Shown piece after piece: positions 1-58,923 of a stretch of 58,923 bases of DNA. Origin of the DNA: a virus. Under the pieces are notes generated by a model that saw only the letters and a list, made by a program, of their open reading frames with translations, had not been told where the DNA came from and did no database searches. Within the stretch, counting starts at the first letter, position 1. The number at the start of each line of letters is the position of its first letter. Both the position numbers and the translations under genes were made by a program. The stretch covers positions 1-58,923 of IMG/VR virus record IMGVR_UViG_3300046171_000010; one strand, 5' to 3'.

Positions 1-2209
1 GCACTCTACCTCTGGCGGCAACTACAACGTGGTTGTGGGCGATGAAGCGGGTACGGCTTTGACTACGGGGGATGACAATGTTGCTATCGGCTATGCCGCA
101 CTGGATGCCGAAGATACTGGCACGAAATCAATTGCTATCGGCACGAATGCGTTAGGCGCACAAAATATTGATGGTGCTAGTCATAATGTTGCCGTTGGTT
201 ATCACGCAGGTACAACAATAACCTCTGGTGCGTTTAACACGTTAGTGGGGAATCTTACGGGAGACGCTTTAACCACCGGCAATGAAAATGTCGCTTTCGG
301 TTTGAGTGCTTTAGGTAGTGATGTTGCAGGGAACAAATCGACCGCTTTGGGTAGAGGTACTTTAAAGGTACAAAACTTTACTGCGTCTACAGATTCTTAT
401 AATACGGCGGTTGGGTATGAAGCAGGCGCGGCAGTCACCACGGGCGTTCAGAACACTATAGTGGGTGGTCTTGCTGGTGATGCTCTCACGGAAGGTAGTA
501 ACAATACAGCCGTAGGTATAAACGCACTTACATCTGATATTAAAGGTAGCAAATCAACCGCTATAGGCTCTGGAGCATTGGCAATTCAAGGCTTTTCTTC
601 GGCTACGGATGTTTACAATACGGCAGTCGGTTTCAACGCAGGAGTCTCAGTCACCACGGGCATTCAAAACACCTTGGTGGGTGGTCTTGCTGGGGATGCA
701 CTAACTGATGCAGATTACAACGTAGCTTTAGGTTATCAGGCTTTAACTGGAGACACTTTAGGTTCAAGAAGTGTCGCTGTAGGTCGCAGGGCATTAGCCA
801 CACAAAACTTTACTACGGCTACAGACTCTTACAATACGGCTATGGGCTACGCTGCGGGTGAATCAGTCACCACAGGAACTAAAAACACTATCCTTGGTGG
901 CGAAGCTGGCGATGCTTTTACGGAAGGCTCAGACAATGTTGCCTTGGGCTACAACGCTCTCACGGCAGATACTCTAGGAAGTCGATCAACAGCTTTAGGC
1001 AGGTCTGCACTTCAAAATCAAAACTTCACTACTGCGACAAACGCATACAACGTGGCTATTGGATACGCTGCTGGAGATGCAGTCACCACGGGAGATCGTA
1101 CAACCCTCGTTGGCGGTCTTGCTGGAGATGCGATTACTACCGCAGATGCTAACACTGCCGTTGGGTATGAGGCATTGAGCGGGGAAACAGGAGCCGAGGT
1201 AAATGTAGCAGTAGGTTTTCAAGCTTTAAAGGCTCAAAACATAGGATCTGGGTCAGGTAACAATGTCGCCGTAGGTTCAAATGCAGGTCTGTCAGTCACC
1301 ACGGGAATCCAGAACACCATAGTGGGTGGCCAAGCTGGCGATGCTCTTACGGATGCTGATGACAATACAGCTTTAGGAATATTTGCTTTAACCGCAGATA
1401 CTTTAGGCAGTAATACAACAGCTATTGGCGCTAGTGCGTTAGCTAATCAAAACTTTACATCAGCAACTGACAGCAACAATACCGCCGTTGGTTATTTTGC
1501 TGGTTTAAATGTAACCACGGGAACCGCTAACACGCTCATCGGCAATAATACTGGTCAAACTTTTACGGACGGCATACAAAATACGGCTCTAGGGTACGCA
1601 GCTTTAGGCAGCGCAACGCAAGGCGCTAGTTACAATCAATGTATCGGAACGGTTGCGGGTAATTCGATTACGTCTGGAAACAATAACATGGCTATCGGCT
1701 ATGGAGCTTTGCTGACAGGTAGGCCGGGAGGAAATGTCACAACAGGCAGTAACATAATTGGGATAGGCAATGCAGACCATACGGCAGCGCACATTCAAAT
1801 ATCGTTAACAATAGCTTCTGATGCAAGAGACAAAACAGACTTCACGCCTTTAGACCTCGGTTTAGATTTTGTTAAGTCTTTATCGCCTTTCACCTACAAG
1901 TGGGATAAACGCTCAAAATATGGTGACAACACTGCCGCTGACTATGATCTTTCAGCACAAACTCCAGATGGCACTCACAAAGAAGACTGGCTAGACATAG
2001 GTTTTAAAGCTCAAGAAGTAGAAGCCTTAGAAATTGCCGCAGGGTACAACAAAGACAACAAGACCAATCTAGTATCTAGCTGTTCTGAAGATGGTAAGCA
2101 GATGGGCCTTCAGTACGAAAAGTTCGTACCTATCTTAGTCAAAGCAATCCAAGACCAAGATGCAATCATCACAGCACTTACAGCGCGTGTCGCCGCGCTG
2201 GAATCATAA
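1..2209 (+). CDS. Tail fibre/spike, C-terminal part, with S74 chaperone domain (5' partial)
   Basis: The reading frame is open from base 2, so the gene begins outside this end; its N-terminus is probably the partial gene at 58419-58923. The first roughly 600 residues are repeats of about 35-70 residues built on motifs such as NTAVGYEAG, TTGxQNT and GGLAGDALT, the pattern of trimeric beta-helical shafts with a hydrophobic and glycine rhythm. From about base 1816 (SDARDKTDF) the sequence becomes a C-terminal intramolecular chaperone / Peptidase S74 domain: the ARDK stretch, SLSPFTYKW, IGFKAQEVE and a closing coiled coil. In that family the domain trimerises the fibre and is cut off autocatalytically just before the conserved Ser-Asp. 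Role: host receptor binding at the tail tip. Confidence 0.85.
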   Translation, partial: HSTSGGNYNVVVGDEAGTALTTGDDNVAIGYAALDAEDTGTKSIAIGTNALGAQNIDGASHNVAVGYHAGTTITSGAFNTLVGNLTGDALTTGNENVAFGLSALGSDVAGNKSTALGRGTLKVQNFTASTDSYNTAVGYEAGAAVTTGVQNTIVGGLAGDALTEGSNNTAVGINALTSDIKGSKSTAIGSGALAIQGFSSATDVYNTAVGFNAGVSVTTGIQNTLVGGLAGDALTDADYNVALGYQALTGDTLGSRSVAVGRRALATQNFTTATDSYNTAMGYAAGESVTTGTKNTILGGEAGDAFTEGSDNVALGYNALTADTLGSRSTALGRSALQNQNFTTATNAYNVAIGYAAGDAVTTGDRTTLVGGLAGDAITTADANTAVGYEALSGETGAEVNVAVGFQALKAQNIGSGSGNNVAVGSNAGLSVTTGIQNTIVGGQAGDALTDADDNTALGIFALTADTLGSNTTAIGASALANQNFTSATDSNNTAVGYFAGLNVTTGTANTLIGNNTGQTFTDGIQNTALGYAALGSATQGASYNQCIGTVAGNSITSGNNNMAIGYGALLTGRPGGNVTTGSNIIGIGNADHTAAHIQISLTIASDARDKTDFTPLDLGLDFVKSLSPFTYKWDKRSKYGDNTAADYDLSAQTPDGTHKEDWLDIGFKAQEVEALEIAAGYNKDNKTNLVSSCSEDGKQMGLQYEKFVPILVKAIQDQDAIITALTARVAALES

Positions 2210-2219
2210 GGAGGACATC

Positions 2220-2480
2220 ATGTCTGAAGAAGCAGTAGCCCGTACCGACGAAGAAAAAGCCAAGATGTATCAAGCGATGCTAGATGGCGCTAATGTCATT
2301 ACCAGCGTGCTAGATGCAAACAACGAGTATGGCAATGACCTGACGAATGCTGAAAAGCAGGAAAAGGTTTTGCGTAGCTCTGGATACCTTGAATACGGCA
2401 AGGCGCTAGGCGATTGGGGGTCAGAAGACTTTTCTGCTATCGACAGTGCTGTTACCGCAGCCAAAGCATATACACCATAA
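2220..2480 (+). CDS. Small hypothetical protein (86 aa)
   Basis: An acidic, probably helical protein of 86 residues. An in-frame start exists 60 bases upstream inside the fibre gene, but the ATG at 2220 is preceded by AAGGAGG at ideal spacing, so I start there. No domain is recognised. Small genes of this kind often follow fibre genes in short-tailed phages and may be fibre-associated or chaperones; that is inference only. Confidence 0.7.
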   Translation: MSEEAVARTDEEKAKMYQAMLDGANVITSVLDANNEYGNDLTNAEKQEKVLRSSGYLEYGKALGDWGSEDFSAIDSAVTAAKAYTP

Positions 2481-2493
2481 GGAAAAATAGACC

Positions 2494-2676
2494 GTGCAAA
2501 TTAGCCTAGAAGAAAACGAGATCAACGCAATCCTAGCGATCCTTGGCGATATGCCAAGTAAGTCAGGCACTTGGCCTTTGATGATGAAGATTAAGGTACA
2601 AGCTGACGCGCAACTCGTTGAGCCAGAAGAGGACGAAGAAGGCGAGGAAGAGACTGAAGAAGTCGTAAATGGCTGA
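2494..2676 (+). CDS. Small acidic hypothetical protein (60 aa), GTG start
   Basis: GTG start preceded by AAGGA about 9 bases upstream. Residues 1-40 form a compact segment beginning MQISLEENEINAILAILGD; the last 20 are almost entirely Glu and Asp. The N-terminal pattern recurs in small phage proteins of unknown role near lysis genes. It overlaps the next gene by 8 bases, indicating translational coupling. Confidence 0.65.
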   Translation: MQISLEENEINAILAILGDMPSKSGTWPLMMKIKVQADAQLVEPEEDEEGEEETEEVVNG

Positions 2677-3379
2677 AATACAGTTTCAGATGCACCCACT
2701 GCCGTCAGTGTTTCTGATGGAGTTGGACATCCCGACAGAGTTTGTTGAGTCCTGTAACGACTACCTTGATGAGCTAGTTACACAGGACGATAAGGTTAGC
2801 GCAGCGCATACGCTGGTTGGTCAGATCAAGACAGGTGAGCAGCTTGTAATGGATCACGAAGATCCAAGGCTGGCACCGTTTTCTAGGTTCTTGTGCGAGA
2901 TGGGCGTGACGTATATTAACCAGTTTATGGCCCAATCTGGTCAGTCGCTGGACGGTAACAGAAACGTCGAAATGGATGAGCTATGGTCAGTCCACAGCTA
3001 CGAGGGCGATTACAACCCGATCCATGACCACGGCACGAAGACGGTGATGGGCATTAGCTGTACGACATGGACTAAGGTGCCGCCACAGATAGTGCAGGGG
3101 CCAAGGCCGGGATCGCAAGAATACGGGCTGTATAACGCCTCTGGTGAGTCAGATGGCTGTTTGTGCTTCAACTACGGACAGAGCAGCACATGGGATAGAG
3201 AACGGCTCAAGCCTACGCAGAATGTCGTAGTCAGGCCGCAGGTGGGACGGTTATATATGTTTCCATCGTGGATGCAGCATATGGTGTATCCGTTTCAGGG
3301 GGAAGGCGAGCGAAGGACAGTAGCCGCCAATATCAATTGTTTTCCTGTAGAGGGACAGCAAAATGGACATAAGCATTAG
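2669..3379 (+). CDS. Putative 2OG-Fe(II) oxygenase
   Basis: This 236-residue protein has the look of phage-borne 2-oxoglutarate/Fe(II) dioxygenases. A double-stranded beta-helix region carries HDHG (His119, Asp120, His121) as candidate first iron ligands. MQHMVYPF (His204) follows about 80 residues later as the distal His, then ERRTVAANIN with Arg216 as the likely 2OG carboxylate-binding residue. Such enzymes hydroxylate proteins, nucleotides or small molecules using O2 and 2OG; the substrate cannot be inferred. It sits between small virion-type genes, not replication genes, so virion protein modification or auxiliary metabolism are both possible. The exact HxD assignment is uncertain. Confidence 0.65.
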   Translation: MAEIQFQMHPLPSVFLMELDIPTEFVESCNDYLDELVTQDDKVSAAHTLVGQIKTGEQLVMDHEDPRLAPFSRFLCEMGVTYINQFMAQSGQSLDGNRNVEMDELWSVHSYEGDYNPIHDHGTKTVMGISCTTWTKVPPQIVQGPRPGSQEYGLYNASGESDGCLCFNYGQSSTWDRERLKPTQNVVVRPQVGRLYMFPSWMQHMVYPFQGEGERRTVAANINCFPVEGQQNGHKH

Positions 3380-3566
3380 TGATACTGCTCAGATTAGTTG
3401 GAAGCAGATAGCCGTACAGAAACAAGAGCGGTTAAGAACAGGCGCTGAAGGCGAGACTGTGCGCGAGGCGGTGGAAACGATCATACCGACTATGTACACC
3501 AAAGAAGGTAACAAGGTAGAGGCGCAACCATTAGCGCCTACTCAACGAGTCAACATAAGCGTTTAG
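3363..3566 (+). CDS. Hypothetical protein (67 aa)
   Basis: 67 residues starting MDISISDTAQISWKQ, overlapping the oxygenase by 17 bases. The start lies inside the upstream gene, with AGAGGGACAGCAA as a plausible ribosome site. No motif is recognised; the central part is helical and charged (QKQERLRTGAEGETVREAVE). Function unknown. Confidence 0.6.
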   Translation: MDISISDTAQISWKQIAVQKQERLRTGAEGETVREAVETIIPTMYTKEGNKVEAQPLAPTQRVNISV

Positions 3567-3575
3567 GAGCTAACA

Positions 3576-3701
3576 ATGGCTGAACTCAGTGATGTACAAA
3601 AAAGGAAGCTGATAAAAGAACTTCGCGGGGCTTCCAAACTTCACGCCGGTCAAGCAGATCGAATTGAAAAGACTTTGGCGAAAAAGAAGAAGAAGAAGTG
3701 A
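3576..3701 (+). CDS. Small basic protein (41 aa)
   Basis: Short gene with a good TAGGAGC ribosome site 5 bases before ATG. The product is a helical segment (LSDVQKRKLIKELRGASKLH) ending in a run of six lysines. Comparable tiny Lys-tailed proteins precede lysis genes in other short-tailed phages. Its stop overlaps the next GTG start (GTGA), so the two are coupled. Confidence 0.6.
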   Translation: MAELSDVQKRKLIKELRGASKLHAGQADRIEKTLAKKKKKK

Positions 3702-3886
3702 GTGACGCAGGCGAAAAAGCACTAAACGAAGTGAACGCCCATGAGCGGGAGTGTGCCTTGCGCTACCAGCGTATTGAAGAGCGCCTTGCAGAAGGCTCTG
3801 ACAAGTTTAAGCACCTAGAACATCTTATCTACGGGTTGTATGCGTTAATTGCCGCAGCGGCTTTGCCGCAGTTCTTTATGGGGTAA
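3698..3886 (+). CDS. Small tail-anchored membrane protein (62 aa), XhlA/holin-associated-like
   Basis: GTG start overlapping the preceding stop. Residues 1-40 form an amphipathic, probably coiled-coil helix (HERECALRYQRIEERLAEG). Residues 42-60 are one hydrophobic segment (LIYGLYALIAAAALPQFF). This soluble-helix-plus-C-terminal-anchor layout resembles haemolysin XhlA-type proteins encoded beside holins. A role in membrane association of lysis proteins is inferred from position about 1 kb before the holin and lysozyme. Confidence 0.6.
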   Translation: MSDAGEKALNEVNAHERECALRYQRIEERLAEGSDKFKHLEHLIYGLYALIAAAALPQFFMG

Positions 3887-3889
3887 GCC

Positions 3890-4354
3890 ATGATTATTGA
3901 GTCTGTTGCAGCCGCTGGCATGTTGCTCCAGCAGATCAATTCGGTCATTCAAAATGTGAATGAGGGCAAGGCTAACGTCCAGCAGGCGATGTCCTTGGTA
4001 TCGGACTTCGGTGAAGCTCTTAACACGTTTGAGATAGACCGTAAGGCTTCGACGTTTAGCCCGTTATCAAAACACGACATCTTGAAGCTACAGATGTTGC
4101 GTAGGTCGCAGGAGCGATACCAAAAAGATCTTAGGGATTTGTTACTCGTCGCAGACCCTAAGCTGTTAGAGGATTATGACAATGCCATTAGACAGCAAGA
4201 GCATGACCGAAGAGCGCACGCACAAATGCTTGTTCGTAAGCGGAAAGAGCGCGAACATCTTATTAATCAGTTTTTAGTGGGAGGCACCACTTTGATTATT
4301 GGTGGAGCGATAATCGCCGGGGGTTTTGCAATCATATTGAGACTATACGGATGA
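3890..4354 (+). CDS. Hypothetical membrane protein (154 aa)
   Basis: Long helical, probably coiled-coil body (residues 1-125, many charged residues, LQMLRRSQERYQKDLRDLL), then a single C-terminal transmembrane helix (TTLIIGGAIIAGGFAIIL) and a short tail. The family is not one I can name. Position in the lysis cassette suggests an envelope function. It overlaps the next start by 4 bases (ATGA). Confidence 0.65.
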   Translation: MIIESVAAAGMLLQQINSVIQNVNEGKANVQQAMSLVSDFGEALNTFEIDRKASTFSPLSKHDILKLQMLRRSQERYQKDLRDLLLVADPKLLEDYDNAIRQQEHDRRAHAQMLVRKRKEREHLINQFLVGGTTLIIGGAIIAGGFAIILRLYG

Positions 4355-4566
4355 TAATGGCGTTCCTGCTAGTAGTGCTTGTTGAAGGTGAGCCGATTGC
4401 CGATCAGTTCTATTTTCGCAATATTCAACGGTGCAATCAGTTTGCACAGTGGGTCGAGTCGGGCAAGGTAGATCTGGTCAAAGACCGCAGAGTACAGCGA
4501 CAAACCAATATCAGCGCCTACTGTATACCTAAGCGTATCAATCAAAACACAAAGACATACGACTAA
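4351..4566 (+). CDS. Hypothetical protein (71 aa) with hydrophobic N-terminus
   Basis: Starts MIMAFLLVVLVEGEPI: a short hydrophobic stretch that may be a signal peptide or anchor, followed by a soluble region with two cysteines (QRCNQFAQW and SAYCIPKR) that could form a disulphide after export. Start and stop both overlap neighbours by 1-4 bases, showing tight coupling. A periplasmic, spanin-like position is possible, but there is no lipobox and no direct evidence. Confidence 0.55.
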   Translation: MIMAFLLVVLVEGEPIADQFYFRNIQRCNQFAQWVESGKVDLVKDRRVQRQTNISAYCIPKRINQNTKTYD

Positions 4567-4892
4567 TGGCAGCTAAGAAGTTACAAGAAGGCTCTGAATA
4601 CGCCGAATACGATGCGGATGGGGATGGTGTAGTCACCGACGAAGAGCTACAAACTAGCAAGGAGTTGCAGGAGCTGCGGTTACGGCATGAACGAGCCGAT
4701 GCTCAACGTGCTATGAGTTGGTTTGCCTTATGGGGGATGCTGTTATATCCCAGCTTGGTCGTGGCATCAGAGCTTTTTGGGCTGAATCAAGCAGCATCTA
4801 TTCTGGGCGATATGGCTGCGGTCTACTTTGTATCCGTTGCAGGTATACTGGCTGCGTTTTTTGGGGCGCAGGCTTGGTCAAATAGGAAATAG
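4566..4892 (+). CDS. EF-hand membrane protein in the lysis cassette (108 aa)
   Basis: Residues about 14-26 read YDADGDGVVTDEE, a canonical EF-hand calcium loop (Asp at 1, 3 and 5, Gly at 6, Glu at 12). A charged helix follows (LQELRLRHERADAQRAM), then two hydrophobic helices (FALWGMLLYPSLVVASELF and MAAVYFVSVAGILAAFFGAQAW). It lies 3 bases before the holin gene. Two-helix proteins here could be a second holin, an antiholin or a pinholin regulator; calcium binding would be an unusual control input. EF-hand and topology are read directly; function is inferred. Confidence 0.7.
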   Translation: MAAKKLQEGSEYAEYDADGDGVVTDEELQTSKELQELRLRHERADAQRAMSWFALWGMLLYPSLVVASELFGLNQAASILGDMAAVYFVSVAGILAAFFGAQAWSNRK

Positions 4893-4895
4893 ATT

Positions 4896-5279
4896 ATGAG
4901 TTTAGTCGGACAACTGATTGAGCCGGTTACAGGGCTGTTAGATAAGTTCATCGAAGACAAAGATCAGAAGAATGCGCTGGCACACGAGATCGCAACTATG
5001 TCAGAGCGCCACGCGCAGGAAGCACTCAAGGGCCAGCTTGAAATCAACAAGATGGAAGCTGCACATAAGTCGTTATTTGTAGCGGGGTGGCGACCTGCTA
5101 TTGGCTGGATCTGTGCGTTGGGCCTGCTCTACAACACCATCATCGCCAACATAATCAGCATCTGGGTAGATGTGCCAGAGGTAGATACAACGCTTCTTGT
5201 GCCCGTTATGATGGGTATGCTCGGATTGGGCGCAATGAGAAGCTACGAGAAGGTCAATTCCGTAGCACGGGAGAGGTGA
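4896..5279 (+). CDS. Holin, GTA_holin_3TM type
   Basis: 127 residues. An N-terminal helical region (residues 1-55, LIEPVTGLLDKFIEDKDQKNA) precedes a conserved block, GWRPAIGWICALGLLYNTI, and further hydrophobic helices (LLVPVMMGMLGLGAMRSYEK). This is the pattern of the three-transmembrane holin family first described for gene-transfer-agent release. Holins permeabilise the inner membrane at a set time so that the lysozyme can reach peptidoglycan. The stop overlaps the lysozyme ATG (TGATG), a classic holin-endolysin coupling. Confidence 0.8.
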   Translation: MSLVGQLIEPVTGLLDKFIEDKDQKNALAHEIATMSERHAQEALKGQLEINKMEAAHKSLFVAGWRPAIGWICALGLLYNTIIANIISIWVDVPEVDTTLLVPVMMGMLGLGAMRSYEKVNSVARER

Positions 5280-5698
5280 TGAGCAAGCTAGTCGAAATGA
5301 TAAAGCGCCATGAAGGCGTCAAGTCTAAAGTCTATAAATGCAGTCAGGGGTTTGAAACCATAGGTGTTGGCAGAAACGTCTCAGAGTCTGGCCTTGGGTT
5401 GTCTGATGATGAAATCGAATACTTGTTGGCAAATGACATAGCGCGAGTAAAAAGCGAGCTTGCAGACACATATTTCTGGTTTAATGGCATTAACGAAGCG
5501 CGGCAAGATGCCATGATCGACATGTGCTTCAACCTTGGTCTGACCAGACTGCGTGGCTTTGTGAACGCTTTAGAGGCCATGTCACGCGAGCAGTTCGATA
5601 TTGCGGCGGACGAATTCATGGATAGCAAATGGGCGAAGCAAGTTGGGACGAGGGCGCTTCGTGTAACCGAAATGATCCGCGACGGTGAGTACCAGTAA
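5279..5698 (+). CDS. Endolysin: GH24 (T4-type) lysozyme
   Basis: 139 residues from the ATG that overlaps the holin stop; a longer in-frame extension to 5087 lies wholly inside the holin and is rejected. The catalytic layout is RHEG (Glu12), Cys21 where T4 lysozyme has Asp20, and Thr27 in TIGVG, with exactly the T4 spacing. DAMIDMCFNLG and the C-terminal ALRVTEMIRDG block also match GH24. It cleaves the MurNAc-GlcNAc glycosidic bond. There is no signal or SAR helix, so it should depend on the upstream holin for release. Confidence 0.88.
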   Translation: MSKLVEMIKRHEGVKSKVYKCSQGFETIGVGRNVSESGLGLSDDEIEYLLANDIARVKSELADTYFWFNGINEARQDAMIDMCFNLGLTRLRGFVNALEAMSREQFDIAADEFMDSKWAKQVGTRALRVTEMIRDGEYQ

Positions 5699-7548
5699 TG
5701 CCACTACGTAAGTTAACCCTACGCCCCGGTGTGAACAAAGAAGTTACACGTTATGTAGATGAAGAAGGCTGGGCTGACTGCGATAAAGTACGTTTTCGTG
5801 CTGGGTACCCCGAAAAAATAGGTGGATGGCAGCAAATATCTGGTAATACGTTCCTTGGTGTTGCACGTTCTCTATTCAATTGGGTTACGTTAGAAGGTCA
5901 AAATCTCCTTGGTGTCGGCACTAACCTCAAGTTTTACGTAGAAAAGGGTGGAGAATACTTTGATGTGACGCCTGAACGTACGCCGTCTGGTGTGTCTCTT
6001 ACTAATCCTTTTACGACTGTTTCTGGCTCTACCACTGTCACTGTTACAGATGCCAATGGAGGCTACATAAACGGTGATTTTGTCACGTTTAGCGGAGCTT
6101 CTGCTGCGGGTGGGCTGACCCTAAACGGAGAGTTTCAGATAACGTACTCTACCGGCAACACCTACACCATAGAATCAAGCAGCGCAGCTTCATCATCTGC
6201 CACTGGTGGGGGTTCTGTAACGGCAAAATACCAGATAAACATTGGCCCAGAGTTTGTTGTGCCTTTAGTTGGTTGGGGTGCTGGTGGGTGGAATGAAGGT
6301 ACATGGGGTAATGGATCTACTTCTACAGACTCTTTGCGTTTGTTTAGCCAGTCTAATTTCGGCGAAGATTTAGTATTTGGCCCTCGTGGTGACAGTATCT
6401 ACTACTGGGATGCTTCTGGAGGTCTTGAGACCCGCGCAGTAGAGCTATCTTCTCTATCGGGCGCTTCTAATACGCCAACAAAACAAAACTTTATACTTGT
6501 ATCCGATGTAAGTCGTTTTGTGTTCTGTTTTGGAGCCAATACGCTAGGTTCTGCGGTACAAGACCCCATGCTTATTCGATGGTCAGACCAAGAAGACGTT
6601 ACTAACTGGACTCCTAGTGCTACTAACCAAGCGGGTGATCTGCGTCTGTCTAAAGGTTCTGAAATAATAGGTGCGTTGCAGTCCCGCCAAGAAATACTGG
6701 TGTGGACAAACTCTGCGCTGTACGCATTGCAGTATCTAGGCGGTACGATTGTGTGGGGGTCTCAGCTTCTTGCAGATAACGTATCTATAGCTTCTCAAAA
6801 CGCTGCTTCTTTCTCGGATGGAGTCACTTACTGGATGGGGCTTGATTCCTTCTACGTATACGACGGCACCGTCAAAAACTTACCATGTGATCTAAAACGT
6901 CATGTATTTAACGATATAAACTACGAACAGATAGAACAGGTATTTGCGGGTACAAACGAAGGGTTTGACGAAGTTTGGTGGTTTTATCCGTCAGCTAGTT
7001 CAACCACTGTAGACAAGTATGTTGTGTACAACCATGCACAAGGTATTTGGTATTTTGGCAGTTTGGCTCGTTCTGCGTGGCTTGATACAGGTATTAGGCA
7101 GTTCCCTGTTGCAGCTACATACAGCAACAACTTAGTCACACATGAAGACGGTGTAGACGACAACGAAAGCGGCACAAGAGCAGCTATTACTGCATTTATA
7201 ACCTCTGGTGAGTTCGATATAGACGATGGTGACAGGTTCTCGTTTATACGCCGAGTGCTACCTGACTTGACGTTTGATGGATCTACTGCGGACAGCCCTA
7301 CAGCTACGCTAGAACTTCTACCGCTACAGTCTTCAGGTTCGGGATACAACAGCCCTGCATCAGAGGGTGGAAGCAGTAGTGGCTCCGTCGTGAGATCTGC
7401 AACAGTACCTGTCGAAAAGTACACCACACAGATAAACACGCGAGTGCGGGGCAGGCAGTTATCCATAAAGGTGCAGTCAGCAGATTTAGGCGTGCAGTGG
7501 CAGCTTGGAGCACCAAGGCTTGATATACGTCCTGATGGGAGGCGATAG
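5698..7548 (+). CDS. Structural tail protein, probable tail nozzle / DNA stabilisation protein (616 aa)
   Basis: 616 residues beginning MPLRKLTLRPGVNKEVTRY, with WADCDKVRFR and EKIGGWQ. This N-terminus is common to large tail proteins in short-tailed phages and reminiscent of beta-propeller proteins that plug the portal exit (P22 gp10 / T7 gp12 role). The sequence is beta-rich, with repeated GVARSLFNW, GTNLKFYVE and DSIYYWDAS blade-like units; residues about 100-180 form a Ser/Thr/Gly-rich inserted domain. ATG overlaps the lysozyme stop by one base. Structural role is confident; the precise name is inferred. Confidence 0.65.
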   Translation: MPLRKLTLRPGVNKEVTRYVDEEGWADCDKVRFRAGYPEKIGGWQQISGNTFLGVARSLFNWVTLEGQNLLGVGTNLKFYVEKGGEYFDVTPERTPSGVSLTNPFTTVSGSTTVTVTDANGGYINGDFVTFSGASAAGGLTLNGEFQITYSTGNTYTIESSSAASSSATGGGSVTAKYQINIGPEFVVPLVGWGAGGWNEGTWGNGSTSTDSLRLFSQSNFGEDLVFGPRGDSIYYWDASGGLETRAVELSSLSGASNTPTKQNFILVSDVSRFVFCFGANTLGSAVQDPMLIRWSDQEDVTNWTPSATNQAGDLRLSKGSEIIGALQSRQEILVWTNSALYALQYLGGTIVWGSQLLADNVSIASQNAASFSDGVTYWMGLDSFYVYDGTVKNLPCDLKRHVFNDINYEQIEQVFAGTNEGFDEVWWFYPSASSTTVDKYVVYNHAQGIWYFGSLARSAWLDTGIRQFPVAATYSNNLVTHEDGVDDNESGTRAAITAFITSGEFDIDDGDRFSFIRRVLPDLTFDGSTADSPTATLELLPLQSSGSGYNSPASEGGSSSGSVVRSATVPVEKYTTQINTRVRGRQLSIKVQSADLGVQWQLGAPRLDIRPDGRR

Positions 7549-7724
7549 TGACTACTTACAATTCCATAGCACCTCGGCTACCTACACCCCCAAAAGAATA
7601 CACGCAGGTGTCGTTTGAGCAGTTTAATAACGTATTGCGTATATACTTTAATCAGCTAGATGAGAGCATAAAAGAAGCAGCCGTTTCTACTGAATCTCAA
7701 GCGCAGGTGTGGTTCCTTGGCTAA
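7548..7724 (+). CDS. Small virion protein (58 aa), GTG start
   Basis: GTG start overlapping the preceding TAG by one base. Sequence MTTYNSIAPRLPTPP, then FEQFNNVLRIYFNQLDE and a short tail. Small proteins with the same proline-rich start and helix accompany tail nozzle genes in related phages. No known function. Confidence 0.6.
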   Translation: MTTYNSIAPRLPTPPKEYTQVSFEQFNNVLRIYFNQLDESIKEAAVSTESQAQVWFLG

Positions 7725-8040
7725 TCAATACAAAAACGCAAAGGTAGATTTGACTACCACTAACGCAACTACGCTGTACACATGCCCAACAGCAAAGACT
7801 GCGATTGTTAAGTCTATACTCGTGTCAGAAGATTCTGGCAACGCTGATACTATAACGGTAACGCTTACCGATGCTGCTACTGCGGTGTTCAGTGTATTTA
7901 AGGTCAAGGCTGTTGGCGCTAACGCCACAGTAGAACTGCTTACTGCACCTATAGTGGTAGAAGAGTCGGAGATATTGAAAGTCACTGCCGCAACCGCTAA
8001 CAGGTTACACGTTGTAGCCAGTTTACTGGAGGTTACGTAA
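7717..8040 (+). CDS. Small beta-rich virion protein (107 aa), TTG start
   Basis: Starts TTG within the end of the upstream gene (8-base overlap). The product is Thr/Val/Ala-rich and beta-predicted (TIVKS-like strands: TAIVKSILVSED, TITVTLTDAA, HVVASLLEVT), similar to small Ig-like or beta-sandwich head/tail decoration proteins of phages. Function is inferred from composition and place. Confidence 0.6.
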   Translation: MANQYKNAKVDLTTTNATTLYTCPTAKTAIVKSILVSEDSGNADTITVTLTDAATAVFSVFKVKAVGANATVELLTAPIVVEESEILKVTAATANRLHVVASLLEVT

Positions 8041-10721
8041 TGATAGGTAACTTCGGCCCAATTAACTTAGGTAACCTAGATTTTTCTGGGCTAGGTGGTT
8101 TTTTTGATCCTAGTAAGGTTCCTACTGCCGGAGATCTTGGTCGGTTTGGGTTAGGAGGGTTCCCCGCACCTGTTGGCGTAGCACCTCCTGTGCGTATACC
8201 CGCCCCGGCTTCTGTAGCTCCTAGACCCACACCTGTAACAAGACGCCCCTCCGCACCAACTACACCATCTCGTGCTAGTCGTGCAACGCCTAAGCCTCAA
8301 CCTGTAGTACCTGTTGGAAGGGCTTACACCTCTATAGGCCCAAATTTTGGGTCTGCTTTTGATGTTGTAGGTGGAGAAGCAACTATGTTTGGTGGCGAGA
8401 TGCCCTCGTATACACCTACTGCACCTATTGCACCACCAAACAGAGTAGGTAGACCTGTAAGCGGCGGCGAGTTTATACCTGAGACAAATTCACAGGTTGT
8501 TAAAAAACGTGTTGCACCTAAACCTGCACCAGTAACACCACCAAACAGAGTAGGTCAGCCTGTAAGTGCCGGTGAGTTTATACCCGAACCTACAGTCGTA
8601 GCGCCCAAGCCGGTAACACCTACTACGCCGGAAAGAGCGCCTACGCTACAAAAACGAATAGATGAAATTAACGCGGATGTTAAACGCAGTAATTCCACTG
8701 TGCCTGTAGTTAACGACTTATCCCAAGGCTATAGGCTTTTAGGTGGCGCGGTTGATAGCTACAAAAAGAAACTGAATGAGGGTGCAGATTACTTTGAGAT
8801 TGACAACGTTGATCGGGTAGACAGTTTCTACGATGTAGGTTTTAGAGAAATCTTACGAACCGAAAGTGGGATTCTTTCTCCTTTTGATGTTGTAGGTGGA
8901 GAAGCAACTATCGCTGGTGGCGAGATGCCTTCTGACGAAGTACGTGTTGATAGAAGGACATACTTCGACAAAGTAAAAGCCCCCGATTACCTACAAGACT
9001 TTCTATCTCCTGCTACACGAGAAGATGCTGTAGCTGCTTATTCAAGTGTTGGTGATTTACAAAAATCATCTGATATTGCATCTGCTCTTAGTGACCACTA
9101 TGGGTACGAAATAGAACCCACAGAGCAAAAGCTAGGTAGATTTGGGGGAAACCTTAAAGCGCATACAAGCTCATCTTCACAGCGTTTGGCAGAGTTTAAT
9201 TCTTTTGTAGAGCCTATCTTATCTGAACAACTACCTTACTTGCAGATAGTAGAGGGCTTTAGTTATGAAGACGCCCTACAAGAGGCTCACAAACGTGACC
9301 CAATGCTGCAAGCTCTATACGCTAAATACGACGTAACGCCTCTTAGATATGACGGTGATGGGTCTGAGTACCTATATGACCCCTTTACCTACGGTGAGAT
9401 TAGGACGTTTAAGGTAGATAAGCCTAATTTCTTTGAGAAAGTTATTAGGGTGGTGCCCGCACTATTAGCTACCGCCGTATTAGGGCCAGCAGCGGCAAGT
9501 CTTGTTGGAGCGGCAGGAGCTACAGGAGCTACGGCTACCGCATTAAGTGGTGCACTAGCAAGCGCAGGAGGGACAGCGATCACAGGTGGTGATACTAATG
9601 ACATCCTAAAGTCTGCTTTAACAGGTGGCGCGGGTGGGCTTGCGAAAGGACTTACCGCAAACGCAGCAAATTTAGCAAGCAAGGCCACTGAAGGCGCGTT
9701 TACTTTGGGTGCCGCACTACCAGACCCCGCACTATTAGAAGCCGCAAATGCCGCTGCAAAAACTGCCGATACGTTCGGCAAGGTAGTGCAAGGAGCCAAA
9801 TTTATAGACGCTGCGGTAGATGGAAACATAGCAGGCGCTGCGGTTTCTGCGTTCGGCCCCGATATTACTAAAGCAGCGATGGACAAAGCGGGGCTAGATA
9901 AAAAGTTCTTAGGTGGGTACAACATAAACCAAAACGATGCTGTTGCAGGGCTTGTTAAAACTCAGATCGAGCTAACAAAAGGCACCGATTTTGGAGATGC
10001 TATAGCTAGAGGTTTTGGTGAGTACATCATGGAAGGCGGTGCGCTAGCGCCAAACAACGTAGGTACCCCTGAGTTTATTAAAAAGATAGGCGATGTAATA
10101 AAAGAAAGCGGCAGTATGTTTGACGATGTGATCCTACAACCTGTTAAGGGCTTTGTAGAAGGCACCGTTGAGGTATTAGGTGATGTAGCAGAGCCTGTAG
10201 TTGACGTAATCGAAGATGTAGCAGGTGCGGTAGTAGATAAAGCACCACTTATAGAGGATGCAGTTAAAGCCACAGGTTCAGCGATAGAAGATGTTGTTAA
10301 GCCTATAGTCGATCCGATAATAGATGCCGCACCTGTTGTAGAGGATGCAGTTAAGGCGGTGGGTTCTACTGTGGACGACGTAATCCTACAACCAGTAAAA
10401 GAGTTAGTAGAAGACGTGATAGAGGCTGCACCTAGTGTCGATGTTGACCTACCCAAGGTTGATCTACCTAGACCTAGCGTATCTACACCTACACCTACAC
10501 CTACACAAACACCGTCACGCACCCCTTCCATCGTGCGTACTCCCGGCATTATCGAAGAGCGTGGGGCTGAATTGTTTGATCTTGGTGAGCAGCGAGGGAG
10601 AAAGGTAGACCCTGTAGCTGCATACCTAGCCAATATCACGGGTGGTATGGCAAATGGTGGTGCGGTCAGAAGTTCTTATGGTAATCTTGACGAGCTGCTA
10701 CGTATAGTCGGAGGCAAGTGA
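8040..10721 (+). CDS. Large structural protein, candidate internal/ejection protein (893 aa)
   Basis: Proline-rich N-terminal third (residues 40-220) with internal repeats (PPNRVG-P-S-GEFIPE twice, and DVVGGEAT-GGEMPS twice). A hydrophobic Ala/Gly-rich stretch at about 470-560 (ALLATAVLGPAAASLVGAAG) could cross a membrane. A C-terminal series of VEDAVKA / DDVILQPVK repeats lies at about 700-800, then a Thr-Pro linker. Long Pro-rich plus Ala/Gly segments suit proteins stored in the head and ejected into the host, but no family is recognised. Its stop overlaps the next start. Confidence 0.6.
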   Translation: MIGNFGPINLGNLDFSGLGGFFDPSKVPTAGDLGRFGLGGFPAPVGVAPPVRIPAPASVAPRPTPVTRRPSAPTTPSRASRATPKPQPVVPVGRAYTSIGPNFGSAFDVVGGEATMFGGEMPSYTPTAPIAPPNRVGRPVSGGEFIPETNSQVVKKRVAPKPAPVTPPNRVGQPVSAGEFIPEPTVVAPKPVTPTTPERAPTLQKRIDEINADVKRSNSTVPVVNDLSQGYRLLGGAVDSYKKKLNEGADYFEIDNVDRVDSFYDVGFREILRTESGILSPFDVVGGEATIAGGEMPSDEVRVDRRTYFDKVKAPDYLQDFLSPATREDAVAAYSSVGDLQKSSDIASALSDHYGYEIEPTEQKLGRFGGNLKAHTSSSSQRLAEFNSFVEPILSEQLPYLQIVEGFSYEDALQEAHKRDPMLQALYAKYDVTPLRYDGDGSEYLYDPFTYGEIRTFKVDKPNFFEKVIRVVPALLATAVLGPAAASLVGAAGATGATATALSGALASAGGTAITGGDTNDILKSALTGGAGGLAKGLTANAANLASKATEGAFTLGAALPDPALLEAANAAAKTADTFGKVVQGAKFIDAAVDGNIAGAAVSAFGPDITKAAMDKAGLDKKFLGGYNINQNDAVAGLVKTQIELTKGTDFGDAIARGFGEYIMEGGALAPNNVGTPEFIKKIGDVIKESGSMFDDVILQPVKGFVEGTVEVLGDVAEPVVDVIEDVAGAVVDKAPLIEDAVKATGSAIEDVVKPIVDPIIDAAPVVEDAVKAVGSTVDDVILQPVKELVEDVIEAAPSVDVDLPKVDLPRPSVSTPTPTPTQTPSRTPSIVRTPGIIEERGAELFDLGEQRGRKVDPVAAYLANITGGMANGGAVRSSYGNLDELLRIVGGK

Positions 10722-11680
10722 TGGCGGGCATATTAGATTTTCTTAATGATAAAGAAGAGTTTAACCCTCTGACTGATGACCTTGCTGCTTACATGGGTGG
10801 TGGCGGTTCTGACTATAGTTTTGATGTCACAGATTACATGGGCGATTACGACCCATTAGAAGACAACCTTGCTGACTTTTTTGGTGGTGACTCTAAGTCT
10901 GACAAAGACGGGTTTAACACAGATTTTCTTGATGATATTTTTGGCACGGATGGAGGCTTTAGTGACGATATTTTTAGCAATACTTCTAACCTAGAAGCCC
11001 TTTTAGCAGCCGCACAGAGCGGCTCTAAAGAAGACAAACCAAATGCTTTTCAAAATCTATTAGGTGCATTTCTCCCGCAAGGTAAAGGATCTGGCGGTGC
11101 TGGCGGGTTACTTGAGCTACTAGGCCCACTAGCCCTAACCAGTTTCTTAAAAGACCGTGGTGCATTTGATCCTGATATAGCACCTGTTGGCTACCAAGGC
11201 AGCATTCCCGAATACACCGCAATACGAGAACAAGTTACAGGTAGAGACGATACAGACCGTCGCCCCGGCAGTGGTGGCAGACGCTATTTCTCTGACACCA
11301 TGTACGCCAAGAAACCTGAAGGGCAGCAGCCTATGTCTGTTGAAGAGGCTCAAGCTAAAGCCAAGGCACAGGCAGCAGGGTTTATGGAAGGCGGTTCAGT
11401 GCTACAAGGCGGGGGTTACCTAGAGGGTGTTTCTGACGGACAAGCAGATCTTATACCCGCCGATATAGATGGCGTACAAGAAGCACGATTAAGTCACGGT
11501 GAGTATGTGTTGCCTGCCGATTTGGTAGCCATACTGGGCAATGGTAACTCTGATGCAGGTGCCGCAGCACTGGACGATTTTATGTCCACAGTACGTAAGA
11601 AAGCCACAGGCACGCCGAAACAACAGAAAAACATCGACGCAGATCAAGTGCTTGCGATGTTATCCAAGAGGATGGCGTAG
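10718..11680 (+). CDS. Structural protein with C-terminal SxGEYVLPADLV motif (320 aa)
   Basis: Starts GTG at 10718 or, more likely, ATG at 10721, with GGAGGC just upstream. The N-terminal half is Asp/Gly-rich with repeated units (DYMGDYDPLEDNLADFFGGD). The C-terminal 90 residues carry a block common in short-tailed marine phages: GGYLEGVSDGQADLIPADID, then LSHGEYVLPADLVAILGNG and a conserved basic end with KQQKNIDADQVL. The block has no assigned function; it is usually encoded beside internal virion proteins, as here. Confidence 0.65.
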   Translation: MMAGILDFLNDKEEFNPLTDDLAAYMGGGGSDYSFDVTDYMGDYDPLEDNLADFFGGDSKSDKDGFNTDFLDDIFGTDGGFSDDIFSNTSNLEALLAAAQSGSKEDKPNAFQNLLGAFLPQGKGSGGAGGLLELLGPLALTSFLKDRGAFDPDIAPVGYQGSIPEYTAIREQVTGRDDTDRRPGSGGRRYFSDTMYAKKPEGQQPMSVEEAQAKAKAQAAGFMEGGSVLQGGGYLEGVSDGQADLIPADIDGVQEARLSHGEYVLPADLVAILGNGNSDAGAAALDDFMSTVRKKATGTPKQQKNIDADQVLAMLSKRMA

Positions 11681-11683
11681 ACT

Positions 11684-12820
11684 ATGAGTGGACTTGAAAC
11701 AGTAGTAGATCCCAACAGCCCCGTAGGGGAACTTTCTGGGACTAATCAAGGGTTGTCCGAATTTGCTGGCCCCTATGTCGGTGAGATGCTTGGTAAAGCA
11801 AAAGCACTTGCTGATACGCCCTATCAAGCCTACGGTGGCCCACTTACTGCCGGTGCTAGCGGCCTACAAGATATGGCTTTTGCTGGCTACGCTGGTTTAG
11901 ATCCCAACCAACAAACGGGCATAGGTTCTTTTGGCGGCGACATGACCGCTGGTGGCACATTTGGTTTTGGTAGTGCAGCGGGTCAAGGATACTCACCGGG
12001 GTTTACCGCTGGTTCTGCCGATTTATCTGGCATGCAAGCAGGTAGTTTTACTGGGCAAGCTGCACAACAGTACATGAACCCCTACCTACAAGCTGCATTA
12101 GAACCACAACTGCGCGAAGCCTCTAGGCAGGCAGAAATGCAACGTATTGCAGATGCAGGTCGATTGTCTCGTGCAGGTGCTTTTGGTGGATCTCGTCAAG
12201 CTATTATGGAAGCAGAGGGCGGGCGTAACTTAGGGCAACAACTTGCCGATATTACCGGCAGGGGCTATTCCGAAGCATTTAGTCAGGCACAACAACAATT
12301 CAATACTGAACAAGACATGCGTCAGCGTATTGCTGAAGTCGGCTTAGATCAGTTTAACAAAGAACAAGCTGGCCTACGTACTGATGAAGCTGCACGTCGT
12401 GGTCAGTTTAACGTAGAAGCTGGGCGACTCTCCGAGTTTGATGAACGCCGTAGGACACAGTTTAACGAAGAGCAACGTCGAGAGATAGAACGACAAGAGC
12501 GAGAACGTGAGCAGTTTAACGAACAAGAACGCCGCAGGATCGCAGCAGAGGAAGCTGACCGTCGATACGGCCTAAGTGCACTACGTGATATGCGTGGTGC
12601 TGGACAAGAACAACGAGGTATTGAGCAAGAAGGCATTACCGCTGATTACTTGCAGTACCAACAAGAACAACAGTATCCATACGAACAGCTACAGTTTATG
12701 CAATCTATGCTACAAGGTCTGCCAATTACTGCCACATCTCGTCAGTTTGTTGAACCCGGAGGGTTCCAAGACTTATCTGGTGGTTTAGGCGGGCTTCTCG
12801 CACTACTGCGCGGTACTTAA
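11684..12820 (+). CDS. Internal virion-type coiled-coil protein (378 aa)
   Basis: Gly/Ala-rich N-terminus (GPYVGEMLGKAKALADTPYQ) and a long central coiled coil from about residue 195. The coil contains five QFN repeats (QFNTEQ, QFNKEQ, QFNVEA, QFNEEQ, QFNEQE) and nearly pure Arg/Glu/Gln heptads. A C-terminal block contains QQYPYEQLQFMQSMLQGLP. This arrangement recurs in internal virion proteins of marine short-tailed phages. Structural role likely; mechanism unknown. Confidence 0.65.
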   Translation: MSGLETVVDPNSPVGELSGTNQGLSEFAGPYVGEMLGKAKALADTPYQAYGGPLTAGASGLQDMAFAGYAGLDPNQQTGIGSFGGDMTAGGTFGFGSAAGQGYSPGFTAGSADLSGMQAGSFTGQAAQQYMNPYLQAALEPQLREASRQAEMQRIADAGRLSRAGAFGGSRQAIMEAEGGRNLGQQLADITGRGYSEAFSQAQQQFNTEQDMRQRIAEVGLDQFNKEQAGLRTDEAARRGQFNVEAGRLSEFDERRRTQFNEEQRREIERQEREREQFNEQERRRIAAEEADRRYGLSALRDMRGAGQEQRGIEQEGITADYLQYQQEQQYPYEQLQFMQSMLQGLPITATSRQFVEPGGFQDLSGGLGGLLALLRGT

Positions 12821-12822
12821 TT

Positions 12823-14652
12823 ATGCTAGACAATCCTCTCAGTCAAATCGAACGCACGAAAGACGCTTATATGGGTAGACCCCAAGAGCTGCAAAAACGT
12901 GCCAACATGACCAAAGAACTGGTCGATTTGCTTGCTATGCAGCAACTCAAAAAAGACCTTGATGCAGTGAAGCGCAACCAAGCCATGCAAGCGCAAGGCA
13001 ACCCTGCGACGATCAAAGATCAAATGCAGCAGGGGCTTATGGGCGAGTACCGCCAACAAGCTGCCAAAGAAATGGGCGTAGGCCCAAGCGAAATGGACAC
13101 TGTAAATCGTGCACAACAAGGCATCTCTCAAGGTGGCCCACGTATGCCACAGGGCGCTCCACAACAGATGCCACAGCAGGCACAAGGTGTTATGAGCCAA
13201 GCACGTCCAGTGCAGCTAGCTGGCGGCGGTATTGTCGCGTTTAGTAAAGCTGGAAGTGTGCAAGTGCCAGAAGGGCTAGGCTCAGATGAACTAGCTGACT
13301 TCTTACGATCTACTCTTAGAAAACAGGGGGGTAGTGCTAATTATCAAGCATTAGAGTTCAAACGTCTTATGGGTGAGGGGGGCTTTGACCCGTTAGGTAG
13401 ACCTCTCGAAGAAGAAAAAACAGATCCACAAGGCTCATCAGGTACAAGACGTAGAAGAGCAAGAGCAGGTTTACCTCAACTAACGGCAGGCAACGCAACA
13501 ACGCCTAAAAGCCCTAATACTTTGGGCCTAAATGCACAAATAGACGCTGAATATGAAAAGCAAGGTATAGCAAGACCTAGATATGCGCCCGCACCTAATG
13601 TAGCTCAACGACAAGAAGAGTTTGAAACACGTAGAAGTGAGGCACAGCAAAGGGCTGAACAACGTGAGAAAGAAAAGTATGAAGCTAGCATGCAAGGGCA
13701 GCTTGATGCGGTAAGAACCTCCGGCATCGCTGCGGGTATATCTCCTTACCAGTTAGATGAAACACAACGAACCCAAGCGGAAAGCGAGCTAGAGCTAGAT
13801 GCTGACAAGAGAGGACTTGCTGCTGTAGAACGCATAAGAGGTCTGTCAAAGATGGGCGAAAACGAAAAGCTGCTTGAAAACATGCAGAAGCGTGTACAGG
13901 CAACTTATGATGAAACCGCCCCATCACGTAGAGATAACCTTATAGATTTACTTACCGCTGGTGGTAGAGGTGGTATTACTGGTGTAGGTGTACGTGATAG
14001 GCAACTACGTGACGCTGCGACAGAACGTCGTAGACAGTTAGATCAAGATGTAATGGGTATTCAAGCAACTACCATAGAGCTTAATCGCAACTTTGGTGCC
14101 GATGCCGCGAAAGCATATGCTGATGCAGAAGCCAATGTAATTGCACAGAAGCAAAACGCACGTAACTTCCTACAGAACGCTGAACAGGCAGAAGTAGCGA
14201 GCTTGATGGACAAAGCACGTCTAACGATGGACGAGCAGCAAAATGTACGTCAGTTGTTTAGTGACCAAGAACGCAATCGACTACTAGCAGAACAAATAAC
14301 CGGCGACAACATGCGAGCACTAGCCAAAGATGTGTCTACTGCAAAAGCTAGAGTTCTTGAGGCACGCAGCAAAATCTTTGAATCAGTGCGGTTACAAAGT
14401 AGATATAATGACCTTGACACGTTAGACCCATCAGATTCTGATGACGCACGTAAGAAAAAACTATTAGAAGACGAATTAGCCGCTGAAGTAGCAGCGCGAG
14501 CAGCCGACTTAGATAAACTTGGGGACGAGTTAACTGTTCGGCAACTTAAGTTAGATCAAGCGCGACAAGCGCAACAGGAGCGGCTAACTCCCCGCGAAGA
14601 AATTACACTTTCTCCTGAAGCTCAGAAGGCTATGGCAAGCGCCGGAGGCTAA
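12823..14652 (+). CDS. Internal virion-type protein, coiled coil (609 aa)
   Basis: Starts MLDNPLSQIERTKDAYMGRP two bases after the preceding stop. Gln/Met/Pro-rich residues 95-125 are followed by VQLAGGGIVAFSKAG, a short motif also common in large virion proteins of related phages. The rest (200-600) is mostly charged coiled coil, interrupted by a glycine segment (TAGGRGGITGVGVRD). Between two other large virion genes, it is likely part of an ejected inner core. Confidence 0.62.
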   Translation: MLDNPLSQIERTKDAYMGRPQELQKRANMTKELVDLLAMQQLKKDLDAVKRNQAMQAQGNPATIKDQMQQGLMGEYRQQAAKEMGVGPSEMDTVNRAQQGISQGGPRMPQGAPQQMPQQAQGVMSQARPVQLAGGGIVAFSKAGSVQVPEGLGSDELADFLRSTLRKQGGSANYQALEFKRLMGEGGFDPLGRPLEEEKTDPQGSSGTRRRRARAGLPQLTAGNATTPKSPNTLGLNAQIDAEYEKQGIARPRYAPAPNVAQRQEEFETRRSEAQQRAEQREKEKYEASMQGQLDAVRTSGIAAGISPYQLDETQRTQAESELELDADKRGLAAVERIRGLSKMGENEKLLENMQKRVQATYDETAPSRRDNLIDLLTAGGRGGITGVGVRDRQLRDAATERRRQLDQDVMGIQATTIELNRNFGADAAKAYADAEANVIAQKQNARNFLQNAEQAEVASLMDKARLTMDEQQNVRQLFSDQERNRLLAEQITGDNMRALAKDVSTAKARVLEARSKIFESVRLQSRYNDLDTLDPSDSDDARKKKLLEDELAAEVAARAADLDKLGDELTVRQLKLDQARQAQQERLTPREEITLSPEAQKAMASAGG

Positions 14653-14656
14653 TTAA

Positions 14657-17600
14657 ATGGCAACAGTAGCGCAGGCTAGAAAAGCCATAGAGGTGTTAGA
14701 AGCTCGCGGCGATATAGCCGGAGCCGCTGCTATTCGAAGGGATCTGAGTGCTGCCGGACTATCTGCTAGCACTACAGACTTTGAAGCGCAGGTTGCCGCA
14801 GAACGCCAGCAAAGGCGTGAACGAGAAAAACAACTCCGACAAGAAAGCCTAGAACGCCGTACCGAACTAGCTGAACTCGAACGCGGTTCACTTGCTAGAG
14901 GCATAGACATCGGCACCGATATTATAGGGCAGGCCACAGGCTCTACTCTTGAAGGTATTGGTGGGGTGCTTGGGCTAGAAGGGCTTGAGCAATACGGCGC
15001 TGAAGTCGCTCTTGAAAATGAAGCAGACGCACAGCGCAAAGCACGGTTCCAAACCAGATTCGACGATATTGGTGGTATCGGAGACTTTGGATCTTATCTT
15101 GGCGGTATAGCCGCAGAAAGCGCACCACAGATGGGTGCAACCCTTGCTGGTGGTATAACAGGCGCAAAACTTGGCGCTACTCTTGGCCCGATAGGTGCGG
15201 GTCTGGGAGCGTTGGTAGGCGGTGTTGCTGCTAGCCTACCGTTTTTCTATGGTATGAACCGCGAAAGACAAAAAGAAGCTATAGACCAAGGGCTAAAAAC
15301 CGAAATAGACGAAGGTGCAGCAGCGTTAACTGCCATTCCACAAGCCACACTCGATGCCATTCTTGGGCGTTTGTTTGTCGGTAAGCTAGGTCTTACGAAC
15401 CGCGCAGTAGGCGGTGGCGGTATATTTACCCGTGGTGTTAAAGGAACTGCGGCTGGTGCCGTAATAGAAGCACCTACAGAACTGGGGCAGCAAGTCTTAG
15501 AACGTGCACAAGCTGGGCTACCTCTAACCAGTGAAGATGCTATCGCAGAGTACCGTGAAGCAGCTATAGCTGGTGGTCTGTTAGGTGGTTCTATACGAGG
15601 TACCGCTACTGTAGCTGGTGGCGATGTCGCCGCTAGAGAAGACGCACAGAAAGCAAAAGAAGAAAGAGACGCTGCTGCCAGACGCGCCGAAATCGAAGCT
15701 ACACTAGCTGAAGAAACTGCTACTGAAACAGAAGCAGCGGAACGACAAGCAGAAGTAGAACGCCGCATACGAGAAGGCGAACCCGAACCCGCTGCTATCA
15801 CTAGACCCGCACCTCCTGTCGTAGAGACCACGACGGAAGAAGATGCTACTGGCTTAACCGCGAAGTTCTTTGACGACATAGGGTTTAATGAAGAGGCAGA
15901 GGTACGTAAAGAACTTGTAGGTGAAAGCCTCACAAATCCCGCTACTCGAAATGCGTTGAGAAGGGCCGCTGCTAAGATTCGTAGTGAAGAAAAGCAAAAT
16001 GTGCAGGCTAATCTGGAAAAAGCATTTAGCGAACAAGAGATAGTTTCTGAAACCGTATTTGAGCGCGAGGATCAGCCGACTGAGACAACCACGCAGACGC
16101 GGGCAGAGTTTGAAGCTGCCGTTGAGGAAGCCCAACAAGAGGCCGACGCCGCCCCAACCACCCTAACTGCAAAGTTCTTCGACGACATGGGGTTCGGTAA
16201 AACAGCGAAGATACGTAAAGAACTTACAGGTAAAGACCTTACAGACTCAGATGTTCGGGATGAGCTAAGAAGAGCCGCTGCCAAGACTCGTAGCGAAAAG
16301 AAGCTAGAAATACAGACTAATCTGGAAGAAGCATTCAAGAAACAAGAGGCAGCAGATGACCAGCAACGTGATATACCTACCGATACCGAAGGAGAGTCTG
16401 TCGCAACAGGAAGTGGAGCAGGCACTGCGGTTGATCTACAGGGCGTGGGAGTCACAGCAAGCGGTCAAGATTCCGTGGCAACTGATGCACTTGACGGAAC
16501 AACAGTGGGAGGTGTTGGAAGAGGCGTTGGACGACCTGTTACTGGAGCAGACGGACAGTCAGATACATTAACAGAGCAAAATGTAGATGAACTTCAAAAT
16601 GAGTTTACAAAACTTTTTAACATCGTTGACAGAACTCCCGAACAAGAAGCTAAACTTTTAGAGATAATTTCTGTAGCTAGAGCAGAGTTTGCCCAGCGTC
16701 AAAAGCCACCCGAAGGTACGCGAGAAGCAAGTTTAGAGCTTGAAGAAGGGGCAGCTACAGAAGAGCAGGCAGCGATAGACGCGGAGACAGAAGCAGAAGC
16801 TAACGAGATTCTTGACTACATACAAAAGCGCCGTACAGAAGAGGACGAGTTTAAGCCCACATCTGCGAAGATAGCTCCGTCATTAGCTGACCCTAATAAC
16901 GTAAGAACGCAACAGATACGCGAGTTTCATGCGGACAGGGTGGCAGAAGCAAAAGAAGATGGTGTAGAGCCTCCTACACTGGCGCAGTCAAGGGACGAGT
17001 TTACGGTACAGGAAGGCTTAGACCCTAATGTACGTAGGGTAGAAGGTACTCGCTACTCTGCCGTAGGCGATGCGGGTTTTGTAATAAACGAAGACGTAGC
17101 CGCAGGTAAAATGACAGAGCAGGAGCATGTCGCTGAATCTGACAGACTGCTAAGGGAAACAAAGGGTGGCACTCTAATTGATGCCGTCAAGAACATAACG
17201 CGCAATGCTAATAATCCGTTTGAACGGTTAATAGCGACTAATGTGTCCAAGCTGATGCAGCGCATGATAGATATGGGTTACAAATTTGAGTACAACGTCC
17301 AAGAGTTAGATTATAACAATGTAACTATAAACGGGATTAAAGGCGCTAGAGGACTAGCAAGTATTCGGAACGGCGCTATGCGGGTGTCAATTGCGCGTAC
17401 AAAAGACCCTTTGGCCCTAAACAATGGGCTTACTCATAAGACGGTACTACACGAAGCAATACATGCGGTGACTCGCCAGCTCATATCCGCAGGTAATAAA
17501 CGTTCGTTTCCAGAGGGCACTAAGTTAAGAAAAGACGTTACCGATCTGTATGACTTGACCAATGCAGTAAGAAGGTACTTCAAGGGGCGCTTGAGAGATG

Positions 17601-20600
17601 TCCGTGAAGGGCGAATGGCTGAAGAAGATCTATTGGCAGTTGAGCGAAGCATACTCAGAAAAAACGCATTGGATAATCCCGATGAAATTCTTGCGTGGAC
17701 GCTCACAGACAGAGAAGTGCAAGAATTCATGGACACTGTTCCCTACGACACACGAACTGGGGATATAGGCACTGAAGGTAAAGGCACGATAACGTTGTGG
17801 GAAGCCCTCGTAAACGCACTACGTAAGCTGTTAAACCTGCCACCTAAAGACAACACCGCCCTGAACGAACTGCTACGAGTGCAGAACAACTTACTTGCAC
17901 CTGACACAGCGGACATACAAACAGCAGGGAAACTAGAAGGTCTGCTACCTAGATTCTCACAGATTGACGACAACCCCGCTCTGGTTAGTAGGCCAGAAAA
18001 GATGGCATCTCAAGTCTTAGACGGTGGCTTGAGGAGTGTCCCCGTACTTACCTCTAAGGGCGTACAGCGAGTACGGGACGTTGTTTCCGACTCTTCACTA
18101 GCAGATTCAGCCAAGAGCTTTGCCCTAAGCATCCTCAGTCTCAACGGCCTAGAGATGGTCGCCAAGAAGTACGTACCTAAGATTAGCAAGGTCAGAGACC
18201 TAGTGTTGCGAGAGGGTGGGCGACTGCAAGAAATCAAGCGTCCTGTGGACGCAACCATCAGTAGGATTTCTGCCTTCGCTAAAGACAACAAAGACAAGGT
18301 AGATGTCCTCAACAGGATCATGCCGTATAGCTCTCTAGTCGGCGTAGACCCGTCTAAAGACAGAAAGACGTATGAAGAAGACGCTGACAAGTTAGCCGAA
18401 TACGATGCTATGCACGCCAAGGATGGTGACTGGACTGCATTGGGTGAAGACGGGCAGAAGATCTATAAGATCGTTCGCAACACATACAAAGGTCTGTACG
18501 ACGAAGTAGCTAAAGTAATAAAGGTGCGCTTAGATGCTACAGACCTAGACCCAAAGAAACGTAAGAACGTCTACGATGAACTGATTAACAAGTTATACAA
18601 AAACGTAACGATTGACCCTTACTTTCCCTTAATACGTGAAGGTTCATACAGACTAGAGTACACAGCTACTGACCCCAAAACAGGTCAGGCAGAATACTTC
18701 ACAGAGTCGTTCGAGACTAAGCGTGAACGTCGAGAAGCTATGGCAGAACTAGAAGCTATGGCGGACGAAATAAGTCTCAAGGACTTACAACCGTTTGAGG
18801 GGGACACTTCACCTAGCTACAACAATGCTCCCTCTGGGTCATTTGTAAACAATGTGCTTGGGGTGTTAAGTGCAAACAAGGTAGAAGCGGGCGTACAAGA
18901 CGAGATCATAAAACTGTTTTTGGACACACTGCCAGAACGATCATTTGCACAGTCATTCAGACGCCGTGAAGGCTACCGTGGTTTCGTAGGTGACCCCGCA
19001 AATCTGCGAGACGCCAAGTATCCTAGCCACGACATGGTACGTGCGTTACGTATCAGGACTGCTTCTGTGGCACGACAAATTGTGCGTATGGAGTTCGGGG
19101 CAGAATTTTCAAAGGTGCAAGCAGAGTTAAAAGAAGACTACAAAACCTATAACAAAAACCCAGATGTACCTGAAGGCGATAAGCAGGCGGCAAGGCAGTA
19201 CCTCGAAGAAATAGAGAAGCGAATCGCCTTCGCTAAAAACCCCGATGTAGAGGACTGGGCCAAGAACCTCACTACATTCGGTTTTGCTATGACTCTTGGC
19301 CTTAACCTGTCATCTGTACTGGTCAACTTCTCCCAGATACCTATGGTCATTGCACCGCACCTAGCCAGCACTCAAGGAGATGACGGCGAATACTTCGGTT
19401 ACAGCGATACGCTGAGTGCCATAGGCGAAGCGGTAAGGCTGTTTAAGAACGCAGGCAAAACTGACGAGAACATTAAATACTTGCCGTTCATCAAAAGGCG
19501 TGAAGCTCCAGTTGAGGCGGTGGGGCCAGACGGTACCGAGCAAACTATGGTTCCTGCTGCACCGTCTATAGATAACTACGATTTTAATGCCGAAGGTATA
19601 CCGCCAGAGATAAAAGAGTTTGAGATTCTAGCTAAAGTGGCTGAAGAAAAAGGCCAGCTAAACAGATCCATCATGTACGACACACTAGACATGGAGGAGA
19701 TTGACAGCGTACGAGGAAAGATTGGCGCAGTCTCCGGGTTCATGTTTCATCATGGTGAGCGTATGACACGTCAGGTGGGGCTTGCTGCGGCGTTCCGTTT
19801 GAAAGTGGACTCCATGAAGCGTGCCAACAACAACTTGTCTAAAGCGGACTTCAAGGCTTTGTCAGCCGAAGAGAAGGCTAACCTCAAGTTGAGTGAAGCC
19901 GAGTACCGCGAAGCTGCTGACTTTGCTATCTACGAAGTAGAGCTTACTAACGGTGGTACCGCCGCTGCCTCTGCACCGAGAATAGGTCAGAAAAACATCG
20001 GCAAAGTCGCTTTCTTGTATAAGCGATACGGTGTACAGATGATGGAGCTTCTATACAAGCTAGGCATAGGTTCCATACGAGGCACGCCAGCAGAAAAAGC
20101 ACAGGCACGTAGGCAACTGGCTGGTGTGTTTGGTGGTTCGATGCTGGTTGCAGGTGCTCAAGGTCTGCCGATGTACGGCGTGGCTGCTATGGTCTATGAC
20201 ATGTTTAAGGGTGATGAAGACGAAGATTTTGACACCGTAGTTCGTAAAACTATGGGAGAAGAACTGTTCAGTGGTATGGGTAACGCCGTACTCGGCGTAG
20301 ACGTTGCGAGTCGTATGGGCTTGTCTGACCTAGTGTTTCGAGACCGGCTTATCGAAAAAGACCAGCCGTTCTTATTTGATCTAATAGAAACCCTCGGTGG
20401 CCCTGTAGTCGGCGTGTCAATGCAGATGGAGCGAGGCTACGACAAAGCTATCGGTCAGGGAGAGCTTGCTAGGGGGGTAGAAGCAATGTCTCCCGCTGCT
20501 ATTCGCAACGTACTGAAGACGGTGCGGTTCTACGAAGAGGGCGCTAGAACTCAACGCGGCGATGCCATTGTAGATGATATATCCGCACCTCTGCTTGTCA

Positions 20601-20968
20601 TGCAATTCTTTGGTTTTGCCCCAGCGGAATACACCAGACAACTAGCAGAGAATGCTCAACTCAAGAAAATATCTGGTAGGGCTGCTAAACAACGTACTAA
20701 CTTGTTACGTAAATACTACGCAGCCGTGCGAAGTGGCGATACCTCTAGAGCACGTAGCATACGCGAGGATATGAACGAGTTTAATAAAACCTATCCTAGT
20801 GTACGTATTACGCCAGATACAATTAAACGGTCTATGGCGCAGCACATGAGAACGTCAAAAAAGATGCACTATGGCGTGACTATCAACCCAAGGATGATGT
20901 CAGACATGCGCCAAAGCGCGTCTGAGTACGATGATACTTTGACCATATGGGACAACTTGGGGATGTAA
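14657..20968 (+). CDS. Giant virion protein with HEAIH metallopeptidase motif (2103 aa)
   Basis: The largest gene. Residues 100-220 include glycine-rich hydrophobic stretches (ATLAGGITGAKLGATLGPIG). A 70-residue unit is duplicated at about 398-468 and 502-570 (LTAKFFDD-GF, then RKEL and LRRAAAK-RSE-K). Residues 932-936 read HEAIH within TVLHEAIHAVTRQL, a zinc metallopeptidase HExxH motif. Nearby NEAW-like acidic residues lie in DEILAWTLTDREVQEFMD, as in phage polyvalent/internal proteins. The remaining 1000 residues are helical with some hydrophobic stretches. Probably packaged and injected, with the peptidase acting on the cell envelope or host proteins; that role is inferred. Confidence 0.7.
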   Translation: MATVAQARKAIEVLEARGDIAGAAAIRRDLSAAGLSASTTDFEAQVAAERQQRREREKQLRQESLERRTELAELERGSLARGIDIGTDIIGQATGSTLEGIGGVLGLEGLEQYGAEVALENEADAQRKARFQTRFDDIGGIGDFGSYLGGIAAESAPQMGATLAGGITGAKLGATLGPIGAGLGALVGGVAASLPFFYGMNRERQKEAIDQGLKTEIDEGAAALTAIPQATLDAILGRLFVGKLGLTNRAVGGGGIFTRGVKGTAAGAVIEAPTELGQQVLERAQAGLPLTSEDAIAEYREAAIAGGLLGGSIRGTATVAGGDVAAREDAQKAKEERDAAARRAEIEATLAEETATETEAAERQAEVERRIREGEPEPAAITRPAPPVVETTTEEDATGLTAKFFDDIGFNEEAEVRKELVGESLTNPATRNALRRAAAKIRSEEKQNVQANLEKAFSEQEIVSETVFEREDQPTETTTQTRAEFEAAVEEAQQEADAAPTTLTAKFFDDMGFGKTAKIRKELTGKDLTDSDVRDELRRAAAKTRSEKKLEIQTNLEEAFKKQEAADDQQRDIPTDTEGESVATGSGAGTAVDLQGVGVTASGQDSVATDALDGTTVGGVGRGVGRPVTGADGQSDTLTEQNVDELQNEFTKLFNIVDRTPEQEAKLLEIISVARAEFAQRQKPPEGTREASLELEEGAATEEQAAIDAETEAEANEILDYIQKRRTEEDEFKPTSAKIAPSLADPNNVRTQQIREFHADRVAEAKEDGVEPPTLAQSRDEFTVQEGLDPNVRRVEGTRYSAVGDAGFVINEDVAAGKMTEQEHVAESDRLLRETKGGTLIDAVKNITRNANNPFERLIATNVSKLMQRMIDMGYKFEYNVQELDYNNVTINGIKGARGLASIRNGAMRVSIARTKDPLALNNGLTHKTVLHEAIHAVTRQLISAGNKRSFPEGTKLRKDVTDLYDLTNAVRRYFKGRLRDVREGRMAEEDLLAVERSILRKNALDNPDEILAWTLTDREVQEFMDTVPYDTRTGDIGTEGKGTITLWEALVNALRKLLNLPPKDNTALNELLRVQNNLLAPDTADIQTAGKLEGLLPRFSQIDDNPALVSRPEKMASQVLDGGLRSVPVLTSKGVQRVRDVVSDSSLADSAKSFALSILSLNGLEMVAKKYVPKISKVRDLVLREGGRLQEIKRPVDATISRISAFAKDNKDKVDVLNRIMPYSSLVGVDPSKDRKTYEEDADKLAEYDAMHAKDGDWTALGEDGQKIYKIVRNTYKGLYDEVAKVIKVRLDATDLDPKKRKNVYDELINKLYKNVTIDPYFPLIREGSYRLEYTATDPKTGQAEYFTESFETKRERREAMAELEAMADEISLKDLQPFEGDTSPSYNNAPSGSFVNNVLGVLSANKVEAGVQDEIIKLFLDTLPERSFAQSFRRREGYRGFVGDPANLRDAKYPSHDMVRALRIRTASVARQIVRMEFGAEFSKVQAELKEDYKTYNKNPDVPEGDKQAARQYLEEIEKRIAFAKNPDVEDWAKNLTTFGFAMTLGLNLSSVLVNFSQIPMVIAPHLASTQGDDGEYFGYSDTLSAIGEAVRLFKNAGKTDENIKYLPFIKRREAPVEAVGPDGTEQTMVPAAPSIDNYDFNAEGIPPEIKEFEILAKVAEEKGQLNRSIMYDTLDMEEIDSVRGKIGAVSGFMFHHGERMTRQVGLAAAFRLKVDSMKRANNNLSKADFKALSAEEKANLKLSEAEYREAADFAIYEVELTNGGTAAASAPRIGQKNIGKVAFLYKRYGVQMMELLYKLGIGSIRGTPAEKAQARRQLAGVFGGSMLVAGAQGLPMYGVAAMVYDMFKGDEDEDFDTVVRKTMGEELFSGMGNAVLGVDVASRMGLSDLVFRDRLIEKDQPFLFDLIETLGGPVVGVSMQMERGYDKAIGQGELARGVEAMSPAAIRNVLKTVRFYEEGARTQRGDAIVDDISAPLLVMQFFGFAPAEYTRQLAENAQLKKISGRAAKQRTNLLRKYYAAVRSGDTSRARSIREDMNEFNKTYPSVRITPDTIKRSMAQHMRTSKKMHYGVTINPRMMSDMRQSASEYDDTLTIWDNLGM

Positions 20969-21007
20969 AAACCCCCCTACCGTAGGAAGGGGTGCTACGG
21001 CAGAGGG
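20969..21007 (-). terminator. Rho-independent terminator of the minus-strand operon
   Basis: CTACGG and CCGTAG arms (six base pairs) are extended by C-rich/G-rich flanks around a GC-rich loop. On the minus strand the hairpin is followed by GGGGGG then TTTTT. It lies between the convergent 2103-residue gene and the 76-residue gene, so it should end transcription of the replication operon. It may also slow the converging plus-strand transcript, though that side has no T-tract. Confidence 0.6.
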
Positions 21008-21066
21008 GCGGATGGAGATAAGACTCAACAGGAGGAGACCGACTGACCTTATCGGAGCGGATCGTA

Positions 21067-21297
21067 TCACACCAATCTCCAAACACGAACACCTAAAAAC
21101 GCACCTTCTAAGACGCCCTTAGCCCGTATATCCCACTCCATCTCGTCCACGCAGATGCGTTTAACTTGCTGCATAGCCTTATCTGTATCGACGCACGGTA
21201 TGAATACCGAACTGCCTACCACCATAGCTCCCCAATCTACGACGATACGTACCCCATCAGGGTTCAAGTCGCGTGTCTTGAGGGCTATGTCTGCCAC
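21067..21297 (-). CDS. Hypothetical protein (76 aa), GTG start
   Basis: Last gene of the minus-strand operon. Its GTG start overlaps the end of the preceding gene by 13 bases. The sequence mixes VVDWGAMVVGSSVFIPCVDTD and WDIRAKGVLEGAFLGVRVWRL. The pattern (PC, then Cys-Val-Asp-Glu and RV-W) is found in small phage proteins beside replication genes, but no function is assigned. Confidence 0.55.
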   Translation of the reverse strand: MADIALKTRDLNPDGVRIVVDWGAMVVGSSVFIPCVDTDKAMQQVKRICVDEMEWDIRAKGVLEGAFLGVRVWRLV

Positions 21298-21575
21298 TGT
21301 GGCGCTGTTTTCTTTGCCTTGCCGTCTACTAAACGATAACGGTATGTGATGTTGTACACCGCATGAGCTTTCAGGCCGGTGGTCTTAGCTATCTCTGCAC
21401 GTTTCTTACCCTTGGCGTACAGAGCTAACACCTGCTCTATCTCGTACTGCGAGTACGTCGGCTTCTGCTTTAGGCTTCTGTTGTCGTGCGGAGAGGAAGT
21501 AACGTTCCTAAACTTCTTCCCCAGCTCCGCTGCTTTCTTCTGCGCCTGTATCGCCGCCATGAATGTTGTCGTCAT
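21285..21575 (-). CDS. Putative helix-turn-helix protein (96 aa)
   Basis: The start at 21575 lies inside the 3' end of the primase-helicase gene (68-base overlap); an in-frame ATG at 21560 is an alternative. The basic N-terminus is followed by YSQYEIEQVLALYAKGKKRAEIAKTTGLK in two pieces (residues about 41-69), which reads as a homeodomain-like/resolvase-type HTH: a helix, then RAEIAKTTG as the turn and recognition helix. Probably a small DNA-binding regulator. Function beyond DNA binding is not evident. Confidence 0.55.
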   Translation of the reverse strand: MTTTFMAAIQAQKKAAELGKKFRNVTSSPHDNRSLKQKPTYSQYEIEQVLALYAKGKKRAEIAKTTGLKAHAVYNITYRYRLVDGKAKKTAPQWQT

Positions 21576-24465
21576 ATAGGTTGTCCTCGCTCACAGTAGT
21601 TTCTCCAAACAAGTTACAGTCAACAGCTATCACTCGCATGTTGGGTATCATTGACCCTGCATGAGTGCCCTTTCCAAGCCGCATCTGCACACGTTTCCCA
21701 CCCATGCTCTTCATCATGCCTTCCACTAAGGCACTGTAATTCACCTGATGTGTCGCACACCAAGACTTCAAAAACCTCGGTACGACATACGCCTTCTTGG
21801 TGTCTGTCTCATACCGCGCCACTAGCTTACCCTTCGGCAGTGCGTCTGGTATGACGATAGAGTCCAGCCCATTGCCAGAGTTGCTACGTAAGTCATCCGT
21901 GCTCTTGAGTATCAGCACGTTGTTGTAGTTCTCGGTAAGGTAGTCGCTCAATGTCTGCTCGATAGACACGCCCATGTCACCCACCGACTCTAGGTTGTCC
22001 TTCAGTAGCTTCACAACCCACTTGCCAAGTGCTTTCATATCGTAATCAATAAGTCCTAGTTCATTCGCAATGTACGCACCAGCTAGTGTGGTAGCGGCTC
22101 CGGCAGACCAAAAGCGGTTCTCCGCTGTAAGCCCCGCTGCTTTGTCAATTTTACGCTGCATGTGAAAGACTAAGTTCCGCACGTCTTCTAGGTTCTGTAT
22201 GACATATTGAATGTAGATCGGCCCCGCGTGCCCATAGTTTTCTGTTATGGATATATCGAACTTATCGGTCTCTCCCTTCTCCTCCGTGCTATCGAACACA
22301 CGTTGTGCTCTCCACTCCAGTATCCTCTGCGCCTCTGCTTTCGGCGCTTGCTTGTCCGCTGAAATACGTTCAATGACGCTGGCATTACCTGTAGTTACAC
22401 ATGATAAGTGCCACGGTTCCCCACGAGTGCGTTCGAGGTTAGCCCCACCAGCCATACGCCCGCGCTGTTCGCCAGAAGATATTTGATATGCTAAGTCACT
22501 TAGCTGCTCACTTTTCTCATTGGTCAATTCGTCTATGTAGAACGGTAGATTGTGCAGCACCTCTGAACGGTTAAATTTTATCGCGTCGGTATCCTTTGCG
22601 GTTATCATCATGCCCTTCTCAGCACCCCACACCGAACCCGCTACCCGTATAGCTGCTGTTTTACCGCACCCGCTAAGTGGGCTGTGTATGTGTAACGCGC
22701 AAGCCTTTTGAGGCAAGAAGGCCATTAGCGGAGAGCCAAACGCTGTACATACAACGTACTGGTGCATCACAAGTTCAGGCCGCGTGTTGTAGAAATTAGC
22801 CATCTCTTTCCACGCCTCCAACGTACCCCTCGGCTTGAGGTATGGAATTAGTGCGGCGGTAGGTGTGGACGGTGGGTTATGTTCAATACGGTCTGCGTAT
22901 ATCTCTTTGTCCCCTATAACAAAGGCATCCATGTTCTCGTCTACCCAACCGAACTGGCGACGTGCCGTGGCTGCTGTAGAAGTTGCTTGTAATTCGTTTA
23001 CCCAAGTAATCATATATTGCATCAAATCGTTTATTTGAGGGAGGGCGACACCTTGTACCGCCATTTTCTTTCTAAATTCTTCTCGTGAGGTTATCGCCGT
23101 AAGAGGCACTACAAACTCACGCACGCCGTCTTGCGGCAGGTGTATCTTACAAACTACGGACTCACCTTCTTCTACGTCTATCAACCGCTGCGTCACATAC
23201 ACGTCATGGTGGTAAATAACGTGCTCGTCAACTTCTCCGTCTGGACTTATGTCCCTGACGTACACACCGCCGTTCTGACCACGAAAGTACGGGCGTGGAT
23301 AGATAGGTATAACGTGTTGTACAGAAAGATCTTGGTTTTCCAACTTTTCAAGTAGCGTACCTTCAACTGTTTGTAGTTGCTGATCCTGAAGATCATTTGC
23401 ATATGTACCGTCTTCGGTGACCTCTGCCTCGGCAACCTTGCGCCCCAGCACAATCGGTGAACTGATCTTACCCCAGTGCGGACATTCTGTGCAGATGCTG
23501 CCCTCATTCTCGTCGAATGTTGTGCAACGGTACGGGCCTTTTATCAGGTCTAGCTTCTTGAGCGTTAGCTCTGGTGTGTACTCAGCGTGCTGTTCAGATA
23601 TTTTTTGTGCAGCTTTCTCACCGTCCTCGCAGAACTTAGCGATGGACAGACCCGCCCTCCACATAGGTTCACTCGCCTCGGCTTGGCCTTTCACTATGCG
23701 ACTTAACTGTTCGCAGCCAATCCCTTTCTGAGACTTCATAAGAATGTCTTTGAAACTATGTTTATAGTTCTGGATTATCGCGTCACGCAGACTTGCTGGG
23801 CCTTCCGCGTTCGTACGCTTGTAGGGGACTGGTATCGTGTCTATGCCCAGCTTGCTGGCAAAGAAGTCGAAATTAACCGTATCTGGCTTTTCACCTATGA
23901 CCTTCACAGGTGCAGGTGTCTCAGGCTTGTGGTTGTGTGTGCCTACTATACGCAGCACTCGCGCTATGTCGGCGGGGACTGCGGGGTCTATCTCAAGACC
24001 AAACTCCTTGCACTTGCGCTTGAAGTGATCGGCTACCGGCTTCCACTGCTCTACAGGCACGGACTCAGACAAGACCCAGTAGACGTGTATGCCACGCCCA
24101 GAGTTAACGATAAGAGGTTTTGGTAGTTCTAGCGACACGATAAACTCTTGCAGTCTACGTAACGCATCACCTTGTGTGGCAAAGCCTTTGCCTTCGGCTA
24201 CCTTGTCCTCACCGCAGTCTAAATCTAAGAAGAATGACTTTATCTGTTTAGCGTCTTCGCCCTTACGAGTGCCTTCTTCCTTGAAGTTACTCATAGCAAA
24301 GTACATGTCCCACCCTTCACTGTCGTGGTATTCGGCGGCTTCTGCTAGTTCATCTGCTGAATGAAAGTATGTTTGTCGCACTCCACCTGACGCTAGGCCA
24401 TACTGAAGAGCGACATACACACCTTCTGTGGGTAGTACCCACCGTAAAAATTCTCTTGTGTTCAT
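21508..24465 (-). CDS. Primase-helicase: AEP-type primase fused to P-loop (DUF927-like) helicase (985 aa)
   Basis: The N-terminal domain is an archaeo-eukaryotic-type primase: SFFLDLDCG at 78-84 gives the metal-binding DxD (Asp81/Asp83), and SGRGIHVYW at 122-130 is the matching sGxGxHxYW motif. The C-terminal half is a helicase/ATPase with Walker A PLSGCGKT (Lys602) and Walker B PFYIDELTN, resembling DUF927-type superfamily III-like helicases. It primes and unwinds DNA for the phage polymerase. I start at ATG 24465; a TTG 12 bases upstream is also open but neither has a strong ribosome site. A 9-bp inverted repeat lies just upstream. Confidence 0.85.
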   Translation of the reverse strand: MNTREFLRWVLPTEGVYVALQYGLASGGVRQTYFHSADELAEAAEYHDSEGWDMYFAMSNFKEEGTRKGEDAKQIKSFFLDLDCGEDKVAEGKGFATQGDALRRLQEFIVSLELPKPLIVNSGRGIHVYWVLSESVPVEQWKPVADHFKRKCKEFGLEIDPAVPADIARVLRIVGTHNHKPETPAPVKVIGEKPDTVNFDFFASKLGIDTIPVPYKRTNAEGPASLRDAIIQNYKHSFKDILMKSQKGIGCEQLSRIVKGQAEASEPMWRAGLSIAKFCEDGEKAAQKISEQHAEYTPELTLKKLDLIKGPYRCTTFDENEGSICTECPHWGKISSPIVLGRKVAEAEVTEDGTYANDLQDQQLQTVEGTLLEKLENQDLSVQHVIPIYPRPYFRGQNGGVYVRDISPDGEVDEHVIYHHDVYVTQRLIDVEEGESVVCKIHLPQDGVREFVVPLTAITSREEFRKKMAVQGVALPQINDLMQYMITWVNELQATSTAATARRQFGWVDENMDAFVIGDKEIYADRIEHNPPSTPTAALIPYLKPRGTLEAWKEMANFYNTRPELVMHQYVVCTAFGSPLMAFLPQKACALHIHSPLSGCGKTAAIRVAGSVWGAEKGMMITAKDTDAIKFNRSEVLHNLPFYIDELTNEKSEQLSDLAYQISSGEQRGRMAGGANLERTRGEPWHLSCVTTGNASVIERISADKQAPKAEAQRILEWRAQRVFDSTEEKGETDKFDISITENYGHAGPIYIQYVIQNLEDVRNLVFHMQRKIDKAAGLTAENRFWSAGAATTLAGAYIANELGLIDYDMKALGKWVVKLLKDNLESVGDMGVSIEQTLSDYLTENYNNVLILKSTDDLRSNSGNGLDSIVIPDALPKGKLVARYETDTKKAYVVPRFLKSWCATHQVNYSALVEGMMKSMGGKRVQMRLGKGTHAGSMIPNMRVIAVDCNLFGETTVSEDNLYDDNIHGGDTGAEESSGAGEEV

Positions 24466-24487
24466 GGTTGCACCCAATGCCGAGAGA

Positions 24488-24539
24488 CACTATGGCAGAG
24501 ATGTCGGCGCATCCTCTTCGGTAAAACCTAGCCATAGTG
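24488..24539 (-). promoter_or_regulatory. Inverted repeat between SSB and primase-helicase genes
   Basis: CACTATGGC (24488-24496) and GCCATAGTG (24531-24539) form a perfect 9-bp stem with a 34-base loop in the 90-base gap before the primase-helicase start. There is no T-run, so it is not a simple terminator. It could modulate translation of the downstream gene, mark an mRNA processing site or bind a protein. Structure is seen; role is inferred. Confidence 0.45.
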
Positions 24540-24555
24540 GAGTGATTGCTAGTAG

Positions 24556-25302
24556 TTAGTCGTCCCAACTATCAACAATGGCACTCAGATCGTCGTCATC
24601 TTCCTTGGGTGCGGGGGCAGATTTCTTCACGACCTTCTTGGGTTCCTCCACTTCGGAGGTATCTGGCGCATCGCCAAATATATCGTCAGAGTCATCGTCG
24701 TCTAATGCAACGTCGGTGCTCTTGGTATTGCTAGTGGTATCACTAAACGGGTTATCAGGTTGCGCTACAAAGCCACCTTCCACAACGCCAAAGGGCGAAC
24801 GTGACACCATAGGCTTGTATTCGATCACCTGCACACCGTTCAGACGTAGGCTAACGCCGTTGTCCCGCATAGAGTACGGCACAAAAGTGAAAGCAAGGTT
24901 CACGGTACTGCCGGTAGTTAACTGGAAGTCTGTTGGCAGCTTGTTGTTCTGCGCGTCAACTTGTAGCGGCGGCGTGGTCTTGTCGGTGCCGTAAGCACCC
25001 TTCAGCTTGCATTTGCCGATGTAGTTACCGTCATCGTCCTTCTTGAACGGTAGCGGGAACTTGTCAGGCCAGCTTTTCTCCTTCTTAGCCTTGTAAGCCG
25101 TAGCCATCCCCTTGTACAAGGTCTTAGCTTCCTTCTCAGACATCACGAAAGACATAGAGTATTCCGCACCGTCATCCAGTGGATCACACTTAACAGATGC
25201 ACCGTTCTTACCAGCCTTGTTATCGAACTTGTAAGTGGTGTCGAGTTTTGGGTAGAGGGCTTTTACGCCTTCAATTGTGTAGTACATAAAGTCTTCAGCC
25301 AT
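24556..25302 (-). CDS. ssb: Single-stranded DNA-binding protein (DUF2815/Enc34-type)
   Basis: 248 residues with a TAGGAG ribosome site. An OB-fold-like core has the family's features: YKFDNKAGKNGASVKC, SWPDKFPLPFKKDDDG, then KLKGAYG, VNLAFTFVPYSM and GVSLRLNGVQVIEY. The final 70 residues are a disordered acidic tail ending DDDDLSAIVDSWDD, as in SSBs that recruit polymerase and helicase through an acidic C-terminus. It protects ssDNA at the phage fork. It lies between a Cys-rich protein and the primase-helicase. Confidence 0.8.
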   Translation of the reverse strand: MAEDFMYYTIEGVKALYPKLDTTYKFDNKAGKNGASVKCDPLDDGAEYSMSFVMSEKEAKTLYKGMATAYKAKKEKSWPDKFPLPFKKDDDGNYIGKCKLKGAYGTDKTTPPLQVDAQNNKLPTDFQLTTGSTVNLAFTFVPYSMRDNGVSLRLNGVQVIEYKPMVSRSPFGVVEGGFVAQPDNPFSDTTSNTKSTDVALDDDDSDDIFGDAPDTSEVEEPKKVVKKSAPAPKEDDDDLSAIVDSWDD

Positions 25303-25966
25303 TTCGGTCTCCTAATTGGCTATTTATATTGAACCCTTCAGTTGCAGCGAAGGGCGAACCTTCGCGGTTGTGTGGAACAATGTCGAAAGCAATAGCTGCT
25401 AACGTGTCATCTGTATCCACTATTCCCCTAACTAAACGTAGTTCCTCTTCTTCTAACGGTCTTTGTGGGTAGAAGAACAGCTTTGGTACGGGGCTACCCG
25501 CATCAAAACTTATCCTCGTCACCACTGCTGCACTGGGCGTTCCATGCCCACTCAAAAACTTAGCGTAAGCCTGTAGAGGCATAGAGCTTCTACCTTGAGC
25601 CTTGCCAAATATGGATGAGGCAGGTACTTGCAGTTGATACACAGTGTCTAACGCCTTCTCTTCAACAATCGCTAGTCGCTGACTAAATCTGCAAGCCCTA
25701 CCCCCTCCAGTGCCAGATCCTCTGATGTTCTGTGAGCAATCAATACATCGCGCACTCTGTCTTCGGTCTGACGGCACATCGGGTGAAGGTCTCTGGGTAT
25801 CACTAGACCAGCATGTAGGCAGACGTTTGACGGTGGGATCGTAAGCATCTTTGTAGTACGAGCGCGATACTGCCGCTGCGTTCACGATGATTACGTCTAC
25901 CGACGACGTGTCTGTCTGAAAGTCTAACCCAGTAAACTTGTTACCCCGTAAACTGACTCGACGCAT
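25295..25966 (-). CDS. Cys-rich hypothetical protein next to SSB (223 aa)
   Basis: Contains a probable zinc site: PTCWSSD, then ARCIDCSQN and GRACRFSQR (four cysteines at about residues 52-92). A helical/beta C-terminal half follows (LQVPASSIFGKAQGRS, RISFDAGSPVPKLFFYPQRP). Cysteine-knuckle proteins of this length are common immediately upstream of phage SSB genes, and a replication accessory role is likely. It overlaps SSB by 8 bases and its start overlaps the HTH gene stop. Confidence 0.6.
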   Translation of the reverse strand: MRRVSLRGNKFTGLDFQTDTSSVDVIIVNAAAVSRSYYKDAYDPTVKRLPTCWSSDTQRPSPDVPSDRRQSARCIDCSQNIRGSGTGGGRACRFSQRLAIVEEKALDTVYQLQVPASSIFGKAQGRSSMPLQAYAKFLSGHGTPSAAVVTRISFDAGSPVPKLFFYPQRPLEEEELRLVRGIVDTDDTLAAIAFDIVPHNREGSPFAATEGFNINSQLGDRNG

Positions 25967-26217
25967 TACACATCTTCGTCAGGATCAAACGCTGTGGGAT
26001 CAAAGTCATCCACGGTAGTTTCTTCCGCACCTTCTTCGGATGCGGTGCCTTTCAGTAAAGCCTCTGCAATGCTTGCTAAAGCAAACCGCTGAGTTTTACC
26101 TACCTTGATGTACGTATTCTCTGGAATGACCCCATCCCGTACCCATTTACGGGTCGTGGATAATGACACACCAAAGTGCTTCGCAACATCTTCTATTGGA
26201 ACTAACTGCTCCATCAC
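25966..26217 (-). CDS. Helix-turn-helix (excisionase/MerR-like) DNA-binding protein (83 aa)
   Basis: Residues 5-55 match the winged-helix excisionase-type fold: LVPIEDVAKHFGVSLSTTRK with WVRDGVIPENTYIKVGKTQR, where VAKHFGVS is the first helix-turn and KVGKTQRF the wing. The last 25 residues are acidic. In phages this fold serves as excisionase or a small transcription regulator; with no integrase in the window, a regulator or replication cofactor is more likely. It overlaps both neighbours by 1-4 bases. Confidence 0.7.
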   Translation of the reverse strand: MMEQLVPIEDVAKHFGVSLSTTRKWVRDGVIPENTYIKVGKTQRFALASIAEALLKGTASEEGAEETTVDDFDPTAFDPDEDV

Positions 26218-26624
26218 GCCTTCCTTATGGTCAAAGCGAACTCCGCATCTACGTTTAAGCCCTTCGGCAGAAGGTCTGGGTTTTCTTCTAAGAACTCCCG
26301 TACGTTTTTCTGATTCAGTCGCTTATCCAAGAACTCAGGTACCTTATGCTCCAAGATAAACTCGTGCATGTGTTCCCAGTCGCTAGTCCAATACTTCTGC
26401 TTAACAGTACGGTAAAACGTACCTGCATCAGTCTTGACGCTCTTCATATCGTTCTCTTTTAGATACTCCAGTAGTGCGCTTTTGATTGTGTTTTGCTGAC
26501 TAACTAGCTTGTCATCAGCCTCGTTAAATTCCGTAGATAAGCGTGCCCTTTCTTCCTTGATCTTGAGGTAAGCCCTCATCATCTTGTTCAAAGGCAAACT
26601 ACCTACGCGCTTCGCATCAGCCAT
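26214..26624 (-). CDS. Coiled-coil hypothetical protein (136 aa)
   Basis: N-terminal coiled coil (KMMRAYLKIKEERARLSTEF), then LLEYLKENDMKSVKTDAGTF and an Arg/Lys-rich C-terminal half (DKRLNQKNVREFLEEN). The coil followed by a strand containing SVKT-AGTF is like Gp157/Gam-type phage proteins that bind DNA ends, but the match is weak. Expressed between helicase and HTH genes. Confidence 0.55.
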   Translation of the reverse strand: MADAKRVGSLPLNKMMRAYLKIKEERARLSTEFNEADDKLVSQQNTIKSALLEYLKENDMKSVKTDAGTFYRTVKQKYWTSDWEHMHEFILEHKVPEFLDKRLNQKNVREFLEENPDLLPKGLNVDAEFALTIRKA

Positions 26625-26674
26625 GTTTTCGTCCTTCCATTGCCGAGAACTGCAATATAGTAGTAGGTAGTTGT

Positions 26675-28216
26675 TTAATCAAGTATTTCTTTGTAAAGAT
26701 CAATAATTTTTGTATGTGTGTCTATTTTGTTATCTAGTAGTGCGTACACACGTTTTTCTATGTGAGATCCTTGTAGCTGTACCACCGTACACTTGTGATC
26801 TTGCCCCGCTCTGTGAATACGTGCGTTGGCTTGAGCATATGTTTCTACCGAACTGGTTGGCCCCCACCACACGATTGTGTTTGCAGCAGTCAGCGTAACG
26901 CCGTGTGCCGCAGCCTGTGGCTGTATGACCAGCACTCGTGGGCTGTCAGTCTCTTGGAACTCTTTGAATATGCGCGTGCGTTCAGTCGCACTGACTGCGC
27001 CGCTGATGACCTCGGTGGGTATCTTGTCTTTGCGTAGCTTCTCGGAAAGTAGCTGTATTGTGTGTTTGAACGGCACGAAGATCAGGACTTTCTTGCTGGA
27101 CTCGTCAATCACCTCACGCAACACCTTGTATCGGTGCTTGATGTCGAACTCCACTACCTCTTTGTCGTCGGTATACACCGCCCCAGAACTGATTTGTAGC
27201 AGCTTGTTCATGTTTACCGCCGCCGTAGCTGCCGTGACTGTCTCTTCAGCAGCTTCCATGACCATGCGGTTCTTCAATTCTTTGTAGTATTTATCTTGCT
27301 GGCGGGTCAGCGGTACCTCGCGAGTTGTGTATATGATGTCAGGTAGATCAAGACACTCTTCCTTGGTGAACCGTATCGCTGGCTGTAAGGCACTGAACAC
27401 TGTCTCCGTGGCGTTGGGCTTAGGCACCCACTTGAAGTTAGTCACTTTGACCATGACCTGATCGCGGAACGAGCCAAAGAAGCGTGGCACAGCCTTCGGG
27501 TTAACGAGTTTAGCCAGCCCGTACGCATCCAACGGACTCTGTGCAGCAGGGGTACCCGTCATCATCCAGAGCCATTTGTCCGGCCCAAGTAGCCTGTTGA
27601 GTGTTTTCCAGCGGTCAGTTTGTGCGTTCTTGTAGTGAGTTGCCTCGTCCACAATCACTAGGTCAAACCCACCGTTGGCTATGGCGTCCGAGACGATTGC
27701 CACACCGTCATAATTTATTATGACAAACTCTGCATCGCCTTCGATTACAGCGGTTCTTTTCTTTGCTGAACCGTGGGCTATATCTACCTTGCGGTGCATG
27801 GCAAAGCTGAACAGATCCTCTCGCCACGCTGAATCCATAATAGATAAGGGGCAGATGACCAGAGCACGCTTGATACGGCCTTGCTTCATCAAGAAGTCTG
27901 CCGCCCAGATAGCACTGGCGGTCTTACCCGTACCCTGTTCGTTGAAGCAGAACGCACGTTTGTTGAGTGTCAGAAACCCAGATGTAGTCTTCTGGTGCTC
28001 AAATGGTTTGTACTTACCCGTCCACTGATACTGCCCTTCGATGGGTGACGGTGCATGGATGTCGAGATTCTTGAGTACATGAGCCTCGTCTACCCCCCAG
28101 TTAACCACCACACGGTTACCTGATAACTCCTTACTCTTTGGTATTACGTCGGTAACTTTTGCTGGATCACGTAGCCGCAGTAGAAGCGCCTTGTTGTCTA
28201 TGACTTTCACTTCCAC
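26675..28216 (-). CDS. SNF2-family DNA helicase/translocase (513 aa)
   Basis: All main superfamily II motifs are visible: Walker A EQGTGKT (93-99), ICPLSIMDSAW (Ia), VDEATHYKN (II, DEAT at 190-193), MMTGTP (III, 219-223), VLVIQPQAAAHGVTLTAAN (V) and ANARIHRAGQ (VI). Length matches compact phage SNF2-like enzymes, which are common with family A polymerases and VRR-NUC nucleases. It remodels or unwinds DNA in replication or recombination. The ATG lies in a 10-base overlap with the small gene upstream. Confidence 0.88.
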   Translation of the reverse strand: MEVKVIDNKALLLRLRDPAKVTDVIPKSKELSGNRVVVNWGVDEAHVLKNLDIHAPSPIEGQYQWTGKYKPFEHQKTTSGFLTLNKRAFCFNEQGTGKTASAIWAADFLMKQGRIKRALVICPLSIMDSAWREDLFSFAMHRKVDIAHGSAKKRTAVIEGDAEFVIINYDGVAIVSDAIANGGFDLVIVDEATHYKNAQTDRWKTLNRLLGPDKWLWMMTGTPAAQSPLDAYGLAKLVNPKAVPRFFGSFRDQVMVKVTNFKWVPKPNATETVFSALQPAIRFTKEECLDLPDIIYTTREVPLTRQQDKYYKELKNRMVMEAAEETVTAATAAVNMNKLLQISSGAVYTDDKEVVEFDIKHRYKVLREVIDESSKKVLIFVPFKHTIQLLSEKLRKDKIPTEVISGAVSATERTRIFKEFQETDSPRVLVIQPQAAAHGVTLTAANTIVWWGPTSSVETYAQANARIHRAGQDHKCTVVQLQGSHIEKRVYALLDNKIDTHTKIIDLYKEILD

Positions 28217-28392
28217 AACTCCATAGACAGATCTATGCCATACTTTTTCAGTTTCTTTCTGGCCCTAGCGATGTCTATATCCGTAAGATCTTCAGGTTCT
28301 TTGTCGTATGATATAGCCACCAGCGCCACCTCATGGATATACTGGATAGCATCTTCTTCGTTTTCAAAATCGTCTTTGTGTTTGACTTTCAT
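28207..28392 (-). CDS. Hypothetical protein (61 aa), first gene after the structured leader
   Basis: Starts MKVKHKDDFENEEDAIQYIH with an AAGGGT ribosome site. Acidic and helical throughout, no motif recognised. It is the first gene downstream of a terminator-like hairpin and the structured RNA region, and overlaps the SNF2 helicase start by 10 bases, so it is translationally coupled to the helicase. Confidence 0.6.
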   Translation of the reverse strand: MKVKHKDDFENEEDAIQYIHEVALVAISYDKEPEDLTDIDIARARKKLKKYGIDLSMELWK

Positions 28393-28408
28393 TTATCACC
28401 CTTCATGC

Positions 28409-28441
28409 AAAAAAGCGCGAAGTGGGTGTCCACTACACGCG
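28409..28441 (-). terminator. Terminator-like hairpin just upstream of the helicase operon
   Basis: On the minus strand CGCG (28441-28438) pairs with CGCG (28419-28416), enclosing a further AGTGG/CCACT stem, and is followed by C and TTTTTT (28414-28409). It ends 17 bases before the ATG at 28392. Placed between the RNA structures and the coding region, it could be the 3' end of a separate small RNA or an attenuator for the helicase operon. Confidence 0.6.
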
Positions 28442-28461
28442 GTTAAAAAATGGGGCAGGGC

Positions 28462-28644
28462 AACAGGGTTAGCCTGTTCCGAGCATCCGGCTGAGACCCC
28501 TTATCACTAAAGGGTCATACCCCGAAAAGCCCCGCCTTTTGGCGCACGGACGGGAACGTGCTGTTTCAGGGATGGAGTTCCCTTGCCAACTCCGCCTTTG
28601 GGCACGAGGACGGAAACTCGCAAGGAGGGAGTGTGTAGTCTCCC
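28462..28644 (-). ncRNA. Structured RNA region with tandem covarying motif
   Basis: Two copies of one RNA fold, on the minus strand. Copy B (28625-28581): closing stem CCUUGC/GCAAGG, stem CGAG/CUCG with loop UUUCCGUC, then GCC-CAAA-GGC. Copy A (28571-28520): closing stem CCCUGAAA/UUUCGGGG, stem GCACG/CGUGC with loop UUCCCGUC, then GCC-AAAA-GGC. Stem sequences differ but pairing is kept, while loops are nearly identical. Loop CCGUC could pair with the following GGCGG as a pseudoknot. Further hairpins lie at 28627-28644, 28495-28516 and 28462-28478. Three stems need U-G pairs that would be C-A mismatches on the plus strand, so the RNA is minus-strand. No named family is recognised. Confidence 0.65.
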
Positions 28645-28649
28645 TGCCC

Positions 28650-28681
28650 AAAAAAGTCCCAGCTTCGACCACACGGCTGGG
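28650..28681 (-). terminator. Rho-independent terminator after the polymerase/nuclease operon
   Basis: Minus-strand hairpin CCCAGC (28681-28676) / GCTGGG (28663-28658), 12-base loop, then AC and TTTTTT (28655-28650). It lies 28 bases after the stop of the small membrane protein gene and directly before the structured RNA region. Confidence 0.75.
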
Positions 28682-28709
28682 GCGTGCCAACAGGCAGGAA
28701 TGCCTCGGT

Positions 28710-28811
28710 CTAATACATCATCATCAAAGTGAGAAGAAAAGACAGTAGATAGATCGTCATAATTATACCTACGCCGATCAGTATGCCTGTCTTCACCTCA
28801 TCCTTACTCAC
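28710..28811 (-). CDS. Tiny single-span membrane protein (33 aa)
   Basis: GTG start overlapping the stop of the upstream gene (GTGA), after a run of purines. Product: MSKDEVKTG followed by an uninterrupted hydrophobic helix (ILIGVGIIMTIYLLSFLLTL) and MMMY. The overlap only makes sense if the upstream HNH-like gene is read in its +1 frame, which supports both. Function unknown; single-span phage peptides often act on host membrane proteins or as small toxins. Confidence 0.5.
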   Translation of the reverse strand: MSKDEVKTGILIGVGIIMTIYLLSFLLTLMMMY

Positions 28812-29084
28812 CTACGTCTTGGTCTTTGTCCGTTACGGCTGCGGTTAGCACTCTTGCTCTCTATCCGCACGCCGTCTTTGTTGCTGCCACCCTTTACTCA
28901 GCATCTTGTTGTGACTGACATCCTTACCCTCACGCTTGTCAGCTTTGCCATTCTTGTTAGCATCGCGTCCAGCCTTATCCATAGCACGCCGTGCACGCTG
29001 CCGCTCCATCCTAGCTTCGTGTGCGGGACTGCCAACTGGCGGGTTCTTCTGCTTCTTACGATCCGCTTTGTTCTTGTACGGCAT
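28808..29084 (-). CDS. HNH-like small phage protein, interrupted by an apparent +1 frameshift
   Basis: The zero frame gives 79 residues from MPYKNKADRKKQ to a stop at 28845. At AAA-GGG-T (28895-28889) the +1 frame instead continues GGSNKDGVRIESKSANRSRN and stops at 28808. Joined, the 91-residue product contains GKDVSHNKMLSKGGSN-DGVR-ES-SANRSR. I know this arrangement from small HNH/His-Me finger-type phage proteins (DVHHxDGNP-NN-SNLR-MSK-NRS). The frame thus switches in the middle of the conserved core, either by recoding, mutation or a base-call error. Catalytic status is uncertain, as only one clear His (Ser-His-Asn) is present. Confidence 0.6.
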
Positions 29085-29755
29085 CAGTTCTTTCCGTTAT
29101 GTGGGCACTCCAACACAGGGCACCATGCTTTGCACAATCCACTGGGGTTGGGATTCCACGTATCGTTCTCAAAAGCTGTCTCCATGTCGCTGTACTTACC
29201 CAGCCACTTAGTCCACAACTTCTCCTCTTCCTTTATGGTGTAGCGATCTCGTATCAGATCATTACTTACCACAAACAATAGCCCAGCCCGAACAGTCTCC
29301 ACTTCGGGGTAGTGCTTAAAAGCCGCTAGAGCCATAAGTTCTAACTGGCCTTTATCAGCGTATCTTGCCGACTTTCCTGTCTTGTAGTCAATAACCCAAG
29401 CTAATTTTTCTTCATTATTTAGTATCAATAAGTCTGCGATACCACGAAACCACACGTCACGAGCAAAGAAGCTACATGCTTCTAGGTCTTCGGTCAGCCC
29501 CATCTTGATCTCGCATAGCTTCTCGCCTTTCTTGGCGTTCAGTGCATCTAACATACCCTGTGCGTAGCTGAACCGTGGGTCAAGTTCACCACCGTCGCGG
29601 ATGTATTCTTCCGCAGCTTCGTGAAAAGCTGTTCCATACAATGTAGCCTTAGACTCCTTGAACGGGTACTGCTTGAGCACCTTCTCATGGTAGAACTGCT
29701 TAGGGCATTGCTGGAATGCCTTAATCTTACTGAACGACCACGGCGCTACGCTCAT
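29084..29755 (-). CDS. PD-(D/E)XK exonuclease, Cas4/RecB-like (223 aa)
   Basis: Family motifs in order: FQQCPKQFYHEKVL near the N-terminus, GTAFHEAAEEY (motif His), FRGIADLLIL (Asp), VIDYKTGK (D-x-K core) and QLELMALAAF (QxxxY-like). The C-terminus holds CKAWCPVLECPHN; with Cys16 this gives four cysteines, the arrangement that binds a 4Fe-4S cluster in Cas4/AddB-type nucleases. Probably a 5' exonuclease for recombination or DNA processing beside the polymerase. Starts in a 4-base overlap with the previous gene. Confidence 0.85.
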   Translation of the reverse strand: MSVAPWSFSKIKAFQQCPKQFYHEKVLKQYPFKESKATLYGTAFHEAAEEYIRDGGELDPRFSYAQGMLDALNAKKGEKLCEIKMGLTEDLEACSFFARDVWFRGIADLLILNNEEKLAWVIDYKTGKSARYADKGQLELMALAAFKHYPEVETVRAGLLFVVSNDLIRDRYTIKEEEKLWTKWLGKYSDMETAFENDTWNPNPSGLCKAWCPVLECPHNGKN

Positions 29756-30117
29756 GTTTCATTAGGCCAAAGTCGGCTACCTGATGGTTCATCGTCCCAA
29801 CTCATGTAGGTAGTCCCTTTGTGTTGGAGTATTAACAGATCAGGCACCCTACAAGAGTGTTCGCAGTTAAAACTAATCCGTATGCCATCTCTTCTTTCGG
29901 AAGGGTTCAGTACGCCAGCGTGCAATCTGGTGTGCACCATGCACTCTCCGTCTGGAGTAACTAAAAATCCTTGGCTATCCTCTCGTCTGCTATCAAAGGG
30001 GTTATGGTAAACCCCCACGGCTTGTTGATGTAAGTTATCGTTGCGGCAAATAGGGCACAGTACACGGTGTTCAAAAGGATCTGACGTTAGTTCCACGTCA
30101 CCGTCGTGGTAACTCAT
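29752..30117 (-). CDS. Zinc-ribbon-like hypothetical protein (121 aa)
   Basis: RVLCPICRND (C-x2-C) near residue 20 and NCEHSCRVPD near 85 provide a likely zinc site, separated by a hydrophilic region with GECMVHTRLHAG. It ends LWPNET. The four-cysteine layout suits a small nucleic-acid-binding protein. It is translationally coupled to the DNA polymerase upstream and the nuclease downstream. Confidence 0.55.
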   Translation of the reverse strand: MSYHDGDVELTSDPFEHRVLCPICRNDNLHQQAVGVYHNPFDSRREDSQGFLVTPDGECMVHTRLHAGVLNPSERRDGIRISFNCEHSCRVPDLLILQHKGTTYMSWDDEPSGSRLWPNET

Positions 30118-31949
30118 TATTCACAGTCTCCATATGCTTTAGCCATACCGCTCTCACACTCCAGCGGCAATCCCTTCGCCCACTTGGGCACGTATCTCAT
30201 ACACTTCTCGACGTACTTCTGGGCCTCTTCTGCTTCAGACTCAGGCACACATGCGATAACTGAGTCGTGCACTGTCAACACCGCTCGGTACTTGTTGTTT
30301 ATCAGCAACATCTGATCGCCTATCACACAACGTGCTAACGCTTGGCAGACGTTCTCTATCACCTTACCACCGTAGATCCGCGTCCGACCTTTGCGTGTCT
30401 TGTAGCTGTACTCTGTCCCCTGCGAGTTCTGCTCTCCCTTGAGATCCTCATAACGCATTAGGAGCTTAGACGGTAGACGTATAGCTTCCCGGTTTCCTAT
30501 AACTTCGATCACATCTTTCTTACCAAACTGGTAAGTGTCACCGTTCGCCATACGGCTAACCATGTTCTGAGCTTCGCGCCACACATGACTAATCTTCCAG
30601 TTCGCATCACGGTATATGTTAATGATGCGTCTTGCCTCATCCAAATCTATTTCAGTTCCAAACGATTTCAATTGTGCTTGGAATTTCAACGCGCCCATGC
30701 CGTACCCAGCACCGAGGATCGTGGTCTTGCCAACGAACCGCTGGTCTTTAGACACTTGGTCTTCTTGTATACCGTAGATCCGTGCCGCCATCTTGACGTA
30801 CACATCCTCTTTCTTACGGAATGCGTTTGTCAGGTCAGTCTGCCCCGCAAACCACGCCAGCACCCTCGCTTCAATCTGCGACGAGTCACAGTCTATGAGT
30901 GTGTATCCGTCAGGCGCGACGATGCTTCTCTTTAACATCTTACCGTTAGGCCCACGGCTGGGTAGATTTTGCAGGTTGATCTTGTCATCCCCGCCCCACC
31001 TGCCAGTGTGTGCCGCATAGTACCGCACAGGAACCGGCAGAGTGCCGCGACTTGAGATGTCGATGAACCGTTGCGTACGAGTCTCTTCCAGTGTGCTCTT
31101 GTTACCTAACCTCGCAGCCACTAACGCTTGTACGTTAGGGTTACTGTGCGTTGCAAGGCTCTTGAAACCTTCGTCGGTCTTAGCGAATGCGTAGGCTTCT
31201 TTGCCTGTGGTAGGGCTGACTTTGGTAGGCGGCTCGACACCTTTAGACCTGAGTAGCTCGGCAAACTTGTCGTTACTCATCAGCTCTTTCTTGTCGGTCA
31301 CGCCAGCATCAGATAACAACTTATCCTTATGCTTCTTGATCTCTTGCAGATGCTCTTGCAGTAAACACGAATCTAGTTCTAACAGCGGATGTATGAACAT
31401 ACGCAGCGTGCAGTCGATGATCTTGAGTTCCTTCTTAGGGAATCCCTGCTTCAAGAACCTGCTGAACAGTCTGTAGGTAAGCTCCACGTCGTTGATGCAG
31501 TAGTCACCGTAACTGTCTAACTCGTCATCAGTAAAGTCTTCGCGGCGTTTGTCTAGCGCGTTGAGTATCTCAGTGCCTTTAACACCTATATTGTATCTCT
31601 CCGCAAGTGCCTTGAGACTTCCACTAACCTCCACCCCATGTAAAGCACGGGCAATACACAGAGTATCAGCCCAAACGCGAGGACGAATATCAAAGAGCCA
31701 AGACAATATAGCGCCATCGAACATAGTGTTGTGAGCCAGTACCATGCTGTCGGCCCAGTTGAACTCGTCAAGGTACCCTTGAAGTTCCTCGCGTGTTCCA
31801 GAAGCCCATTCGGTAGCGCCATTGTTTACCTTTACCCCTACACCCACGATCTCGAAACGAGGGTCGCGGATGTATTCTTCGGTTGTCATTTTGGTCAGTG
31901 AGAAGTCCTTACTGTAGAACGTCTCAAAGTCCAAGGTTATAAGATCCAC
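30117..31949 (-). CDS. polA: Family A DNA polymerase with 3'-5' exonuclease domain (610 aa)
   Basis: Exonuclease motifs: LDFETF (Asp7, Glu9), NTMFDGA (Asp78) and YCINDVELTYR (Asp154). Polymerase motif A is IDCDSSQIEAR (Asp355), motif B RFVGKTTILGAGYG (Arg404, Lys408, Tyr416) and motif C VHDSV (His561, Asp562). The residue equivalent to E. coli Phe762 is Leu412, the variant linked in published phage surveys with slower, more accurate polymerases and often temperate lifestyles. Motif C has Ser where most family A enzymes have Glu (HDE). GTG start with GGAGG upstream. This is the phage replicative polymerase. Confidence 0.92.
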   Translation of the reverse strand: MDLITLDFETFYSKDFSLTKMTTEEYIRDPRFEIVGVGVKVNNGATEWASGTREELQGYLDEFNWADSMVLAHNTMFDGAILSWLFDIRPRVWADTLCIARALHGVEVSGSLKALAERYNIGVKGTEILNALDKRREDFTDDELDSYGDYCINDVELTYRLFSRFLKQGFPKKELKIIDCTLRMFIHPLLELDSCLLQEHLQEIKKHKDKLLSDAGVTDKKELMSNDKFAELLRSKGVEPPTKVSPTTGKEAYAFAKTDEGFKSLATHSNPNVQALVAARLGNKSTLEETRTQRFIDISSRGTLPVPVRYYAAHTGRWGGDDKINLQNLPSRGPNGKMLKRSIVAPDGYTLIDCDSSQIEARVLAWFAGQTDLTNAFRKKEDVYVKMAARIYGIQEDQVSKDQRFVGKTTILGAGYGMGALKFQAQLKSFGTEIDLDEARRIINIYRDANWKISHVWREAQNMVSRMANGDTYQFGKKDVIEVIGNREAIRLPSKLLMRYEDLKGEQNSQGTEYSYKTRKGRTRIYGGKVIENVCQALARCVIGDQMLLINNKYRAVLTVHDSVIACVPESEAEEAQKYVEKCMRYVPKWAKGLPLECESGMAKAYGDCE

Positions 31950-32228
31950 CTACTCTATCCTCCACACTCGAATCACGCCTTCATCAGCCATAACGCGCTG
32001 CGATGTTTTTTGCCCAGCTTTTTTTGCCTTGGTTATGAGAGACTGCGCTTCGAGCGAATAAGAAGACCGTTTGTCCTTTCCCGTAGTTTTTGCAACGAAC
32101 TCAAGGGCTACGCTGTCGCCTACCTCCCACGATTCGATAATCTTGTTGAGGTGTTTGTGCTTGCTGTTCTGTTTGTTGACCCTGCCCTTCGGCGGTATCG
32201 GCACATTCTTATCAATCTTTGTCTCCAC
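31950..32228 (-). CDS. Hypothetical basic protein upstream of the polymerase (92 aa)
   Basis: Starts METKIDKNVPIPPKGRVNKQ, then ESWEVGDSVALEFVAKTTGK and SYSLEAQSLITKAKKAGQKT, ending RVMADEGVIRVWRIE. The pattern (VGDSV, then a basic helix and V-RVWR-E) is common in small proteins preceding phage polymerases or at replication forks, with no established function. Confidence 0.55.
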   Translation of the reverse strand: METKIDKNVPIPPKGRVNKQNSKHKHLNKIIESWEVGDSVALEFVAKTTGKDKRSSYSLEAQSLITKAKKAGQKTSQRVMADEGVIRVWRIE

Positions 32229-32419
32229 TACACTTGCTCCCTCTCAGATATAGCCGTAACAATTTTATTCGTAGTGGTAGGTATGCGAACAATCGTGCCG
32301 CGATCATCTATGGCTTGGTACTGCGCTTCCTCTTCGTTCTTCGCTTTCACCGCCACTTGCGTCGAAACAGTTTCTTCGACAGTCACATAAAACAATTTAA
32401 GATCTGTACCTTCAGACAT
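32228..32419 (-). CDS. Hypothetical protein (63 aa)
   Basis: A 63-residue beta-alpha protein, LKLFYVTVEETVSTQVAVKA and AKNEEEAQYQAID, a pattern like small DpnD/PcfM-type or repeat-half folds. Its start follows the upstream stop by one base, and its stop overlaps the next start. No function is assigned. Confidence 0.5.
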   Translation of the reverse strand: MSEGTDLKLFYVTVEETVSTQVAVKAKNEEEAQYQAIDDRGTIVRIPTTTNKIVTAISEREQV

Positions 32420-32420
32420 A

Positions 32421-33137
32421 TCAACCTCCTAGTCGCCTGATCTCAGCGTCGATGTAAAACTTGATCTTCTTCGCATCGCGTAGCTCATCGCTATGAGATG
32501 CTTCGCCCATACGATAGCACGCACGAAATATCTCACCGATCTGCGAGTTCATGTTCTTATGAGAGATTAAGTCCTGTAACTCCTGCGCTCCAGCAGGTAA
32601 CTCGTAATAGGATGCAGTGCTACCGTCACTCCGGCCTGCCAACGTCTGCATTATCGGTGCCTGTTGTGCATTGTCCGCCAGCCATACATCCGATAGCGGT
32701 GTTTCATGTACCTGTGGTTTTGGAATGTAGTCCTTGGATCTAACCACAGGAGTTGTTACACGCTCAAAGCCTAGTTCTGACAACGCAGTAGCCAGCTCTT
32801 CCATGCTCATACTGGGGTTAGTCACCACGTCCAACACTTCATCTTCCTTGTCAGCAGGAACTTCAACCTGCAACGACTCCACTTTGGGTGGAGTTTTTTG
32901 GTGAGGCTCTGGTGCCATTCCTTGAGTAGCGTCAAACTTAGCCAGCGGCAACATCGCTTCCACACCGTTCTTCGCTATGTCACTTTTCGCTTCCCACGCT
33001 ACGTTGTATGACGTACCACACGCATCTGCACCCATACGCACCGTAGCGTCAGGATTACGCAGAAAAAATCGTAAGCACTTGAGTGCTTTGCTCGGCCCCT
33101 TGCTAAACATCCTATATTCACTTGGCAATCTAGCCAT
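32421..33137 (-). CDS. Hypothetical protein with DUF3310-like C-terminus (238 aa)
   Basis: The N-terminal 65 residues are helical (SKALKCLRFFLRNPDATVRM, with GTSYNVAWEAKSDI resembling an HTH). A long linker follows, and the last 50 residues (LQDLISHKNMNSQIGEIFRA, then CYRMGEASHSDELRDAKKIK) match the general DUF3310 pattern: a helix, GN-IKY-like centre, Asp-Leu-x-Lys-Ala-x-x-Tyr. DUF3310 proteins are common in phage replication clusters with unknown activity. Fusion to an N-terminal DNA-binding-like segment is notable. Confidence 0.5.
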   Translation of the reverse strand: MARLPSEYRMFSKGPSKALKCLRFFLRNPDATVRMGADACGTSYNVAWEAKSDIAKNGVEAMLPLAKFDATQGMAPEPHQKTPPKVESLQVEVPADKEDEVLDVVTNPSMSMEELATALSELGFERVTTPVVRSKDYIPKPQVHETPLSDVWLADNAQQAPIMQTLAGRSDGSTASYYELPAGAQELQDLISHKNMNSQIGEIFRACYRMGEASHSDELRDAKKIKFYIDAEIRRLGG

Positions 33138-33152
33138 CTCGGTCTCCTTTTG

Positions 33153-33476
33153 TTAAAAATCGAACGTCATCTGACGCTCATCCACTTCCCTTTCATTGAG
33201 GATGTCTGCCACTGTGTGCAGGTTGTCCTCGTTCACTACAGCAGCGATTCCACCCGCCGCTCTAATCTGGTTTATGTTCATGTCTTGCAGTGGCGTTGTC
33301 TTCCCCTTACCCGCCTTGCACTCAATACCAAAGAACTTACCGTTGTAGCACCCCACTATGTCCGGTACACCACTCCTACCGTAGCCTCCGGTCACAGGAT
33401 AGAAGTAGTAAACACCTAACTTCTTTAGTGCTTCAGCCACCTTCTTCTTTACCTTTGCCTCTGGCGTCATTGCCAT
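33153..33476 (-). CDS. VRR-NUC domain nuclease (107 aa)
   Basis: Nearly the whole protein is a VRR-NUC domain of the PD-(D/E)XK superfamily: EAKVKKKVAEALKKLGVYYF, then GGYGRSGVPDIVGCYNGKFF (Asp of the PD motif), GIECKAGKGKTTPLQ (Glu-x-Lys) and QINQIRAAGG-like helix, ending AVVNEDNLHTVADIL. Stand-alone versions are Holliday-junction-type or flap endonucleases in phages, usually beside SNF2 helicases and polymerases, as here. Confidence 0.85.
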   Translation of the reverse strand: MAMTPEAKVKKKVAEALKKLGVYYFYPVTGGYGRSGVPDIVGCYNGKFFGIECKAGKGKTTPLQDMNINQIRAAGGIAAVVNEDNLHTVADILNEREVDERQMTFDF

Positions 33477-33681
33477 TACGCATCTCCTTTAACAAGTTAG
33501 TAACACTCGTCGTGAGTTTCTTCATCTCACGTTGGTTAGACGCAATAGCTTTGGACAGAAAAGAAAAGTCTTCACACATCTCGTCTGTCGCCTTTGCCAT
33601 ACGTTCAATCGAACGTAAGCTCATCAGGATTTCTTCAAGGGACTGGTCATCCACCTCAAGCTCCACGCTTATCTTCGCCAT
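33433..33681 (-). CDS. Small coiled-coil protein (82 aa)
   Basis: MAKISVELEVDDQSLEEILM followed by helical heptads (SIERMAKATDEMCEDF, SVTNLLKEM) and a GKGKEEGG tail. GGAG ribosome site. It overlaps the nuclease gene by 44 bases in another frame. Probably an oligomeric accessory; no family is recognised. Confidence 0.5.
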   Translation of the reverse strand: MAKISVELEVDDQSLEEILMSLRSIERMAKATDEMCEDFSFLSKAIASNQREMKKLTTSVTNLLKEMRNGNDARGKGKEEGG

Positions 33682-33715
33682 CTGTTTCTCCTTGGGGACT
33701 GGTATCGGTGACCCG

Positions 33716-34057
33716 TCAAGCGTAAACCCAATAACTATTGTCGCCTGATCGCAACCCCACTCCCTCTATCTCTGGCTGTTGTGGCTTCAACATATTCAGA
33801 ACCGACAACTTGCTCATCAACTCGGTAGGTAAGGTCTCCGCGCCACAATAGATACCTCCATGTGGTAAGTCAATACATTCTGTACCTAAACAAGTCACCT
33901 GCCATATGTCTTTGTTGGGTTCTACCTTTACATGGTAGATGGCCCCTTTATGAGTTAACTTGTTTTGGCTACCTAATGTATCGGCTATATCCTCGATCAT
34001 GCGTAGCGTTTCCATAGGATCGCGCATACGTCGATTGTCCCACCAATTAGCAGACAT
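33716..34057 (-). CDS. Hypothetical protein (113 aa) sharing a C-terminal motif with its neighbour
   Basis: Start chosen at ATG 34057 (MSANWWDNRRMRDP), which overlaps the end of the upstream gene by 11 bases; the frame extends 18 bases further. A middle helix (PMETLRMIEDIADTLG) and beta stretch (YHVKVEPNKDIWQVTC) precede SVLNMLKPQQPEIEGVGLRS and a Trp-Val-Tyr end. The closing block is nearly repeated at the end of the upstream 278-residue protein, so the two probably share a domain. Function unknown. Confidence 0.55.
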   Translation of the reverse strand: MSANWWDNRRMRDPMETLRMIEDIADTLGSQNKLTHKGAIYHVKVEPNKDIWQVTCLGTECIDLPHGGIYCGAETLPTELMSKLSVLNMLKPQQPEIEGVGLRSGDNSYWVYA

Positions 34058-34883
34058 AGAACATATCCTCATCAACCTTCATACCAACACCGCTCACATA
34101 GTCACCCACAGGAGCCATGTTCAGCACGCTGACTTTACCGACCAGATCGCTGTACTTATCGTCCGTGGAGTTTTCCCAGTGGCGTGCTTGCAGAGCATCA
34201 GTCTGTATATAGTTATAGCCGATGTTGTCAATGTGCAGGGTATCCATGAACTGTGTTCCGTTAGGGATCTGCCCGATGTACACAAACGTAGGTTGACCGC
34301 CGATACCTCGCAAGTCTTCTGACTCCTGCATGTAACGTGTCACGTCCAACACTTTAGACTTCACATCCAGATCAGCTATCTGGTGCACCATGTTCTTGAG
34401 CGCGACCAACGCACGCGATTTGCTGGACAGCCCCAGATACTCAGCCCCCTCTTTCACTTTGGACTCGACCTCGCCTATCTGTAAGTCGCGCCCTTTGTCG
34501 TAAGCCTTGGAGTGAATCGAAGCCATCTCACGCACCGACCAAGGTGTTAACGCTGCCGCAGCTTTCTTGACGGCAGTAGCAAGGTTCCCACTCCCGTGCC
34601 TGTAATGCTCTTTGTTATCAGGACGGTACCTTTGGTTCTCAATCGTACGGCTCTGAACCTGCCAGTTGTCAGTATCAAGCAATTTACCCCGTACAAACGG
34701 CTCGTGCGGGTAATAGACATGACAAGAGTTGTGCATGTTTCTACTGAATTGCACGTCACGCATCTTCTTACGCAGTGCCTTTTGAAAGCGTAGCAATTCC
34801 TCGCTGGGGTCTACGTCACGGTCAAATTCATTCATAGCACTGGTACGCACTAAGAACATATCGCTTGGTTTGTGAACCCACAT
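34047..34883 (-). CDS. Hypothetical protein (278 aa)
   Basis: Starts MWVHKPSDMFLVRTSAMNEF. It contains a charged helical centre (SVREMASIHSKAYDKGRDLQ; LVALKNMVHQIADLDVKSKV) and ends with VSVLNMAPVGDYVSGVGMKV-x-MFYVC, paralogous to the end of the next gene product. No enzyme motif is visible. It lies in an unbroken chain of genes after the MoxR/VWA pair, so it may be part of that functional block. Confidence 0.55.
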   Translation of the reverse strand: MWVHKPSDMFLVRTSAMNEFDRDVDPSEELLRFQKALRKKMRDVQFSRNMHNSCHVYYPHEPFVRGKLLDTDNWQVQSRTIENQRYRPDNKEHYRHGSGNLATAVKKAAAALTPWSVREMASIHSKAYDKGRDLQIGEVESKVKEGAEYLGLSSKSRALVALKNMVHQIADLDVKSKVLDVTRYMQESEDLRGIGGQPTFVYIGQIPNGTQFMDTLHIDNIGYNYIQTDALQARHWENSTDDKYSDLVGKVSVLNMAPVGDYVSGVGMKVDEDMFYVC

Positions 34884-34884
34884 A

Positions 34885-35964
34885 TCATTCTCCTTTCGTT
34901 GTTGTTACTAGACCGCACGCTTGGTTGGCCCAGCGATTGAAACTTGCACGCACTTTCTTAGCGTCCTCTGGCGTAGTAGCGTGGTTCATATCAGATTGTA
35001 TCATAAACACAGTTAGTAGTGGCAACCGTAGTTCATGGTCACTTGTTGTGAGTATGTGTTGTACCTCGTCACCATTGTACCTGTTACTTGAAGCCCACTG
35101 TGAGCTAGTCATCACGTTGGCCTTGCGTAGCTGGTTCTTGGCATCGCGTACATACTCCCAGTCGCGTATAGGTAACATCTTTCCTACATTACACGCCCAC
35201 TGCCAGAACTCGTCGAGATGTGGCTTTAGTTCTTTCTTGCGTACTTTGTCCACACGCGACTTGGGGTTGACCGGCTTGAACTCAGGACTGATTAGCGTCC
35301 AGTCACCAAAATAAATATCACCCACTAAGGTAGCATAGCCGAGTACTTTCGATTGACGTGCGAACACCAGATGCTTTTGGTCATCCTCACGCTGAAACTG
35401 CTCAAGCCAGTGCGCCGAGGACGCGCCAGCAGTAATGTAATCCCACTGCGCTGCATCAACCGACCGACTCTTGGGCAGGTAATACTTGGTGTAGTACGGC
35501 GCTCGGTCAGTCTTATTCACCACCGCGATGTACTGCCTGCCGCCAGCGTCACCAAAGTATCGTAGACTTACAGGTAAGAACTCAGCCAGAAACTGATACC
35601 GGCTTGTGTGTGCACCGTCGCCCGTCCCATTGCGTACCTTGACCGTCTCTACATATGTCCCATCAGGTTGCACTTGGATGTCCCACACAATAGGCGACAG
35701 ATTGCGTGTATCTGCAATCGACATAGGTATCGGATCGCGCTGGTAGTAGGTGCGAGTAAAATCTGGGTCACCGTACCCACCGTCGCACAAGGCGTAGCAG
35801 GTAGGTGATAACTTAACAATGTGTTCCCACTTACGATCTCGTCTGTAAGCAGGACGTAGATCATCCTCCTTCTTGTGGTGTTTACTGACCAGTGGCTTGG
35901 TGTCGTTGTACTTGCGCTCGACGTGCCAGAACGAGTCCATACCTTTTCTAAATCCGTATGCCAT
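34885..35964 (-). CDS. Hypothetical protein (359 aa) downstream of the VWA gene
   Basis: I start at ATG 35964 (MAYGFRKGMDSFWHVERKYN), preceded by AAGGAAAAGGTA; the frame is open 216 bases further into the VWA gene but without a better start. Aromatic-rich (many Tyr, Trp, Phe), with RPAYRRDRKWEHIVKLSPTC, YYTKYYLPKSRSV and a helical C-terminus (HLDEFWQWACNVGKMLPIRD). No known domain. Located 10 bases after the VWA gene. Confidence 0.6.
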   Translation of the reverse strand: MAYGFRKGMDSFWHVERKYNDTKPLVSKHHKKEDDLRPAYRRDRKWEHIVKLSPTCYALCDGGYGDPDFTRTYYQRDPIPMSIADTRNLSPIVWDIQVQPDGTYVETVKVRNGTGDGAHTSRYQFLAEFLPVSLRYFGDAGGRQYIAVVNKTDRAPYYTKYYLPKSRSVDAAQWDYITAGASSAHWLEQFQREDDQKHLVFARQSKVLGYATLVGDIYFGDWTLISPEFKPVNPKSRVDKVRKKELKPHLDEFWQWACNVGKMLPIRDWEYVRDAKNQLRKANVMTSSQWASSNRYNGDEVQHILTTSDHELRLPLLTVFMIQSDMNHATTPEDAKKVRASFNRWANQACGLVTTTKGE

Positions 35965-35974
35965 TACCTTTTCC

Positions 35975-37270
35975 TTACATGTTGCTTGATTGAATGTGTA
36001 CGACCTTGCCCGTATCGGGAGTCGCACGCTTGTTGTCCAGAACACACCACAGAGTCGGGCACTTCCATGTACCCCAGTCACCGAACAGGTGACCATCGGT
36101 GAAGATGATCGTTGCTTGCGGCTTGATCTGATGTTGCTGCATGTACTCGACCACGCACTCAACATCGGTGCCGCCACCACCTTTGGGTCTGGTAGATTGA
36201 GCCAGCGTGTCTAGCTCGTGCGTAGCGTATGACTCGTCACCCACAACCTCGTCACCCCAGTACAGTAAGCGAACCTTATCGGGCTTGATCGTAGTGCAGA
36301 TCGACTGAACCTCGGATAAGAACAAGGCCACCGCTGTGTCACTGATAGACCCTGACGTGTCAATGGCAAGCACAAGCTCATCGACTCTCTCGCTGATACC
36401 GCTGGGCAGATACACACCGGCACCAATGTACCGGCGGTTGGGACGTTTCCATGTGGAGTAGTCGTTACCCGTACAGGTTGTCTGGATGAACTCACGCAGT
36501 ACCTCACGCCAGTTGACCTGCGGCTGCATAAGCTCATCGAACCTGCGGTTGCCGTTAGCACCCAGCTTGCCAGCCATCATGCTGCCCTGACGTATCGCCA
36601 CGTCGATGTCTTTCTCAAGCTCTTTGATCTCATCGTCCGACAGCTTGTTGGCTTCTTCCCAATCATGCTCATCAAAGCCTTGGGCGGAAGACGTACCTTG
36701 TGGGTTACTACCACCTGACCCGTTAGGTGGAACTGGATTGCCGTTGCCGGTGGGTGGTTTGCCTCTGCCAGTGGGTGGTTTGCCTCGTCCCTTCTGTTCT
36801 TCTCTCAGCTTGTGGAAGATAGCAGCCGAGTCCATCCATGCCCCATCGGGCTTGCGGAACTTCTCGTCATACAAACCTTGGTACTTGCCGGTGGGCATCT
36901 TGGCGAACCCATCCTCACGGTTGTCATCCACAATGGTGCCGTTGATGTAGTAGTCACATGCTTGGTTGGCTAGGCTCGGATCAATGTCGTACATCCACCT
37001 GTAAGTTGTTAGGTGGCGTAGTAGCTTGTGACCCTCGTCTTCGTGCAGCGCAACAAAGCGAAGCTCGGCATCGGTCAGTGCATCGACCATCTCACGTCCG
37101 AACACCACATCGCGTCCGTTGGTACATGCGGTTGGTACGTCATCGCTGACAGTCTTGGTGCCGATCATAAGAACACCAGCCAGTGCGATGTATCTGTCAT
37201 GCGCCGTGATGTCCACGATTGCCTTGGCGATCCGCTGCTCGGCGGTCAGTTGTTGGTTCAGTGCTAACAT
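35975..37270 (-). CDS. VWA protein with N-terminal metallopeptidase-like region (DUF2201/CobT-like, 431 aa)
   Basis: The N-terminal region (1-150) resembles DUF2201 predicted metallopeptidases: ALTDAELRFVALHEDEGHKL, with ANQACDYYIN matching the family's A-D--IN helix. The usual HExxH appears as His76-Glu77 then His81 (HExxxH), so metal binding is doubtful. A Gly/Pro linker follows (158-190, with GRGKPPT repeated). The VWA domain has an intact MIDAS: DTSGS (304-308), Thr368 in GGGGTD, and Asp392 in IFTDGH. VWA partners of MoxR ATPases act as substrate adaptors. It starts 9 bases after the ATPase gene. Confidence 0.8.
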   Translation of the reverse strand: MLALNQQLTAEQRIAKAIVDITAHDRYIALAGVLMIGTKTVSDDVPTACTNGRDVVFGREMVDALTDAELRFVALHEDEGHKLLRHLTTYRWMYDIDPSLANQACDYYINGTIVDDNREDGFAKMPTGKYQGLYDEKFRKPDGAWMDSAAIFHKLREEQKGRGKPPTGRGKPPTGNGNPVPPNGSGGSNPQGTSSAQGFDEHDWEEANKLSDDEIKELEKDIDVAIRQGSMMAGKLGANGNRRFDELMQPQVNWREVLREFIQTTCTGNDYSTWKRPNRRYIGAGVYLPSGISERVDELVLAIDTSGSISDTAVALFLSEVQSICTTIKPDKVRLLYWGDEVVGDESYATHELDTLAQSTRPKGGGGTDVECVVEYMQQHQIKPQATIIFTDGHLFGDWGTWKCPTLWCVLDNKRATPDTGKVVHIQSSNM

Positions 37271-37279
37271 GTTGTCTCC

Positions 37280-38383
37280 TTACACCTTGTCCGCTGCGAA
37301 CATGTAGTTGTTGTTCATAGCCCACTGTGTGAACTGCTTGTTCTGCATGACCATAGACTGCTTGGTCTTGTTGTACTTACTGGCCCGAACACCGTTGGCA
37401 AACAGACTCTGGAACTCAGTGCCGAGGCGCAGCATGTAAGTCATCCACGCATCCATCCACTCACGCTCAACCGTTGACAGTGAACGGAACACCACCATGC
37501 AGGTAGCTGATGCCGATGTCGGTATCTTGGCGTTCTCTGGATCAGTCTTGATTGACTCCAATGTGGGTAGCTGGTCAGCCAGCTTGAGGAATGCCATGAA
37601 GTCCATAGCTGCGCGGGCACCGATAGTACCAATGAGTGCTGCTGTTAACGTGTCATCGTCAAGCCCATCACGGTTCTGCAAGATGTCACTCGCTGCATGC
37701 AGTGAACGTGGCGTACAGAACGCAGTCCGACCTGTTGCTTGTGGGTGGAAGATGTACTGGTTGTCATCTGGATTCGGCACATCACGGAAGTCTTGCATGA
37801 CCTGCGGATTGTCTTTGACCCAGCCGAGTATCGTGTGATCGACACCGTTGCTGATGCCCCACTCCACCCAGTCCATAGCGTCGGGCTTCTTGGTCTCAAC
37901 AACCGTCAGGCGATTCAGTTGGTGTGGCAGTAACAAGTCACCCACACCCTCACTGCCGAGGTTAGTCGTGGCGAACACAATAGAGTCTTTGTGCAGTGTG
38001 TAGCTGCCGATCTTGCGCTCCAGCATCAAACGCATCAGGGCGTTCTTCACTGCGGGGTTGGCCTTACCTAGCTCGTCGATCATCAGGATGATGGGCTTGT
38101 GATTGTGTACACCAAGCTCTTCGTTGGTCAGGTATGTCACATAGCCGGTGCCGTCATCCATCTTGGCGATGTTGGGTATCGTGATGTCACCCAAGTCCTT
38201 AGTCGTACCATCAAAGTAGCAGGGCATGTGGCTCGGCTTTGCCGCTGCGATCTCTTGCAGCATTGATGATTTACCAGAACCCATCGGCCCTTGGGCGAGG
38301 ACTGTGCGGTGTGCACCAATACCCAAGATGAGGCTGACAGTCTGATCGTTACCCAGTGCGTACATTGCTTGTGCATAGCTCAT
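37280..38383 (-). CDS. MoxR/CobS-type AAA+ ATPase (367 aa)
   Basis: Start at ATG 38383 (MSYAQAMYALGNDQTVSLIL) with AAAGGAG upstream; a longer frame to 38431 only translates the operator palindrome. Walker A GPMGSGKSS (32-40), Walker B ILMIDELGKA (Asp103, Glu104), sensor 1 VFATTN (137-141) and a lid helix region (GRTAFCTPRSLHAASDIL) place it among MoxR-like AAA+ proteins. These usually work as hexamers with a VWA protein to remodel or activate targets. It is driven by a perfect-hexamer promoter at 38504. Confidence 0.85.
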   Translation of the reverse strand: MSYAQAMYALGNDQTVSLILGIGAHRTVLAQGPMGSGKSSMLQEIAAAKPSHMPCYFDGTTKDLGDITIPNIAKMDDGTGYVTYLTNEELGVHNHKPIILMIDELGKANPAVKNALMRLMLERKIGSYTLHKDSIVFATTNLGSEGVGDLLLPHQLNRLTVVETKKPDAMDWVEWGISNGVDHTILGWVKDNPQVMQDFRDVPNPDDNQYIFHPQATGRTAFCTPRSLHAASDILQNRDGLDDDTLTAALIGTIGARAAMDFMAFLKLADQLPTLESIKTDPENAKIPTSASATCMVVFRSLSTVEREWMDAWMTYMLRLGTEFQSLFANGVRASKYNKTKQSMVMQNKQFTQWAMNNNYMFAADKV

Positions 38384-38411
38384 GGCTATCTCCTTTCGTT
38401 GTGTTGTTGGT

Positions 38412-38434
38412 TTTGTGTATAAGTCATACACAAA
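38412..38434. promoter_or_regulatory. Operator-like palindrome, copy 1
   Basis: TTTGTGTAT, AAGTC, ATACACAAA: perfect 9-bp arms. It lies in the 5' leader of the MoxR gene, about 42 bases downstream of the TATAAT and 28 bases before the ATG, a site where a bound repressor would block transcription. Three further copies occur at 40568, 41087 and 42101. Confidence 0.7.
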
Positions 38435-38475
38435 GTTGGTTAGTGATAGGCGGTATTGCCCTGTTGTGTGTAACC

Positions 38476-38504
38476 ATTATACATGGTATTTCGTGTTATG
38501 TCAA
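38476..38504 (-). promoter_or_regulatory. Sigma70-type promoter for the MoxR/VWA operon
   Basis: Minus strand: TTGACA (38504-38499), 17-base spacer, TATAAT (38481-38476), both consensus hexamers. The spacer begins TAACACG, shared with the promoter at 40633-40661 and (one base offset) that at 42038-42066. Confidence 0.8.
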
Positions 38505-38518
38505 AGTACCCAACGCCC

Positions 38519-39439
38519 CTAGATGTCTAGGGACGGTAAGTTGCGGATAATATCTTTGACCTCCTGTTGCTTCTCAAGACGTAGGCTCTCGCTGTTCTTG
38601 AGCGCGTCGGTGTTCACACCGTATAGCGTGTTCTCCAGTTGGTCAGCGATTGCGGTCATGCGAGTGTCGCCGGTCACATTGAAGTCACGCATCATACGTA
38701 TCAGCTCCAGCGACGTATCGAAGACGCTATCGTATAACCTGTTATACTTCTGATTACCGTTGGCATCGAACTCGTCCTTGGGCGATAGCTGACGCAGTAC
38801 AGTCTCAAGGTTCTTCTTGAGCCGCGACCAGATGTCGTTGGATACACCTTGTATCTGGGCACCGTAGAACTCGTCATACTCTTGCTTGAGTATTTCCTGC
38901 TGCTCGTTGGGTATGTCCAGAGCGAAGTGCCCAGACTCAGGTACCGGCTGTTTGGATAGCGACCACCCGAACTTCCTGCGTATCTCGTCAACCGGCGGGT
39001 ACTCGTTGTGATCGAACATGTTGCCTAGCTCTGCCATCGCAGTAGACGTGCGCCACTGGTACGCATCCTCGAACAGTTTGTAGAGCCTCCAGAACTCTTG
39101 CTCCAAACCTGTCATGTGGTTGATGTAGTCAAAGAACACAGACGTTGGTATGAACCGTAGCCCCATGTCAGACCACGGCGCAGTCATCGCGTAGTGCTCG
39201 TTGCGTGCATTGCCCACAAACTTCTTGAGATCCTCAAGCTCGGTGCACCCAGCAAGCAGGTTCTTGTTGTAGTTGCCAGCCTTGGTGGACGCACCGCTGT
39301 CACGAGCGACCTTGGCAGATGCTACCTTGTCCTTCTTGCGTGCTGTCCACACAGAGACATTGAGTTGAACCAGTATGCCGCCTGATCCGATGCTAGGTAT
39401 GTTGGCTACGTCAGGTGTAGCGGTTAGTGCTTGTTCCAT
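38519..39439 (-). CDS. DUF3150-like protein, partner of the MoxR/VWA pair (306 aa)
   Basis: Residues about 22-37 read GILVQLNVSVWTARKKD, and MGLRFIPTSVFFDYI follows near 91-105; both are like DUF3150 proteins (a LDVSIWSGRKKL-type start, then a GVRFLG--AVP block). Between them is TELEDLKKFVGNARNEHYAM. In conjugative elements DUF3150 genes sit next to CobS-like AAA+ and CobT-like VWA genes, exactly the arrangement here. The remaining 200 residues are helical. Function of the triad is unknown. Assignment is from memory of the motif. Confidence 0.6.
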   Translation of the reverse strand: MEQALTATPDVANIPSIGSGGILVQLNVSVWTARKKDKVASAKVARDSGASTKAGNYNKNLLAGCTELEDLKKFVGNARNEHYAMTAPWSDMGLRFIPTSVFFDYINHMTGLEQEFWRLYKLFEDAYQWRTSTAMAELGNMFDHNEYPPVDEIRRKFGWSLSKQPVPESGHFALDIPNEQQEILKQEYDEFYGAQIQGVSNDIWSRLKKNLETVLRQLSPKDEFDANGNQKYNRLYDSVFDTSLELIRMMRDFNVTGDTRMTAIADQLENTLYGVNTDALKNSESLRLEKQQEVKDIIRNLPSLDI

Positions 39440-39462
39440 TGGGAACTCCTTATCGTTGGTTT

Positions 39463-39480
39463 GTTATAGGTTCCTATAAC
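39463..39480. promoter_or_regulatory. 18-bp palindrome before the DUF3150-like gene
   Basis: GTTATAGG-TT-CCTATAAC, perfect 8-bp arms, 24 bases upstream of the ATG at 39439, at the end of the previous gene (7 bases from its stop). Could be an operator or a small hairpin; it has no T-tract on either side. Confidence 0.4.
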
Positions 39481-39486
39481 TTTGGT

Positions 39487-39939
39487 TTAGTGAATCGTTT
39501 GCTTAGATCTGGGCAAGTACTCTGAGTAGTCACCTGCTGCGTCCAATAGTTTATGCAACCTGTCCCGCCAAGAACTTGCGGATCTACTCTCCCACTGATA
39601 CACAAGCACCGCGCTTTTACGCAATGCCATGAGGTTGACGGTGCCATAGCGTGAACTGTCGAGATACTGAACATGGTTCTTGGTGTACACACGCTCAGGC
39701 ATGTCGAGCAAACTGAACAGCGCATTGAGCCGTGACTGCGTGGTACGAGTAGGCCAGCCAGCATTGCTTACCCATAACCTCTTAACCCCATCTCGATTCG
39801 ACATGGTGGCAATACGGTTGCCGTGCAGTAACAGGTCTAGGTCACGAGTCGTGGGGTTGATCGCTGACGCGGTGTTAGCGATTGCCTTGGTGTCGCCGTT
39901 GATGAACGCACCGATAACTTCTTTCTCTATCTTACGCAT
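39487..39939 (-). CDS. Hypothetical protein (150 aa)
   Basis: Begins MRKIEKEVIGAFINGDTKAI; continues TRDLDLLLHGNRIATMSNRD, VKRLWVSNAGWPTRTTQSRL, SRYGTVNLMALRKSAVLV. The same layout (short helix, then LHGN-IA----G-----AGW-T-TT--RLNAL) is known to me from phage and conjugative-element proteins of unknown role. It overlaps the membrane protein gene upstream by 8 bases. Confidence 0.55.
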   Translation of the reverse strand: MRKIEKEVIGAFINGDTKAIANTASAINPTTRDLDLLLHGNRIATMSNRDGVKRLWVSNAGWPTRTTQSRLNALFSLLDMPERVYTKNHVQYLDSSRYGTVNLMALRKSAVLVYQWESRSASSWRDRLHKLLDAAGDYSEYLPRSKQTIH

Positions 39940-40321
39940 TACTCTTCTCCTCTAATGCTGAATTGATTACATGGTCTGTGGGCATGTTGCGCCGTGCCTC
40001 GTAGTGCAGTCGCTCGTGCTTAACAATGAACTTAGCAATCCTGTTCACGTCATCTTCGGTGTAAGTTCTTTTCCTTTCGCAAGCCGCGTCGAGCAGGTCA
40101 TCCCTAAAAATTATGGTCATGGTTACGATCATGCCGATACCGGCGACGATCATTAGTGGGCCGCAGAAACTGAACACCCAGTGCGTTGGCAGATCTGTGA
40201 CGTAGTAGCTCCACGTTCCGTAGGCACCGCCCAAAAGAATGACGGCACCCGCGAGGCTGAAGGACAAGAATTTAAGAAACGCGAGTAGGACTAGGAATAG
40301 TGTCTTTACTACATTACCCAC
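39932..40321 (-). CDS. Membrane protein (129 aa)
   Basis: Two hydrophobic segments, residues 5-32 (TLFLVLLAFLKFLSFSLAGA) and 47-70 (WVFSFCGPLMIVAGIGMIVT), followed by a charged cytoplasmic helix (VNRIAKFIVKHERLHYEARR). Early-operon membrane proteins often alter the host envelope or exclude other phages; no family is recognised. Confidence 0.55.
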   Translation of the reverse strand: MGNVVKTLFLVLLAFLKFLSFSLAGAVILLGGAYGTWSYYVTDLPTHWVFSFCGPLMIVAGIGMIVTMTIIFRDDLLDAACERKRTYTEDDVNRIAKFIVKHERLHYEARRNMPTDHVINSALEEKSNA

Positions 40322-40544
40322 CGTATTCTCCCGACAACTTAGATGCTCTGTCCTCCAACAGCTCAGACATAGTGTCTAGCCGACCTTCTAATCCAACGCG
40401 CTCTTCGTATGACGCATCGAGGCAGTAAACGGCACTACGCATCGCGGCTACTTCTTTGAGCAGGTTGCCGATCAAGTCTAGATTCTCGGCGTTGCCCCGC
40501 ATTAGTAGAGCTTCCTGACATAGTTGCTTTCCAAGTTTTGACAT
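40314..40544 (-). CDS. Small helical early protein (76 aa)
   Basis: Start at ATG 40544 (MSKLGKQLCQEALLMRGNAE) after AAAGGAGACAGCA. The longer frame to 40589 only reads through the operator palindrome. Two or three amphipathic helices, no motif. First gene of the leftmost minus-strand operon, with promoter at 40633-40661 and operator copy 2 in the leader. The leader sequence around the ribosome site (AACGAAAGGAGA) is shared with the MoxR gene. Confidence 0.6.
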   Translation of the reverse strand: MSKLGKQLCQEALLMRGNAENLDLIGNLLKEVAAMRSAVYCLDASYEERVGLEGRLDTMSELLEDRASKLSGEYGG

Positions 40545-40567
40545 TGCTGTCTCCTTTCGTTGTTGGT

Positions 40568-40590
40568 TTTGTGTATAGGTCATACACAAA
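40568..40590. promoter_or_regulatory. Operator-like palindrome, copy 2
   Basis: TTTGTGTAT, AGGTC, ATACACAAA. Lies 42 bases downstream of the promoter -10 and 23 bases before the ATG of the 76-residue gene, the same arrangement as copy 1. Confidence 0.7.
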
Positions 40591-40632
40591 AAGTGAGTGA
40601 GTCGGGCAGGGATCTCCCCACCGACAAGAGAT

Positions 40633-40661
40633 ATTGTCTCACATATAACGTGTTATGTCAA
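40633..40661 (-). promoter_or_regulatory. Sigma70-type promoter of the leftmost early operon
   Basis: Minus strand TTGACA (40661-40656), 17-base spacer starting TAACACGTTAT, then GACAAT (40638-40633, four of six matches to TATAAT). Confidence 0.65.
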
Positions 40662-40687
40662 GTAGTGGTGTTTGGTGGTAGGGCGTG

Positions 40688-41040
40688 TAATGTAGCGTAA
40701 TGTAACGCAATGTAACACCGCGTGGGTCTGTAGGTCATTGAATATACAGTAAAATCCCAATATAGCTTTTTTGGGGAAATTGAATGGGTCTCAGCGTTTG
40801 TGTGGAGAGAAGGTTACATTCGCAAAAGAAGCCTTCTTTTTCCCACCCTATATATATATTTTTATAAAAAAGATACATTACATATAAATATAGAAAATTA
40901 GTCTTTTTCGCATAGTGCGTTCGTGCGATCTCGCGCCAGTTACCATTAGATACCACCAAACTAATGTAACATTTCGACCCTCAAAAAACGTTACATTAGG
41001 GGGACAAAGCGTTACAAACGATACAAAAGAAAGTTACATT
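40688..41040. repeat. GTTACATT iteron cluster with AT-rich core, candidate replication origin
   Basis: Three tandem decamers at 40688-40717 (TAATGTAGCG, TAATGTAACG, CAATGTAACA). Further AATGTAAC/GTTACATT copies lie at 40813, 40963, 40990 and 41033, plus related GTTACAAA at 41011 and TACATTA at 40874. Between them, 40848-40905 is almost only A and T. Short repeats beside an AT-rich stretch in a non-coding region, next to divergent regulatory sites, is the usual look of a phage or plasmid origin. No gene is present from 40591 to 41212. Confidence 0.5.
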
Positions 41041-41044
41041 ACCC

Positions 41045-41153
41045 CGCACCTCTAATCTAGGAACTGGTTTCGTGGTAACGTGTTAGTTTGTGTATGATCT
41101 ATACACAAAACGTATCATCTCGTGGCGCACCTCTAATATAGGAACTGGTATCG
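41045..41153. repeat. Pair of 28-bp direct repeats flanking an operator palindrome
   Basis: 41045-41072 and 41126-41153 match at 26 of 28 positions (core TCTAAT, then TAGGAACTGGT). Between them sit TAACGTGTTA (41076-41085) and palindrome copy 3. The repeats are 81 bases apart, roughly eight helical turns. Confidence 0.65.
41087..41109. promoter_or_regulatory. Operator-like palindrome, copy 3
   Basis: TTTGTGTAT, GATCT, ATACACAAA: the arms are identical to the other copies while the spacer differs, so selection is on the arms. Located within the direct-repeat pair, not obviously in a leader. Confidence 0.65.
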
Positions 41154-41166
41154 AAAAATTCGAGAC

Positions 41167-41190
41167 AAAAAAAAGCCCCCTTGCGGGGGC
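41167..41190 (-). terminator. Strong rho-independent terminator
   Basis: Minus strand: GCCCCC, loop GCAA, GGGGGC, then TTTTTTTT (41174-41167). It follows the 255-residue gene by 22 bases. Confidence 0.9.
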
Positions 41191-41212
41191 TTCGGTTGGT
41201 GAGGTTGGTGGG

Positions 41213-41980
41213 TTACTTGTTACGGTGGCTCAGAGTGCGGGTTAGTCCTGCAAGTAATCCCTGCACTGATTTGCTCTCCGCGATTACAGCCTGTTCTGCC
41301 ACATCGAATGCCGCCAGCTTGTTCACCAATTCAATCAGCGTGGGGTGCTGAATCGAGCGCGGTGCTGGTGAGGTTTTGACCTCGGTTACTGGGCCGGATT
41401 CAACGTGCGTATCAGTTGAGACGCCGCCGGTTTGGGTATCCTTACCCTTGGCAGTCTGCGCCTTGGGCGCTTTGTTCGGCTTTTCTACTTTAGGCACACC
41501 CAACATGCTGTTGACTGATCCGCGAAGATTAGCCATGCCAGTGCTGATACGGTTATCGGTAGTACGCTGCGCCTTAATGAAAGCCGCCAGCGCCTTTTTC
41601 TGCGCCGCGTTCACCGGCTTTTTATTGCCTGCGCATAGTTTTAGCTTGTGCGCCTTTACCGCGTCCCTATCCATTCCAAACAATTCCAGCGTGCTAAATC
41701 CGGCGAGGCCGACGGTACCGAATCGCTCGGTGTTAGCTAACACGTATCCGCGTTGAAGCGCGTGGAATTTGGTGTTGTCGGCATACTGCGCCTTGTTGAA
41801 TGATAAATCGCCGGTATTAATCATAGGCCTTGCGCCCTTGGCCTTGATATATTGCGCCGTCTTTGGCGACCATATTAGGCCTAACAGATTAGCGCAGGCG
41901 TCCTTCTGACTGATAGCGCCAGACGCGAACGCCTGTGACTGTTCTTCGATCCCCGCGATGTTGTAGTTTGAGTTTGACAT
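41213..41980 (-). CDS. Isolated hypothetical protein between promoter and terminator (255 aa)
   Basis: Residues 1-130 are probably globular (IAGIEEQSQAFASGAISQKD, LFGMDRDAVKAHKLKLCAGN), with a basic helix at about 120-140. A disordered Lys/Thr/Pro linker (165-210, KAPKAQTAKGKDTQTGG) follows, then a short C-terminal helical domain (HPTLIELVNKLAAFDVAEQA). It is a single-gene unit with its own promoter and terminator, beside the origin-like repeats. Codons look more GC-rich than the neighbours. An origin-binding, partition or regulatory protein would suit the site, but no domain is recognised. Confidence 0.6.
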   Translation of the reverse strand: MSNSNYNIAGIEEQSQAFASGAISQKDACANLLGLIWSPKTAQYIKAKGARPMINTGDLSFNKAQYADNTKFHALQRGYVLANTERFGTVGLAGFSTLELFGMDRDAVKAHKLKLCAGNKKPVNAAQKKALAAFIKAQRTTDNRISTGMANLRGSVNSMLGVPKVEKPNKAPKAQTAKGKDTQTGGVSTDTHVESGPVTEVKTSPAPRSIQHPTLIELVNKLAAFDVAEQAVIAESKSVQGLLAGLTRTLSHRNK

Positions 41981-42037
41981 GTTGTCAGTTCCTATTTTGT
42001 TGATTTACGTTGACAGAATTGCCCGCCAACGCCCCAA

Positions 42038-42066
42038 ATTATAGCGCGATAACGTGTTACATGCAA
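42038..42066 (-). promoter_or_regulatory. Promoter of the isolated 255-residue gene
   Basis: Minus strand TTGCAT (42066-42061), 17-base spacer, TATAAT (42043-42038). The spacer contains TAACACGTTAT like the other two early promoters. The start codon is 58 bases downstream of the -10. Confidence 0.7.
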
Positions 42067-42100
42067 GTAATACGTGTCATATGGCGTCAAATAGTGGTTT

Positions 42101-42123
42101 TTTGTGTATAAGTCATACACAAA
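42101..42123. promoter_or_regulatory. Operator-like palindrome, copy 4
   Basis: TTTGTGTAT, AAGTC, ATACACAAA. Here it lies 34 bases upstream of the -35 of the 255-residue gene instead of downstream of the promoter, an activator-like or bidirectional position facing the late-gene region. Confidence 0.65.
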
Positions 42124-42599
42124 ACCGGCAAATCAGACCCTACCGCCCCCCTACCACCCGCGCACGTCTTGTGACTCCCGTGCATGCCTAGTATTACTAA
42201 TACGCTCAAATAATCCCTATTTCCCTGAATTTGCCTACCTTTCTTGAGGCCGTTCCCTACTAATCTCCACACAGGAAACCCCCCACCCCAAAAATAAAAG
42301 TCCCCCTGAAAAAATTTTTTGTACAGTTTTTTAGATTTTGGGCTTGAAACGTACCCTGTCCTTTTTGCCGCAAACCCACGTTTTTAAAGGGCTGTGCGGT
42401 TATTCGGGTTATTCATACCCCCCGGCACACCCGGCACGTAAATACTTGTAGAAAATTTGGTTACACAGAAACACCTACACTGGGGTGTCCAGAAAATCAC
42501 ATACATAGTGTTTTGGACTTTTTGGACTTTTCATTTGTTTGTCCTCCGTGGTTTTTGGTGTATATTCGCGCCAACGGCTACTAGCCAGCGATACAATCC
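42124..42599 (+). other. Non-coding region upstream of the terminase genes; possible late promoter and packaging region
   Basis: No credible gene. Contents: C-rich and A/T-run segments at 42270-42330, a repeat CCCGGCAC (twice, 42420-42437), a repeat TTTGGACTTT (42512-42530), and a weak plus-strand promoter candidate TTTGTC (42538-42543), 17-base spacer, TATATT (42561-42566), 34 bases before the first terminase start. Location directly before the small terminase gene makes it the natural place for a packaging start site, but I see no diagnostic cos or pac sequence. Confidence 0.4.
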
Positions 42600-43217
42600 G
42601 TGCCTATGACTTTGTTCGTCGAACCTGAAATCGGTGTACCCCTTGTGGAAGACGTACCCAATGTAGATTTGAAGGAGCGTGCGGAGGCAGCGTGCAATAC
42701 GGCGTTGCAATTAGCTGAACACGGATTAGATTTAGAGCCTACGGTAGAAGATGAAGACACCGCTGCGAGACTTGCTATCGCTTACGCTGACGATCCTGAA
42801 AAAACTTCTAAGAAGGTTACTGCAAAGAAGGCGGCGAAACTTACCCCTGCCTCCATTGTTCTAACCAACAACATCCTGCAAGAGTTCGGACATTCTGTTG
42901 CAGAAAGTGCAACGCAGATCAGATACCTAGTTACCAACAAACTGCTGTTGGAGTCAGAGAACGATGACCCACGCATACGCATACGTGCGCTGGAACTTCT
43001 GGGTAAGATCTCAGATGTAGGTTTGTTCGCGGAGAAGACAGAAGTCACGGTTACACACCAGTCTACGGAAGACCTACGTAATAAGTTACGAGGTAAGCTG
43101 GAGAAGCTGGTACAGCCTGTAGACGACATAGCAGAGGGCGACTACGAAGATGTAGTGCTTGATGGCTCAGTGTTGAATATAGAAGAGACATTCGGTCTTG
43201 AAGAATACGATGATTGA
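42600..43217 (+). CDS. Terminase small subunit (putative, 205 aa)
   Basis: First late gene, directly before the large terminase. Start GTG 42600 or ATG 42606; neither has a clear ribosome site. Acidic N-terminal 60 residues, a helical middle (SIVLTNNILQEFGHSVAESA, RIRIRALELLGKISDVGLFA) and a coiled end (TEDLRNKLRGKLEKLV) that would suit oligomerisation and large-subunit contact. Small terminases recognise the packaging site. Assignment rests on position and overall pattern, as the family diverges quickly. Confidence 0.65.
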   Translation: MPMTLFVEPEIGVPLVEDVPNVDLKERAEAACNTALQLAEHGLDLEPTVEDEDTAARLAIAYADDPEKTSKKVTAKKAAKLTPASIVLTNNILQEFGHSVAESATQIRYLVTNKLLLESENDDPRIRIRALELLGKISDVGLFAEKTEVTVTHQSTEDLRNKLRGKLEKLVQPVDDIAEGDYEDVVLDGSVLNIEETFGLEEYDD

Positions 43218-44764
43218 GGCCGTTCCCGACTTTAGCGAAGAAGAAGTCCAGAATATGCTGGATAACCTCGACGCTTTTTCTGATGACGAGGTTGTAGAGA
43301 TAAATCGTATCGTCGATGAGCTTGCAGCACGGCAGGCTAACCAAGCGGCGTACGATGACCTGATAGAATTCTGCAAACGCATGCAGCCAGACTACATTGT
43401 GGGCAAGCACCACCGCATGTTAGCTGACATGTTGATGGATATTGAGAAGGGTAGGAAGGATCGCATCTGCGTGAACATCCCACCACGCCACGGCAAGTCC
43501 CAACTTGTCTCTATTTTCTTCCCAGCATGGTTTTTAGGGCGAAATCCCGGCAAAAAGGTGATGATGGTGTCGCACACCACCGACTTGGCTGTAGATTTTG
43601 GTCGTAAGGTGCGAAATCTCATCTCTACAGACGCCTATCAGGCCATTTTCTCCACTGTACAGCTTGCAAGCGACTCAAAATCGGCTGGTAGATGGAATAC
43701 CAACTCCGGCGGCGAGTATTATGCGTGTGGTGTTGGCTCTGCACTGGCTGGTCGTGGTGCTGACTTACTATTAATTGATGACCCACACTCAGAACAAGAC
43801 GTGATTAACGGTAATTTTGCTGTTTTTGAGAAAGCATACGAGTGGTTCACGTTTGGTGCCCGTACTCGCCTGATGCCGGGAGGCCGTGTAGCCATAATTC
43901 AGACCCGATGGCACATGGATGACCTGACTGGGCGTGTTGTACGTGACATGACGCAGAATGAAAGGGCGGATGAGTACGAGATCGTCGAATTTCCTGCGAT
44001 ACTGGAGGTTGAGGACGAGGAGACGGAGGAGATCGTCGAGAAACCCCTCTGGCCTGAGTTTTTTGACCTAGAGGCACTACTGCGGACTAAGGCATCTATG
44101 CCTACATTCCAGTGGAACGCGCAGTATCAGCAGACACCCACGGCGGAAGAGGCTGCGCTGGTCAAGCGGGAGTGGTGGCAGATCTGGGATCAGGAACGGC
44201 CTCCGAGTTGTGAGTACATAATCATGTCACTGGACGCAGCGGCAGAGAAGCACAACCGTGCTGACTTTACGGCACTGACTACGTGGGGCGTGTTCCTGTA
44301 CGAAGAGACGGGCAACTACAACATCATCCTGCTCAACAGCATCAAGCAGCGGATGGAGTTTCCAGAGCTAAAAGACATGGCACTGGAGGAGTATAACGAG
44401 TGGGAACCCTGATGCGTTCATCGTGGAGAAGAAGTCATCGGGTACGGCGCTGTACCAAGAGATGCGCCGGATGGGACTGCCTGTTTCAGAGTATACCCCT
44501 CACAGGGGATCAGGTGATAAGTTAGCACGTCTGAACTCAGTATCTGATATTGTAGCGTCTGGTTTGGTGTGGGTACCTCCCACACGGTGGGCGGAAGAGG
44601 TAGTTGAGGAGATTGCCGGGTTTCCGTTTATGAGCCATGATGACTTGGTTGACTCTACAGTCATGGCACTCATGCGCTTCAGGCAGGGTGGGTTTATACG
44701 ACTACCGACAGATGAGCCTGAAGAACAAAGATACTTTAAGTCGCGGCGGGGCGGCTTCTACTAG
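43210..44764 (+). CDS. terL: Terminase large subunit, split by an apparent +1 frameshift at CCC-TGA
   Basis: The first frame, from ATG 43210, has the ATPase: PPRHGKS (about 91-97, Walker A), LLLIDDPHSE (Walker B) and the coupling region, then nuclease motif I SLDAAAEKHNRADF. It ends GAA-CCC-TGA at 44404-44412. Skipping one base continues directly DAFIVEKKSSGTALYQ (nuclease motif II) and SHDDLVDSTVMALM (motif III), ending at 44764. The two parts clearly form one RNase H-fold nuclease. CCC followed by TGA is a known +1 recoding context (CCC-U in Listeria phage PSA), but a base-call error is also possible. It drives DNA packaging and cutting. Confidence 0.88.
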
Positions 44765-44773
44765 AGACAGATT

Positions 44774-47227
44774 ATGGCTATAGAAAAAGGTTTATACGCT
44801 GCACCACAGGGCATAGAAGACGACGAGACTGCCGGTCTGGAGATTGAGATTGTCGATCCGAAGATGGTGACACTAGATGATGGTAGCGTTGAGATCACCA
44901 TAATTCCTGACGCTGACATTGGTGACGTAATGTCATTCGACGCTAACTTGGCAGAGGCACTGGACGAGGGTGTGCTTAACGAGTTAGCAGATAGCTTGGT
45001 GGGGTCTGTAGATTCTGACATATCCAGCCGTAAAGACTGGGCTGATAGTTTTGTTAAAGGTCTGGACGTACTGGGCTTCAAATACGAAGAGCGCACTGAT
45101 CCGTGGGAAGGCGCGTGTGGCGTGTACTCCACAGTGCTTGCTGAAGCTGCCATACGCTTTCAAGCAGAAACCATGTCTGAGACATTCCCAGCCGCTGGGC
45201 CTGTAAAGGTCAAGATCATAGGCGTAGAAGATAAAGACAAGGAAGAATCAGCAAACCGCGTAAAAGCGGATATGAACTACGAACTCACCGAGCGCATGGT
45301 GGAGTACAGACCAGAGCATGAGCGCCTGCTGTACAGCCTTGGCTTGGCTGGTAGTGCGTTTAAGAAGGTATATTTTGATCCAAACATAGGCCGACAGACC
45401 GCTGTGTACATACCCGCCGAAGATGTGGTTGTGCCCTACGGTGCCTCACATATTGAAACGGCAGAACGTGTTACGCACATCATGCGTAAGACGAAGAACG
45501 AGTTGAGAAAACTACAGGCTGGTGGGTTCTACAGAGACGTAGAGCTAGGCGAGCCACAGACGTACCACACCGATATAGAAGAGCGTAAGGCTGAAGAGGG
45601 TGGATACTCACTGACAGACGATGACCGCTACTCTTTATATGAAGTACATGCGGATCTGGTTATCGAAGGCATTGACGATGACGAGGATGATATCGCAAAG
45701 CCGTATGTGGTAACGCTAGAGCGTGGCACGAACGAGATCCTTGCCGTACGGCGTAACTGGAATCCCGATGATCCGTTGATGCTAAAGCGCCAACACTTCG
45801 TACATTATGTGTATGTGCCCGGATTTGGCTTCTATGGCCTCGGACTGATACATATAATAGGGGGGTACGCTAAAGCCGGAACGTCGCTGATACGGCAACT
45901 GGTGGATGCTGGCACGCTAGCTAACCTGCCGGGGGGTCTGAAAGCTCGTGGGTTACGTATTAAGGGTGATGACACACCGATTGAGCCGGGAGAGTTCAAG
46001 GATGTAGATGTGCCGTCAGGCAGCATCCGCGACAACATTATGCCGCTCCCATACAAGGAGCCAAGCCAGACGCTGCTAGCCTTACTCAACCAGATTACAA
46101 ACGAAGGCCGTCGTCTGGGCGCTATCAGTGACATGAACATCTCAGACATGTCAGCTAATGCTCCGGTGGGCACTACACTGGCTTTGTTAGAGAGAACTCT
46201 CAAGCCAATGGCAGCAGTGCAGGCCCGTGTACATTATGCCATGAAGCAGGAATTTAAGCTGCTCAAAGCCATCATGGCGGAACATGCGCCAGAAGAGTAC
46301 GCCTACGAGCCGATGCGTGGCGAAGTAAGTGCTCGCGTTATGGACTATATGGCAGTTGATGTCATTCCAGTCAGCGATCCGAATAGCTCTACGATGGCGC
46401 AGCGTGTTGTGCAGTACCAAGCGGTATTGCAGATGGCTCAGTCAGCACCACAGATCTACGACCTGCCACAGCTACACAGGCAGATGATAGAGGTGTTGGG
46501 GGTCAAGAACGCTGACAAGCTAGTCCCAACAACAGACGACATACGTCCGACTGACCCTGTTAGTGAGAACATGAACGCCTTGAACGGTAAGCCTATGAAG
46601 GCGTTTATCTATCAAGACCATGAAGCACATATAGCAACGCACCAAGCGTTTTTACAAGACCCTATTATCGCGCAAACTATAGGGCAGAACCCTCAAGCAC
46701 AGCGCATTGCTGCCGCTATTCAGGCGCACATAGCAGAGCATATGGGGTTTTTGTACCGTCAGAGGATGGAAGAGAAGCTGGGCGCACCGCTACCCAATCC
46801 AAACGCCGAGCTACCAGAGAATATGGAGGTCAATCTGGCCCGTCTCATGGCACAAGCTGGGCAGCAACTTACGCAGCAAAATCAGCAGAAACAGGCACAA
46901 CAGCAAGCGCAGCAAAAGGCTCAAGACCCTGTGGTGCAGATGCAACAAGCCGAACTACAGATCAAGCAGCAAGAAGTGCAGCGTAAGGCGGCTAAAGATC
47001 AGGCAGATGCCCAGATCGAACAGGCCAAACTACAGCTACAAGCGCAAGAAAACATGCAAGATGCTCAGATGGATCAGGCTGAACTGGCTATCAAGCAGCA
47101 AGAGTTGCAGATAGACGCTAAAAAGTCTGGAGTAAAAATGGCTGCGGAGCGCCGTAAGGACAACGCAAAGGCTGATTTAGACATGCTAAAAGCAATGCAA
47201 GATTCCAATAACAACCGAGGCCAATAA
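44774..47227 (+). CDS. Portal protein, P22-type large (817 aa)
   Basis: Typical large portal: DWADSFVKGLDVLGFKYEER and WEGACGVYSTVLAEAAIRFQ near the N-terminus, RLLYSLGLAGSAFKKVYFDP, FVHYVYVPGFGFYGLGLIHI in the wing/stem region, and NISDMSANAPVGTTLALLER in the crown-side helix. The last 150 residues are a Gln-rich coiled coil (QQNQQKQAQQQAQQKAQDP) forming the internal barrel-like extension of P22-group portals. It forms the dodecameric DNA channel at the capsid vertex. Confidence 0.85.
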   Translation: MAIEKGLYAAPQGIEDDETAGLEIEIVDPKMVTLDDGSVEITIIPDADIGDVMSFDANLAEALDEGVLNELADSLVGSVDSDISSRKDWADSFVKGLDVLGFKYEERTDPWEGACGVYSTVLAEAAIRFQAETMSETFPAAGPVKVKIIGVEDKDKEESANRVKADMNYELTERMVEYRPEHERLLYSLGLAGSAFKKVYFDPNIGRQTAVYIPAEDVVVPYGASHIETAERVTHIMRKTKNELRKLQAGGFYRDVELGEPQTYHTDIEERKAEEGGYSLTDDDRYSLYEVHADLVIEGIDDDEDDIAKPYVVTLERGTNEILAVRRNWNPDDPLMLKRQHFVHYVYVPGFGFYGLGLIHIIGGYAKAGTSLIRQLVDAGTLANLPGGLKARGLRIKGDDTPIEPGEFKDVDVPSGSIRDNIMPLPYKEPSQTLLALLNQITNEGRRLGAISDMNISDMSANAPVGTTLALLERTLKPMAAVQARVHYAMKQEFKLLKAIMAEHAPEEYAYEPMRGEVSARVMDYMAVDVIPVSDPNSSTMAQRVVQYQAVLQMAQSAPQIYDLPQLHRQMIEVLGVKNADKLVPTTDDIRPTDPVSENMNALNGKPMKAFIYQDHEAHIATHQAFLQDPIIAQTIGQNPQAQRIAAAIQAHIAEHMGFLYRQRMEEKLGAPLPNPNAELPENMEVNLARLMAQAGQQLTQQNQQKQAQQQAQQKAQDPVVQMQQAELQIKQQEVQRKAAKDQADAQIEQAKLQLQAQENMQDAQMDQAELAIKQQELQIDAKKSGVKMAAERRKDNAKADLDMLKAMQDSNNNRGQ

Positions 47228-47421
47228 TGGCTACAACCGTCTTAGACGTGCTTAAAAACAAAATCGAGTCTGATAAGGACTCTGCACTACAATTTCTCAG
47301 TGGTGGAGGAGCTAAAGACTTCTCCATGTACAAGGAAACCACAGGTTTGATTCGAGGTCTCGAAACCTGTCTGGGCTATGTAGATGACCTCTCGCGCAAT
47401 TTGGAGTACGACGATGAGTGA
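47227..47421 (+). CDS. Small hypothetical head-module protein (64 aa)
   Basis: ATG overlaps the portal stop by one base. Sequence MATTVLDVLKNKIESDKDSA, then FLSGGGAKDFSMYKETTGLI and an acidic end. Equivalent 60-80 residue proteins lie after the portal in many marine phages, with a conserved KD---Y----G-I-G pattern. Function unknown. Confidence 0.6.
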   Translation: MATTVLDVLKNKIESDKDSALQFLSGGGAKDFSMYKETTGLIRGLETCLGYVDDLSRNLEYDDE

Positions 47422-47782
47422 AGCTGTTGACACAGTTGAAGAGCTAGAGGCACAACTACCTGTCCCTGTGGGCTACAGGGTGTTGGTTGCACTACCGCAG
47501 ATCGAAGAAACCTTCGATGGTACGGACTTACTGAAGACCGACACCACAAAAAGCCAAGAGTACGTAATGTCGATTATCGGCCTTGTGATGGATATGGGCG
47601 AACAAGCCTATAACGACGCTGAGAGGTTTCCTACTGGGCCTTGGTGTAAACAAGGTGATTATGTGATGTTTCGTGCTAATTCAGGCACAAGATTCAAGGT
47701 AGGTGAGGTAGAGTATCGTTTGATGAACGATGACTCCATAGAAGCTGTTGTAGCAGACCCCCGTGGTGTATCACGAGCGTAA
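47414..47782 (+). CDS. GroES-like co-chaperonin (122 aa)
   Basis: Start at ATG 47414, overlapping the previous gene by 8 bases. PVPVGYRVLVALPQIEETFD begins the Cpn10 fold, the mobile-loop position is TDLLKTDTTKSQE, then IIGLVMDMGEQAY (the GxVxxxG strand), WCKQGDYVMFRANSGTRF and EYRLMNDDSIEAVV. It is longer than bacterial GroES by an inserted segment, like T4 gp31. Role: cap the host GroEL so the capsid protein fits, which suits its place between portal and scaffold. Confidence 0.75.
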   Translation: MSEAVDTVEELEAQLPVPVGYRVLVALPQIEETFDGTDLLKTDTTKSQEYVMSIIGLVMDMGEQAYNDAERFPTGPWCKQGDYVMFRANSGTRFKVGEVEYRLMNDDSIEAVVADPRGVSRA

Positions 47783-47791
47783 GGAAGAAAA

Positions 47792-48832
47792 ATGCCGTTT
47801 CAAAAAGTCGAATACAGTTTCCCTGATGAAGAGAGAGAGGACTCTATAGTGATAGAAGATTCTGGGGAGGTAGAGATTGACCTATCTGGTAAGAAGACTG
47901 CGGAAGAGTATGCAAATACTCCTGTTGAACCTGAGATTGAGGTTGAAGAACCGAAAGCAGAGTTGGAGATCGAAGTTGTCGATGACACACCAGAGGCTGA
48001 TCGTGACCGTAGGCCATCTAAGCCCCCGACTGATGTCACGGATGAAGAGCTTGAAGGTTACTCCGACAAAGTACGAAAGCGAATACAGCACATCAGCAAA
48101 GGATACCACGACGAACGACGTGCCAAAGAGACCGCCCTGCGAGAGCGGCAAGAGCTAGAATCGCTGGCGCAGAGGCTCGTTGAAGAGAATAAGACCTTAA
48201 AGGGTGATGTAGGTACGACACGCGAGGCTTTGTTAGATCAAGCCAAACGTGTGGTTGACTCTGAACTTAATGGCGCGAAAATAGCGTACAAGGATGCTTA
48301 CGAAAGTGGTGACGCTGATAGACTGCTAGAAGCGCAAGAACATCTAACTACTGCCAAACTAAAAGCAGATAAGCTGGATAATTTCAAATTACCTTCTTTA
48401 CAAGAAGAAGATACTGAGGTACAAGATCCTCAACCCACCCCACAACAGGTGCGTGATCCGAAAGCAGAGGCATGGGTAGAGAAAAACTCTTCTTGGTTCC
48501 ATGTTGATGACGAGATGACAGCATACGCTATGGGGTTGCATCAAAAATTGGTTAAGGGCGGGGTTGACCCGCGCACTGATGAATACTACGAGACGATAGA
48601 TGCTCGTATGCGAAAAGTATTCCCAGAAGAGTTCGATGATGTTGTAGAGCAGCAAGAACCGCAGGAGACACGCAAGCAATCTGCTAATGTAGTGGCTCCC
48701 GCAACGCGAAGCACAGCACCGAACAAAGTGACGCTAACTAAAACACAGGTAGCACTCGCTAACAGACTCGGAGTACCGTTAGAAGAATACGCCAGACAGG
48801 CTGCACTTGAAATGAGGAACAATAATGGCTGA
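47792..48832 (+). CDS. Scaffolding protein (putative, 346 aa)
   Basis: Highly acidic N-terminal 90 residues (EIEVEEPKAELEIEVVDDTP), central coiled coil (ERQELESLAQRLVEENKTLK) and a helical C-terminal domain (WVEKNSSWFHVDDEMTAYAM; VTLTKTQVALANRLGVPLEE) typical of phage scaffolds, located between portal and capsid genes. It directs capsid shell assembly and leaves the mature head. Confidence 0.75.
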   Translation: MPFQKVEYSFPDEEREDSIVIEDSGEVEIDLSGKKTAEEYANTPVEPEIEVEEPKAELEIEVVDDTPEADRDRRPSKPPTDVTDEELEGYSDKVRKRIQHISKGYHDERRAKETALRERQELESLAQRLVEENKTLKGDVGTTREALLDQAKRVVDSELNGAKIAYKDAYESGDADRLLEAQEHLTTAKLKADKLDNFKLPSLQEEDTEVQDPQPTPQQVRDPKAEAWVEKNSSWFHVDDEMTAYAMGLHQKLVKGGVDPRTDEYYETIDARMRKVFPEEFDDVVEQQEPQETRKQSANVVAPATRSTAPNKVTLTKTQVALANRLGVPLEEYARQAALEMRNNNG

Positions 48833-49274
48833 GAACAGAATCAAGCGTGACAGTGAGAACCGTGAGACGAAGACTCGTAAGCGATCTTGGGAGCGCCCAG
48901 AGGTATTACCTACCCCTGAGCCAGAAGACGGCTACGCATTTCGTTGGGTTCGCGTGTCTATGCTAGGTCAGGTAGATGCTACTAATGTATCCTCAAAATT
49001 ACGCGAAGGTTGGGAACCCGTAAGGGCCGAAGACTACCCAAAGTTCACAGTGTTGAACGTGGAGCAGGAAAGGTTTGCTGATAACATAGTCCAAGGCGGA
49101 CTCTTGTTGTGCAAAGTACCTCAAGAGATCGTAGATGAGAGAACCGCATACTATGAACAGCAAGCCAGAAACCAAATACAGTCTGTGGATAACAACCTGA
49201 TGCGTGAAAATGACGCACGTATGCCTTTGTTTAACGAAAGAAAGACAAAGGTGACTTTTGGCAACGGAACTTAA
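48825..49274 (+). CDS. Hypothetical head-module protein (149 aa)
   Basis: N-terminal basic (NRIKRDSENRETKTRKRSWE), followed by AFRWVRVSMLGQVDATNVSS, LREGWEPVRAEDYPKF and NIVQGGLLLCKVPQEIVDER, then a helical tail. The KLREGWEPV block is conserved in proteins between scaffold and capsid genes of related phages. No function established. It overlaps the scaffold gene by 8 bases. Confidence 0.6.
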   Translation: MAENRIKRDSENRETKTRKRSWERPEVLPTPEPEDGYAFRWVRVSMLGQVDATNVSSKLREGWEPVRAEDYPKFTVLNVEQERFADNIVQGGLLLCKVPQEIVDERTAYYEQQARNQIQSVDNNLMRENDARMPLFNERKTKVTFGNGT

Positions 49275-49286
49275 TAGGAGCTAAAA

Positions 49287-49880
49287 ATGGCTTATCCTAC
49301 TGTAGATGGCCCTTATGGGCTTGTTCCGGTCAAACTGTTAAGTGGTGTCCCTTACGTTGGAACTGTACGTCACTACAGCATTGCTAGTGGCTACGGAACC
49401 GCAATCTTCTACGGGGACGCTGTTAAGCTAGTGACCGGCGGCACCGTTGAGCGTGATACGTTCGACGCTGCTATGACTCCAATTGGAGTCTTCATGGGTG
49501 TTTCATACACCGATCCCAACACTAATCAAAAGACCTTTAGGCAAAACTACATTGCTAGTACCGCCGCTTCTGATATTGAAGCGTATGTGTGCGATGCAAC
49601 TGATGTATTGTTTAAGGCTGCTGTTGTGTCTTCTGGCACGACGATTGGTGACTTGGCGATAACTGACATTGGCGCGAATGTAGCTGGTGTAGACAATACT
49701 GGGGACAGCATTTCGGGTAATTCCCGTGGCGCTATCCTTGATACGTCTGCCACTACAGCAACGCTTCCATTCCGTATTGTTGACTTGGTTCAAGAAACCA
49801 AGAACAGCTCTGGCGGGTTCACTGAAGCCTATGTGAAGTGGAATGCAGGTCATGCATTCAACAACACGACTGGCATATAA
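49287..49880 (+). CDS. Capsid decoration / minor head protein (197 aa)
   Basis: AGGAGC ribosome site. Gly/Thr-rich beta protein beginning MAYPTVDGPYGLVPVKLLSG, with GTAIFYGDAVKLVTGGTVER, GVFMGVSYTDPNTNQ and EAYVKWNAGHAFNN. This pattern is common in proteins immediately upstream of the major capsid gene, likely decorating or stabilising the shell. Confidence 0.6.
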   Translation: MAYPTVDGPYGLVPVKLLSGVPYVGTVRHYSIASGYGTAIFYGDAVKLVTGGTVERDTFDAAMTPIGVFMGVSYTDPNTNQKTFRQNYIASTAASDIEAYVCDATDVLFKAAVVSSGTTIGDLAITDIGANVAGVDNTGDSISGNSRGAILDTSATTATLPFRIVDLVQETKNSSGGFTEAYVKWNAGHAFNNTTGI

Positions 49881-49893
49881 GGAGTAGAGTAAA

Positions 49894-50802
49894 ATGGCTA
49901 TTTCAAGAGCGCAATTACTTAAAGAACTCCTGCCCGGACTGAACGCTTTGTTTGGAATGGAGTATGCTAAGTACGGTGAAGAGCACAAAGAAATCTTTGA
50001 ATCAGAGACTTCTGACCGCTCGTTTGAAGAAGAAACTAAGTTGTCAGGTTTCTCCGCAGCCCCCGTCAAAGACGAAGGTTCTGCGATTGAGTATGACAAC
50101 GCACAAGAAGCATTTACTGCTCGCTATACGCACGAAACCATTGCTATGGGCTTCAGTGTTACCGAGGAAGCAATCGAAGATAATCTCTACGATTCGCTGT
50201 CAGCTCGTTACACGAAGGCTCTGGCACGGGCTATGGCGTACACCAAGCAGGTTAAAGGTGCTGCAATTTTGAACAATGCGTTTGCTGCTGGCACCACTTA
50301 CGGTGACGGACAGACTCTGTGTTCAACCGCACACCCGCTTGTTTCTGGTGGTACCAACTCAAACCGTCCCGCTGTCGCGGCTGATCTTAACGAGACTTCT
50401 TTGGAAGCCGCCGTTATCCAGATCGCTGGTTGGACTGATGAGCGTGGTCTGTTGATCGCAGCACGTCCTCGTAAGCTGGTCATCCCACCCAATCTGATGT
50501 TTGTGGCAACTCGTTTGCTAGAGACTGAAGGTCGAGTCGGAACCGCTGACAACGATCTGAACGCGATCCGCAGCAATGGGTCAATCCCAGAAGGCTACAC
50601 AGTCAATCACTATCTGACTGACACAGATGCTTTCTTCTTGACCACTGACGTACCGAATGGCTTGAAGCACTTTGTTCGTACCCCGATGGCTACATCTATG
50701 GATGCAGACTTCGATACGGGCAACTCGCGCTATAAAGCCCGCGAGCGATACTCTTTTGGCGTGTCCGACCCACTTGGGATTTTCGGTTCACCCGGAGCGT
50801 AA
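49894..50802 (+). CDS. Major capsid protein, HK97-fold (302 aa)
   Basis: AAGGAGTAGAG ribosome site. Starts MAISRAQLLKELLPGLNALF; GSAIEYDNAQEAFTARYTHE and AMGFSVTEEAIEDNLYDSLS resemble the E-loop and spine region of the Mu-gpT-like capsid proteins. KGAAILNNAFAAGTTYGDGQ, LCSTAHPLVSGGTNSN and RPRKLVIPPNLMFVATRLLE follow, and KARERYSFGVSDPLGIFGSP ends it. Length and neighbours (scaffold before, strong terminator after) fit the major head subunit. Confidence 0.85.
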   Translation: MAISRAQLLKELLPGLNALFGMEYAKYGEEHKEIFESETSDRSFEEETKLSGFSAAPVKDEGSAIEYDNAQEAFTARYTHETIAMGFSVTEEAIEDNLYDSLSARYTKALARAMAYTKQVKGAAILNNAFAAGTTYGDGQTLCSTAHPLVSGGTNSNRPAVAADLNETSLEAAVIQIAGWTDERGLLIAARPRKLVIPPNLMFVATRLLETEGRVGTADNDLNAIRSNGSIPEGYTVNHYLTDTDAFFLTTDVPNGLKHFVRTPMATSMDADFDTGNSRYKARERYSFGVSDPLGIFGSPGA

Positions 50803-50813
50803 AACGCTGCATG

Positions 50814-50846
50814 AGAAGGGGCACATTGTTGCCCCTTTTCTTTTTC
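50814..50846 (+). terminator. Rho-independent terminator after the capsid gene
   Basis: AGAAGGGGCA, 6-base loop, TGCCCCTTTT, then CTTTTTCT. It should cap the abundant capsid transcript. Confidence 0.85.
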
Positions 50847-50915
50847 TACTGTATAAGTAGCTTATCCCTGACAGGTGCATCCCGTGCCTGACACTAGCCA
50901 AGACAGGAGATACTC

Positions 50916-51465
50916 ATGGCTAATACGACGTTCAACGGCCCAGTCCGTTCGGAAAATGGCTTCACTGTAGTTTCAAAAAATGCCACTACTGGCGCTATAA
51001 CAGACGTTGCAAACATTGCCTCTACCGGCATTGTTACTGACAAATACATCAAGCATGTTGGCTTCGCTACAGGCGTAACGGTTAACACCACCGCTGGCGA
51101 TAGTCCCTCTATTGGTGAGTTTACTCAGCCTGCAAACACGATCATCACTGACATCAAGATCTTCTGTGATACCTCGCCAGTTATTGGTACAGGTGACATT
51201 GGTTATGAGGTTGGCACATCTAGCTCCGGCGCACAGATCGTTGCGGCAGTGACCTGATGAGATCCTAGACGGCGGCACGACTGTTGTAGAGCACAACGTA
51301 ACCACAACAACGCTTGTGGCTCAGACTCAAAGCGGTACTACGGCTCCTGCTTCTGTTCAGTATACTTCTGCTGCAAGAACTATTTTCTGCAACATTACTA
51401 ATACTGTTGATGCAACTACCGCTGGTTCTTTTACGTTCATTATTGAGTACGTTCAGATAGCGTAA
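50916..51465 (+). CDS. Structural protein, split by an apparent +1 frameshift at ACC-TGA
   Basis: AGGAGA ribosome site; MANTTFNGPVRSENGFTVVS starts a head/tail-surface protein family common in marine phages. The frame stops at ACC-TGA (51252-51257); shifted +1, it continues DEILDGGTTVVEHNVTTTTL and ends SFTFIIEYVQIA at 51465. Together about 182 residues with a uniform Thr/Val/Ser-rich beta composition, so one protein was probably intended. This is the same direction of frame change as the large terminase. Confidence 0.65.
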
Positions 51466-51477
51466 CAGGGGGTAATC

Positions 51478-52089
51478 ATGGGTATGTCTGATGTAATTGC
51501 GGTATTTAAGACCGCAGGTATCGCCGCAGACGACGATGGTATATCCGAAAATGCTGCTGTTGGTAACAATGCGGCGTTAACCATTGGGGGCGCTTTAGCT
51601 TCTGGTGGTTCAGTTACTCTGAACTCAGGGCAACTTGTAACGATTACCTCTGCTGGGGATGACGACGAAATATCGTTTACTGTAGTAGGTACAGATATTT
51701 TTGGCGCTGCTTTAACAGAGTCAGTTACCGGCGCAAATGCGGGTGTTGCTACTAGCAGTAATTTCTTCAAGACCATTGCTTCTATAACCGCTGCGGGCGA
51801 CCCAGCAGGTAATGTAAAAGCTGGAGTTAGTGCAAGCTGTGCAGACAACATCTTTGCTGGCCCTGCTAGGTTAAAAGGTGCGTATATTGTCAACTCAGGC
51901 ACAGCAGGCACTATAAAGTTCAGGACTACTTCTGTTTCAGGTACAACCCTGATGGAGATAGGAACTGTGGCTAGTGCAACTGTGACGCGAGATGTGACCA
52001 TACCAGTAGAAGGTGTGCGATTCCCAAGTGGGATAATCATTACCTATACAGGAGGTACGTTTACGTCTATCACGGCGTTCCATGCGTAA
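51478..52089 (+). CDS. Beta-rich virion structural protein (203 aa)
   Basis: Starts MGMSDVIAVFKTAGIAADDD. Continues GGSVTLNSGQLVTITSAGDD and an Ig-like or beta-helical body (ISFTVVGTDIFGAALTESVT), ending FPSGIIITYTGGTFTSITAF. Such Gly/Thr/Ala-rich proteins lie after the capsid gene as decoration or fibre-attachment proteins. No specific family is claimed. Confidence 0.6.
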   Translation: MGMSDVIAVFKTAGIAADDDGISENAAVGNNAALTIGGALASGGSVTLNSGQLVTITSAGDDDEISFTVVGTDIFGAALTESVTGANAGVATSSNFFKTIASITAAGDPAGNVKAGVSASCADNIFAGPARLKGAYIVNSGTAGTIKFRTTSVSGTTLMEIGTVASATVTRDVTIPVEGVRFPSGIIITYTGGTFTSITAFHA

Positions 52090-52402
52090 CTACTACAAGA
52101 AGGCATCGCCATGCCCCTCGTTCAAAAAAGGTGGTATGGCGGGCATGTCTGTAAAGAGTGGGGACAAGCGCCCCACTAAGTCTGGTGCTGGTATGACAGC
52201 AAAAGGCGTTGCTAAATACAGACGGCAAAACCCCGGTAGTAAGCTGCAAACCGCAGTGACAGAGAAAAAACCCACTGGAAAGCGTGCAGCGCGTCGAAAG
52301 TCGTTCTGTGCACGTTCTGCGGGACAAATGAAGAAATTTCCAAAAGCAGCCAAAGATCCTAACTCAAGGTTAAGGCAGGCGAGGAAGAGGTGGAACTGTT
52401 AG
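52082..52402 (+). CDS. Small basic DUF6321-like protein (106 aa)
   Basis: SGAGMTAKGVAKYRRQNPGS, LQTAVTEKKPTGKRAARRKS and FCARSAGQMKKFPKAAKDPN are the conserved block that I associate with DUF6321, a small Arg/Lys-rich protein of phages with two conserved Cys. Function unknown. Strongly basic, so DNA or capsid interior binding is plausible. It overlaps the preceding gene by 8 bases. Confidence 0.65.
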   Translation: MRNYYKKASPCPSFKKGGMAGMSVKSGDKRPTKSGAGMTAKGVAKYRRQNPGSKLQTAVTEKKPTGKRAARRKSFCARSAGQMKKFPKAAKDPNSRLRQARKRWNC

Positions 52403-53084
52403 ATGGCATACTTGCAAAGTAACATCCCGTACTTTAAGTGCTGGGTGCGAAAGGAGTACACACACAATCACGAGAAGTACCACGGCGAGTTTATTCACGC
52501 TATGGCGATTGCAGTAACAACGATGCCAACTAGGTGTTTGAGTTTTCAGGTAATTTTTACCTGGAGCTGAAACATACGACGAAGAAGACGAACCCAATGT
52601 GCATGGAGGTGCGATGTGGGCACGGATGCCGATTACAGCGTTGGTAGGGGATACCCCGTTAGAGGAGTGGCCCGAACCTATGCCTGTGTGGGCAGCGCAG
52701 CCTTGGGATTGCAGTTCGAGGGATCACGCTGTGTACGTGCTTGATAGAGCCACACCGTGTCCTTGGATGGCTAAGATTGACGGGGAAATGTACCCCGCGA
52801 AGTATATGTTCACAGTGGACTATACAAACAATGAGATTGCTGACGACCCTGCACAACACAAGCAGAGTCATGTGATGGAGCTGTTAGATGCTGGCCCATA
52901 TACGGGTAACATCGTGGCTCTACCAAATAATAGGGTGCGGGTGACACATCCCGCTTGGTTTGAAACGGGAGAGGGCGCACCAGATTTTCGTCCTTCTCAA
53001 CACATTCACTACAGCAAGTCCGATCTGGACTACACGCTCGACGTGAATCAAGTGTTTGATAATCTGTACGCAGACAAGGAGTAA
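52403..53084 (+). CDS. Conserved virion-associated protein, split by an apparent +1 frameshift at ACC-TGG
   Basis: From ATG 52403: MAYLQSNIPYFKCWVRKEYT and EFIHAMAIAVTTMPTRCLSF lead to TTT-ACC-TGG-AGC-TGA. In the +1 frame after ACC (52559-52561) it continues GAETYDEEDEPNVHGGAMWA, RMPITALVGDTPLEEW, AQPWDCSSRDHAVYVLDRAT and ends DNLYADKE at 53084. I know this as one unbroken protein of about 225 residues in marine phages (MAYL-S-IPYFKCWVR start, HGGAMWARMPI centre). The upstream half is otherwise too short to stand alone. Confidence 0.7.
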
Positions 53085-53087
53085 GCC

Positions 53088-53495
53088 ATGATTAAGATAG
53101 ATAATACGCCTCCGGGTACTAGACGCAGGCTTAAAAGAGGTGCTGCGGCACGTAGACGTAGTGAACCTAGTAAAACGGCTGTGGGCGGCGCTAAGAATAA
53201 AGAACAGCTACGACAGGATCGAATGAAGCGAGAGCGCGAAGCTAACATGGCTATGGTCAAGAAAGACCGTCCAATGCCTAAGCGCCCCTCTGCGATCAGT
53301 TTGGCTAACGCTGCTGACCCAAAAGCAAAACGCCCAGCGAAGCCACAAACGCCACCTACAACTGCACCTCGCCCCCCAAAGGCAGGACCTCCTGCGAAGC
53401 CAACTGCAAAGAAGCCACCACGTCCATTACGCGGCACGGTGACTGGTAAGGCGGACGTAATGTCGGTGAAGGCCGAGATAAGCGTGCCAATGTAA
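53088..53495 (+). CDS. Basic Pro/Lys/Arg-rich protein (135 aa)
   Basis: Very basic N-terminus (TRRRLKRGAAARRRSEPSKT), charged coil (KEQLRQDRMKREREANMAMV) and proline-rich C-terminal third (TPPTTAPRPPKAGPPAKPTA). Probably disordered and DNA-binding, as in capsid-internal proteins. The last 20 residues may belong to a different frame (see the next entry). Confidence 0.55.
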   Translation: MIKIDNTPPGTRRRLKRGAAARRRSEPSKTAVGGAKNKEQLRQDRMKREREANMAMVKKDRPMPKRPSAISLANAADPKAKRPAKPQTPPTTAPRPPKAGPPAKPTAKKPPRPLRGTVTGKADVMSVKAEISVPM

Positions 53496-53521
53496 CCCGT
53501 GAGCAGTTACAAGAGACGGGC

Positions 53522-53941
53522 ATGACCCTACGGCAGTACCTAAACTTCATGGATCGCGAAGGTAAGCGTCCACCTAAGAAAGCTATGGGTGGCGGCATGA
53601 TGAAGTCGAAAATGAAAGCCAAGGGCATGAAAGCTGGCGGTAAGATGAAGTCCAAAGGTTATAGTGCTGGTGGCAAGATGAAAGCCAAAGGCATGAGTGC
53701 TGGCGGTAAAATGAAAGCCAAGGGCATGGCTGTTGGTGGCCCACTGAAGAAAGCACCAGAAGGCAATACGGGACTCAAAAAGCTACCAAAGCAAGTACGT
53801 AACAAGATGGGTTACATGGCTAAAGGCGGCATGATGAAGACCAAGGGCTACTCAAAAGGTGGAGCCGCTGGTGGTAAGAAGCAAAAGGTTCGCGGTGCCG
53901 GTATCGCTCGTAAGGGCGTACGTCCAGCGAAGATGCGTTAG
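53522..53941 (+). CDS. Lys/Gly/Met repeat protein with C-terminal RGAGIA tag (139 aa), possibly 5' truncated
   Basis: TLRQYLNFMDREGKRPPKKA opens the annotated frame, then at least four 12-residue repeats of the form AGGKMKAKGMS (roughly residues 30-75), and the C-terminal tag KVRGAGIARKGVRPAKMR. The frame is open back to 53450 without a start codon, encoding EGRDKRANVTREQLQETG, which looks like the natural continuation before MTLRQYLN. It may therefore be the 3' part of the 53088 gene after a -1 change. Polybasic repeats suggest DNA packing. Confidence 0.55.
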   Translation: MTLRQYLNFMDREGKRPPKKAMGGGMMKSKMKAKGMKAGGKMKSKGYSAGGKMKAKGMSAGGKMKAKGMAVGGPLKKAPEGNTGLKKLPKQVRNKMGYMAKGGMMKTKGYSKGGAAGGKKQKVRGAGIARKGVRPAKMR

Positions 53942-53950
53942 GAGTTAGGT

Positions 53951-54277
53951 ATGGCTAAAGATAAAAAAAGCAAAGGGCCATTTAGTTTTATTGGAGAACT
54001 AAATGAAGCTCGCAAAGATGTCTTTGGTGCTGGATATGAGAAAGAAGGCGTTAGAGGTCTTATTCCCGGTATGTCAGAAGACAGGCCAACTATGGAAGAA
54101 ATACTTGCATACCGAGAAAAACGCCTAGCTGAAGAGAAAAGGAAAAAAGCTGCTCAGAAGAAAAAACGACAGCGTATAAAAGAGAACCCTAGTCTGTATA
54201 AGGGCTACAAAAAGGGTGGCAAAGTAAGAGGCGCTGGCATAGCTCGTAAGGGCGTACGTCCAGCGAAGATGCGTTAG
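53951..54277 (+). CDS. Small virion-type protein with RGAGIA tag (108 aa)
   Basis: GGAGTTAGGT before ATG. PFSFIGELNEARKDVFGAGY, then PTMEEILAYREKRLAEEKRK, a basic coil (KRQRIKENPSLYKGYKKGG), and the C-terminal 18 residues are identical to those of the preceding protein (KVRGAGIARKGVRPAKMR). DNA is also nearly identical there, consistent with duplication of the tag segment. Confidence 0.65.
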   Translation: MAKDKKSKGPFSFIGELNEARKDVFGAGYEKEGVRGLIPGMSEDRPTMEEILAYREKRLAEEKRKKAAQKKKRQRIKENPSLYKGYKKGGKVRGAGIARKGVRPAKMR

Positions 54278-54286
54278 GAGAAATAT

Positions 54287-54647
54287 ATGCCATTACCAGC
54301 ACTAGGCGCAGTAGCTCAATTTTTAGCATCAAACGGTGCTAGGGCAGCAGCCGCAAAGTTTGGAAAGAAAGCTGTCGAAGCGGCTAAGAAAGAGCTTAGT
54401 GACCGTGACAAAACCGTAAGTGACATGGCGGATAAAGCTAATGTAGGGTGTTACACGGACGCGGAGTCCTCAGTCTATACGCAGACAGCAGGACACTATG
54501 CGTGACAAACGAGTGGCTAAACAAGAAACAGAGGCTCGCGCACCTAGATCGCCCAAAGAAGAAATGCCTTTGAAGTTTAAGAAAGGCGGTAAAGTTCGCG
54601 GTGCCGGTATTGAGCGGAAAGGTCTACGTAAGGCTAAAATGCGATGA
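54287..54647 (+). CDS. Basic protein with RGAGIE tag, split by an apparent +1 frameshift at GGG-TGT
   Basis: Starts MPLPALGAVAQFLASNGARA, with KKAVEAAKKELSDRDKTVSD. In the zero frame it ends after 72 residues with an atypical acidic tail (CYTDAESSVYTQTAG). After GTA-GGG (54443-54448) the +1 frame gives VTRTRSPQSIRRQQDTMRDK and ends with KVRGAGIERKGLRKAKMR at 54647, basic throughout and closed by the same tag as its neighbours. An independent 49-residue gene from ATG 54498 is the alternative; it would overlap the first by 8 bases. Confidence 0.55.
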
Positions 54648-54823
54648 GACGTTATTACAAGTCAGGCGGTAAGGTGAAGTCGGGCGGTAAGATCTGCCCG
54701 AAAGGCAAAGCGTGGGCCAAGCGCACGTTTGATACCTACCCGTCTGCTTATGCGAACATGGCGGCTTCTAAGTATTGCAAAGACCCTAACTATGCTAAGG
54801 GCAGCAAGAAGAAGAGTAAGTAA
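54644..54823 (+). CDS. Small conserved protein, DUF5872-like (59 aa)
   Basis: MRRYYKSGGKVKSGGKICPK, then AWAKRTFDTYPSAYANMAAS and KYCKDPNYAKGSKKK. The TYPSAYAN--ASKYCKDPNYA block is the core of DUF5872-like proteins, common in phages with no assigned role. It overlaps the previous stop (ATGA) and its TAA overlaps the next ATG. Confidence 0.7.
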   Translation: MRRYYKSGGKVKSGGKICPKGKAWAKRTFDTYPSAYANMAASKYCKDPNYAKGSKKKSK

Positions 54824-55161
54824 TGGGGCAGCTTAAACAGTGGCGGGATCAGCAGTGGGTTCGTATTGGCACCGATGGCAAGATCAAAGGGCCATGCGGC
54901 ACGTCGAAAGACAAAAAGAACCCAGATCGCTGCTTACCTAAAGCTAAAGCACAGTCACTGAGCCAGTCTGAACGCGCTACCACAGCGCGTAAGAAGAAAA
55001 AGGCAGGTGCCACAGGGCAGCAGGTAGTATCTAATACTCCCAAAGCCAAGGTTAAAACAGCGAAAGCTGGTGGCCCAATACGCGCAAATCACAAAGGTTG
55101 TGGCGCAGTAATGAACAAGCGTAGGAAGAAGACGCTGTACGTACAAGGTAATAGGCCATGA
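54823..55161 (+). CDS. Small basic conserved protein (112 aa)
   Basis: MGQLKQWRDQQWVRIGTDGK, then GPCGTSKDKKNPDRCLPKAK and QSLSQSERATTARKKKKAGA: a two-Cys N-terminal domain of a family that often accompanies DUF5872 genes. It ends GCGAVMNKRRKKTLYV. All neighbours are also small and basic, suggesting a set of proteins packaged together. Confidence 0.65.
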   Translation: MGQLKQWRDQQWVRIGTDGKIKGPCGTSKDKKNPDRCLPKAKAQSLSQSERATTARKKKKAGATGQQVVSNTPKAKVKTAKAGGPIRANHKGCGAVMNKRRKKTLYVQGNRP

Positions 55162-55847
55162 CAACATCTGGAACAACAGCATTTGATATGGACTTCACGG
55201 AGATCGCTGAAGAAGCGTGGGAACGTGCGGGTCGTGAAATGCGTTCTGGATATGACTTACGCACCGCCAGACGTTCTATGAACCTGATGACCATTGAGTG
55301 GCAGAATCGTGGCATCAATATGTGGACGATTGACGAAGGCACTGTGACGATGGTCAAGGGCACAAGTCAGTATGATTTGCCTGCCGATACCATTGACCTG
55401 CTAGAGCAAGTCATACGAACAAACAGTGGAAACACTACTACGCAGTCTGATCTGACCATAAGTCGTATTAGCGTCAGCACATACGCATCCATACCTAACA
55501 AGTTAACAGAAGGCAGGCCGATTCAGGTTTACGTAGAACGTCTTAGAGACAATCCTAAGATTAACGTGTGGCCTGTACCTGACAAAAACGACGAGTACAT
55601 ATTCAAGTATTACCGTATGCGACGTATACAGGACGCGGGTACTGGCGTAGAGACCGCTGATATGAACTTCAGGTTCTTTCCGTGTCTGGTCGCTGGACTG
55701 GCGTACTACATATCTATGAAAGAACCAGAGCTTATGGCACGAGTACCTATGCTAAAAGACGCTTACGAAGAGCAGTTTGCTTTGGCGGCTGGAGAAGATA
55801 GGGATAAGACCGCTGCACGCTTTGTGCCGCGCATCAGCTATGTCTAA
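55158..55847 (+). CDS. Head-tail adaptor-like protein (229 aa)
   Basis: FTEIAEEAWERAGREMRSGY, LRTARRSMNLMTIEWQNRGI, then SQYDLPADTIDLLEQVIRTN. NKLTEGRPIQVYVERLRDNP follows, with NVWPVPDKNDEYIFKYYRMR. This helical-beta layout occurs in proteins attached under the portal (gatekeeper/adaptor, T7 gp11-like role). Its position after the head genes and before tail proteins agrees. Confidence 0.65.
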   Translation: MTTSGTTAFDMDFTEIAEEAWERAGREMRSGYDLRTARRSMNLMTIEWQNRGINMWTIDEGTVTMVKGTSQYDLPADTIDLLEQVIRTNSGNTTTQSDLTISRISVSTYASIPNKLTEGRPIQVYVERLRDNPKINVWPVPDKNDEYIFKYYRMRRIQDAGTGVETADMNFRFFPCLVAGLAYYISMKEPELMARVPMLKDAYEEQFALAAGEDRDKTAARFVPRISYV

Positions 55848-56205
55848 TAGGTTTGCATCCACTAAAAGAGCCATTGCTGAATGTGACATTTGTGGGTTTC
55901 AGTATAAGCTACGTGAGTTAAAGAATTTAATACGCAAAGGGCGTGATACAAACTTAAAGGCGTGTCCTACCTGTTGGAATCCCGGTCAGCCGCAGCTAAA
56001 GCTAGGTGAGTTTCCAGTAGACGACCCGCAAGCCATACGCGACCCAAGACCTGATAGGAGTTTAGGGGTAGCAGGGGCTAATAGCAGTAGGCAGATACAG
56101 TGGGGATGGAACCCTGTAGGCGCAGGCGATGACCCCTTTGGGCTAACTCCTAACGATTTAGTAGCAACAGGGCAAGTCGGAACAGTAACAGTGACAACAA
56201 CTTAG
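55840..56205 (+). CDS. Zinc-ribbon virion-associated protein (121 aa)
   Basis: Start at ATG 55840, overlapping the adaptor stop; the open frame to 55777 lies inside it. CDICGFQYKLRELKNLIRKG and LKACPTCWNPGQPQL give a C-x2-C / C-x2-C zinc site. HPEDAQA-like PVDDPQAIRDPRPDRSLG follows and a Gly/Thr-rich end. The same arrangement occurs in marine phages between two adaptor-like genes; its role is unknown. Confidence 0.65.
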   Translation: MSNRFASTKRAIAECDICGFQYKLRELKNLIRKGRDTNLKACPTCWNPGQPQLKLGEFPVDDPQAIRDPRPDRSLGVAGANSSRQIQWGWNPVGAGDDPFGLTPNDLVATGQVGTVTVTTT

Positions 56206-56214
56206 AGAATAGCT

Positions 56215-56352
56215 ATGAAAAAAGATAGTAAAATCAAAGAAGTAAAAGATGCACCTAAGCCTGATATGAAGGGCGTTAAGACCACTGGAATCAAAGTTCG
56301 TGGTACAGGCGCTGCTACAAAAGGACTTATGGCTCGCGGCCCTATGGCGTAA
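56215..56352 (+). CDS. Short protein ending in an RGTGAATKG tag (45 aa)
   Basis: MKKDSKIKEVKDAPKPDMKG then KVRGTGAATKGLMARGPMA. GAGAATAGCT precedes the ATG. The end is a variant of the RGAGIA tag of the 53-54 kb proteins, here almost the whole gene product. Lysine-rich, probably unstructured. Confidence 0.6.
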   Translation: MKKDSKIKEVKDAPKPDMKGVKTTGIKVRGTGAATKGLMARGPMA

Positions 56353-56355
56353 AAC

Positions 56356-56985
56356 ATGAACTATACCGAGCTAAAAACAAATATTGAGGACATTTGTGAG
56401 CTTACGTTCACAGATGACCAGCTCGCTATGTTCACGAAACAGGCGGAACAGAAGATATACAATGCTGTGCAGATACCCGCACTGCGTAAAAATGTTACTG
56501 GCACCATGACATCCAGTAACGTGTATCTGTCAGTCCCTACTGATTTTTTGTACGTATACAGCCTAGCGGTCATAGACGGTAGTGGTAACTACACGTTCTT
56601 ACTAAACAAAGACGTTAACTTCATACGTGAGGCGTATTCCACCAGCACAGCAACGGGAGTACCTAAGCACTACGCTATATTCAACGATGATGCGTTTATT
56701 CTTGGGCCTACACCTAACAGTAATTACTCAACAGAGCTTCATTACGGCTACTATCCTGAGTCTATTGTTACCGCTAGCACCACCTATCTTGGCGATGAGT
56801 TTGACTCTGCGCTACTAAACGGTGCCCTAGTAGAAGCTATACGATTTATGAAGGGTGAGCCTGATATGATTGCGCTTTACGATAAGATGTACGTATCAGC
56901 TATGTCGTTACTCAAGGTACTGGGTGACGGTAAGTTACGTTCTGACACGTATCGTTCTGGGCAAGCTAGGCTAACGGTGCAGTAA
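56356..56985 (+). CDS. Adaptor / tail-connector protein, SU10-adaptor-like (209 aa)
   Basis: MNYTELKTNIEDICELTFTD begins the family pattern, then FTKQAEQKIYNAVQIPALRK, VPTDFLYVYSLAVIDGSGNY, VPKHYAIFNDDAFILGPTPN and ELHYGYYPESIVTASTTYLG. This alpha-beta protein sits below the portal and connects head to tail in short-tailed phages. Moderately sure of the family. Confidence 0.7.
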   Translation: MNYTELKTNIEDICELTFTDDQLAMFTKQAEQKIYNAVQIPALRKNVTGTMTSSNVYLSVPTDFLYVYSLAVIDGSGNYTFLLNKDVNFIREAYSTSTATGVPKHYAIFNDDAFILGPTPNSNYSTELHYGYYPESIVTASTTYLGDEFDSALLNGALVEAIRFMKGEPDMIALYDKMYVSAMSLLKVLGDGKLRSDTYRSGQARLTVQ

Positions 56986-56993
56986 GAAGTTAT

Positions 56994-57284
56994 ATGTTGT
57001 TACAAACTCCGCAAATAGAAGTAGGTAATGTTTTCGTTGCCACTACAGAAAACAAAGGGCATGACCCTGAGTTCTGGGCGCAAGCCGCCGCAGGTAGGAT
57101 CGTTAGCGTAGGTAGCAGTTGTCACCCCGTGATAGCGCAACAAGCGGAAGCGTTCAAGGAAGCAGTCAGAGCCACGGCTTTGCACTACATAAAAGAAGCA
57201 ATAAAGAGCGATAGGACAACACTTATTGCAGAACTAGAACGTCAAGGTCATAAAGACATGGCAGACATAATTAGGAGTCTATAA
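56994..57284 (+). CDS. Small hypothetical protein (96 aa)
   Basis: Starts MLLQTPQIEVGNVFVATTEN. Features GHDPEFWAQAAAGRIVSVGS and a helical end (EAFKEAVRATALHYIKEAIK; LIAELERQGHKDMADIIRSL). The HDPEFWA-----RIVSVG block recurs in phage proteins near adaptor genes. Function unknown. Confidence 0.6.
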   Translation: MLLQTPQIEVGNVFVATTENKGHDPEFWAQAAAGRIVSVGSSCHPVIAQQAEAFKEAVRATALHYIKEAIKSDRTTLIAELERQGHKDMADIIRSL

Positions 57285-57712
57285 TGGCTATATCTACAGC
57301 TATGTGCACGTCTTTCAAGCAAGAAATACTTGTTGGCACGCATAATTTTACTGCCACTTCTGGCAATACGTTCAAGCTAGCTTTGTACACAAGTTCGGCT
57401 TCCTTGGGCGCAAGCACCACTGCGTATTCAACATCTAACGAAGTGTCTGGTACAGGATACACAGCGGCAGGTGCAGCGTTGACCAGCGTTACCCCGGTTG
57501 CTAGCGGAACAACAGCCTTGTGCGACTTTTCTGACCTTACATTCAGTTCGAGCACTATCACTGCAAACGGTGCGCTTATATACAACGATACACAATCAGA
57601 TAAAGCTGTTTGTACGTTAGCTTTTGGTGGCGATAAGACCTCAACTGCGGGTGATTTTACGATCCAGTTCCCGACAGCAGATGCGTCTAACGCAATCATC
57701 CGTATTGCATAG
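57284..57712 (+). CDS. Beta-rich virion protein (142 aa)
   Basis: MAISTAMCTSFKQEILVGTH, then FKLALYTSSASLGASTTAYS, GTGYTAAGAALTSVTPVASG and DFSDLTFSSSTITANGALIY. This small family (helix with FK-E-L-GTHNF, then a beta-sandwich) is frequent near tail genes and regarded as structural. Confidence 0.65.
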   Translation: MAISTAMCTSFKQEILVGTHNFTATSGNTFKLALYTSSASLGASTTAYSTSNEVSGTGYTAAGAALTSVTPVASGTTALCDFSDLTFSSSTITANGALIYNDTQSDKAVCTLAFGGDKTSTAGDFTIQFPTADASNAIIRIA

Positions 57713-57722
57713 CGAGTAATAT

Positions 57723-58418
57723 GTGGCGGTTGTTAATGGCTGGGGACGCGGTGCTTGGGGTGACCTTGGATGGGGCGAAGGCTCTATTCCAGTTACCGTT
57801 ACGGGCGTTGCAGGCACTGGCGCAGTCACAACAGTCACCGTCTCAGCAGATGCAAATGTCTCTGTCACAGGCGTTTCTGCAACAGGGGCAGTCGGGTCGG
57901 TCACAGTCTCAGCGGGCGCAAATGTCTCCGTTACGGGCGTTGCTGGAACTTCTGCGCTCGGCAGCATATCACTCGTTACGAGCAACATCATATCCGTTAC
58001 GGGTGTTGCAGGCACTGGCGCGGTTACAACAACTACCGTTTCCGCAGGGGCTAGTGTATCGCCAACGGGTGTCGCAGGTACGGGAGCGGTTGGGTCAGTT
58101 ACGCCGACAGCAGGTGCGAATGTATCGCCCACGGGCGTTGCGGGCACTGGCGCGGTCACTACAGTCAGTATTGCTCTGGGTCAAACGATTGTTCCAACGG
58201 GTGTCGCGGGCACAGGGGCGGCTGGGGATGTAACAGTTGCCGACGCCGTTATTGGCGTTACGGGAGTATCTGCAACAGGTATAGTTAACATTGTTAATGT
58301 TTGGGGCTTAGTAGATGATAGCCAGACGCCAAATTACTCAACTATATCAACGAGTCAAACACCGAGTTGGACTGCTATAACAGATAGTCAAACTCCAAAT
58401 TGGGAAGAGGTAGCTTAA
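57723..58418 (+). CDS. Repetitive virion protein (231 aa), GTG start
   Basis: N-terminal NGWGRGAWGDLGWGEG is followed by about eight copies of a 17-22 residue repeat, VTGVAGTGAV-TVTVSAGANV with small variations (residues 22-190), and three C-terminal copies of DSQTPNW. The repeats look like a beta-solenoid or filament. Repeats also exist at the DNA level. GTG is preceded by GAGTAATAT. Another frame of the same stretch is open for 170 codons but is only a shadow of the repeat. Confidence 0.65.
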   Translation: MAVVNGWGRGAWGDLGWGEGSIPVTVTGVAGTGAVTTVTVSADANVSVTGVSATGAVGSVTVSAGANVSVTGVAGTSALGSISLVTSNIISVTGVAGTGAVTTTTVSAGASVSPTGVAGTGAVGSVTPTAGANVSPTGVAGTGAVTTVSIALGQTIVPTGVAGTGAAGDVTVADAVIGVTGVSATGIVNIVNVWGLVDDSQTPNYSTISTSQTPSWTAITDSQTPNWEEVA

Positions 58419-58923
58419 ATGGCAACTTACGTTAACGACCTACGCTTAAAAGAGATTGCCACAGGCGATGAATCAGGTTCGTGGGGCACCAGTACAAATA
58501 CAAATTTAGAGCTAATTGCAGAGGCATTTAGTTTTGGCACCGAAGCTATTACGACGAATGCTGATACTCACACTACTACTATTGCTGACGGGTCTACTGA
58601 TCCGGGCCGCAGTCTCTTCCTCAAATACACTGGCACTCTTGATTCAACTTGCACCATCACTCTAGGGCCAAACACGGTCAGCAAGCTCTGGTTCATTGAG
58701 AACGCAACCAGCGGATCACAGAGCATCATTATCAGCCAAGGCTCTGGCGCAAACATCACCATACTGAATGGTCAGACCAAAGCGATTTACAGCGACGGTG
58801 CTGGATCAGGCGCTGCGATGGTTGATGCGTTTACGGATTTAGCCGCTGCAAGTTTGTTTGTCGATGGTGATTTAGCCTCTAATACTGCCGGTACTTCTAA
58901 CTTCCGCGCAGGTGTCAACGCAG
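58419..58923 (+). CDS. Tail fibre N-terminal part (3' partial at window end)
   Basis: MATYVNDLRLKEIATGDESG, then WGTSTNTNLELIAEAFSFGT: the virion-attachment start used by fibres in this phage type. ADGSTDPGRSLFLKYTGTLD and TITLGPNTVSKLWFIENATS follow, and it ends within NFRAGVNA. The ending matches the repeats that open the other end of the window, so this is very likely the N-terminus of the gene at 1-2209. Confidence 0.75.
   Translation, partial: MATYVNDLRLKEIATGDESGSWGTSTNTNLELIAEAFSFGTEAITTNADTHTTTIADGSTDPGRSLFLKYTGTLDSTCTITLGPNTVSKLWFIENATSGSQSIIISQGSGANITILNGQTKAIYSDGAGSGAAMVDAFTDLAAASLFVDGDLASNTAGTSNFRAGVNA

Follow-up and report, generated by a model that had tools for sequence, protein, structure and literature searches.

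The non-coding stretch at 28495-28644 of the window (the whole piece of viral DNA analysed here, 58,923 nucleotides, IMG/VR record IMGVR_UViG_3300046171_000010) had been read in the initial annotation as a tandem, covarying RNA motif of no named family. The locus raises the questions of which structure is actually selected there, how widely it occurs among phages, and what it does in the message that carries it. Our analysis assigned it to an unnamed phage RNA family outside Rfam 15, represented in the window by an array of three units; its structure is near certain, and a function is proposed tentatively.

A structure descriptor, a parser compared with shuffles and a covariance model agreed that the array consists of three units arranged head to tail on the minus strand (Table 1). 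A unit of the family spans roughly 60-70 nt and forms a three-way junction, in which P1 (4 bp) encloses the hairpins P2 (variable) and P3 (5-6 bp), and a pseudoknot of 6-7 bp arises from pairing of the P3 loop with the strand immediately 3' of P1. In most units P3 adjoins the 3' strand of P1 directly, and 3-4 nt (usually GAA or AAA) then precede the pseudoknot strand. The typical consensus is GACC-A-AGG(P2)CCU-GUUA-GCACG-UUCCCGUC-CGUGU-GGUC-GAA-GGCGGGA-CUWWUU. For each window unit, none of 200 dinucleotide shuffles matched the observed descriptor score, and the originally annotated stretch folded better than its own dinucleotide shuffles (z -3.66). The covariance model R1, whose seed consisted of nine natural units from other contigs and contained no window unit, recovered all three units of the array (E 6e-13 to 7e-7); no other place in the window scored above 8.4 bits. 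The parse of the divergent unit A beat 200 of 200 shuffles; orthologues of this unit were found in four loci (L041, L042, L121 and L122), and its pseudoknot is wholly different, with CCCAGC/GCUGGG in place of CCCGUC/GGCGGG.

Table 1 Positions of the array units, their helices and the neighbouring features in the window
Feature	Positions	Strand	Sequence or evidence
Unit A (5'-most, divergent)	28653..28710	-	R1 32.8 bits, E 6.9e-7; absent from seed
Unit A P1	28710-28707 / 28670-28667	-	GACC / GGUC
Unit A P2	28705-28701 / 28696-28692	-	
Unit A P3	28687-28683 / 28675-28671	-	GCACG / CGUGU
Unit A pseudoknot	28681-28676 / 28663-28658	-	CCCAGC / GCUGGG, then ACUUUUUU
Unit B	28590..28649	-	R1 36.5 bits, E 7.4e-8 (38.4 bits in whole-record search); parse
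Unit B P1	28649-28646 / 28603-28600	-	GGGC / GCCC
Unit B P2	28644-28640 / 28631-28627	-	
Unit B P3	28621-28617 / 28608-28604	-	GCGAG / CUCGU
Unit B pseudoknot	28615-28609 / 28596-28590	-	UUCCGUC / GGCGGAG
Unit C	28530..28588	-	R1 56.2 bits, E 6.2e-13
Unit C P1	28588-28585 / 28543-28540	-	UGGC / GCCA
Unit C P2	28583-28579 / 28572-28568	-	AGGGA / UCCCU
Unit C P3	28561-28557 / 28548-28544	-	GCACG / CGUGC
Unit C pseudoknot	28555-28549 / 28536-28530	-	UCCCGUC / GGCGGGG
Terminator-like hairpin	28409..28442	-	CGCG..GUGG-ACA-CCCAC..CGCG + T6; by eye; in close relatives too
First ORF downstream of array	28207..28392	-	61 aa, no Pfam match; overlaps helicase start
SNF2-family helicase	26675..28216	-	513 aa; Pfam SNF2-rel_dom 1.7e-22, Helicase_C 3.2e-17

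Several elements of the initial annotation were recovered in this architecture. The two adjacent copies sharing loop UUYCCGUC and GCC-NAAA-GGCGG gave two matches with none expected, the loop being that of P3; the inner stems CGAG/CUCG and GCACG/CGUGC, which differ in sequence and keep their pairing, are P3 itself; and the suggested pairing of the loop CCGUC with the downstream GGCGG(R) was borne out as the pseudoknot. The copies are indeed in tandem, but there are three of them and not two, the additional 5'-most unit lying at 28710-28653. The proposed interval opens within unit B and leaves out unit A together with the 5' strand of unit B P1. Conservation does not extend to the closing stems CCUUGC/GCAAGG and CCCUGAAA/UUUUCGGGG: they join neighbouring units, and relatives with reordered or single units lose one partner, as in L031, L110, L121 and L041. 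The supposed GCC-NAAA-GGC hairpin is divided between two helices, since its GCC is the 3' strand of P1, pairing with an upstream GGC, and its GGC is the start of the pseudoknot strand. Of the 151 non-redundant units, 147 retain P1 with all four pairs, compared with 109 that could form the 3-bp hairpin. The drawn secondary structure, with its closing stems, hairpin and two copies, was therefore not supported and was replaced by a three-way junction with a pseudoknot, present three times.

The selection of this fold was assessed in an alignment of 39 units in register, several of them from closely related contigs. In this alignment 96.8% of the pair cells are standard, a percentage that is raised because the units were aligned, with N padding, according to their individual parses. 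Two-sided changes were found in 22 of 25 pairs, including five of the seven pseudoknot pairs, and all four helices covary. Cells with a double change numbered 159, against 35.7 expected (sd 5.2) when partners were shuffled and 11-20 when the structure was slid, both controls being computed on the same alignment. Among 3,221 pair cells of the 151 non-redundant units, 387 are G-U and only 23 are A-C cells of the kind that read as G-U on the opposite strand. The selected form is therefore the RNA of the minus strand, as had been proposed, and this is the strand that codes for the neighbouring genes. The part of the initially suggested check that concerned homologues with compensatory changes was run and passed decisively, and the model and pair changes strongly support a tandem, covarying, selected RNA structure on this strand. 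The folded structure of the unit family is near certain.

Outside the helices, strong conservation is limited to three places: an AA that precedes the pseudoknot strand (86-89%), the first U of the loop (97%) and, two bases past the pseudoknot, another U (91%, a figure biased by the search pattern). The patterns used for gathering loci prescribe part of the P3 loop and of the pseudoknot strand, so that conservation there and in the following CU is inflated. P2 and its loop vary freely, the pseudoknot can be replaced by other sequences (GCUGGG, CGGGGCU), and no convincing further covarying tertiary contact was found across units. This near freedom of sequence argues against a ligand-binding core and for a role of shape. 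A riboswitch with tandem aptamers for a small molecule is thus considered very improbable. The position in 5' UTRs or between cistrons, the tandem copies, and the three-way junction with a pseudoknot would suit it, but almost no unpaired nucleotides are conserved, P2 with its loop and the pseudoknot sequence are free to change, and no pathway is common to the downstream genes. The trinucleotide UCC is enriched in the P2 loop region (69 of 151 units, against 21% in shuffled sequences). A P2 loop acting as an anti-Shine-Dalgarno was also considered; CUCC/UUCC is no commoner in units adjoining a Shine-Dalgarno sequence than in inner units, and sequestration was not supported.

Loci of the family were gathered from relatives of the helicase and with two DNA patterns, and the counts are lower bounds. 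At least about 200 viral-contig loci were found, with at least 284 model matches (105 + 179). The 166 arrays listed comprise 98 singles, 49 doubles, 17 triples and 2 quadruples. When whole records were searched, 22 of 34 had matches, and the matches of each record were clustered in one place. The source contigs may be largely marine. The model gave no match in four isolates with related helicases, and three array queries gave no DNA match (BLAST) in isolated phages. In bacterial genomes, 20 pattern hits were obtained in 257 Gb, which is near a rough chance estimate of about 15. An exception among them is a MAG contig (L312), which carries two true units beside phage-like genes; another hit (L320) apparently lies within coding sequence and was taken as false. 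In six loci (L170, L173, L174, L182, L191 and L194), a divergent unit lies upstream of the helicase. Its pseudoknot is shifted (AGCCCC pairing with GGGGCU), and a mere few nucleotides separate the end of the 3' strand from the Shine-Dalgarno sequence. Remoter relatives could be within reach of a model based on this unit type.

In the window, a small ORF that lies behind a PD-(D/E)XK nuclease gene is the upstream neighbour of the array; on the other side, about 135 nt separate the end of the array from the start codon of the 61-aa ORF. The same replication block also contains a DNA polymerase A gene and a candidate T7-type single-strand-binding protein (SSB) gene (24556-25302). Unit C and the terminator-like hairpin are separated by a segment of approximately 90 nt (28440-28526, minus strand) that is rich in inverted repeats (GACCCUUUAGUGAUAAGGGGUC, AACAGGCUAACCCUGUU). 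This segment is present in the close relative L042 and absent from L041, and is therefore an optional insertion in the same leader. Elsewhere in the window, a Mu-gpT-DE RNA (RF03012, 70.4 bits) was found at 50866-50918 on the plus strand, directly 3' of the Mu gpT-like capsid gene, as that family predicts.

Across the family, the arrays mostly lie between co-directional genes: among non-redundant arrays, the upstream gene was co-directional in 80 of 91 cases and the downstream gene in 75 of 87. A Shine-Dalgarno sequence and start codon follow within 40 nt after 51 of 103 terminal units; the corresponding figures are 2 of 48 for inner units and 9% for random positions. In those 51 terminal units the start codon lies 10-31 nt past the pseudoknot, with a mode of 15-19. 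The genes downstream belong to about 30 unrelated families, among which the SNF2-family helicase is the commonest in the collected set; the others include small HTH-like proteins, accessory proteins without assigned function, and one protein that looks like a DNA cytosine methyltransferase. A 72-aa protein (LSLNARTRNCLGGRGIEYVSDLAEWTAKDIHNINGLG...) found downstream of arrays in L127, L128, L129 and L149 resembles, by eye, the C-terminal domain of the RNA polymerase alpha subunit.

The placement of the arrays would also suit a translational operator, in which an RNA-binding protein of the phage or of its host, perhaps a phage single-strand-binding protein, would bind the pseudoknot and block the adjoining ribosome-binding site; T4 gp32 acts in this way on the message that encodes it. 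Half of the arrays place the pseudoknot 5' of a Shine-Dalgarno sequence, this phage has an SSB candidate, and there is a precedent in T4/RB69 gene 32, where a pseudoknot precedes an AU-rich ribosome-binding region of lesser structure (PMC535899). However, about 30 unrelated downstream genes would have to share one regulator, and such a diversity of genes argues against a gene-specific operator. Terminal units away from ribosome-binding sites are also common, the spacer before the Shine-Dalgarno sequence is as a rule 5-8 nt and not a long cooperative-binding tract, and the only array of the window (28710-28530) lies away from the SSB-like gene. An operator is thus regarded as unlikely, though next in probability to the favoured reading given below. 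An operator of the gp32 type would place a pseudoknot ahead of the SSB gene's own ribosome-binding site; this arrangement was looked for in the window and was not found.

Control of transcription, either by a cis-acting antitermination RNA or by attenuators that end transcription through the pseudoknot strand and a U-tract, was also weighed. A precedent for the former is the put RNA of phage HK022, a cis-acting structured RNA of phage early operons, which consists of two stem-loops and is not known to contain this pseudoknot. U-rich stretches often follow the units, and in the window the terminator-like hairpin sits between the array and the next gene, although a consensus terminator scan did not flag this hairpin. 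In two contigs the array directly follows a Cro-like HTH gene (L050, 4863-5081; L024, 6701-6949), the position at which lambdoid phages have early antitermination sites. On the other hand, only 27-35% of units have a run of at least four U no further than 8 nt from the pseudoknot, inner and terminal units not differing clearly, and many arrays abut a ribosome-binding site and leave no room for a terminator. The scarcity of U-tracts argues against a terminator, and the intrinsic type, a GC-rich hairpin followed by a U-tract, was rejected for the units. Transcription control as a whole is considered less likely than an operator.

The arrays might instead mark the boundaries of movable gene cassettes, at which accessory genes are exchanged, and be selected mainly as recombination or expression boundaries. 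In agreement with this, a nine-member cluster of accessory proteins of 363-456 aa follows arrays in unlike phages (L041, L116 at 6070-7161, L070 and L097), and unit types are reordered between phages (A-B-C versus X-C-B). The member in L116 had no tblastn match among isolated phages. Covariation of the stems and the pseudoknot, however, requires selection on a folded strand, for which recombination alone is insufficient, and the asymmetry of G-U and A-C cells indicates that RNA and not DNA is selected. The boundary reading is therefore judged decidedly unlikely.

With a ligand-binding core, a terminator and a gene-specific operator disfavoured, and with the helix order resembling that of exoribonuclease-resistant RNAs (xrRNAs), a role in insulation or protection is favoured. 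We infer, tentatively and at a little less than an even chance, that the element acts in cis on the mRNA through its shape, most likely by insulating or protecting the downstream message. The folded unit would be a compact mechanical plug that shields the downstream start site from upstream RNA. If the polycistronic transcript were cut or attacked from its 5' side, by a 5'-3' exonuclease of the RNase J type or by RNase E entering in a 5'-end-dependent manner, the unit would protect the downstream message, by analogy with xrRNAs, behind which a 3' product survives. Repetition of the unit in tandem would make the arrangement more robust, and the AU-rich spacers, both those that separate units and those that precede the Shine-Dalgarno sequence, would remain unpaired. 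Against protection stands the fact that about half of the terminal units, that of the window array included, have no adjoining ribosome-binding site.

The element was not found in a literature search of open-licence papers. It represents a widespread structured RNA of uncultured phages, situated ahead of many unrelated phage genes, and its conserved, xrRNA-like shape makes it testable whether a folded RNA alone can control or protect the messages of bacterial viruses. If this were true, bacterial gene expression would also gain a compact insulator or stabiliser.

As the initial annotation had stated, the units belong to no named RNA family: Rfam 15 gave no gathering-threshold match to any of them, xrRNA models included. 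The best permissive hit was the xrRNA model of no-known-vector flaviviruses, on the opposite strand with an E-value of 2; an EGFOA hit (12.9 bits, E 8.9) was taken as chance. Nearest in kind is STAXI (RF01728), a tandem pseudoknot from Enterobacteriales near genes of DNA-handling proteins, with no function assigned (PMC2864571). The resemblance, that of tandem pseudoknot repeats, is in kind only: the UUCG tetraloops of STAXI are not a feature of the phage units, and its covariance model matched none of 15 records at E<=10. The operator of T4/RB69 gene 32 is likewise a pseudoknot in a phage mRNA 5' of a ribosome-binding site, but it is a single pseudoknot of about 28 nt with a less structured tract of more than 40 nt and serves one gene (PMC535899), whereas the phage units are three-way junctions that occur in tandem and precede many genes.

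The class-1 flavivirus xrRNAs share with the phage units the P1-P2-P3 order of the three-way junction, the pairing of the P3 loop with a strand 3' of P1, a short linker, and often tandem copies. The second contact of xrRNAs, between nucleotides of the 5' end and the three-way junction, was looked for, and no convincing covarying contact between the 5' flank and the junction was found in phage units. A ring around the 5' end, as in xrRNAs, is therefore hypothetical, and the family, whose likeness is one of topology, was not filed as an xrRNA. The phage units also differ in mostly having no junction nucleotides between P3 and P1, in a P2-P3 junction of usually 3-6 nt, in a pseudoknot of 6-7 bp, and in their position 5' of genes in DNA-phage messages, whereas xrRNAs lie in the 3' UTR. 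The class-1 flavivirus xrRNAs act as mechanical roadblocks, and one of them has been reported to block bacterial RNase J1 as well (PMC5760640). It is conceivable, though we would not call it likely, that DNA phages possess a natural exoribonuclease-resistant RNA, whose tandem pseudoknots would have converged with flavivirus xrRNAs, blocking 5'-3' decay or RNase E entry and defining stable processed messages.
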